In this document: piece after piece, positions 1 through 32,182 of the stretch
Layout: each line of letters opens with the position of its first letter
How positions within the stretch are numbered: position 1 is the stretch's first letter
From: a virus
Direction: 5' to 3' (one strand)
IMG/VR virus record: IMGVR_UViG_3300005831_000008
Coordinates: 1-32,182 of that record
DNA: 32,182 nucleotides
The notes under the pieces: model-generated
What the model was told of the DNA's origin: nothing
Database searches by the model: none
The model's input: only the letters and a program-made list of their open reading frames with translations
Position numbers and translations under genes: made by a program

Positions 1-1
1 A

Positions 2-127
2 GCTTTTTACCAGAAAGAATTGAACAACGAAGATAGTTTTAAAAAGAAAAAGCAATATAAGTTTAAAATAGAAACGATCAATGATATGCTGAAATATAAT
101 AAATATTTAATAGGAGCTAAGGATTAA
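2..127 (+). CDS. 3' end of an unrecognised gene (partial)
   Basis: An open frame runs from the window edge to a TAA at 125-127; its start lies outside the window. The visible 41 residues are rich in Lys, Asn and Tyr and end in LIGAKD, with no recognisable motif. The stop codon touches the ATG of the next gene at 128, so the two are probably co-transcribed and translationally coupled. I cannot assign a function. A coding role is inferred from the uninterrupted frame and the tight junction. Confidence 0.55.
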   Translation, partial: AFYQKELNNEDSFKKKKQYKFKIETINDMLKYNKYLIGAKD

Positions 128-355
128 ATGTGGACAACTATTTTATCAGCTATTCCATGGGGAACAATATTTTCAATGCTTTTACAACTTGTTGGTTGGG
201 TAGTTGAGAAGCAAAAAGATAATGAGAAATTAAAAATAGCATTTCTAAATTTTATCTCTGCGATTGAAAAAGACATACCAGTCAAAGTTATGGATACTTA
301 CCGCGACCAGATCAAAGAACTTAATAAAAAGATAGATGAAATAAAAAATCCCTAA
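128..355 (+). CDS. Small single-span membrane protein with helical tail
   Basis: The 75-residue product begins with a hydrophobic segment at about residues 4-27 (ILSAIPWGTIFSMLLQLVGW), followed by a charged, probably helical or coiled-coil region rich in Lys, Glu and Asp (residues 28-75). The start follows the previous stop directly, with AGGAG and AAGGA ribosome-binding sequences at about 112-123. One membrane span plus a short charged helix is a common shape for phage holin-like or membrane-anchoring proteins, but there is no family signature and it is too short for a typical inner-membrane spanin. Function unknown; a lysis accessory role is only a guess. The last codons and the stop overlap a hairpin that acts as a terminator for the opposite strand. 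Confidence 0.6.
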   Translation: MWTTILSAIPWGTIFSMLLQLVGWVVEKQKDNEKLKIAFLNFISAIEKDIPVKVMDTYRDQIKELNKKIDEIKNP

Positions 356-381
356 GGTGGGAACTGGAGGGCCTTAGGGAT
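348..381 (-). terminator. Intrinsic terminator of the leftward ssb transcript
   Basis: A perfect 10 bp inverted repeat (ATCCCTAAGG at 348-357 and its complement at 372-381) has a 14-base loop. Read on the minus strand, the stem is followed by a run of T (plus-strand A at 343-348), as expected for a rho-independent terminator of the leftward ssb unit. On the plus strand there is no T-run after the stem, so it should not end rightward transcription efficiently. It overlaps the stop codon of the gene at 128-355. Confidence 0.75.
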
Positions 382-452
382 CAGTACGGATTACCATGCG
401 AGTAGTATGCGTATTATTAGTAAAACAATCTTTTTTTGTTTAATCAATAAAA

Positions 453-806
453 TTATGCTGCTTTTATACTCTCCAGAGAAAAATCATTTAACCCATATTT
501 AATACTATCCGAAACTATTTCAGATATAATACGCTTATTGCCATATTTATCTATATACGTATATGAAAATACATTGCCTTCTAAATCAACAAAATGGTCC
601 TTTTTTAAAATGTTCGAACAAATCTCAGCAAATCTATTTCTGGCTATAATACGATATGATTTTGTGATAAATGAATGGTCTCCTGTTCGATCTTTAATAG
701 GTCTTTTTATTTCCACTGCTAAGACACATATTGCTGTACCTTTTGGAGTGTACATTAACTTCGGGTTACTTCTTAATGTTCCTTTCAATTTAACTACATT
801 TTCCAT
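453..806 (-). CDS. ssb: Single-stranded DNA-binding protein (OB fold)
   Basis: The 117-residue product matches the SSB family: an N-terminal strand starting VVKLKGTLRSNPKL, the segment GTAICVLAVEIKR, the ITKSYRIIARNRFAEIC stretch typical of the third and fourth OB-fold strands and helix, and a later strand region DLEGNVFSYTYIDKYGNK. SSB coats single strands during replication and recombination. The product is shorter than cellular SSB and lacks the acidic DDDxPF-like C-terminal tail that recruits host proteins, so partner recruitment may differ. The start has AGGAG about 10 bases upstream on the minus strand. It lies downstream of a helix-turn-helix gene and an inverted-repeat array, and ends at a strong terminator. 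Confidence 0.88.
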   Translation of the reverse strand: MENVVKLKGTLRSNPKLMYTPKGTAICVLAVEIKRPIKDRTGDHSFITKSYRIIARNRFAEICSNILKKDHFVDLEGNVFSYTYIDKYGNKRIISEIVSDSIKYGLNDFSLESIKAA

Positions 807-910
807 CTTTCAGTCTCCTGATTATTTTTGCCAGTAATTCACAAACACCTTTAAACATCATATCAAAATCTAGGCCAATTCTTTTTAACAAACACCGCTA
901 TTTTTCTTAT

Positions 911-942
911 GGCCTTTTGGATCATAAAAATCCAAAAAGGCC
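911..942. repeat. Inverted repeat in the ssb upstream region
   Basis: GGCCTTTTGGAT (911-922) pairs with ATCCAAAAAGGCC (930-942) with one bulged base and a 7-base loop. It lies about 105-135 bases upstream of the ssb start on the minus strand. Neither side carries a clear T-run, so I do not call it a terminator. It could be an untranslated-leader hairpin of the ssb mRNA or a protein-binding dyad. A TATGAT-like -10 hexamer lies at 857-862 on the minus strand between the hairpin and ssb, without a convincing -35. Confidence 0.5.
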
Positions 943-961
943 TATTAAAGTCATCGACACA

Positions 962-1093
962 GTGACGGGTGACAATTTGTCACCTAATATATTAATTCTT
1001 AATTTAATTATAAATCTTAATATATTGGGTGACAATTTGTCACCCCCTAGTGACAAATTGTCATTGACAAGTGGCACTCTTGTCACCCGTCAC
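962..1093. promoter_or_regulatory. Nested inverted-repeat array, candidate origin or operator
   Basis: Eight copies of the half-site TGACAA/TTGTCA occur here, at 970, 977, 1030, 1037, 1051, 1058, 1065 and 1080 (first base of each). They make three 13 bp palindromes centred at about 976, 1036 and 1057, plus one wider pair (1065-1071 with 1079-1085). The outermost 14 bases, GTGACGGGTGACAA at 962-975, are repeated inverted at 1080-1093. Between the first two palindromes lies an almost pure A+T stretch (985-1027) that is itself imperfectly inverted. Together with 838-961 this fills the 308-base gap between ssb and the winged-helix gene. The architecture fits an origin with a melting region or a multi-site operator; no protein is proven to bind it. 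Confidence 0.7.
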
Positions 1094-1114
1094 CGCATTA
1101 TATAGCATTTTAAA

Positions 1115-1456
1115 CTATGAATCAATAGATGTCTCTTCGCGATTAATGTCTTGTATAAATTCATCATAGTGACGCATTAAAAGATGGTAGTTAATGCTGA
1201 AATGATTTGTAGCAGGAGAGCTTTTGATGATTAAAAGGGCCTCTCCTTTTTCGTTAGGAGTGGATAGAGCTTTGCAAACTCTTATAAGATTTCTTCTTGA
1301 TATATGCATCTCGTCTGCCATTGTTTGATAAGAACAATAGCAATGCTTAAAAGTAGCTATGTACTGTAAGACAAAAAAGCTAATAGCATCTATCTTCAGT
1401 ATTCTAAGAGCATATCTTCTGAACAGAAAATAATTAAAAATTAATCTATGTTCCAT
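1115..1456 (-). CDS. Winged-helix-like DNA-binding protein, possible replication initiator
   Basis: The 113-residue product has a central helix-turn-helix, SYQTMADEMHISRRNLIRV (about residues 42-60), followed by a basic helix and the strand-like segment ALLIIKSSPATNHFSINYHLL, as in the wing of HTH_36-type domains often found at the N-terminus of phage replication initiators. The start has TGGAG about 9 bases upstream on the minus strand. It lies upstream, in transcription order, of the inverted-repeat array and ssb, so it is a natural candidate to bind that array as initiator or regulator. It is short for a full initiator and has no second domain, so a pure transcription regulator is equally possible. 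The family call rests on pattern, not on a search. Confidence 0.6.
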   Translation of the reverse strand: MEHRLIFNYFLFRRYALRILKIDAISFFVLQYIATFKHCYCSYQTMADEMHISRRNLIRVCKALSTPNEKGEALLIIKSSPATNHFSINYHLLMRHYDEFIQDINREETSIDS

Positions 1457-1611
1457 TCTACTAACTCCAGAGAAGAGAAGTTAATAGAATAAAAACAAGT
1501 ATAAATTGCCGTTATCATTTTTTTAAAACCCCCATAAACCCGTGAATTATTAAATGGTATGAAGTCCAAAAAAAAAAGTAAAGCAAAATTTAATAAAATG
1601 TTAATAAAATG

Positions 1612-1640
1612 TTTACAATTTGTTATCGTTATCATATTGT
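1612..1640 (+). promoter_or_regulatory. Candidate sigma-70-type promoter for the rightward early genes
   Basis: TTTACA (1612-1617) and TATTGT (1635-1640) are separated by exactly 17 bases, and the first well-spaced ribosome-binding site and ATG follow at 1661-1678. GTTATC occurs twice in tandem (1622-1633) and GATAAC lies inverted at 1651-1656, straddling the -10 element, which would suit repressor binding. Assignment is by consensus only. Confidence 0.5.
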
Positions 1641-1675
1641 TAACAAAACGGATAACAAACAAGGATTTTTCAGAA

Positions 1676-1990
1676 ATGGACAATTTTTATAGCGAAGTAT
1701 TAGGAATAATTCCAGAACATAGAATGCTAAAAGTATACGAGATAAAAGAAAATTGGATTTTTGGTAAATATAAAGGAAAAGCATTTTGTGCAAAAGTTTT
1801 TCAAGAAAAATCACGTTTTGGAATAAATAACGGAAGAGTAAGCAAGCTTTCTATCATGGGTAGTAATAATAAGATTATTTATAACTATGATAGAGGTATA
1901 GATATAGATAGCAAAATAGGATTAGAACTTGCCAATATTTTTGACGCTGAAGTTCCCCCAGAAATAACCAGTGACATGCTAGAAGCATAG
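1676..1990 (+). CDS. Hypothetical early protein
   Basis: I chose the ATG at 1676 (104 residues) over an in-frame ATG at 1559 because AAGGA at 1661-1665 is correctly spaced from it and a good promoter lies just upstream, inside the longer frame. The product starts MDNFYSEVLGIIPEHRML and contains a strand-rich middle (WIFGKYKGKAFCAKVFQEKS, RVSKLSIMGSNNKIIYNYDRG), ending in an acidic tail with PPEITSDMLEA. No family recognised. It is the first gene of a rightward run of small proteins, so an early host-takeover or regulatory role is plausible but unsupported by any motif. Confidence 0.6.
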   Translation: MDNFYSEVLGIIPEHRMLKVYEIKENWIFGKYKGKAFCAKVFQEKSRFGINNGRVSKLSIMGSNNKIIYNYDRGIDIDSKIGLELANIFDAEVPPEITSDMLEA

Positions 1991-2000
1991 TGAATAAAAC

Positions 2001-2204
2001 ATGCAAAGAACAAACGAACAAGTTTATAAATTCTTAGAAAAAGCTAAGCATAAGTACAAAGATGGTGAACAGCTATGTGCTGCTATTACTAGATATTGGG
2101 TTACTTATAATTTAACAGATGAACAGGTAGAGTATTTAAAGAAAGTGAAAGATCAATACTACTTTACAGAAAATGATACTAAGCAAAGGATTAACGATGT
2201 CTAA
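2001..2204 (+). CDS. Hypothetical small protein
   Basis: The 67-residue, highly charged, mostly helical product starts MQRTNEQVYKFLEKAKHKYK and has a LTDEQVEYLKKVKDQ segment. It begins 10 bases after the previous stop. Its ribosome-binding site is weak, so translation may depend on re-initiation from the upstream gene. Its end overlaps the start of the next gene by 8 bases. No family recognised. Similar charged helical miniproteins are common in phage early regions. Confidence 0.55.
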   Translation: MQRTNEQVYKFLEKAKHKYKDGEQLCAAITRYWVTYNLTDEQVEYLKKVKDQYYFTENDTKQRINDV

Positions 2205-2376
2205 TATAAAGATTAAAGAATACAAAAGACCTAAGCTTATATTTATAGGCGCGCGAGTCCCTGAAGATCAATTACAGTTTATTAAAGAGGTAGGCAAAGG
2301 ATCTGTATCAGATGGCCTTAGATCTATAGTCCAAACAATGCTTAAAACAAAGAAAAAGATAATAGATAAGAAATAA
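2197..2376 (+). CDS. Ribbon-helix-helix-like small DNA-binding protein
   Basis: I chose the ATG at 2197 (59 residues), which has AAAGGA 6 bases upstream, rather than an in-frame ATG at 2173 without such a site. The sequence shows a strand (LIFIGARVPEDQL), a helix (QFIKEVGKG), then SVSDGLRSIVQTMLKTKKK. That is the strand-helix-turn-helix order of CopG/Arc-type ribbon-helix-helix regulators, with the characteristic Ser plus a hydrophobic helix (VSDGLRSIV). Such proteins bind operators as dimers and usually repress early promoters. It may regulate the promoter at 1612-1640 or the leader at 2380-2489. The fold is inferred from the pattern only. Confidence 0.55.
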   Translation: MSNIKIKEYKRPKLIFIGARVPEDQLQFIKEVGKGSVSDGLRSIVQTMLKTKKKIIDKK

Positions 2377-2379
2377 CAG

Positions 2380-2423
2380 TAATTAGGCGTATCCCCCAAA
2401 GATACATAAACAGTGCCTAATTA
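2380..2423 (+). ncRNA. Structured RNA element upstream of a terminator
   Basis: TAATTAGGC (2380-2388) pairs perfectly with GCCTAATTA (2415-2423). Inside it GTATC (2389-2393) pairs with GATAC (2401-2405) around a CCCCAAA loop, leaving a 9-base bulge. The fold gives 14 base pairs and is directly followed by an intrinsic terminator (2430-2477) and then the ribosome-binding site of the next gene at 2490. It could be a short stable RNA of about 100 bases or the sensing part of an attenuator leader. The 3' arm could alternatively pair with TAGGGC at 2429-2434, which would disrupt the terminator. No known riboswitch class recognised. Confidence 0.5.
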
Positions 2424-2429
2424 TCAACT

Positions 2430-2477
2430 AGGGCCTTGTAAAGATATCGCCATTTCCAGCAAGGCCCTTCTTTTTTT
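2430..2477 (+). terminator. Strong intrinsic terminator
   Basis: AGGGCCTTG (2430-2438) pairs perfectly with CAAGGCCCT (2460-2468) and is followed by TCTTTTTTT. It lies between the ribbon-helix-helix gene and the gene at 2490, whose ribosome-binding site begins four bases after the T-run. It therefore either ends the first early unit or works as a conditional attenuator. Confidence 0.85.
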
Positions 2478-2489
2478 AAAAGAGGGAGT

Positions 2490-2654
2490 ATGGAAAAACA
2501 CGAAGAACTAGAGGCCTTAGTTTCTCAGTTAATTGACATGATGATTAAGATTAAGACTATTTATACTGTCAAAGTAACACAACTAGAGAAAGAAAAAGAA
2601 GAGTTGATAAAAAGATTAACACACAGTGAATCAGAAAGGTTTAAAGGAGAATAG
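2490..2654 (+). CDS. Small coiled-coil protein
   Basis: The 54-residue frame starts MEKHEELEALVSQLID and continues with LEKEKEELIKRLTHSESERFKGE, a heptad-like leucine pattern that predicts a short coiled coil. AGAGGGAG lies directly upstream of the ATG, just after a terminator. Its end carries the AAAGGAG site that serves the next ATG at 2656. No family recognised. It may dimerise or act as a small adaptor, but nothing in the sequence shows a partner. Confidence 0.6.
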   Translation: MEKHEELEALVSQLIDMMIKIKTIYTVKVTQLEKEKEELIKRLTHSESERFKGE

Positions 2655-2655
2655 T

Positions 2656-3081
2656 ATGGATAAAGGTATTAAGAAGTTTAAGGTTAACTTAGAGAGTAAG
2701 AATAAAAACTTATCTGATAAAGAGTTCTTTGATAAGTGCGAAGATATAAGAAAGGATTTTCATAACAAGATTACCGCTCTTTATGAAAAAAGCGCTAATA
2801 GCATGTTTCAAAATAGTTGCGTAGATGGTTTTATGCCTAGTGACCGTATCTCGCAAATTTTAAATATTTTTAGTAATGAGTTTACTTCTTTATTACGTAG
2901 CTGCCTTAGTGGTTATTATCTAAATGGAAAAATAAATTTAAAGGAGTTTGAAATTTACGTTACCAAAAATATGCAGCGTGAACTTGAAACGATTATATTA
3001 AGCGCAAGAAAACACGTTAAGGCAAACAAAGAAGAGGAAAACAAAGAGAACAATGTATTAAACGTGAGGCCAAAGAAATGA
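2656..3081 (+). CDS. Hypothetical helical protein
   Basis: The ATG at 2656 is preferred over the in-frame ATG at 2626 because AAAGGAG lies 6 bases before it, giving 141 residues. The product is predicted helical: a basic N-terminus, an EFFDKCEDIRKDFHNKITALYEKS helix region, a central segment with PSDRISQILNIFSNEFTSLLRSCL, and a Lys/Glu/Asn-rich tail. Its stop overlaps the next start (ATGA at 3078-3081), so the two genes are translationally coupled. No family recognised. Confidence 0.65.
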   Translation: MDKGIKKFKVNLESKNKNLSDKEFFDKCEDIRKDFHNKITALYEKSANSMFQNSCVDGFMPSDRISQILNIFSNEFTSLLRSCLSGYYLNGKINLKEFEIYVTKNMQRELETIILSARKHVKANKEEENKENNVLNVRPKK

Positions 3082-3452
3082 ATATAAAATGCTCAGAATG
3101 CTCTAAAGAGTATGGGGAAGATAGGCATTTACATCTTAATGATGTATGCCTTTGTTGTATTGAGAATTTAAAAAGACAGGCATTAAGACTTGATGAACTT
3201 ACAAAGGATCTTCAAAAGGCCCTACAGCTCTTTGATTCCCATGAGTATATTCATCAAAAGATGTTTCAGATAAAAAAGGAATTAATGGGTACTAAAGAAG
3301 AGTATAAGAAATATATGGATAATAACTTGGAGAGTCGGATAAGTGCCGCCTTCTTTAGAATTGTAGCTATGGATATAATGCAAGGAGTATTTGGAAATGC
3401 AAAACATTACGAAGTATCAGATAAAGAGGATACTGGAGGAAACGAAGGATAA
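3078..3452 (+). CDS. Zinc-ribbon and coiled-coil protein
   Basis: Of 124 residues, the N-terminus carries two cysteine pairs, C5-x2-C8 (CSEC) and C24-x2-C27 (CLCC), a likely zinc-binding knuckle. The middle (about 28-80) is a long helix-forming stretch (LKRQALRLDELTKDLQKALQ). Such small zinc-ribbon/coiled-coil proteins are frequent in phage early regions and often bind nucleic acid or host RNA polymerase, but that role is not shown here. Its start overlaps the previous stop by four bases and its end overlaps the next gene by about 56 bases. No family name can be given. Confidence 0.65.
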   Translation: MNIKCSECSKEYGEDRHLHLNDVCLCCIENLKRQALRLDELTKDLQKALQLFDSHEYIHQKMFQIKKELMGTKEEYKKYMDNNLESRISAAFFRIVAMDIMQGVFGNAKHYEVSDKEDTGGNEG

Positions 3453-3618
3453 TATCTACTTTGATAATAAATTCGTCTTAGAAGTCAAAAAATGGATAGA
3501 GGATTGCAAACCTCTATCTCCTACGCAACAAATGGCCATATCAAATATCTACAAAGGTTTTGTAGTACGACCAGAAAAGCTAAAGCTCTATAAATCTAAA
3601 AGTAAAGAGATGAATTAA
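3397..3618 (+). CDS. Hypothetical small protein
   Basis: The 73-residue product starts at the ATG at 3397, which has AAGGAG at 3382-3387 at good spacing; a TTG six bases earlier is less likely. It overlaps the zinc-ribbon gene in another frame. The sequence MQNITKYQIKRILEETKD, then FVLEVKKWIEDCKPLSPTQQ, then AISNIYKGFVVRPEKL suggests three short helices. The segment KPLSPTQQMAISNIYK resembles short helical motifs seen in phage replication accessory proteins, but I do not recognise a family. The overlap and the spacing support expression. Confidence 0.55.
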   Translation: MQNITKYQIKRILEETKDNIYFDNKFVLEVKKWIEDCKPLSPTQQMAISNIYKGFVVRPEKLKLYKSKSKEMN

Positions 3619-3685
3619 AATATAAGATAATTTCAATTCATCCCTATTTATTTCTATGCAACAATAAATACATAAGTCAATTCAA

Positions 3686-3721
3686 ATAGACCTATTCGGG
3701 GTTGAATAAACCTATTTGGAG
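3686..3721. repeat. Two 16-base direct repeats upstream of the Fis-like gene
   Basis: ATAGACCTATTCGGGG (3686-3701) and ATAAACCTATTTGGAG (3706-3721) match at 13 of 16 positions with a 20-base period, about two helical turns. The second copy ends in the GGAG that serves as ribosome-binding site for the ATG at 3727. The rest of the 108-base gap (3619-3726) is A+T-rich with no gene seen. Likely a regulator-binding site, possibly for autoregulation. Confidence 0.5.
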
Positions 3722-3726
3722 TATGT

Positions 3727-4110
3727 ATGAATATAAATATCTCTGATGATATTACCGGAGAAGAAAGACGAAAGGTCATAGAAATTTACCCTATCATCTA
3801 CGCTTTCTATCTTTTTGGTAAATCAAACCTTAAGGTAGCAAATTTTTTAGGCATTTCACGTAGGGCGCTTACTGACAAGCTATCAAGACACGAGGAACTG
3901 CGCGTATTCCTATTAACTAACTTCGACCGAGGCATATCACCCAAAGAAAGATTTGAGTTTAAACAACAGTCAACTAAAGATCCATTGGAGAAGGTTTTTA
4001 ACAACCACCTACATAGAGCTAAGAAATCTTTTTGGTATAATCAATTAAGCTCTTTTGAAAAAACAGAATTTGAAATAAGACTTCGCAAGCTCTATAACAT
4101 TTTATCTTAA
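3727..4110 (+). CDS. Fis/NtrC-type helix-turn-helix regulator
   Basis: The 127-residue product has the segment NLKVANFLGISRRALTDKLS (about residues 35-54), which matches the C-terminal HTH_8 motif of Fis and NtrC-family regulators (helix, Leu-Gly-Ile turn, Ser/Arg-Arg, recognition helix ending in KL). Unusually the motif is followed by about 70 more basic and aromatic residues, so this is not simply Fis. There is no AAA+ domain. It is the last gene before the late operon and sits under its own repeat-bearing upstream region, so it is the best candidate in the window for a late-transcription activator. That role is inference; the HTH itself is visible. Confidence 0.65.
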   Translation: MNINISDDITGEERRKVIEIYPIIYAFYLFGKSNLKVANFLGISRRALTDKLSRHEELRVFLLTNFDRGISPKERFEFKQQSTKDPLEKVFNNHLHRAKKSFWYNQLSSFEKTEFEIRLRKLYNILS

Positions 4111-4278
4111 ATGTAATAGCTGATATAAATCATGATTAGTATTATTAATGCTGCCTTCATAGAACATCTAATTTTTGTATATACAAGTATGTACAATTAT
4201 CTTGCGCATCTTACGTAAATGGTTAAAAATTGAATTTTCAGTAAAGATATATTAACCTTAAAACATGAGGAAATAATT
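4111..4278 (+). promoter_or_regulatory. Regulatory gap in front of the late operon
   Basis: No gene is seen in this 168-base A+T-rich gap. It holds a perfect 12 bp palindrome, TTGTATATACAA (4175-4186), followed at once by a similar half-site in GTATGTACAATTAT, and an inverted pair GGTTAA (4221-4226) with TTAACC (4252-4257). A TATATT at 4248-4253 could be a -10 element, but no good -35 is correctly spaced, as expected for an activator-dependent late promoter. A GAGGA ribosome-binding site precedes the ATG at 4279. Confidence 0.45.
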
Positions 4279-4350
4279 ATGCCATGTAATACTAGCAAAA
4301 AAGGCAAAGCAAAAGGCAAAGGCAATAAGGGAACTAAAAAGGGTAAATAA
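4279..4350 (+). CDS. 23-residue Lys/Gly-rich basic peptide
   Basis: A short frame begins MPCNTSKKGKAKGKG and consists almost wholly of Lys and Gly after residue 6, with a single Cys at position 3. A GAGGA site lies 7 bases before the ATG, and the stop overlaps the next ATG (TAATG at 4348-4352). That supports real translation and coupling to the gene at 4350. The composition suits binding to nucleic acid or to a negatively charged surface. Too short for family assignment; it could also be a leader peptide for the late operon. Confidence 0.5.
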   Translation: MPCNTSKKGKAKGKGNKGTKKGK

Positions 4351-4688
4351 TGAAAACCTACCAAAACGATGCATACTTTACTAACTCTCTAGATGCCGCT
4401 GCAACTGCAACCGCAACATCTGACGTAATTGATTTAAGTCATTGTTGGGGTTACTCTATTTTTGCCAAATGGACAAAAACAGGTGGTGTACTAGCAGGAG
4501 CAATCAAAACTCAAAAATCAAACGACAACGTAAATTGGATAGATGAGACATCACAAAACATAGTTGACGCTTCGGGAACTAAAGAATACGAAAAAACCGA
4601 TTGTACTTACAGGTATGTAAGATTAACAGCTACTCTAAGCGGTGGTACAGCTACTTTCTACGCTTCAGCAGTGGCAAAAGGTGCTTAA
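4350..4688 (+). CDS. Small beta-rich virion-type protein, paralogue of 24809-25159
   Basis: The 112-residue, strand-rich, Thr/Ala-rich product contains AIKTQKSNDNVNWIDE, then TYRYVRLTATLSGG and a C-terminal AVAKGA. The same order (KIQKSHDAITWYD, TYKYIRPI, IVKGV) recurs in the protein at 24809-25159, so the two are paralogues. Proteins of this shape often sit on phage heads or tails as small decoration or fibre-associated domains, but that role is inference. It is the second frame of the late operon, overlapping the Lys/Gly peptide and ending 17 bases before the small terminase start. Confidence 0.65.
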   Translation: MKTYQNDAYFTNSLDAAATATATSDVIDLSHCWGYSIFAKWTKTGGVLAGAIKTQKSNDNVNWIDETSQNIVDASGTKEYEKTDCTYRYVRLTATLSGGTATFYASAVAKGA

Positions 4689-4705
4689 AACACCAAAGGG
4701 TTAAA

Positions 4706-5209
4706 ATGTCCAAGAGGGGCAGACCAACACTTTATAATCGTGCTACGGCCAATGCGATTATAAACATGTTTAGGAATGGAAAAACCAAAGCAGAAATCTC
4801 TAAGATAATGGGAATTGACCTTTCTACCATGGAAGATTGGTATAAGGCCTATCCAGATTTTCTCCGCGCCATACGTAAATCACAAGAAATTTATATCAAG
4901 GAAGGAGCTGAAAAGGCCCTTAAAGATCTTGTTGAAGGTACGAAGGTTAAAGAAAAAAAGGTAGAAAAGATTAGAGTTTGGGTAGAAGAAAAGAACAAAT
5001 ACGAAATGATTGCCGTTAAAGAAGAGATAATAACCAAAGAGATACCGCCAAACTTTCACGCTATTAAATTTACATTGCTTAATCGCGCTAAGAATCGATG
5101 GAAACATCAGCAAAACTTCACTATTGATGCAACTAACCTACCGTCACAAGAGTTAGTTACTCTTGCTAAAGAAGCTTTAAGAGAGATTGAAAAGGGAAAA
5201 GATAAATGA
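4706..5209 (+). CDS. terS: Terminase small subunit
   Basis: I take the ATG at 4706 (167 residues) because AAAGGG lies just upstream; the longer frame from 4601 would run through the preceding gene. The N-terminus GRPTLYNRATANAIINMFRNG and then TKAEISKIMGIDLSTMEDW form a helix-turn-helix typical of small terminases, with a downstream helix YPDFLRAIRKSQE. The middle is rich in Lys/Glu and the C-terminus holds a helical PSQELVTLAKEALREIE segment. The small subunit recognises phage DNA and stimulates the large subunit. Position before portal and large terminase supports the call, although two to three extra genes separate it from TerL. It overlaps the GNAT gene by ATGA. Confidence 0.8.
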   Translation: MSKRGRPTLYNRATANAIINMFRNGKTKAEISKIMGIDLSTMEDWYKAYPDFLRAIRKSQEIYIKEGAEKALKDLVEGTKVKEKKVEKIRVWVEEKNKYEMIAVKEEIITKEIPPNFHAIKFTLLNRAKNRWKHQQNFTIDATNLPSQELVTLAKEALREIEKGKDK

Positions 5210-5631
5210 ATGATCAAATAAAGATAAGAGACTATAACTTTGATGACTATGCTTTTGTTAAGTCGTCTTGGATTAAAAACCAATCTCATTCAAAACCCTA
5301 CTCACTCATGTTAAAAGAAGAGTTCTTTAATAACTTTGGCAGTATCTTGGATAATAAGATAAAAGACTGCATGATCTACGTAATTTGTAACCCTGAATGC
5401 GAGCAACAAACCTACGGTTATATTGCTTATGACCAAAGAGAAGAACTTCAAGTTATTCACTTTATTTATATTAAGGGAATCTATAGAGGTCTAAACATCT
5501 CTGATATGCTGATAAAATCAGCTTTCTCCACTTCCCCAACACATTATACCCATCAATCTGATAACCCTGCTTTTAGACACATAGTTAAAAAATTTAAACT
5601 TAAATATAACCCATTCCTTTTTTTGGAATAA
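5206..5631 (+). CDS. GNAT-family N-acetyltransferase
   Basis: The 141-residue product has the order expected of a GNAT fold: an N-terminal strand-helix (IKIRDYNFDDYAFVKSSW), the central strands YGYIAYD and LQVIHFIYIK, then motif A, IYRGLNISDMLIKSAF, where R94-G95 begins the acetyl-CoA pyrophosphate loop. The loop is degenerate: the usual Gly/Ala at its end is Ser99. A C-terminal region DNPAFRHIVKKFKLKYNPF resembles the last helix and strand. The substrate is unknown; possibilities are a virion protein or a host protein. It is translationally coupled to terS and lies between the two terminase subunits. Such insertions of GNAT genes are known from other podovirus packaging cassettes. Confidence 0.75.
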   Translation: MNDQIKIRDYNFDDYAFVKSSWIKNQSHSKPYSLMLKEEFFNNFGSILDNKIKDCMIYVICNPECEQQTYGYIAYDQREELQVIHFIYIKGIYRGLNISDMLIKSAFSTSPTHYTHQSDNPAFRHIVKKFKLKYNPFLFLE

Positions 5632-5646
5632 CAAAGAGAGAAAAAA

Positions 5647-5994
5647 ATGCTTGGTTTATTTTGTGAACTACCTGTTCAATTAGAACCTACGCCTTCACTT
5701 ACTCCTGAAGAGAAAGTAACTATTCGCAAGGTATTTCAACTTATCAATTACTTCTACACCATTAAAAGAAAGCTTCCACCTACCATTAGAGAGCTAAAGA
5801 AGATAGACGTTAGAACAGGTGAGCTTAATAAGCTTTACGAAAAAGGCGTTATGACTAAAAAGGATTGGATACTAAAAAACGAAAGTGCAACAAATGGTCA
5901 AAATATAGCTTTTGTCTACTTTACCCCTAAAGGCATGAGCTTTTTAAAAGATACTTATCATATAAACATAGGAGAAGAGAATGTTGAGAATTAA
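5647..5994 (+). CDS. Hypothetical protein, possibly winged-helix
   Basis: Of 115 residues, the middle reads as helix (EEKVTIRKVFQLINYFY), helix-turn-helix-like PPTIRELKKIDV and LNKLYEKGVM, followed by strands AFVYFTPKGMSFL with the T-x-KG turn seen in many winged-helix domains. This fold idea is weak inference; there is no clear family. It lies in the packaging cassette, preceded by an AAAGAGAG site. Its end overlaps the next gene by 14 bases, so it is probably expressed with terminase and may assist packaging. Confidence 0.6.
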   Translation: MLGLFCELPVQLEPTPSLTPEEKVTIRKVFQLINYFYTIKRKLPPTIRELKKIDVRTGELNKLYEKGVMTKKDWILKNESATNGQNIAFVYFTPKGMSFLKDTYHINIGEENVEN

Positions 5995-6280
5995 AGAGGT
6001 AAAATTTGCCGAGTCGGTTAAGTTACCGGATAACGAAGAACCAACACACATAAATACTACCAAAGAAAAGTACGCACATTATAAGCTCTTTTATCATGAC
6101 AATCTTTTCTATATCTATTCTTCCAAGAATAATACTTGGACAACTACCACTAACGCAAATCTCAGATCAATGGTTCCGTTTTCTGTACCGAAAGAGTTAG
6201 AAGATCAGATAAATGAAAATATCGATAGTAAAGCTACTAAATGCACTGATAAAAAAGTCGGGGCTTCAAAGTCTTTGTAA
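5981..6280 (+). CDS. Hypothetical small protein upstream of large terminase
   Basis: The 99-residue product starts MLRIKEVKFAESVKLPDNEE and has an aromatic, strand-like stretch YKLFYHDNLFYIYSSKNNTW. It has a good AGGAG site inside the end of the previous gene. Its last 68 bases overlap the start of the large terminase in another frame. No family recognised. Expression with terminase is likely from the tight overlaps; function unknown. Confidence 0.6.
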   Translation: MLRIKEVKFAESVKLPDNEEPTHINTTKEKYAHYKLFYHDNLFYIYSSKNNTWTTTTNANLRSMVPFSVPKELEDQINENIDSKATKCTDKKVGASKSL

Positions 6281-7610
6281 AAGTCTTAGATGTCCTGATT
6301 TTTTAGTACAAAACAAGGCCATAGATGATAAATCTAAGCGTAAAGCATATAACTGTACTAGACGTGCTGGTAAATCTGTAACCGTTGCTATTGAACTTTC
6401 AGAAAGTGCGCAACTATATCCAAAAACAAACTATCTCTATTTAGCTCTTACTAGACAATCAGCAAGGGATATTCTTTGGGATACCCTTAAAGATATTAAT
6501 GATGCTGCTCAAACTGGAGCAGTACCAAACGAAAGTCGTTTAGAGCTTCGATTCCCTAATCGCTCAAAGATTAAACTAGCTGGAGCTGATTGCTCTGCCA
6601 AAGAAATGAAGAAGATACTAGGTCAAAAGAATAAGATCATAGCAATTGATGAGGCCGGATCATTTACCATAAACATGAGACAACTAGTGTATCAGATGTG
6701 CGGTCCTACTCTTATTGATGAACAAGGGCAAATGATTCTTTTAGGAACATGTGAAAACATTCCCCTTACTTTCTTTGAAGAAGTAACTGAAGGAAGAGAA
6801 GCAGGATGGTCAGTACATAAGTGGACTACTGGAGATAATCCCTTTATAGCTAAGCAATGGGCGTTAGAGATGGAAGAACTAATCTCTAAGAATCCCGACG
6901 TGGTTAATGCATCATGGTTTATTACTCATTATCTAAATCGTTGGTGTACTGATGACAACTTAGCAATCATCAAACTAACCTCTTCAGTCTTTATTGAGTC
7001 ACTGCCTTACCGTAGGATGGAATACACCTATGTACTTGGTATTGACCTTGGATATGATGATGCTTCAGCATTTTCAATTGTTGCCTACCATGACTATGAT
7101 AAAAAATGCTACGTAATAAGATCTTATAAGGAGAGTGAGCTAACTTTTACTAAAGTAGCTGAACACATAAAAAATATTCAAAAGAAATTTCCTGTTTCTC
7201 GCTTAATTATCGATGGAGCTAACAAGCAAGGAGTTGAGGACATGCGCCAAAGATTCCAACTTCCTTTTATTAAAGCAGAGAAAACCGAGAAGGCATTTTT
7301 CTTAAAAGAATTGAGAGATGATATTATTGAAGGCAATGTAAAGATAATAGAATATGGAAACGATGAGTTGATAGTTGAATGGAAACAACTACAGTGGAAA
7401 GATGAATATAAAAAAGAAGAAGATTCTAGATGTCAAAACCATTTATCCGATGCTACACTTTACGCATGGAGAGAATGCAAACATTTTGCCGGTGAAAAAG
7501 AACCTACTAAACCACCTAAAGACTCTCAAGAATATATGGATGAGCTTGAAGAGAAAGAGGCAATAGAGTTACAAGCAAGGCTTTTAAAGGAGAGATATGA
7601 AGAAGGCTGA
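6213..7610 (+). CDS. terL: Terminase large subunit (packaging ATPase and nuclease)
   Basis: The 465-residue product has the two-domain plan of TerL. The ATPase domain shows a Walker A variant C48-TRRAGKS-55, a Walker B IIAIDEA (D146, E147) and a coupling motif LLGT near 176-179. The RNase H-like nuclease domain has acidic residues in GIDLG (D278), IIDGAN (D334) and LSDAT (D413), the usual metal-binding triad positions. It pumps DNA through the portal and cuts the concatemer. The start at 6213 overlaps the previous gene by 68 bases and has only a weak ribosome-binding site, so the exact start is uncertain; the N-terminus (PDFLVQNKAIDDK) fits the family. It overlaps the next gene by 14 bases. 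Confidence 0.93.
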   Translation: MKISIVKLLNALIKKSGLQSLCKSLRCPDFLVQNKAIDDKSKRKAYNCTRRAGKSVTVAIELSESAQLYPKTNYLYLALTRQSARDILWDTLKDINDAAQTGAVPNESRLELRFPNRSKIKLAGADCSAKEMKKILGQKNKIIAIDEAGSFTINMRQLVYQMCGPTLIDEQGQMILLGTCENIPLTFFEEVTEGREAGWSVHKWTTGDNPFIAKQWALEMEELISKNPDVVNASWFITHYLNRWCTDDNLAIIKLTSSVFIESLPYRRMEYTYVLGIDLGYDDASAFSIVAYHDYDKKCYVIRSYKESELTFTKVAEHIKNIQKKFPVSRLIIDGANKQGVEDMRQRFQLPFIKAEKTEKAFFLKELRDDIIEGNVKIIEYGNDELIVEWKQLQWKDEYKKEEDSRCQNHLSDATLYAWRECKHFAGEKEPTKPPKDSQEYMDELEEKEAIELQARLLKERYEEG

Positions 7611-7854
7611 GAAAAACGAACAAGTGGTACTAAACCAAGAAGTATTAGAAAATCTAATAGCTTTATGTAGAAAAAACTATGTTCATCACTTTGAATATAA
7701 TGAGCTTAAATTAGATATTCACCCTGAAGGATTTATAAGACCTGAACCCGAAACGGCCAAACAAGAAGATGACCCAAGATTTTCTATTTACCTTGATGAG
7801 CTTAAGCAAGGGTATAGAGGTACATTTGTTGAATGGTGCATGAATCAGTTATAA
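7597..7854 (+). CDS. Hypothetical small protein between terminase and portal
   Basis: The 85-residue product has AAGGAGAG just before its ATG, which lies inside the 3' end of terL. It contains a helix (EVLENLIALCRKNYVHHF), the strand-like segment ELKLDIHPEGFIRPEP and a C-terminal helix ending CMNQL. No family recognised. Small genes between terminase and portal are frequent in podoviruses and of mixed or unknown function. After its stop, a short A+T-rich gap (7855-7892) leads to the portal ribosome-binding site AAGGATGGG. Confidence 0.6.
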   Translation: MKKAEKNEQVVLNQEVLENLIALCRKNYVHHFEYNELKLDIHPEGFIRPEPETAKQEDDPRFSIYLDELKQGYRGTFVEWCMNQL

Positions 7855-7892
7855 TATAAAGATAATATAAAAACATTTTCCAAGGATGGGAC

Positions 7893-9728
7893 ATGTACAA
7901 TAGTGACATTAATGTCAAAACTTATGACAAGTTTTGGTTTGAAGTAGATAAAAAAGAAGTACCTCAATACTTATTTTCAACTGTAAGAGAATTGCTTGCT
8001 AGGCAAAATTATAAAGAGCAACAAGACTTAAGAAATTTTAAGTTGTATTCCAATCAAAAGACCGATGGTTTTAAGATCCATAACTATACATCACAGTCAC
8101 AAAGTAACGGTCTTGTATTAAACGTTATCCAATCAATTACCGATACTCTGGTTGCTAAGATAGGCAAGAATAAACCTAAAGTGACCTTCCTTACCGATGA
8201 CGGCGATTGGAGCATGAGAAAGAAAGCTGAAAAGCTTGAGATGTTTATTCAAGGTCAATTCTATAAAGCAAAAGTCTATCAAACTACTCCACGAATATTA
8301 AAAAGATCATGCGTTTTTGGTACTGGTTTTGGTCAGGTATATAGCGAGAACAAAGAGATTTGTTTTGATAATGTTTTTCCAGGGGAAATTATTGTTGATG
8401 ATCGTGAGGCCATAGACGGAACAACAAAAACCTTTTATCGTATTAAATACGTATCTAAAGTAGTTTTAAAAAAGCTTTATCCTGAATACGAAAAAGAGAT
8501 AGAGCTTGCCGGTGAAGTAGATGATGGTCACACATATTTAAACAAAGATACATTTTATGCTAGTTGGATGGTTCCCGTCATTGAAGCATGGAGGCTACCA
8601 AGTAGGAAAAAGGCCAAGGATGGCCGTCATATAATCTCTTTAAGTAATATTGCGTTGTTAGATGAAACATGGGAAAGGGACTATCATCCTTTTCCTATGT
8701 TAAAATTTTCTGAAAAGCTTTTAGGCTTTTGGGGCGTTGGGGTTGCTGAGCTATTAGCAGGCATTCAAAATGAAATCAATAATGTTATTAAAAGAGTGAG
8801 TCAGTCTATTCATATTAATTCTGTTCCTAGAATCTTTTATGAATATAATTCAAAGCTAAATAAAGAATACTTTAATAATGATATTGGTACTTGTATTCCA
8901 TATAAGAATACACCGCCGATGATCCATGTAGGGCCTTCTGTTGCTTCAGATGTTTTTAATCACTTGGATAGACTTTATCAAAGAGCATTTGAAATTGTAG
9001 GCGTTTCACAAATGTCTGCTATTGCTCAAAAACCAGCTGGTCTAAACGCAGCGGTTGCAATTCGTGAGAGTCACGACATAGAAACAGAAAGATTTTCTAC
9101 ATTGCAATCAGCTTACGACGATGCACACTTGGAAATTGCTAGACAGTTTATTGACGAAGCAAAAGACATAGCGAAGAAAGATAGAAACTTTGCAGTAATT
9201 ACTAAATCTCAAGAAGGCACATTAACTATTAAGTGGAAAGATGTTGAGATGGATGAGGATAGCTACATCATGCAGATGTATCCAACTAACCTTTTACCAC
9301 AACAACCATCTGCCAAAATGGAAAAAGTGATTGAGCTTACAAACGCAGGATTATTTTCAAAAGAAGAAGGAACAATTCTTTTAGACTTTCCAGATGTAAA
9401 ATCAATTACTAAATTAAAAACTGCTAAGCTTGATGATATTATGCTTACTATTAGAGAGATGCTTGATAATGGTGACTACTTACCACCTGAAGACTACCAA
9501 GATCTAATGTTAGGTATTGAATATTGTCAGTCCTTCTATTTAATGTACAAGCGCCAAAAAGTACCACAAGAAAGACTAGATCTACTTACTCGTTGGATAT
9601 CAGACGCTCAAAAGAAACTAGCAAAAGCTCAGCAAGCAATGAGTATGATGTCTGCTCCTCAACAACCACCGCAACCAGCATTGCCATTACCAAATAGTCA
9701 AATGCCTTCACAAGTTGGAGGACTTTAA
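7893..9728 (+). CDS. Portal protein
   Basis: The 611-residue product has the size and sequence style of podovirus portal proteins: early ...SNGLVLNVIQSITDTLVAKIG, the helical region RKKAEKLEMFIQGQFYKAKV, then RILKRSCVFGTGFGQVY followed by FPGEIIVDDREA. These match the segment where portal families carry a conserved small-residue turn and a Phe-Pro-x-Glu stretch. Later come a long helix region GVGVAELLAGIQNEINNVIK and an acidic-basic stem. The last about 25 residues are Pro/Gln-rich, perhaps a barrel tail or scaffold-binding tail. The portal forms the dodecameric DNA channel at one head vertex. The gene lies directly after terminase and before scaffold. Confidence 0.88.
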   Translation: MYNSDINVKTYDKFWFEVDKKEVPQYLFSTVRELLARQNYKEQQDLRNFKLYSNQKTDGFKIHNYTSQSQSNGLVLNVIQSITDTLVAKIGKNKPKVTFLTDDGDWSMRKKAEKLEMFIQGQFYKAKVYQTTPRILKRSCVFGTGFGQVYSENKEICFDNVFPGEIIVDDREAIDGTTKTFYRIKYVSKVVLKKLYPEYEKEIELAGEVDDGHTYLNKDTFYASWMVPVIEAWRLPSRKKAKDGRHIISLSNIALLDETWERDYHPFPMLKFSEKLLGFWGVGVAELLAGIQNEINNVIKRVSQSIHINSVPRIFYEYNSKLNKEYFNNDIGTCIPYKNTPPMIHVGPSVASDVFNHLDRLYQRAFEIVGVSQMSAIAQKPAGLNAAVAIRESHDIETERFSTLQSAYDDAHLEIARQFIDEAKDIAKKDRNFAVITKSQEGTLTIKWKDVEMDEDSYIMQMYPTNLLPQQPSAKMEKVIELTNAGLFSKEEGTILLDFPDVKSITKLKTAKLDDIMLTIREMLDNGDYLPPEDYQDLMLGIEYCQSFYLMYKRQKVPQERLDLLTRWISDAQKKLAKAQQAMSMMSAPQQPPQPALPLPNSQMPSQVGGL

Positions 9729-9759
9729 TTTATACACCGTCTAAAGGAGAAAATTCAGC

Positions 9760-10611
9760 ATGGATGCCGAACAAACTTCAATGGAAGCAACCGCTTCCAC
9801 AGAAGCAACCGCTTCACCTTCCGCCGAACAAACACAAGAAGCTCAACCACAACAGCAAAATGATTGGGCCAAACGCTTTGAGGCGCTTACTCGTCAAGAG
9901 AGAGAGCTTCAAGCACAAAGATCAAGATTTAAAGATGAGCAAAAAAGGATAGCTGAGCTTGAAGAAGAAAATAAACGCTATCGACAATTAAAAGAAACTG
10001 CTGCTTATGATCCCACTAAGCTTTTCGAAGAATATGGTTGGGATATGGAGAAACTATCAAACCATATCTTAAATTCTTCTAATGGTCTTTCGCCTAGAGA
10101 AAAGCATGAACTTCTTTCAGAAGTAAAAGATGTAAAAAAAGAGATAGAGGAATTAAGACAAGCAAGAGAAGAGGAGAGAAAAAGAACTGTCTATAATGGA
10201 TTTATGTCAAAGATACAAACTTTTGTTGATTCAAAACCTGACGACTTTGAATTAATCCGAGCAAATAACTCTTACGATCTAATATATGATGTAATTGATC
10301 AACATTACAGCAAGAACCAAAGAGTGTTGCCTTATGAAGATGCTGCAAAATTAGTTGAGCAGCATCTTGAATCTTTACTAGAACCCGTGATAAAGTTAAA
10401 GAAGGTCAAATCAAAGTTTGGGAGTTTACCAAAAGAATCTGAAACTAACGAAGAAGATTTTGAGGAATTACAGCAAACCCAACAATCACAGCAAAGTTAT
10501 CGACCTACGACTTTAAATAATAACTTTGCATCTACGTCAAACAGCAATAGACCACTTACCAGAGAAGAAAAGCTTGAAAGGGCCGCAAAGTTAATCAAAT
10601 GGAATGATTAA
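9760..10611 (+). CDS. Capsid scaffolding protein
   Basis: The 283-residue product is highly charged and mostly helical. It has a low-complexity Thr/Ala/Gln N-terminus (residues 1-33), then a coiled-coil region (EALTRQERELQAQRSRF, RIAELEEENKRYRQL), a central GWDMEKLSNHILNS segment, a second coiled coil (KEIEELRQAREEERKR) and a Gln-rich linker. It ends with the small basic helix NRPLTREEKLERAAKLIKWND. This composition and its position between portal and coat are typical of scaffolds, whose basic C-terminal helix binds coat protein. The scaffold directs procapsid assembly and then exits. There is a good AAAGGAG site. Confidence 0.85.
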   Translation: MDAEQTSMEATASTEATASPSAEQTQEAQPQQQNDWAKRFEALTRQERELQAQRSRFKDEQKRIAELEEENKRYRQLKETAAYDPTKLFEEYGWDMEKLSNHILNSSNGLSPREKHELLSEVKDVKKEIEELRQAREEERKRTVYNGFMSKIQTFVDSKPDDFELIRANNSYDLIYDVIDQHYSKNQRVLPYEDAAKLVEQHLESLLEPVIKLKKVKSKFGSLPKESETNEEDFEELQQTQQSQQSYRPTTLNNNFASTSNSNRPLTREEKLERAAKLIKWND

Positions 10612-10624
10612 TTTATTAATTTAA

Positions 10625-10650
10625 TCTGCTTAATTTAAGCAGAAATTTTT
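10625..10650 (+). terminator. Weak terminator-like hairpin between scaffold and coat
   Basis: TCTGCTT (10625-10631) pairs with AAGCAGA (10637-10643) around AATTT and is followed by AATTTTT. The T-run is interrupted and the coat ribosome-binding site AAGGA lies just after it. It is more likely an RNA-processing or attenuation hairpin that sets the scaffold-to-coat ratio than a full stop. Confidence 0.45.
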
Positions 10651-10665
10651 ACAAGGATGTAAAAA

Positions 10666-11892
10666 ATGTCTTCTCTAGATATGACAAGCTTTGATGCTGC
10701 TCTAAAACAACATTATACTAATGATGAAATAATGAGGATGACTTACAAAGATCATCCATTTTTGGCGTTAGTTCCAAAAATGACAGATTTTGGTGGAAAG
10801 AATCTACCTATTCCAATTATCTATGGAAACCCACAAGGAAGATCTGCAAGCTTTACTTATGCTAAAGCTAATAAAGTTTCTGGTAAATATACTGACTTCG
10901 TATTAACAAGATCAAAGGATTATGGTCTTTGTTCTATTGATAACGAAACTTTAGAAGCATCTAAAGGTAATCAAAATGCTTTTATGGAAGCAGCTACAAC
11001 AGAAATTGATGGCACATTTGCATCTCTTTCCTCTTCTCTTTCTTCTGCTATCTTTAGAAATGGTTCAGGTTCAATTGGGCAAATTTCAACAACTACTACT
11101 ATCGCATCTGATACATGTGTTTTAGCTGATCTTAACGACATCGTTCATTTTGAAGTTGGTCAGAAAATAGTAGCTTCTACTGCGGATGGTGGTGGAACTG
11201 TTAAAGCTCATGGTGGGGTACAAAACGCATTAACTGTTGCTGGTGTAAACCGCATGACAGGCACAATTACTTTTGATGCTTTAATGGATTCATTTGGTTC
11301 AAACGATTGGGCACAATCAGATTACCTTTTCGTTCAAGGTGACTACGATTCAAAAATCAAAGGTCTAGAAGCATGGATTCCTGCAACTGATCCAACATCG
11401 GCCACTTTCTTTGGAGTAGATAGATCAGTAGACACAAGACTTGGTGGATTACGTTACGACGTTTCGGATAGACCAATCGAAGAAGGTCTTATTGACCTTG
11501 CGATGCTAGTTAACCGCGAAGGTGGAAAGCTTTCACACTTTTTCGTCAATTACAATCGTTACGGAATCCTAGAGAAATCTTTAGGTTCAAAAGTTCAGTA
11601 TATTGATGTTAATACAAAAGTAGGTATCGCTTTCCGCGGTATCGTTTTAAATACTCCAAAAGGTCCAGTAACAGTCATGGCAGATACCGACTGTCAGGAT
11701 ACAGTGGCATGGGGTATCCAGATGGATATATGGAAACTTTATTCTCTTGGTTTAGCTCCTAAGTTATTAAATCAAGATGGCAACAAATGGTTGCGTGAAT
11801 CAGATGCAGACTCAATCGAACTAAGAGCAGGCTATTACGCTCAGTTAGGTTGTCGCGCTCCAGGCTGGAACATCAGAGGAAAAATTGCTTAA
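10666..11892 (+). CDS. Major capsid protein (HK97-type fold)
   Basis: The 408-residue product begins MSSLDMTSFDAALKQHYT and continues LALVPKMTDFGGKNLPIPIIYG, as in coat proteins of podoviruses with an N-arm and E-loop followed by the P-domain. The segment ASKGNQNAFMEAATTEIDG and then SSLSSAIFRNGSGSIGQI is the usual spine helix region. A strand-rich insertion with GQKIVAS, KAHGGVQN and MTGTITF occupies about 160-210. The C-terminal A-domain has RGIVLNTPKGPVTVMAD. It follows the scaffold and is succeeded by a strong terminator, as expected for the most abundant gene product. HK97 fold is family knowledge; the assignment rests on pattern and position. Confidence 0.88.
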   Translation: MSSLDMTSFDAALKQHYTNDEIMRMTYKDHPFLALVPKMTDFGGKNLPIPIIYGNPQGRSASFTYAKANKVSGKYTDFVLTRSKDYGLCSIDNETLEASKGNQNAFMEAATTEIDGTFASLSSSLSSAIFRNGSGSIGQISTTTTIASDTCVLADLNDIVHFEVGQKIVASTADGGGTVKAHGGVQNALTVAGVNRMTGTITFDALMDSFGSNDWAQSDYLFVQGDYDSKIKGLEAWIPATDPTSATFFGVDRSVDTRLGGLRYDVSDRPIEEGLIDLAMLVNREGGKLSHFFVNYNRYGILEKSLGSKVQYIDVNTKVGIAFRGIVLNTPKGPVTVMADTDCQDTVAWGIQMDIWKLYSLGLAPKLLNQDGNKWLRESDADSIELRAGYYAQLGCRAPGWNIRGKIA

Positions 11893-11913
11893 TCAATAAC
11901 TCCTAGACGGAGT

Positions 11914-11949
11914 AAGGGAGATTAGTCGGAAGACGTCTCCCTTTTTTTT
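11914..11949 (+). terminator. Intrinsic terminator after the coat gene
   Basis: AAGGGAGA (11914-11921) pairs with TCTCCCTT (11936-11943), followed by a run of eight T. A smaller hairpin, CTCC/GGAG, lies just before it at about 11900-11912. It would trim most transcripts after the coat gene, with read-through feeding the tail genes. Confidence 0.85.
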
Positions 11950-11973
11950 ATTAAAAAAATAAGGAGTCCAGAG

Positions 11974-12348
11974 ATGGCACATATTTATGATAGACAGCAG
12001 ACTTTAGAGCGTCAGATTAAAGATGTTTTTTTTAGATTTACCTACGATGGAACAAATTTCACAAAAGTTGGCGCTGGCATGACAGGTGTTTATGGTATTA
12101 CTAAATTAGGTGCAGGCGAATACAAGCTTGAACTTGAGGACAAGTGGTGCGCTTTAAGAGGTTTTAAAGCAAAAATAATCAATGCTACTGAAGCAGATAG
12201 AACCTTTCAAATAAAAGCATATGACGTTAATCCAAGCACAGGACGAGCAAGTATTTCTTTTTATACTAATACTGCTGGTTCAGCTACCGAGTTACCAAAC
12301 GGTGACATCATAGGGAAAATCGTTTTAAAAAACACATCAGTTTATTAA
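11974..12348 (+). CDS. Candidate capsid decoration protein, short paralogue
   Basis: The 124-residue product starts MAHIYDRQQTLERQIKDVFF and has a strand-rich body with TGVYGITKLGAGEYKLELEDK, then the diagnostic stretch FQIKAYDVNPSTGRASISFY and the C-terminal IVLKNTSVY. The next gene encodes the same N-terminal and C-terminal motifs, so the pair are paralogues. Position directly after the coat gene and its terminator suggests a head decoration or stabilising protein; similar small proteins after coat genes are common in marine and environmental phages. Start supported by AAGGAG. The role is inference. Confidence 0.65.
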   Translation: MAHIYDRQQTLERQIKDVFFRFTYDGTNFTKVGAGMTGVYGITKLGAGEYKLELEDKWCALRGFKAKIINATEADRTFQIKAYDVNPSTGRASISFYTNTAGSATELPNGDIIGKIVLKNTSVY

Positions 12349-12369
12349 TTTTTTTATATCGAGGGATAT

Positions 12370-13740
12370 ATGGCAAATCGTAACTTTGACTTTAGACAAT
12401 CACTAGAAAGACAAATCAAATCAATATTTTTAAAAGCAACATATGCGCCTACTGCCGCCACTGTTACTTTACCTACTACTACACCAATAGTATTAACAAA
12501 GGCAGCAGCTAATTCTCTTTATAACGGTCATACTTATCAATTAGCAATTGCAGCAGCAGCAGCTAACCCTACTGATACCGTTTTAGCAGTATGGACAGGT
12601 ACAGCAGCAGCAGCAGTACTTACAATTACTCCTAATGATGGGACTAATAACCCTACAACACAAGCAAGCGGTAGCTTAGCAACTACTACACCTATTGTTT
12701 TAACAAAAACAGTAGCAGCTCAGCCCGGAGTTGCAGGAAATACCAAAACTGTAACATTAGAAGTAGAAGCAGCAGCAGCTAATCCAGGTGACACCGTTTT
12801 AGCAGTAGTAACAGGAACAGCAGCAGCTACTATTATTACTATTACCCCTAATGATGGAACAAATAACGCCGCTACTCCTGTACCACTTACAACAGCTGAA
12901 TTAGTTGAGTGGATCAACTCAGGCGCAGTGGTTGGTAAAACTGTTACAACAACAGATGTTGGTGGTTTAAGAGACGACCAAACAGCAACAGGTGGTGATG
13001 CTACTAATCTTGCTGATGCAGGCGAAGGTGATGGTCTAGTTTGTACGTTTACAGGCGGTGCTAATACGGCCGTTACTTTAACTACTGCCGAACTTGCAGA
13101 GTTAATTGATACAGGCGTAGTAGCAGGAAAGACTGTTACAGTAACAGATGTAGGCGGTTTATTAAATGATCAAGATGCAACAGGTGGTGATGCTACTCCA
13201 GTGGTTGCAGCTGGCGAAGGTGATGCTCTTACAGCTACATTCGCAGGCGGTGCTAATACTGCTGTATCGCTTACTACCGCTGAAGTTGTTGAACTCATTA
13301 ACTCCGGCGTAGTAGCAGGAAAGACCGTTACAGTAACTGATGGTAGTTCTTTAAGAGTGACATCAACAGCAACAGGCGGCGGAACTGAAGAAGTTGCTGA
13401 TGGTGGTGAAGGTGATCTTACAGCTCAAACATTTGCAGGAGCAATCGATTTTACTTTAGATAATGCGTATGGAATTTACTCAGTAGGATTAACAGCAGTA
13501 GGAACTATACGAGTAACTTTTGTTGATAAATATTATGCTCTTAAATTTGTAGATGCCATTGTTCTAGATGCTACTGCTAGAGACTTTACTACTCAAATTA
13601 AAGCACTAGATGTTAATCCAACATCTGGCAGAGCTTACGTTGACATCTATACTCTTACAGGTGCAACAGCTACAACTTTACCAGTATCTAGTAAGTTGCT
13701 AGCTACGTTTGATCTTAAAAACACATCAGCGATAGTGTAA
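12370..13740 (+). CDS. Candidate decoration protein, repeat-expanded paralogue
   Basis: The 456-residue product has the same ends as the preceding gene: N-terminus FRQSLERQIKSIFLKATY and C-terminus IKALDVNPTSGRAYVDIYT and DLKNTSAIV. Between them, about residues 28-360, lies an Ala/Thr/Gly-rich insert. It consists of two copies of a unit beginning TTTPIVLTK and ending NDGTNN (starting at about 36 and 105), then three copies of a 64-residue unit beginning LTTAE (173, 237 and 301) with the shared VAGKTVTVTD and ATGGD or ATGGG. Each unit looks like a strand-rich domain, so the insert may project from the head surface. Ribosome-binding site CGAGGGA. Function beyond virion association is unknown. 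Confidence 0.65.
   Translation: MANRNFDFRQSLERQIKSIFLKATYAPTAATVTLPTTTPIVLTKAAANSLYNGHTYQLAIAAAAANPTDTVLAVWTGTAAAAVLTITPNDGTNNPTTQASGSLATTTPIVLTKTVAAQPGVAGNTKTVTLEVEAAAANPGDTVLAVVTGTAAATIITITPNDGTNNAATPVPLTTAELVEWINSGAVVGKTVTTTDVGGLRDDQTATGGDATNLADAGEGDGLVCTFTGGANTAVTLTTAELAELIDTGVVAGKTVTVTDVGGLLNDQDATGGDATPVVAAGEGDALTATFAGGANTAVSLTTAEVVELINSGVVAGKTVTVTDGSSLRVTSTATGGGTEEVADGGEGDLTAQTFAGAIDFTLDNAYGIYSVGLTAVGTIRVTFVDKYYALKFVDAIVLDATARDFTTQIKALDVNPTSGRAYVDIYTLTGATATTLPVSSKLLATFDLKNTSAIV
12475..13437 (+). repeat. Tandem protein-coding repeats inside the decoration paralogue
   Basis: Two type-A units (starting at about 12475 and 12682) and three type-B units (starting at 12886, 13078 and 13270, exactly 192 bases apart) make up the insert. 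The second and third B units also share near-identical DNA around GGCGTAGTAGCAGGAAAGAC (13114-13133 and 13306-13325), which fits expansion by recombination. Confidence 0.75.
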
Positions 13741-13750
13741 GGAGTAGAAA

Positions 13751-14014
13751 ATGTTACCAGCAATGTTAGGTGATAGAAAAAAAATGGCAAGCGATATTGT
13801 TCTTATGATCGGAAAGAAAAAAGATAATGAGGGTAATTCTTCTGAATATGTTTCTAAGAATAAACCTGAAGAAGAGAACAATGAATCCGACTACATGTCT
13901 TTAGCTGAGGAAATGATCTCAGCAATTAAAGAAGGTAGCGCTGACAGATTAGCTTCGTGCTTATCTGGTTTTAGTAATTTATGTAAAATGCCTGAAATGG
14001 ATAAAGAAGAGTAA
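13751..14014 (+). CDS. Hypothetical acidic small protein
   Basis: The 87-residue product starts MLPAMLGDRKKMASDIVLMI and then has an acidic, Asn-rich linker. A C-terminal helix YMSLAEEMISAIKEGSADRL is followed by ASCLSGFSNLC. It has a good TAAGGAG site and is followed at once by a strong terminator, so it closes the transcript of the two decoration paralogues. Short proteins of this layout (hydrophobic start, acidic linker, helix that samples a list of sites) are often found next to head genes. No name is secure and no function can be read from it. Confidence 0.65.
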   Translation: MLPAMLGDRKKMASDIVLMIGKKKDNEGNSSEYVSKNKPEEENNESDYMSLAEEMISAIKEGSADRLASCLSGFSNLCKMPEMDKEE

Positions 14015-14023
14015 TCTTCTTTT

Positions 14024-14070
14024 GTAGTGAGTAAGTTCCCTAAACTCTCCGCTTACTCACTACTTTTTTT
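14024..14070 (+). terminator. Strong intrinsic terminator within the head gene block
   Basis: GTAGTGAGTAAG (14024-14035) pairs perfectly over 12 bp with its complement at 14052-14063, followed by seven T. It separates the coat and decoration genes from the head-completion genes, setting lower expression of the latter. Confidence 0.88.
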
Positions 14071-14082
14071 ATGAGGTAAAAT

Positions 14083-14784
14083 ATGTCTGGATCAGTAACC
14101 CTTTCCTCTCTTCGATCAGCAGCAAAAGACAGAGCAGACCTTGCTAACTCAACAAGAGTTTCTACTGCTCAATGGAATGAATATATTAATAAATCAAAAG
14201 ATAATCTTTATGATTTATTGGTAGCTGCTTACGGTAATGACTACTATATGAAGATTCCACCTTATGATTTAACTATCGTTGCTGGAACAGATACCTATAG
14301 TTTACCTACAGACCATTATAAAACTGCTCTAGTAGAATATAAGATGGGTACGGATAACTATTACACTTTAAAAAAGTTTGCTCTCTCAACAAAGAATCGT
14401 TTTCCTGCTCCTCTTCCTCTTCGTGGTAGCTATGATCAATTTAGATATAAAGAGATGGATGATAAGATAATTTTTTATCCTACTCCTTCATCTGGTTGCA
14501 CTGTTAGAATCTGGTATGTACCTTTAGCAACAAATCTAGTTAGTGATTCAGATACAATACGTGGTTTTAATGGATGGGAAGAATACATCATTATAGATGT
14601 TGCAATCAAGGCCCTTAGGAACGAAGAATCAGACACTATTGATCTAGAAAGAGATTTAAAAAGAGTAAGCGATAGATTAATCGAAATGGCAGAAACAAGA
14701 AATCTATCTGAACCATTTAAAATACAAGATACAAATCCCCGAAGTGGAGTTTATGATTATGAATATTACGAAGGATTGTATTAA
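14083..14784 (+). CDS. Head-tail adaptor protein (P22 gp4-like position)
   Basis: Of 233 residues, the start SLRSAAKDRADLANSTRVS followed by WNEYINKSKDNLYDLLVAAYG is the classic opening of phage adaptor proteins: a helix pair that docks on the portal. A strand-rich middle carries DTYSLPTDHYKTALVEYKM and FYPTPSSGCTVRIWYVP, motifs I recognise from podovirus adaptor families, and a later helical region has NGWEEYIIIDVAIKALRNEE. Adaptors close the packaged head and form the first ring of the tail. Its stop overlaps the next start (TAATG). The family is inferred from pattern and from its position after the coat block. Confidence 0.75.
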   Translation: MSGSVTLSSLRSAAKDRADLANSTRVSTAQWNEYINKSKDNLYDLLVAAYGNDYYMKIPPYDLTIVAGTDTYSLPTDHYKTALVEYKMGTDNYYTLKKFALSTKNRFPAPLPLRGSYDQFRYKEMDDKIIFYPTPSSGCTVRIWYVPLATNLVSDSDTIRGFNGWEEYIIIDVAIKALRNEESDTIDLERDLKRVSDRLIEMAETRNLSEPFKIQDTNPRSGVYDYEYYEGLY

Positions 14785-15080
14785 TGAGATCATTTGAAAA
14801 AGTTAATTTCAAAGATTACAAGTACGAAACTATTCAGAAAAACACTGATACTTTTTTAATACAGTTAAAATCATTTCCTATGTTTAAAGGAAATCTTTTA
14901 AAAGATATAGAATTATCTGCAACTGCTTTGAATGTACCTCATAGACTTGGTAGAACCCCTGAAGGGTATTTAATAACAAAGAAAAACGCAAATGCAACAG
15001 TATGGAACGGAGAGATGGATCAATCTATTATCTCTTTGACTGCTTCTGGCAACGTTACTGTTGATTTATGGATTTATTAA
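14784..15080 (+). CDS. Small virion-type protein (VTVDLWIY ending)
   Basis: The 98-residue product carries the segment ALNVPHRLGRTPEGYLITKK, then NATVWNGEMDQSIISL and the ending NVTVDLWIY. This pattern (an H-x-LGR-x-P turn, a strand pair, and a C-terminal VDLW) recurs in small structural proteins of podoviruses, encoded near the head-completion or tail genes. A tail or fibre-attachment role is likely but unproven. The gene is coupled by TAATG to the adaptor and ends one base before the next start codon. Confidence 0.6.
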   Translation: MRSFEKVNFKDYKYETIQKNTDTFLIQLKSFPMFKGNLLKDIELSATALNVPHRLGRTPEGYLITKKNANATVWNGEMDQSIISLTASGNVTVDLWIY

Positions 15081-15081
15081 T

Positions 15082-18000
15082 ATGGCATTAAATAAAGTAA
15101 TTTATCCTTTAGTCGTTGACGGAGGGATGAACACAAAAACAGAAGATAAGCTCTTGGGCGTTGGTGAAAACCTTTTACTCTTAAACGCATCTCTTGATGA
15201 GATAGGCGCAAACAACAAACGTAATGGTGCAACCAAGTATGATGATGATGTACTTCCATCAGGAACGCTATCATCAATTTTACCGGCAACAATTATTGAA
15301 CACGAAAAAGAACTTTTAGTTTTAGGGCCACCATTGTCAAAAAGTGCTTATTCTTATCGCGAAGATGAAGGAAAATGGGAATCTAAAACAACTGAAGTTA
15401 TTTCACCGATGCTTTTTATAGAAGATAAGTACGGTGAAAACCTTATAACAAAGTGTTGTTCTTCCGCTGAAAACGTAGCTAAAAATTTTAGAGTAGTTGC
15501 ATATGTTGCAAGCTCTGCCGTTTCAGCAACATCAGACACAGAGAAAAGTAAAGTTGTAGTTTTTGTCCAAGACTATGCAACCAATGCAAAAAAAATAATT
15601 TGGCAAAATGAAGCTAGAATAGCAAGCAGCACACCTAATATAATTACTCATCTTCAAGTTGAAATCTTAGATGCCACTAATCCTATTATATATGTTACCT
15701 ATTGCATGTGGCTTGAATCAAGTACAGATTGGGAAGTACGTTGCAAGACTATGTATAAAGATGGAACAGCAATCGATGATGTACTTGTGACAACTATTAG
15801 TTCTTCCGCTTCTCCCCCATCACCTGATTTTACAGAAAAACCATTTTTCGATACTGAAATTGTAAACGGTAAACTATTAATTGCAACATCAACCAATAGT
15901 TTAACCGATACACTATTACAGTATATAGAAACAGATGGAACCATAGGGGCCTTTAATGCTGTCTCTACTACAGCAGCAATGCCAGCAACTTTTAAAAATC
16001 TATCTATTGCCATTACTGCTACAACTATCTATGTGGCATTTGTAACCGATGATACAACAACAACCGTTTGCGTTTTTGGTGCTTTAATATCTGATCTATC
16101 GGTAGTTTTTGCAGAATTTAATTTTATTGCAGCAACAACAAGTGATTATGCTGGAAAAGTTACAATAAAAACCTTTGATAATGACAGCAAATTATTTGTT
16201 GCATTTACTGTTTTAAGAGCATTATTGCCTAGTCCGGTAGCTCCAGTAATTGATTACTTATCGGATGCTACAGAAATTGGCGCGATAGATTTAGTTAATG
16301 TATTGCAAATCAATTCGTATATTGATTCTTTTTATTCTGGACTAGCATCAAAAGCATTTAGCTTTGATTCTTCCGATGATATATATTTTGTTACTCAAAC
16401 GACTACTCTTAATAGTACAAGATATGCGCTAATGAAGTATAACTTAACAGATTTATCAAGAGTTGTTGGAGTATTTGCCTTAAATATAGCAGCTCTAGAT
16501 AGAGTACAAGGAACGGCCGCAGGTGCAGAATATCTTTTCCGTAATTTTGAATTACCCAAAGTGCGCACTGGTTATAATAATAACTTCTATTATCCTGCTT
16601 TGGTTAATGTTCGAGTTATTCCTTTTGGTTTATCCTCTGATGGTTACGAACTAGATTTACCAATAGCAAATACATTTCTTTATAGGCTTGAGCTTGCTTC
16701 AGAATACAACGGAATAAACGCAAGGTTAGGAGAAAATACCTACATAGCAGGGATGAGCTTAAAAGAATATGATGGCAATCAATTATACTTTCAATCATTC
16801 TTGGACATACCTACTATAAACGCAATTGTCGGAGCAGCTGGAGGCCTAACCGGAACGTATACATATCTTGCTATTTGGGAATTTACAGATATCAATGGTC
16901 AAATACATAGATCAGCGCCTTCCAATCCTGTAACTATCGTATTAACTAATGATAAATGCTCTATAAGCTTTGAAGATACTACAGACCAAGGTGGATTACG
17001 TGAGTATAAAAGTAAATCATTAATACTTTACAGGACCACAGCAGGTGGAACAGTCTATTACAGACTAGGCACTGTTATCACAGAAGGCCTATTAACTGGT
17101 TTTGCTTCTTCTCCTTATTCAGACAATCAATCTGATGCTGACTTGATTGCAAACGAATTACTTTATACAAATGGTGAAGTATTAGAAAATCAACTTTTAC
17201 CACCCACTAAATATATTACTGTTGCAAATAATCGGTTGTTTGCAATTTCATCAGAAGATGAGAACTTAATATATTATTCTCAACCATATCTTTATGGTGA
17301 ATGCGTAAACTTTAATGCTGACTTTCTTAGTATTAGAGTAGACGCAGGATTATTGTCTAAAACTGGTAAAGCAATGGTTATAGCTTCTCTTGACGGTAGA
17401 ATCATTGTTCTAAAAGATCAAAGTATTGCCCATTTCTACGGCAATGGACCTAACCAAACAGGGGCACAAAATGATTTTACTGATCCTAAATTAATATCTT
17501 CTGATGTTGGATGCTCAGATATAAAATCAGTAGTTACAATTCCAGATGGAGTTATGTTTAAATCTAATAAAGGAATTTACCTTTTAGATAGATCTTTACA
17601 ATTATCCTACATAGGCGCTCAAGTAGAAGATTATAATTCTCATAAAATAGTCGGTTCAACTCATATCATAGACGAACATAAAGTTCTTTTCATGACTTCA
17701 ACGGAAACACTTGTCTATGATTACTTTTCAAAGAAATGGTCAATATGGGATTGGACAGGAACATATCTAACATCATATAGAAAGTTACCCATCTTTATTA
17801 AAAGCAATAGAATCTATGCTCAAAACAAAAGCATATATACTGATGATTCTGCTTATTATCCATTAAAGATAATTACTCCTTGGATAAAACTAAGCGGTGT
17901 TCAGAATTACCAAAGAATTTATAGGATGATGATCTTAGGTCAATTCTATTCAGCTCATACATTAATTGTAAAAATCTACTTTGATTATGATGAAACAAAT

Positions 18001-18210
18001 TTTGAAACGCATACGATATCACCTGTATCAACGGACGATATTTACCAGTATGATTTATCTCCTACCAACCAAAGATCACAAGCGTTTAAAATTGAACTTT
18101 ATGATGTTCCTTCTTCTGGAACAGGACAAGGTTACAAGTTATCAAATTTGACTTTAGTTTTAGGACAGAAACGAGGAACATTTAAAGTAAACGATAGTAA
18201 ACAATATTAA
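15082..18210 (+). CDS. Large tail hub or DNA-stabilisation protein
   Basis: I start at the ATG at 15082 (1042 residues), giving MALNKVIYPLVVDGGMNTKTEDK. An upstream ATG at 15061 would add only residues that overlap the previous gene. The GG-x-NTKTEDK start, followed by LLLLNASLDEIGANNKRNG, is typical of large podovirus tail proteins at the place of P22 gp10. The rest is strand-rich with repeated short blocks and a middle stretch IWEFTDINGQIHRSAPSNPV that resembles a fibronectin-like module. Later come ISSEDENLIYYSQPYLYG and FKSNKGIYLLDRS, suggestive of a beta-propeller. It is much longer than P22 gp10. Likely the tail tube or plug; the function is inferred from position. Confidence 0.65.
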   Translation: MALNKVIYPLVVDGGMNTKTEDKLLGVGENLLLLNASLDEIGANNKRNGATKYDDDVLPSGTLSSILPATIIEHEKELLVLGPPLSKSAYSYREDEGKWESKTTEVISPMLFIEDKYGENLITKCCSSAENVAKNFRVVAYVASSAVSATSDTEKSKVVVFVQDYATNAKKIIWQNEARIASSTPNIITHLQVEILDATNPIIYVTYCMWLESSTDWEVRCKTMYKDGTAIDDVLVTTISSSASPPSPDFTEKPFFDTEIVNGKLLIATSTNSLTDTLLQYIETDGTIGAFNAVSTTAAMPATFKNLSIAITATTIYVAFVTDDTTTTVCVFGALISDLSVVFAEFNFIAATTSDYAGKVTIKTFDNDSKLFVAFTVLRALLPSPVAPVIDYLSDATEIGAIDLVNVLQINSYIDSFYSGLASKAFSFDSSDDIYFVTQTTTLNSTRYALMKYNLTDLSRVVGVFALNIAALDRVQGTAAGAEYLFRNFELPKVRTGYNNNFYYPALVNVRVIPFGLSSDGYELDLPIANTFLYRLELASEYNGINARLGENTYIAGMSLKEYDGNQLYFQSFLDIPTINAIVGAAGGLTGTYTYLAIWEFTDINGQIHRSAPSNPVTIVLTNDKCSISFEDTTDQGGLREYKSKSLILYRTTAGGTVYYRLGTVITEGLLTGFASSPYSDNQSDADLIANELLYTNGEVLENQLLPPTKYITVANNRLFAISSEDENLIYYSQPYLYGECVNFNADFLSIRVDAGLLSKTGKAMVIASLDGRIIVLKDQSIAHFYGNGPNQTGAQNDFTDPKLISSDVGCSDIKSVVTIPDGVMFKSNKGIYLLDRSLQLSYIGAQVEDYNSHKIVGSTHIIDEHKVLFMTSTETLVYDYFSKKWSIWDWTGTYLTSYRKLPIFIKSNRIYAQNKSIYTDDSAYYPLKIITPWIKLSGVQNYQRIYRMMILGQFYSAHTLIVKIYFDYDETNFETHTISPVSTDDIYQYDLSPTNQRSQAFKIELYDVPSSGTGQGYKLSNLTLVLGQKRGTFKVNDSKQY

Positions 18211-18220
18211 GGAGTTTGAT

Positions 18221-19687
18221 ATGTCATTTTTAAGTGGTGTACCTGTTGTTGGTGGTTTATTTGATACTCTTACAGGAGAACCAACAGCAGTAACTAAATA
18301 TAATATGTCACAAGCTGACCAACAAGCATTTAATGCTAGTCCTGAACAGCAAAGACTTATTGATTATTTAACCGCACAAGCTTACCAATCGCCACAACAA
18401 CAAATAGGCCCTTCTGCTGCTGAAGCGATGTTGAACCAAAGAACACAAGCTAATATCCAAGGTGCTTCTGGAATGCTTGGAAGTGCAAGAGGTTTACAAA
18501 ACGTTGGCATGATAGCAAGAGAATCAGCTAGGCAAGGAGCTAATTTAAATCAGCAAGCAGCAGGAGAAGCAGCAACTTTACGAGCTGATGAAATACAAAA
18601 ACAAAAAGAATTTGGTTTAGCTCAACAACAGCAACAATTACAAAAGCAATCACTCGCTGCTCAACAACAAGAATTAAACAGACAAGCAGCTATGGGAAGA
18701 TCACAATTACAAGCAGATATTGGTCTTGGTAATGCTGCTGCTGAAACAGGAGCAGCACAATCAGCAAGACAAGCTCAAACGCAACTTATTGCTGGTCTAG
18801 GACAAGCAGGGGCAACTCTTGGAGCAGCTGGTATCACTGGTGCAGCTACAAAGGCCGCAGCAGCATCAGACATTAACGTTAAAGAAAATATTTCCGATGG
18901 TTCAGGTACAACAGAAAGCGTATTAGACGCAATTTCTCGTGATCCTGCTTCTTTCCCACGACAAATTAGAGATCCAGAAACAGGAGAGGTAAGACAATTG
19001 CGTTTAGATGACCCAATAACTTTTGGAGCTGGCAAACCTTCATCATTTTTAGATACACTTAATCCTTATGAATATAATTACAAGGAACCATCTAAAAACG
19101 GTTCAGGTAAACGCCTTGGAGTGATGGCACAAGACCTTGAAAAAACTCCTCAAGGTAAAGGCATGGTTGTAAATACGAAAGAAGGTAAAAAAATAAATAC
19201 AGATGTTTCCACTCTTTTAGCAGCAGAGGCACAAAATCATCAGAGACTAAAGAATCTAGAAAACATAGTAGCTCAAACTACACAAGGTAGCTTAGGTCCA
19301 ATAGCAAGAACTCAAACAGCGCCTATGCCAGTAGCTCAAACAGCACAAGCAGGATTAGGACCAGTAGCAAGGACTGTTGCCCCTTCTTCTCCTGTTATGC
19401 GCACTCAAACATCACCATATTCTGATAAGGGATTAACTAGGTCATATTACGAAGGTGGAGAAGAAAAATTAAGAGTACCCACAAAAGAATATTCTCGTTT
19501 TGGTCTAGAACCAAATACAGGTGAAATAGTAGAAAGAGGGATGCCATTTGTAAAAGGAACATCTAGATTTGAACCTACACAAGAAGAGATAACAAAGACT
19601 AGATCATTTATTGATTTACTTGATCAGATGGAAAAAACAAAAGATCCTTTTAAAAACTACAAGATGAAAAAAACAATTAGCAAATAG
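18221..19687 (+). CDS. Internal virion protein with S74 autoprocessing chaperone domain
   Basis: Of 488 residues, 1-210 are Ala/Gln-rich and helical, with a membrane-seeking start (GVPVVGGLFDTL), typical of DNA-ejection proteins. At 216-221 lies SDINVK, matching the Ser-Asp-x-x-x-Lys signature of peptidase S74 intramolecular chaperones (Ser216 nucleophile, Lys221 base), followed by FLDTLNPYEYNYKEP and RLGVMAQDLEKTPQGKGMV, then an AAEAQNHQRLKNLE helix. S74 domains normally sit at the end of tail fibres and cleave themselves off. Here the domain is inside, with a roughly 50-residue insert and 140 further low-complexity residues. Predicted cleavage before Ser216 would release the helical part. 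Confidence 0.75.
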   Translation: MSFLSGVPVVGGLFDTLTGEPTAVTKYNMSQADQQAFNASPEQQRLIDYLTAQAYQSPQQQIGPSAAEAMLNQRTQANIQGASGMLGSARGLQNVGMIARESARQGANLNQQAAGEAATLRADEIQKQKEFGLAQQQQQLQKQSLAAQQQELNRQAAMGRSQLQADIGLGNAAAETGAAQSARQAQTQLIAGLGQAGATLGAAGITGAATKAAAASDINVKENISDGSGTTESVLDAISRDPASFPRQIRDPETGEVRQLRLDDPITFGAGKPSSFLDTLNPYEYNYKEPSKNGSGKRLGVMAQDLEKTPQGKGMVVNTKEGKKINTDVSTLLAAEAQNHQRLKNLENIVAQTTQGSLGPIARTQTAPMPVAQTAQAGLGPVARTVAPSSPVMRTQTSPYSDKGLTRSYYEGGEEKLRVPTKEYSRFGLEPNTGEIVERGMPFVKGTSRFEPTQEEITKTRSFIDLLDQMEKTKDPFKNYKMKKTISK

Positions 19688-19695
19688 AGGTCATC

Positions 19696-21444
19696 ATGGC
19701 ACAAGAATTTTTAGATTTTTTAATGTCTGGTACTGCTCCTGAGCAATCAGCTAATTATCAATATGATCCGATATTGCAAAATAGATATACTAATGTTCCA
19801 GAAAGTGCTTACACTCCAGAAGTAAAACCACAACCAATAATGCCTAGAAATGTTCCTGCATTTACAAAATCAACTATTGGAGAATCTGGGATATTACAAA
19901 ATTTCTTCTCGCCTAAAGCGCCTACAGCGACAGAAAGCTCATTAGGTCAACCAGTACGCAGTGAACCTACGATTGCGCCACCACAAGCGCCAACAACAGA
20001 TCTAACTCTTAAGCAAACAGAGAAAAGCAAAGTTCCTTTTGGTTCACCTTCTTCTATTATCGATCAAGCATACACACAAGCAAAATCTAGAGTAAAAGAT
20101 TTTGATACTGCTTTAGCTGATTATAAAAAATCAATGGGATTATTACCCACAAGAAAAGCTATGGACTATGAATCAATAGAAAAACCTGTAAAAGATTCTA
20201 TTACTAGCTATAAAGGAGAGTTAGGGAAGCAAGCAGAGTTAGCAAACAAACAAGCTGACTTAATTCCAGAGATAGAAGACAGAGCAATAAATGCTATAGA
20301 TAAAACTTATAAGGATTATGACCTTAACATCAAAGCAGCTAAAGACGAATTAGATAAAATAACTGCTGATATGTTAAATGTTACTCCTACCGATCCAAAT
20401 CGTTTTTGGAAAGAAACTTCGACAGGTCAAAAGATTGCAATGGGTATTAGTTTAATCTTTGCAGCAATGACACCACAAACGATTGCAGGAGCTACCAAGG
20501 CCATTGAAGGAGCAATAGAAAGAGACATAGACGCTCAGAAACAAGATGCATATAGAAAGATGGTAGGTCAAAAGCAAAAACAAGAAGGAGTTAGAACAAC
20601 ACTTGATCTTTATCGAGATAAGCTAAAAAATGATGTAGCTTCAATCGAAGCAGCTAGGGCCTCACAATATGCTAAGATAATACAGATGATGAATCTTAAA
20701 AAAGAAGGTCTTAATAATAAAGCTGCAATCATGAACGCTGATGCTGCTATTGCTGACTTTACTATGAAGATGGAAGATGCAAAAACCAAAGCATTTAATA
20801 GCGTAAGAGAAGATCAAGAAAAGATTGCATCTGTTGGATTAAATGCAGCTAAAGCAGGAATAGAAGCATTTGAACCAATCGCCAAGTTACTTGTTGAAAA
20901 AGCAAAGTTAAAACAACAAGAAGTTGAAGAGAGAAATAAAGAAAATCTATTAAGGGTAAAAGAAGGTGCCGGAACTGCTGCTACTCCATATCAAGATAAA
21001 TATGCTGCTTATATAGATCAAGTATACAAAAATGATCCAGCAATGAAGAAGGAAGCATTTAAACAACTAGGTATACTTAATGAACAAATAAAAATTAAAG
21101 ATATGATTGAAGAATATTTTAATAATTATGAAACAACATCAACTTTAAAAGGATATATCCCTTTTACAGAAGCAGCTACAGCAAAGAAAACAGCACAAAT
21201 TAAATTATTCCCTGCTATCAAAGGAATTATGGGAGAAAGATTTACCGATGCTGATAGGGCCGCTTTAGTTGATCCATCGTTACCACAATCAGGAGATACA
21301 ATTGATCAACTAAAATACAAGAAGAATAATTTAATTGATGCTTTAAATGCAAAAGTTGGAGATACTTATCTCGTAGATTCTCTAGGCATAAGATCAATTA
21401 TGGAAAAAAACAGAATTAAACCAATAAAACGGATTAATAAATGA
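19696..21444 (+). CDS. Internal virion (DNA ejection) protein, helical
   Basis: The 582-residue product has a disordered Pro/Gln/Thr-rich N-terminus (1-120), then long helical and coiled-coil regions. An amphipathic or hydrophobic helix GQKIAMGISLIFAAMTPQTI at about 244-263 is followed by AGATKAIEGAIERDIDAQKQ, a pattern I recognise from ejection proteins that form a channel across the cell envelope. The C-terminal part carries KGIMGERFTDADRAALVD. The gene lies between the S74 protein and the 1109-residue protein and overlaps the latter by ATGA. It is probably stored inside the head and injected with the DNA. No enzymatic motif seen. Confidence 0.7.
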   Translation: MAQEFLDFLMSGTAPEQSANYQYDPILQNRYTNVPESAYTPEVKPQPIMPRNVPAFTKSTIGESGILQNFFSPKAPTATESSLGQPVRSEPTIAPPQAPTTDLTLKQTEKSKVPFGSPSSIIDQAYTQAKSRVKDFDTALADYKKSMGLLPTRKAMDYESIEKPVKDSITSYKGELGKQAELANKQADLIPEIEDRAINAIDKTYKDYDLNIKAAKDELDKITADMLNVTPTDPNRFWKETSTGQKIAMGISLIFAAMTPQTIAGATKAIEGAIERDIDAQKQDAYRKMVGQKQKQEGVRTTLDLYRDKLKNDVASIEAARASQYAKIIQMMNLKKEGLNNKAAIMNADAAIADFTMKMEDAKTKAFNSVREDQEKIASVGLNAAKAGIEAFEPIAKLLVEKAKLKQQEVEERNKENLLRVKEGAGTAATPYQDKYAAYIDQVYKNDPAMKKEAFKQLGILNEQIKIKDMIEEYFNNYETTSTLKGYIPFTEAATAKKTAQIKLFPAIKGIMGERFTDADRAALVDPSLPQSGDTIDQLKYKKNNLIDALNAKVGDTYLVDSLGIRSIMEKNRIKPIKRINK

Positions 21445-24400
21445 AGTTATTTAATTTTCAAACCAATCAGCAAATAGACGTAGCTCCGGAAGAAGCAACA
21501 GGTATGATTCTTTCTGGAACTCATGGACCATACTCAGAAGATGAAATTCCAGTTATTGATAACCGTGGTGATTTAGTAAAGATAAAAGGTAGTGATCTCC
21601 CAAATGCCTTAAAACAAAGTTGGAGATTAGCTCCTGCTGAAACTTTTAAAGCATCTGAAGAACAATCATTATATGATGAATCTAATCTTCAAGCTGGAGT
21701 TGCTGGAGTTTTAAGAGGGATATCTTTCGGATTATCTGATGTTGCTTTAACTAAAATGTTTGGGGTAAAACCTGAAACACTTGAAAAGCTTCGTAGATAT
21801 AATCCTTATATTTCAGGAGCAGCAGAAATAGGTGGCGCTATTGCTCCTATTCTTGTCTCTGGCGGTACAGGTCTTGCTGCTAGAATAGCTTCCAAGCTTC
21901 CCTCTGCAAAACTCTCAAAGGCCTCTTTAGCAATTGATGATCTAGCTACTAGAGCATTACAGAAAAATATTCCTAATGCTTTAGATAGAGCATCTACTGT
22001 ATCTAAGATTGTTGAAATGGCCGGTAAGACAGCAGGAAGTGCGGTTGAAGGTTCAGTCTATGGAGCTGGTAACTTTATTTCTGAAGAAGCTCTTGGCAAT
22101 CCTGACTTTAACGGTGAATCTCTTTTTGCCCATGCTAAACGCTTAGGTGGTCAGATGGGAGAAGGTGCTTTATGGGGTGGACTTGTTGGCGGTGTTATTC
22201 CGGGAGTGATGAAGGAAAGTGCTAAGCTTTTATTAAAATCTCCTGAATCACTAGAAACTGCTGTTTCAAAAGCATCACAAACGATCTTTGGTATTGAAGA
22301 AGAGAAGATAAAAAAATATTTATCTAATCCTGAATTTTACGATAATTCATTATCAGCAAAAGAAATTGCAGAAAAAATAAATGCAAAAGTAACTGAATTA
22401 GCTTCCATGGCCGAATCTAAAAGAATTGATTTAGAGACAGCGCAATCTATCCTTTTAGATATGAGGAGTAAATTCTACGAAAAAGGAACCAATATTTCTA
22501 ATGCTATAAAAGGAGCTGATAAGGAAATTAAAAATACCTTAAAAGAATCTGAGCAAAAAATATTAGACGCAATCAAACAACAAAAGATTGATATAAAAAA
22601 TGCTCCTATTCCACTTGAGCTTTTAGATGAAACAAAAGACATAGTTGAAAAATTTAAAGAGATACCATCAACTTTATCCGGTCTATCTTATAAAATATTA
22701 GATGAAGCAGCTCAACCAACAAATCTTTTACCCGTAGATGATGTAATAAGAGCATCAGATAATTTTAAAAGAAATAAATTTATTTATGGTCGTGAAGTAG
22801 AAGGAAAAGCAGGACCAGTATTTGCAGGACAAAACGAAAAGAATGCTTATAGATACATAGAAGAGTATGAGAATCAGCTATACGACTATAAAAAACGTGT
22901 ATCTCAAGAAATGACCCTTCCTCAATTAAAAGACAGAATACAAAGAATTGACGAAGAAATTAAAACAAAAGGTAAATGGGAAAGTGATACTCTTATTGTT
23001 GATTACTTAAAATCATTACGCTATTCAATTGATTCTTATTTAAAAGACGCTGTACCCGAATATAAACAGGTAATGGAAAAAACAAGAGATGCAACAGATA
23101 TAAGTATAAAGCTTAATCGTAGATTTGGAACTCCTGAGCAAGTTAGAAATAGATTATTTGATTTAATCAAAGGAACAGAATATTCAAAAGATGATTACCT
23201 TCTTTTAAAAAGATTAGAAGAAACTATGATTTCTGAATTGGGCATAAATCCTAATATAGAAAAAAGAATTGCTTCGGTTCGCGATCGTTGGAAATTTGCT
23301 ACTGATGAAAACGTAGCTTTATCAAGAATGCAAAAATATGCAGCAAAAAAAGAAGCATTAAAAGATCCACAATTAAAAGAACTACAGCAAGAATTTAAAA
23401 CTCTTACGGAAGAAGGAACTCTTTTTAATATAGGCGAAGGAGTATTAAAAAATTATCGCGGTCAAGACCTTGATTCTTTTTTAACCAACAAACTACAAAA
23501 ACTAGAAGGCTTTGATCAATTAGTTGCTAAAAATAAAGAAGTAAGGCAATTAAAAGATGAACTTAAAAAACTCAACGAAGATCTATCACCATATAGAAGT
23601 TACCTTGATCCTTATAAAGCAGAAGATAGAGTGATCAGAGCAGCTAATTCTAGATCGGAAAGAATTAAAGCAATGTTTGGCAAATTATCCGATCTTACCA
23701 ATGAAGACTTTGTAAAATATGTAGATGCTCTATCAGTGGATCAAGCTTTTGATAAAACCTACATCAGAGGTTCAAGAAACGTTAATCTCTGGAAGGCCAT
23801 TATTGGCGGTGGTGGTGCTGTAGGTGGTGGACTTATTGGCGGCTGGTCTGGCGCTGCTGTAGGTGCAATGATGGGTGCAATCGTTGATTCTTATGGCCCT
23901 AGTATCGCAAGAGAATTTTTAAGAAGGATATCTAAAATTAGAGGAAATGTAACGGCCTCTAAATACTATCAAGCTTTAAATGATACTCTTCCACCTGAGC
24001 AAAACGCTTTAAGTGGGATAGGCGTAAACACATTTAAAAAGATTGAAGACGATAATCGTAGAACAGTAGAAGCAATCTTTGATTCTGTTACTAATTACTT
24101 CAACACAGGAACAAAAGCAGCAAAGGTATTTACTACTAGTCAACTATCAAAAGATTTTGATTACGATACTGAGAAAAAAAGAATAGAGGAATACATCAGT
24201 AATAGAAATGATGTAAATCAGAAATTCTATTCACAAAATGAGCTTTTAACTCCAGTAATCCCAAAGACATTAGATAATTACTTTTTGACCTATCAAAAAG
24301 CAGTAGATTTTTTAAATAGTAAGATACCTAAAGATACTCAGGAAGATATCTTTGACTTATATAAACCTTCTCGACTTGATGTTTATAAATTTGCCCAATA

Positions 24401-24770
24401 TACAAAATATGTAGAAGATCCAATGTCGATCTTTGATGAAATTAAAAGCGGAACTATTCCACCTGAAGGCATTGAGGTATTGCAAAATGTTTATCCAGCA
24501 ATCTATAATAAATTAATGGATGAATTTGCGGATAAGCTAACAAATAAAGAAGCAATTAAAAAACTTCCTGCTTCCAAGAAAAACGAATTGCAGGATATTT
24601 TTAATTTAAACTCTAATTCTTTAGCTGATCCCATGAATCTCTATATGCTTCAAAACTTAGGAGCAAAAGAGCAAGTGGAACAACAACAAAAACCATTTAA
24701 TCAAATTAAATCAAAAGAAGGAGCTAGGTCACAGACTGAGATAAGCAGAATTACAAACAAAGGAGTATAG
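21441..24770 (+). CDS. Giant internal virion (ejection) protein
   Basis: The 1109-residue product is the longest in the window. The N-terminus (MKLFNFQTNQQIDVAPEEA) is followed by YSEDEIPVIDNRGDLVKIKG, a small domain seen at the start of large ejection proteins. Gly/Ala-rich hydrophobic stretches occur at about 125-150 (ISGAAEIGGAIAPILVSGGTG), 230-255 and 785-820 (IIGGGGAVGGGLIGGWSG, AAVGAMMGAIVDSYGP), separated by long coiled coils. These could insert in the membrane. I do not see the lysozyme-type Glu motif of T7 gp16-like proteins, so wall cleavage is not supported. Translationally coupled to the previous gene. Confidence 0.7.
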   Translation: MKLFNFQTNQQIDVAPEEATGMILSGTHGPYSEDEIPVIDNRGDLVKIKGSDLPNALKQSWRLAPAETFKASEEQSLYDESNLQAGVAGVLRGISFGLSDVALTKMFGVKPETLEKLRRYNPYISGAAEIGGAIAPILVSGGTGLAARIASKLPSAKLSKASLAIDDLATRALQKNIPNALDRASTVSKIVEMAGKTAGSAVEGSVYGAGNFISEEALGNPDFNGESLFAHAKRLGGQMGEGALWGGLVGGVIPGVMKESAKLLLKSPESLETAVSKASQTIFGIEEEKIKKYLSNPEFYDNSLSAKEIAEKINAKVTELASMAESKRIDLETAQSILLDMRSKFYEKGTNISNAIKGADKEIKNTLKESEQKILDAIKQQKIDIKNAPIPLELLDETKDIVEKFKEIPSTLSGLSYKILDEAAQPTNLLPVDDVIRASDNFKRNKFIYGREVEGKAGPVFAGQNEKNAYRYIEEYENQLYDYKKRVSQEMTLPQLKDRIQRIDEEIKTKGKWESDTLIVDYLKSLRYSIDSYLKDAVPEYKQVMEKTRDATDISIKLNRRFGTPEQVRNRLFDLIKGTEYSKDDYLLLKRLEETMISELGINPNIEKRIASVRDRWKFATDENVALSRMQKYAAKKEALKDPQLKELQQEFKTLTEEGTLFNIGEGVLKNYRGQDLDSFLTNKLQKLEGFDQLVAKNKEVRQLKDELKKLNEDLSPYRSYLDPYKAEDRVIRAANSRSERIKAMFGKLSDLTNEDFVKYVDALSVDQAFDKTYIRGSRNVNLWKAIIGGGGAVGGGLIGGWSGAAVGAMMGAIVDSYGPSIAREFLRRISKIRGNVTASKYYQALNDTLPPEQNALSGIGVNTFKKIEDDNRRTVEAIFDSVTNYFNTGTKAAKVFTTSQLSKDFDYDTEKKRIEEYISNRNDVNQKFYSQNELLTPVIPKTLDNYFLTYQKAVDFLNSKIPKDTQEDIFDLYKPSRLDVYKFAQYTKYVEDPMSIFDEIKSGTIPPEGIEVLQNVYPAIYNKLMDEFADKLTNKEAIKKLPASKKNELQDIFNLNSNSLADPMNLYMLQNLGAKEQVEQQQKPFNQIKSKEGARSQTEISRITNKGV

Positions 24771-24808
24771 GGGCACAACCCTTTAATCCCAACAAGGAGC
24801 TGTCACGG

Positions 24809-25159
24809 ATGACACGAAAACAACAACTAGGACCCAAAGAGGTCATTGATTCAACAACACTTTCAACCAATTTGAATGGCGAAAAATCTGTATGTGAAAA
24901 CGTAGATAGAATTATCTACGATATAACTTGGTTGAATGGTTCTTCACTAAACGCAACCATGAAGATTCAAAAATCCCATGATGCAATTACATGGTACGAC
25001 CTTGATTTAATTAACACATTAACTCTTTCAGGTGCTTCAGGATCGGAAACAGTAATTATAAAAGATATTACCTACAAATACATTAGACCGATCATCACTT
25101 TTGTAGCTGGTTCATGTGACTTATTAACAATCGTTAAAGGCGTAAGCGAAGGAAATTAA
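24809..25159 (+). CDS. Small beta-rich virion-type protein, paralogue of 4350-4688
   Basis: The 116-residue product contains NATMKIQKSHDAITWYDLDL, SGASGSETVIIKDITYKYIR and a C-terminal TIVKGVSEGN, in the same order and spacing as the protein near the start of the late operon. It has an AAGGAG site (24795-24800) in the short gap after the giant ejection gene. Strand-rich with no membrane segment. Its place just ahead of the repeat protein and tail fibre suggests a tail or fibre-associated subunit. The match to the first copy is visible by eye; the role is inferred. Confidence 0.65.
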   Translation: MTRKQQLGPKEVIDSTTLSTNLNGEKSVCENVDRIIYDITWLNGSSLNATMKIQKSHDAITWYDLDLINTLTLSGASGSETVIIKDITYKYIRPIITFVAGSCDLLTIVKGVSEGN

Positions 25160-25161
25160 TC

Positions 25162-25821
25162 ATGGGAACTCAAGTATATCCATCACAATCAACAACTGCT
25201 TTACCAGTAGGAGCAGCAACGGCCGCACTACAAACAGCAGGCAATAACTCGCTTGCTTCAATAGATAGTAAAATTCCTTCAGGTCTTGCAACATCAGCAA
25301 AGCAAGACACAGGCAACAGCTCTCTTTCTTCAATTGATACAAAACTTACTTCGCAAGCAACGGCCGCACTACAAACAGCAGGCAATGCAAGCTTAACCTC
25401 AATAGATGGCAAGACTCCAGCATTAGGCCAAGCACTAATGGCCGCTTCTGTTCCTGTAACAATTGCAAGTAATCAAACTGCATTTCCTGTCACTCCTGCC
25501 ACGCTAACAGTAGTAGATCAGATTGATACAACTCCATTACTAGATTTAAGCTCTGTTAATATTCCTGCAAGCTCTGCAAACTCTCTTTCTCTAGTTGCTT
25601 CACTAGCAGCAGCAGTAAAGAAAGTAATAACAGTAGAGGATATCGGAGAGTTTCTAGGTCTTTATTCTGGACCTGTAGCAACTCCCACACTTCTTTGTAT
25701 TCTCCCTCTTGGAGGTGGCGAGGTAGATATATCAATACCAGCAGGAACGTTAGTATCAATAAGACATATGAAAAATAGTGCTATTGCTTCAGGATTTATA
25801 GCAATCAATTTTCTAGGTTAA
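25162..25821 (+). CDS. Repeat-bearing virion protein
   Basis: The 219-residue product is built from short repeats in its first half: units such as AALQTAGNNSLASIDSKIP, SAKQDTGNSSLSSIDTKLT and AALQTAGNASLTSIDGKTP, followed by GQALMAASVPVTIASNQTAFPV. This style of T-G-N-x-SL-x-SID units and the AASVPV-x-ASNQ closing is widespread in phage tail proteins encoded ahead of fibres. The second half is a strand-rich globular domain (FLGLYSGPVATPTLLCILPL, then EVDISIPAGTLVSIRHMK). Likely a tail or fibre-associated protein. It starts three bases after the previous stop. Confidence 0.7.
   Translation: MGTQVYPSQSTTALPVGAATAALQTAGNNSLASIDSKIPSGLATSAKQDTGNSSLSSIDTKLTSQATAALQTAGNASLTSIDGKTPALGQALMAASVPVTIASNQTAFPVTPATLTVVDQIDTTPLLDLSSVNIPASSANSLSLVASLAAAVKKVITVEDIGEFLGLYSGPVATPTLLCILPLGGGEVDISIPAGTLVSIRHMKNSAIASGFIAINFLG
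25215..25386 (+). repeat. Exact 31-base direct repeat in the repeat-protein gene
   Basis: A 31-base sequence beginning AGCAACGGCCGCACTACAAA occurs identically at 25215-25245 and 25356-25386, 141 bases (47 codons) apart and in the same frame. Silent positions are also identical, which points to recent duplication or gene conversion rather than selection on protein alone. Confidence 0.85.
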
Positions 25822-25844
25822 CCACCTACTACTAGGAGTACAAA

Positions 25845-27659
25845 ATGCCAGCTTCAATTTTTAATGGTACGGCCGTAAAGATTTTAAAAGACATATTACG
25901 CTTTAAAAGCGGTATCGATATCATTAGTACAACCACTAATCCCTTAACTACTGGTTATGCAGCGGCCATTGGTTCCCTGCTTTTAAAAACTGACACCTAC
26001 CAGTTATTTAAAAAAATAGGTGCAGGCAATACGGCCTGGCTTGAATTTGTTGATAAAACCTACGCTGATCTAATAGATGCTAAATGGAATTATATTCAAC
26101 GATATGGTTTTGTAGATAACACACAAACTAGTATTTCTTTTGACGATACTACTTACACTTTTACTCTAACCGATACAGGTTCGGGTTGGGTGTATATGAG
26201 GAATGGAGTTACTTGCTCAATAACAGGTAATAAAACCACTACTCTAACAGGTACGCCACCGACAAAAGACACTTATTACATATACATTGATTCAACTACT
26301 GGAGCATTAGAAAATTCCACTTCTGTTTGGACATTAGATGACACAAAAGTTCCTGTTGCTATAATAATTTGGGATAACTCCCTTACTCCTAAGTATCATC
26401 TAGCTGACGAAAGACATACTTGCACAATAGATAGAAGAATGCATAAGTATTTGCATAATGCTATTGGAACAAGATTTATAAGCGGTGGAGACTTAGCAGG
26501 CGTAAGCGTTCAACCAGTAGGTCCAGTAGATACAGACAACACTTTTTCAGTAGCTCAAACAATCATAGCTGATGAAGACCTCTTCACTACATTAGCAGCA
26601 CTCACAGATGGAGACGGTACAACTCCAACATACGAAGTCTTTTATAGAATTAATGCCACTGAAAGAAATTGGGTACTAAGTGAAGTACCTCTAAAATATA
26701 CTCCAGCTGGCTATATAGAATATGATAATGCTGGAACAATGACAGAAGGTACAAGTAGTAAATATTATAACTACTATCTCCTTTATACGAACCTATTAGG
26801 AGCTGGAAGATATGCTTTAATTCCAGGAAGATCAGAGTTTTCTACAAGTGCCGCTGCTTATGCAGAAAATCCACTGCTATTTGATTGGACAGGCTTTCCA
26901 ATTATGGAGGCAGTAATTGCCTACCAAATTACTTTTGAAACATCAGCTGCATATGGAACTAAGGGTAAATGTCGAGTAAATAGAACACCTCAAAGAATTA
27001 ATATCCCTCTTGCTTCTGCTAATGTACCAACTAATTCTAGTCATGAGTCTTTAAGTGGTTTACAAGGTGGCACAACAAGCGAGTATTTCCATCTAACCTC
27101 CGCTCAGCATACAATCGCTACTCAAGCAGCATCTACTACTTTAAGCGGTTACTTAACCTCAACAAACTTTAACAATCTTAACTCTCGTGCAGCTGGAATA
27201 AGTTTAGTTTGGTCTAATGACTCTGAAGATAGCTGCAACGAAGTCACTCTATTTAATCAAAAGTGCTATGAGTTTCCAGATGGAGGCACACAAAAAATAG
27301 CAAGTGCCTTAAAAGTTCCCCTTAACTGGACAGCAGGAAGGCAAATCTTTCTAAGAGTGAAGTTCTTCTCTCCTACTGGTTCTGATACTGCTCTAATTAC
27401 TGCTCAGTCCACACTAATAGGTGCAGGCGTTGCTTTGAGTGATACCACAAACCAGATAACTACAACTAATACGGCCCTTACAATAACAACCGCCAACGCT
27501 GAATATGAGGCCATTTTAGACATTACAGATAATGTCGGGAAGATTAACGGTGTATTAGTAGCAGCAGGCGATACTATTTTACTAACAGTATACAGAGGAA
27601 TAGGCACTAATACAGACTTTGTTTATATAGCTCCATCAACTATTGAGGTGATTTTATGA
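25845..27659 (+). CDS. Tail fibre or host-recognition protein
   Basis: The 604-residue product is strand-rich. At about 398-425 it has HESLSGLQGGTTSEYFHLTS followed by AQH, the well-known phage tail-fibre repeat (H-x-SL-x-GLQGG-x-x-x-EYFHL), and then a trimer-type segment SGYLTSTNFNNLNSR. The N-terminal 200 residues contain FKSGIDIISTTTN, YTFTLTDTG and DDTKVPVAIIIW, resembling virion-attachment and shaft domains. The C-terminal part ends in a jelly-roll-like region with LILTVYRGIGT-type strands. Likely a trimeric fibre or part of the tail tip. It overlaps the next gene by ATGA at 27656-27659. AGGAG precedes the start. Confidence 0.78.
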   Translation: MPASIFNGTAVKILKDILRFKSGIDIISTTTNPLTTGYAAAIGSLLLKTDTYQLFKKIGAGNTAWLEFVDKTYADLIDAKWNYIQRYGFVDNTQTSISFDDTTYTFTLTDTGSGWVYMRNGVTCSITGNKTTTLTGTPPTKDTYYIYIDSTTGALENSTSVWTLDDTKVPVAIIIWDNSLTPKYHLADERHTCTIDRRMHKYLHNAIGTRFISGGDLAGVSVQPVGPVDTDNTFSVAQTIIADEDLFTTLAALTDGDGTTPTYEVFYRINATERNWVLSEVPLKYTPAGYIEYDNAGTMTEGTSSKYYNYYLLYTNLLGAGRYALIPGRSEFSTSAAAYAENPLLFDWTGFPIMEAVIAYQITFETSAAYGTKGKCRVNRTPQRINIPLASANVPTNSSHESLSGLQGGTTSEYFHLTSAQHTIATQAASTTLSGYLTSTNFNNLNSRAAGISLVWSNDSEDSCNEVTLFNQKCYEFPDGGTQKIASALKVPLNWTAGRQIFLRVKFFSPTGSDTALITAQSTLIGAGVALSDTTNQITTTNTALTITTANAEYEAILDITDNVGKINGVLVAAGDTILLTVYRGIGTNTDFVYIAPSTIEVIL

Positions 27660-29392
27660 AATATCTAATTTGTCTTTTAAGTTTCTTATTTTGTTTTAAT
27701 TTAATTGCTGGATTTACCGACGCTGATAAAGCTCAGATAAATCTAAATAATCTTTACACTAATGGAGGTGCCGAGCAAGGCCTTACTGGTTGGTCTGAAA
27801 CTGGAGGAGGAACTCTTTCGCTTGAGAAAACCGTTAAAAGAAGTGGCAAGAATGCAATCAAATTTATTTCAAGCGACGATGGAGATTTTTTAAATTTTCC
27901 TTCGGTCACTGTCAAGAAAGGCACTAATAATTGCGAGTCAACTTTTTACTACAAAACTACGGGCACAACTTACAAAGGCAAAGTTTACTATGGTGCCAAT
28001 GAAGTTGCTACTTTAGATCTACCATCAAATACCGAGTTTCAAAAGGCCCCGATTACTTTTGTATGCTCAGATGTAGCAAGTGCTTATACGACTAAAGTTA
28101 CTAATGAGACAGGGACTATCTATGTAGATGATGGTGAAATTGGGGAATACAAGGGAATTGGTTCAGTAAATCAATCACCCAAAGCATATGATGCTAATGC
28201 TGGTGATTTTACTTTAACTAGCTCTAACTCTACAAATTTTACTTTAAACCAAGGGCTAGTTACTTTCGAAGTAACAACTAATAATAAATATTTTGCATAT
28301 ATAAACGTAGTGGGTAGTTACTCTCCTCAACCAACACAAACATCAAATACATTTACCTTTACCGGTATGACTTTTAAGGCAACCTCTGAGCCTCAAGCAT
28401 GTGCTGGTCAAGCAGATGCAGGGGGATCACTAGGAACAATAATTACTCAGGTAAATTCAAATGCCAGTACAATTTCTATTTATCACTCTAGCACAAATAT
28501 TTATGGTTATGCTTTAACTTGCAAAGTTGAACTCACTGATTTACCTGCTTGGGCAACACAGACCGCTGCTTCTCAAGTTGTTCGAGCGGAGAATGCGAAT
28601 CAGTTTGGGGCGATTGAATGGACCAACGTTTCAGGTTGCCAATTCTCAGCAGGCGCAGGAAATGTTTTAGGAGATGCTGATTGTAATGCAGCTACAAGAA
28701 AACTAGGAATTGCAGAGGATGGGACTGCCGATCAATTAGAATTAAAAGTATCAAACCTTAGACCTGGAATATATAAAATTACCCCATATGGATATTTTGG
28801 AAATGGATCAGGTGGAACATTTTCATCTTTTGATATCTACGACGGTACTACAGCAAAAAACGTTATGTTCATAGACGTAGCAGCGGCCTCTTATGCTTCT
28901 TCAAATGTTGGAGTAGCATATTTTAACTACGATTCTCTACAAACTACAAGAACATTTCAGGTGCGAAGTAGTTCAGGGACATCTTACTGTTATGCAGATA
29001 GTGCAATAAGAACATGCGGTATTTCTATTGAACCAGTCTACCCAACATCTAATATGCATCAGATAATTAACTCGGTTTATTCTCAATTTATGGGGCAAAC
29101 GAGAGTTGTTTACGGTGTAATAGCTGCTGATGGTAGTATTTCAAAAACAGGCAGCGGAGATTGGGCCTCTACAAAAGATAATACTGGACAATATCACATA
29201 ACATTTACACCTGTATTTACTTCAACTAATTACTCTTGTTTATATAATTTTCAAGGAAATGGAAATTATGGTTATACTACTGTAGATGAAGTAAGTAACT
29301 CGACTGCTTCGATTGCTTATTATGGTACTCGCAATTCTGCCGGTGATGCTGCCGATAGACCAGTGACATTCACTTGTACCGGAAATAAATAA
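27656..29392 (+). CDS. Secreted cysteine-rich carbohydrate-binding-like protein in the fibre operon
   Basis: The 578-residue product begins with a Sec-type signal peptide: MK, a hydrophobic core YLICLLSFLFCFNLIA and likely cleavage after Gly19. The next domain, LYTNGGAEQGLTGWSE with KTVKRSGKNAIKF, resembles CBM_4_9-type sugar-binding modules. About ten Cys remain in the mature part (for example NNCES, FVCSD, SGCQF, DADCN, SYCYA, RTCGI, YSCLY, FTCTG), an even number that suits disulfides outside the cytoplasm. The C-terminal part (GVIAADGSISKTGSGDW, then YHITFTPVFTSTNYSC) looks like a fibre-tip or collagen-associated module. A virion protein needs no signal peptide, so it may act on the cell surface. 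It is translationally coupled to the fibre gene. Confidence 0.65.
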   Translation: MKYLICLLSFLFCFNLIAGFTDADKAQINLNNLYTNGGAEQGLTGWSETGGGTLSLEKTVKRSGKNAIKFISSDDGDFLNFPSVTVKKGTNNCESTFYYKTTGTTYKGKVYYGANEVATLDLPSNTEFQKAPITFVCSDVASAYTTKVTNETGTIYVDDGEIGEYKGIGSVNQSPKAYDANAGDFTLTSSNSTNFTLNQGLVTFEVTTNNKYFAYINVVGSYSPQPTQTSNTFTFTGMTFKATSEPQACAGQADAGGSLGTIITQVNSNASTISIYHSSTNIYGYALTCKVELTDLPAWATQTAASQVVRAENANQFGAIEWTNVSGCQFSAGAGNVLGDADCNAATRKLGIAEDGTADQLELKVSNLRPGIYKITPYGYFGNGSGGTFSSFDIYDGTTAKNVMFIDVAAASYASSNVGVAYFNYDSLQTTRTFQVRSSSGTSYCYADSAIRTCGISIEPVYPTSNMHQIINSVYSQFMGQTRVVYGVIAADGSISKTGSGDWASTKDNTGQYHITFTPVFTSTNYSCLYNFQGNGNYGYTTVDEVSNSTASIAYYGTRNSAGDAADRPVTFTCTGNK

Positions 29393-29584
29393 ATGAAAAT
29401 CACTTGCGAAAACTGCAATCAAATTTCTTGCTATGATAAACTGGAAGAGATTCTTGAAGATTGCGGTTTTTGCAAGATATGCGGAAAAGAATATTGCATA
29501 CATTGCGCAGAAAAAGGAACGCATTTCATATGTAAAATGCCAACACTAGAAGAAAGAGATGAAAATAAAATACCATTGCGTTAG
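29393..29584 (+). CDS. Small treble-clef-like zinc-binding protein
   Basis: The 63-residue product has four cysteine groups: C5-x2-C8 (CENC), C27-x2-C30 (CKIC), C35-x2-C38 (CIHC) and H44/C47, plus C13 and C24. It probably binds one or two zinc ions. It starts at the base after the secreted-protein stop. Small zinc-finger proteins in late operons are often of unknown role; nucleic-acid or protein binding are options. The end overlaps the next zinc-ribbon frame by 26 bases. Confidence 0.65.
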   Translation: MKITCENCNQISCYDKLEEILEDCGFCKICGKEYCIHCAEKGTHFICKMPTLEERDENKIPLR

Positions 29585-29693
29585 ATGTTCTTTAGAGTTT
29601 GACTTAAGCGAAACTAAAGACAAAGTATGTCCACAGTGTAAAAATACTATCTTGGAGTGGGTAGAAGATATCAAGGAAGATAGCGATGAGTAA
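29559..29693 (+). CDS. 44-residue zinc-ribbon protein
   Basis: A short frame starting MKIKYHCVRCSLEFDLSE has C7-x2-C10 (CVRC) and C25-x2-C28 (CPQC) around an acidic linker, a minimal zinc-ribbon pattern. The acidic tail ILEWVEDIKEDSDE follows. The ATG at 29559 lies inside the previous gene with AGAAGAAAGAG just upstream, and the stop at 29691-29693 overlaps the start of the next gene. The conserved cysteine spacing and tight overlaps support it as a real gene despite its size. Function unknown; rubredoxin-like ribbons of this kind are common small phage proteins. Confidence 0.65.
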   Translation: MKIKYHCVRCSLEFDLSETKDKVCPQCKNTILEWVEDIKEDSDE

Positions 29694-29886
29694 GCATACT
29701 TGCGAAAAAGAACAGGTTATCGACTATATTCGTCAAGATGTGGTTGAAATAAAAAAAGATGTAAAAGAACTTCTTTCTTTTAAGTCAAAAGTAATAGGTA
29801 TCCAGATAGCAATAACTACCTCTATTACGCTAATATTTAACTTGCTGTATAATTTAGTAGTGGCAATATTAAAAGGACCGCAATGA
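29686..29886 (+). CDS. Holin-like membrane protein (XhlA-type layout)
   Basis: The 66-residue product has a charged helical N-terminus with VIDYIRQDVVEIKKDVKELL, a basic linker (SFKSKVIG) and one hydrophobic segment, IQIAITTSITLIFNLLYNLV (about residues 38-57). The order of an IKKDVKELL-like helix, F-K-x-K-V-x-G and a single span matches XhlA/holin-like proteins of phage lysis modules. It has an AAGGA site and overlaps the endolysin gene by four bases (ATGA-type junction). Likely role: membrane permeabilisation or docking of the endolysin, by analogy. Confidence 0.68.
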   Translation: MSKHTCEKEQVIDYIRQDVVEIKKDVKELLSFKSKVIGIQIAITTSITLIFNLLYNLVVAILKGPQ

Positions 29887-30338
29887 TTTACACAAAGAAA
29901 CCTCAACTAATATCAACCAAAACATCAATAATGGTGGATTATGCTTGCGAACATCTTAAGATTCCTTATAAATGGGGCGGCGATGATCCCACGGGTTTTG
30001 ACTGCTCTGGTTTTATTCAAGAGGTATTGGCAGCTGTTGGGTACGATCCTAAAGGTGATCAAACAGCTCATACTCTTTATCAAGAGCTACTTAAGCAAGG
30101 ATGGGAAGAATGCTCTCCAGAAGATCTTATCAGAGAAGGAAGCATCCTCTTCTTTGGATCAAAAGAACTAATAACTCATGTAAGCATTTCTTATGATGCT
30201 TATCATATGATTGAGGCCGGAGGCGGTAACAGTAAAACCAAAACGCTTCAAGATGCTATTAACCAAAATGCCTTTATCCGTATTAGGCCTATATCAAACA
30301 GGAAAGATTTAGTTGCTATTCTTTACCCTACAAACTAA
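29883..30338 (+). CDS. NlpC/P60-type endolysin
   Basis: The 151-residue product carries the NlpC/P60 cysteine peptidase signature: WGG-x-DPTGFDCSGFIQEVL with catalytic Cys41, THVSISYD with His99 and HMIEAGGG with His108 as the third polar residue. Such enzymes cleave gamma-D-glutamyl-diaminopimelate bonds in peptidoglycan. There is no signal peptide and no separate wall-binding domain, as expected for a compact endolysin that relies on the holin encoded just upstream. A virion-associated wall hydrolase is an alternative, but the coupling to the holin-like gene favours lysis. Confidence 0.83.
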   Translation: MIYTKKPQLISTKTSIMVDYACEHLKIPYKWGGDDPTGFDCSGFIQEVLAAVGYDPKGDQTAHTLYQELLKQGWEECSPEDLIREGSILFFGSKELITHVSISYDAYHMIEAGGGNSKTKTLQDAINQNAFIRIRPISNRKDLVAILYPTN

Positions 30339-30382
30339 GCTTTTTAAAGACGTGGTAATTTACCTAGGCACTTATTAATCTT

Positions 30383-30410
30383 TTGTAGCTTGATTTTTAT
30401 GCTCTATTAA
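30383..30410 (+). promoter_or_regulatory. Candidate promoter after the endolysin gene
   Basis: TTGTAG (30383-30388) and TATTAA (30405-30410) are 16 bases apart. They lie inside an inverted pair TTACCTA (30360-30366) and TAGGTAA (30414-30420). The gap 30339-30453 holds no gene; these are the only signals seen in it. Confidence 0.4.
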
Positions 30411-30453
30411 TTTTAGGTAAGGTTGCATGTCTATTAACAACAAGGAGTTTTTA

Positions 30454-30756
30454 ATGAATGAAAATGAAGTAGTATTACTAAAGATCGAAGTAGAAGTACC
30501 AAAAGAAGTCTATGAAATTGGTCAATGCGTTGGAAATATGCTATCCGCTGCTGGTGTGGCCCTTAAAGATGGATGGCAGCCAGGGCAAGATATCCCTGTA
30601 ATACTAACAGGCGCTCTTAGTGGTCTAATGACAGCAATAGATGGTTGTCAAAAAGTGATAGCAGAAGCTAAAGCAAAACCTTTTAAACTTGCTCAAGGTG
30701 TTTCTATACCTGTACTAGACGGAGCAGAAAACCTTTTTGAATCCCTTAAGAAATAG
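30454..30756 (+). CDS. Hypothetical helical protein
   Basis: I chose the ATG at 30454 (100 residues) because AAGGAG lies at 30442-30447 at the right spacing; an in-frame ATG at 30427 lacks such a site. The product contains LLKIEVEVPKEVYEIGQCVG, then AAGVALKDGWQPGQDIPVIL and a helix region LSGLMTAIDGCQKVIAEA. No signal peptide and no recognised motif. Its end overlaps the opposing RusA gene by 11 bases. Function unknown. Confidence 0.65.
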   Translation: MNENEVVLLKIEVEVPKEVYEIGQCVGNMLSAAGVALKDGWQPGQDIPVILTGALSGLMTAIDGCQKVIAEAKAKPFKLAQGVSIPVLDGAENLFESLKK

Positions 30757-31084
30757 ATTCTACCCAAACACTTAATCTACCTACCTTACCCCTTTTAATC
30801 TTCTTCTTCTTAACAAAAAGCTCCTCAATATCCTTGTCATTAGAAATAGTCTTAGCTAAAGCATCTAATATTAGCTTTACACAGTTATCAATATCCAAGG
30901 CCGTTTCTTGATATATCTCAACTCTGTATGGAGGTAAGATATCAATCTTACGACATGCTAAAAAAAGCGATTCTTTTAATTGACGATACTCATTGTTTAG
31001 TACAAACTTTCCTTTAGAGAGGGTGTACTTTTTATTAATACTAGTAAGATGTATTTCGGGAATGTCTAAAACTAAATGCTTCAT
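30746..31084 (-). CDS. rusA: RusA-type Holliday junction resolvase
   Basis: The 112-residue product matches the RusA family: strand IYQETALDIDN with D64, D66 and N67, then K70, then ILDALAKTISNDKDIEE with D74 and D85, and a Lys-rich KKKKIKRGK segment. D64-x-D66-N67-x2-K70 and an Asp 19 residues later correspond to D70, D72, N73, K76 and D91 of E. coli RusA. It cleaves four-way junctions as a dimer, resolving branched DNA before packaging. It is the only leftward gene in the right half and overlaps the end of its convergent neighbour. I see no clear ribosome-binding site ahead of its ATG, so its start or its translation is less certain than its family. Confidence 0.8.
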   Translation of the reverse strand: MKHLVLDIPEIHLTSINKKYTLSKGKFVLNNEYRQLKESLFLACRKIDILPPYRVEIYQETALDIDNCVKLILDALAKTISNDKDIEELFVKKKKIKRGKVGRLSVWVESIS

Positions 31085-31107
31085 TTTTAAAGGATAACAA
31101 CAAACAT

Positions 31108-31785
31108 ATGCGATATCTAATCATATTGCTCTTATTTCTATCGTGCGCATGTTCAGAAAAGCAATTACCACCGGATATTAACAAAAAGTACATGATGGAT
31201 ATTGCAATCACTGCAAATAAAATAGATATCCTTGGCATTGGGGTATTACCAAAACTAGACCGCTACGAAATTACCTTTGAATCCGAAGGCGACCTAAATC
31301 TTTTTACTTTTCGCACATGTTCAAGAGAGCAAACCTACCAAGGAAAGAAATACGGCCTTGATAAAAGAAAGATTACTATAATCTATATACCTAATGAGAT
31401 AGAGAGAAATAACGTATGCCCTGCTGATATAGGAGCATTTAGCGTATCTGGCAGGCATTCATGGGGTTGGTTATCCTTTGAAAATGATTTCAATAAACTA
31501 CCAGCTACTTTAATATGCGGAAAGTCTACCAAAGAAGCAAATGGAATTAGCGCTTGTCAGGGGAGAGTAGGATTAGTCCAGATGATCAAATTTAATGATC
31601 CTGTTATGGTTGTAACTCAACCATCTTGTACCTCTATTTTTTCGGAGAATAATAATCTAATTGGAAAGATCTTTGAGATAAAGCTTTCTAAAGGAATATG
31701 TACTTACTCTTTTATGGATATAGCATCAAGGAAGGTGCACACCCTTAATACCTACGGATATGATGATATTTTAATAAGGATTTAA
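31108..31785 (+). CDS. Phage-encoded lipoprotein of unknown function
   Basis: The 225-residue product begins MRYLIILLLFLSCACSEKQ: a short basic start, a hydrophobic core and a lipobox-like end with Cys at 13 or 15, so it is probably a lipid-anchored envelope protein. The mature part has six further Cys (RTCSRE, NVCPAD, LICGKS, SACQGR, PSCTSI, GICTYS), compatible with disulfides outside the cytoplasm, and strand-rich stretches such as KITIIYIPNEIERN and FSVSGRHSWGWLSF. It is too large for an Rz1-type outer spanin and not proline-rich. A role in superinfection exclusion or host surface change is possible but unproven. AAAGGA lies 13 bases before the start, a long spacing. Confidence 0.7.
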   Translation: MRYLIILLLFLSCACSEKQLPPDINKKYMMDIAITANKIDILGIGVLPKLDRYEITFESEGDLNLFTFRTCSREQTYQGKKYGLDKRKITIIYIPNEIERNNVCPADIGAFSVSGRHSWGWLSFENDFNKLPATLICGKSTKEANGISACQGRVGLVQMIKFNDPVMVVTQPSCTSIFSENNNLIGKIFEIKLSKGICTYSFMDIASRKVHTLNTYGYDDILIRI

Positions 31786-31786
31786 A

Positions 31787-32182
31787 ATGAAAATTAATTT
31801 GACCACGGAAGGTTTAACGGAAAAAGAAAAATACATTTGCAATCAAGCAGTAGCAATTGCAGAGCAAAGACTAAACTCTATCGAATTTAGAGATTTTATT
31901 CTTACTCACAGCTACATAAGAAAAACTTATACAGGCAGTCTTTGGTGGAAAAAAGAACATGCAGAAAACATTTTTGGTTTTGAATCATGTAAATACACTA
32001 GAGCGCAAATATATCAATCAATTATGGATGGCCGTGAAGTCTTATCCCCTGAACTAGACGAAGAAGCAGACATCTTTTTAAAAGTTGATCCAAGAAGCTC
32101 TAGATCAGTTATAGGTTACACATACCCTAACACTAATTGGCAGTGGATCTATAGGAAGGTTTTAAATTCATGGGGACCAAAA
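31787..32182 (+). CDS. Unrecognised gene, 5' part only
   Basis: The frame starts at ATG 31787 with AAGGA upstream, one base after the lipoprotein stop, and runs off the window edge after 132 codons without a stop. The visible part begins MKINLTTEGLTEKEKYICNQ, is helical at first (QAVAIAEQRLNSIEFRDF), then has IGYTYPNTNWQWIYRKVLNS near the edge. There is no signal peptide. The late Gly-Tyr-x-Tyr-Pro and Trp-rich stretch looks like the start of an enzyme domain, but no catalytic motif is inside the window. I cannot name it. Co-transcription with the lipoprotein is likely. Confidence 0.6.
   Translation, partial: MKINLTTEGLTEKEKYICNQAVAIAEQRLNSIEFRDFILTHSYIRKTYTGSLWWKKEHAENIFGFESCKYTRAQIYQSIMDGREVLSPELDEEADIFLKVDPRSSRSVIGYTYPNTNWQWIYRKVLNSWGPK

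Follow-up and report, generated by a model that had tools for sequence, protein, structure and literature searches.

A putatively Sec-exported, fibre-tip-like protein translationally coupled to the tail-fibre gene of a podophage-like virus

Directly behind its tail-fibre gene, a podophage-like virus encodes a 578-aa protein that appears to be made late, exported by the host Sec system and folded oxidatively, and that may act as a binder outside the cytoplasm, probably on host-surface glycans, as a decoy, mask or adhesin. We favour this reading tentatively, as somewhat short of an even chance. It builds on the gene itself, its start, its coupling to the fibre gene, a match to the signal-peptide rule, the cysteine pattern and the slot that the gene occupies. 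The window, as the term is used here, is the whole stretch of DNA that was analysed, 32,182 nucleotides of a 32-kb linear IMG/VR virus fragment.

Results

Gene, start and fibre locus

The window carries a podophage-like late array of terminase, portal (phrog_332/156), capsid (phrog_14242), ejection-type proteins, tail proteins and a fibre locus, with an NlpC/P60 endolysin at 29883, 3' of the fibre locus. The genes of the locus are:

24809-25159 (+), small tail protein, with which the fibre locus of relatives begins (phrog_9522 tail, alignment)
25162-25821 (+), small gene upstream of the fibre, kept in relatives (comparison with relatives)
25845-27659 (+), upstream tail-fibre gene, 604 aa, with the conserved N-terminal segment MPASIFNGTAVKILKDILRFKS (homologues at the same place in relatives)
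27656-29392 (+), gene for the putatively exported fibre-tip-like protein, 578 aa (sole start, Shine-Dalgarno sequence, ATGA overlap upstream, 0-bp junction downstream)

The start of 27656-29392 is not in doubt: no ATG, GTG or TTG other than ATG 27656 occurs among the first 120 codons, the frame is closed by a stop three codons 5' of it, and the preceding Shine-Dalgarno sequence TTGAGGTGATTTTATG makes a good ribosome site. The four-base overlap with the tail-fibre gene in the original prediction is real, the start codon and the end of 25845-27659 together reading ATGA, and the coordinates, strand and length given there for the gene were correct. Downstream, a small ORF with ATG 29393 begins directly after the stop. 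Since the GC content of the gene (37.4% vs 35.3% for the window) and its codon usage resemble those of the phage's other genes, recent capture is not indicated.

Two small Cys-rich, zinc-ribbon-like ORFs (29393-29584 and 29559-29693, +) lie between the exported protein and the holin-like and endolysin genes. Elsewhere in the window, 18221-19687 (+) is ejection-protein-like, carries a Peptidase S74 chaperone domain (7.7e-7) mid-gene with an SDxxxK-type motif (SDINVK), and has matching ORFs in relatives; 12370-13740 (+) holds several long internal repeats (TTAELVEWINSG...TDVGGLRDDQTATGGD), which relatives match in shifted registers, suggesting variable copy number.

A capsid search of IMG/VR gave 80 loci out of 280 matching stretches, and the tail ends of the longer loci were compared. 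Relatives with the MPASIFN...VKILKD fibre gene commonly have, in the slot that follows, another large fibre, one that starts MSYIGKNP and lacks a signal peptide (L117, L119, L120 and L122-L125); in L085, the closest relative with a fibre region, there is one 1232-residue fibre and the second gene is absent. The window protein occupies the fibre-locus position of the late array, as relatives' virion fibres do. It shares with the MSYIGKNP-type second fibres the slot behind the MPASIFN-type fibre gene and a fibre-type C-terminus, but those fibres are longer and Cys-poor and lack a signal peptide, whereas in the window protein the virion-type N-terminal segment (MPASIFN... or MSYIGKNP...) is absent and a predicted signal peptide stands there instead.

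This slot bears on the main rival to a decoy, mask or adhesin, namely that the protein is a virion fibre matured in the periplasm: exported, disulfide-folded and trimerised there, it would dock on finished virions during or after lysis and provide a second receptor-binding tip. The second large virion fibre at the same slot in relatives is consistent with such docking. The window protein, however, has no shaft-like repeats by sequence reading and no recognisable virion-attachment domain, and the upstream fibre is itself long. Because that fibre has 604 residues, a virion-type N-terminus as in relatives and what reads as a further C-terminal part of its own, the virion seems to be served without the window protein. 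We also know of no tailed phage that mounts exported fibres and, on balance, consider docking unlikely.

At a comparable position ahead of the portal and capsid genes, many relatives encode a protein of 200-255 aa whose N-terminus carries a signal peptide or anchor (L002:4309-5010, L017:4235-4915, L021:3461-4225, L022:3969-4577, L023:3648-4334, L024:3325-4071, L043:4362-5111 and others); the L002 protein, encoded just upstream of terminase, is homologous to Clp protease / head-maturation protease (PF00574 1.1e-11, phrog_94 6.7e-10). No protein of this kind was seen in the window. L122:40-2868 encodes an ejection-type protein of 942 aa that contains a phage tail lysozyme domain (PF18013, 5.6e-10) and whose N-terminus resembles a signal peptide, a segment that the alternative start Met25 would drop. 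The one GTDB match of the window's capsid is a related phage capsid on a contig assigned to an Actinomycetales MAG (L105, JAGWVT010000014.1); with 43% identity, a GC of 61% and a contig that is possibly misbinned, it is not claimed as indicating the host. Bdellovibrio as host is a lead only.

Signal peptide

27656-27709 (+), predicted Sec (SPI-type) signal peptide, aa 1-18/19, MKYLICLLSFLFCFNLIA^G (rule-based screen and hydrophobicity percentile)

The predicted export step is well supported by the N-terminus of the window protein. Its first 19 residues, MKYLICLLSFLFCFNLIAG, fit the Sec SPI rule, by which they divide into MK, YLICLLSFLFCF and NLIA^G: a charged n-region, an h-region of 12-16 residues and L/A at -3/-1, with neither a lipobox nor a twin arginine. 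Signal peptides were assigned by rule throughout, and among 1114 non-redundant genes from the window and from relatives, 25 (2.2%) meet this same rule. The 10-residue hydrophobicity of the N-terminus lies at the 99th percentile of these genes. By rule and by percentile alike, the clear signal peptide noted originally on the 578-residue product is confirmed.

An h-region this strongly hydrophobic might also stay uncleaved, as an inner-membrane anchor or a virion-internal hydrophobic segment. Its short length, together with the polar turn and the LIA^G site that come after it, nevertheless points more to a cleavable peptide than to a membrane span, and the protein has no second hydrophobic segment (maximum 19-residue mean 1.3). 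We therefore regard a membrane tether as quite improbable.

Cysteines and domains of the mature protein

27740-28150 (+), domain 1, about aa 29-165, CBM-like by motif (NLYTNGGAEQGLTGW ... GTIYVDDGEIG), Cys93/Cys137
28151-28567 (+), domain 2, about aa 166-304, beta-rich, ends LPAWA, Cys249/Cys289 (sequence only, no match)
28568-29065 (+), domain 3, aa 305-470, putative beta-sandwich, Cys328/343 and Cys445/454 (AF2 single-sequence model, Foldseek PDB)
29066-29389 (+), C-terminal region, aa 471-578, fibre-end-like motif GSGDWASTKDNTGQYHITFTPVF, Cys528/574 (sequence reading)

The mature protein, for which about ten cysteines had been noted, contains exactly ten, spaced as the five local pairs listed above. 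At 2.08% (12 cysteines in the precursor; 10 of 559 residues, or 1.8%, in the mature part), its Cys content is the highest among 53 ORFs of at least 350 aa scored around fibre loci, a set that includes eight ORFs from L010 and L060 that are head/packaging genes or unrelated. The next values are 1.92% (a head/packaging ORF) and 1.39% (the best fibre gene), and most are below 0.6%. This pattern fits folding in an oxidising compartment, in which the paired cysteines could form disulfides.

The CBM-like first domain of the original prediction holds as a short motif that resembles CBM_4_9 by eye and not beyond it: neither CBM_4_9 (PF02018) nor any other CBM profile was found on the protein in Pfam to E 1, and HHalign of domain 1 against the relatives' CBM module aligned only the short motif, not significantly. 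The fibre-tip-like end likewise stands as a sequence pattern and goes no further than that level. Structure prediction of the mature protein was productive in part. The full-length AF2 model made without an alignment had a pLDDT of 38 and was not usable, domain 2 included, and the viral Foldseek list drawn from it (TM about 0.13) was set aside as meaningless. Domain 3 alone, modelled from its single sequence, reached a pLDDT of 56 (core 58-73) and a pTM of 0.58, which is modest confidence. Foldseek against the PDB returned mixed CBM, TNF and fibre matches for this model, including lambda gpJ, jelly-roll modules of CBM4/6/22/32/35 and the Bdellovibrio Bd2734 tip (8okw; rank 28, E 6.8e-3, 20% identity, TM 0.34), with low TM values of 0.2-0.4 on query length for all matches. 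HHalign of domain 3 against the C1q-like domains of relatives scored 18.5, barely above the best of 60 shuffles (17.9). These comparisons weakly suggest that domain 3 is a beta-sandwich of sugar-binding or fibre type, nothing finer; that the window protein is of binder type appears moderately supported.

Signal-peptide fibres in two further podophages

A signal peptide was found in two of the 53 scored ORFs, the window protein and a fibre of the relative L101 (IMGVR_UViG_3300042691_032480). The L101 fibre starts at 5002 behind AAGGAGG and opens with MRFALHVFVAFLFTIGAAFGA^APVIW; after the predicted signal comes an N-domain (aa 20-115) with homology to the N-terminal part of the virion fibre of window type (HHalign 94.9%, E 4e-8; score 45.5 versus a maximum of 22.3 among 60 shuffles), and past it a shaft and then CBM-like, YTP and C1q-like modules. 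Modules of these types are also present in relatives' ordinary virion-type fibres without a signal peptide. That a fibre may have gained an export signal finds support in this placement of a signal peptide before a virion-fibre N-domain. Scanning with the N-domain motif of the L101 fibre returned only the L101 contig and one chance match elsewhere.

MW202898.1 is a complete circular podophage record outside the group of relatives. Its 'caprin-2 domain protein', annotated from 35733, has a better start at Met12 (AAAGGAG, ATG at L108:11167), from which it reads MFNKILIAIVFIITCLNAFS^DGN. This signal-peptide fibre of about 906 aa (MW202898 35766-38486), with a shaft and CBM-like and C1q-like parts, overlaps a T7-type tail fibre gene (phrog_1640, 6.7e-37) by 8 bases and is the sole receptor-binding candidate recognised among 51 annotated genes, many of them hypothetical. 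Two late genes are common to this phage and the window, 30427 (34%) and the lipoprotein-like 31108-31785 (36% identical to MW202898 916-1551, E 1e-43), and neither matched any other record in INPHARED.

Both fibres resemble the window protein in their predicted Sec signal peptides, their fibre type and their place beside a virion-fibre or tail gene of a podophage. Unlike it, they are full-length fibres with a shaft and CBM-like, YTP and C1q-like modules, and neither is significantly similar in sequence to the window protein. Each also lends something to post-export docking on virions: the L101 signal peptide directly precedes an N-domain of virion-fibre type, and in MW202898, where the exported fibre overlaps the T7-type fibre gene, that it looks like the phage's only receptor-binding protein argues that it must end up on virions.

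Searches for homologues and other exported proteins

The window protein matched no family in Pfam, PHROGs, NCBIfam or PDB sequences; NCBIfam gave a single line, a beta-lactamase scoring 19.7 bits where the cut-off is 600, and this is a chance hit. No homologue was found by the IMG/VR pattern scan, in the records of 44 relatives, by tblastn against INPHARED and PLSDB, or by a GTDB pattern scan of 84,980 bacterial and archaeal species genomes that detects close relatives only. The original prediction had proposed looking for relatives in phages beside fibres; no sequence relative was found in the collections searched. A scan for the CBM motif NGGAExG..GW gave three contigs, all unrelated.

The protein might alternatively be cargo, an adhesin exported for the host in the manner of lysogenic conversion, as with PblB or the Bdellovibrio MAT fibres, and acquired through capture of, or exchange with, an adhesin of the host. 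Exported phage-fibre-like adhesins occur in Bdellovibrio (PMC10769870), and a phage-encoded pneumococcal adhesin has a putative signal peptide (PMC4508584); the Bd2734 MAT tip is, moreover, among the domain 3 matches. The gene nevertheless lies inside a gapless late tail-to-lysis array, with phage-like GC and codon usage, rather than as an independently expressed insert, and the species-genome scan for close relatives detected no bacterial or archaeal homologue. We consider a host-serving adhesin rather improbable.

A second protein of the late region, encoded at 31108-31785 (+), is also predicted to be exported, with a lipoprotein-like signal (MRYLIILLLFLSCAC) and further cysteines. As a clue to the host, this gene yielded nothing. 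Its presence in the same late region, together with binder-type domains made alongside the fibre, would suit one branch of our preferred reading, superinfection exclusion in the strict sense, in which the exported window protein blocks the phage's own receptor. The receptor blockers T5 Llp and phi80 Cor, however, are small lipoproteins, not large late fibre-like chains, and this strict form seems very unlikely.

Discussion

We propose that the window protein is expressed late, in translational coupling with the virion tail fibre, and that this fibre-tip-type binding protein would be exported by the host Sec system, lose its signal peptide and fold as a chain of beta-sandwich domains, each possibly locked by a disulfide, as the local pairing of the cysteines suggests. 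It would then act beyond the cytoplasm, whether in the periplasm, on the cell surface or in the lysate, with surface glycans of host type as its most likely ligand. Its role may be that of a decoy or mask, or of a surface adhesin, beside the virion fibre, and not that of a virion part assembled in the cytoplasm. This reading is supported by the recurrence of signal-peptide fibres in comparable positions in L101 and MW202898 and by the other exported protein of the late region (31108-31785); it is weakened by the MW202898 fibre, which looks like that phage's only receptor-binding protein.

Part of the interpretation first offered for this gene survives, namely the export signal, the disulfide-type cysteines, the coupling to the fibre gene and, at low confidence, a sugar-binding or fibre-tip fold. 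The rule from which it argued, that virion proteins do not carry signal peptides, does not survive as a general claim: the coat proteins of filamentous phages carry them, and in MW202898 the signal-peptide fibre may join virions after its export. To our knowledge, tailed phages are thought to build all their virion parts in the cytoplasm. The proteins described here suggest that some tailed phages probably send fibre-type proteins out by the host secretion route, and do not build them only inside the cell. A far bolder proposal, which we think improbable, is a class of tailed phages that export fibre or fibre-tip proteins by Sec, fold them with disulfides in the periplasm and join them to released virions at lysis; if true, it would place a route of tail-fibre assembly outside the cytoplasm. 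With signal-peptide fibre-type proteins in three podophages, one of them a complete genome, a direct test of such extracytoplasmic assembly is possible, the alternative at stake being the release or display of fibre tips as decoys or adhesins.

No paper on phage fibres with Sec signals was found in open-licence full text, and the nearest known systems are exported adhesins. PblB of Streptococcus phages is a tail-fibre-like, glycan-binding surface adhesin; in pneumococcus it carries a galactose-binding-like domain and a putative signal peptide (PMC4508584). Like the window protein, PblB is phage-encoded, belongs to a tail-fibre locus and is exported (the window protein by rule); unlike it, PblB comes from a temperate siphophage of a Gram-positive host and has a coiled coil and internal repeats, and no sequence relation between the two was seen. 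The MAT (mosaic adhesive trimer) fibres of Bdellovibrio bacteriovorus are Sec-exported and phage-fibre-like, with varied beta-sandwich tips, of which Bd2439 and Bd2734 are TNF-like with disulfides; all 21 build long trimeric fibres and have, behind the signal peptide, a conserved beta-rich N-domain of ~130 aa (PMC10769870). They share with the window protein an N-terminal signal peptide (in the latter by rule), but they are host-encoded, and neither the ~130-aa N-domain nor the long trimeric fibre was recognised on reading the sequence of the window protein, whose mature form opens with the CBM-like motif. The window protein seems to resemble PblB and the MAT fibres in outline, an analogy that claims membership of neither family, and it may bear on the origin of exported phage-like adhesins such as the MAT fibres.
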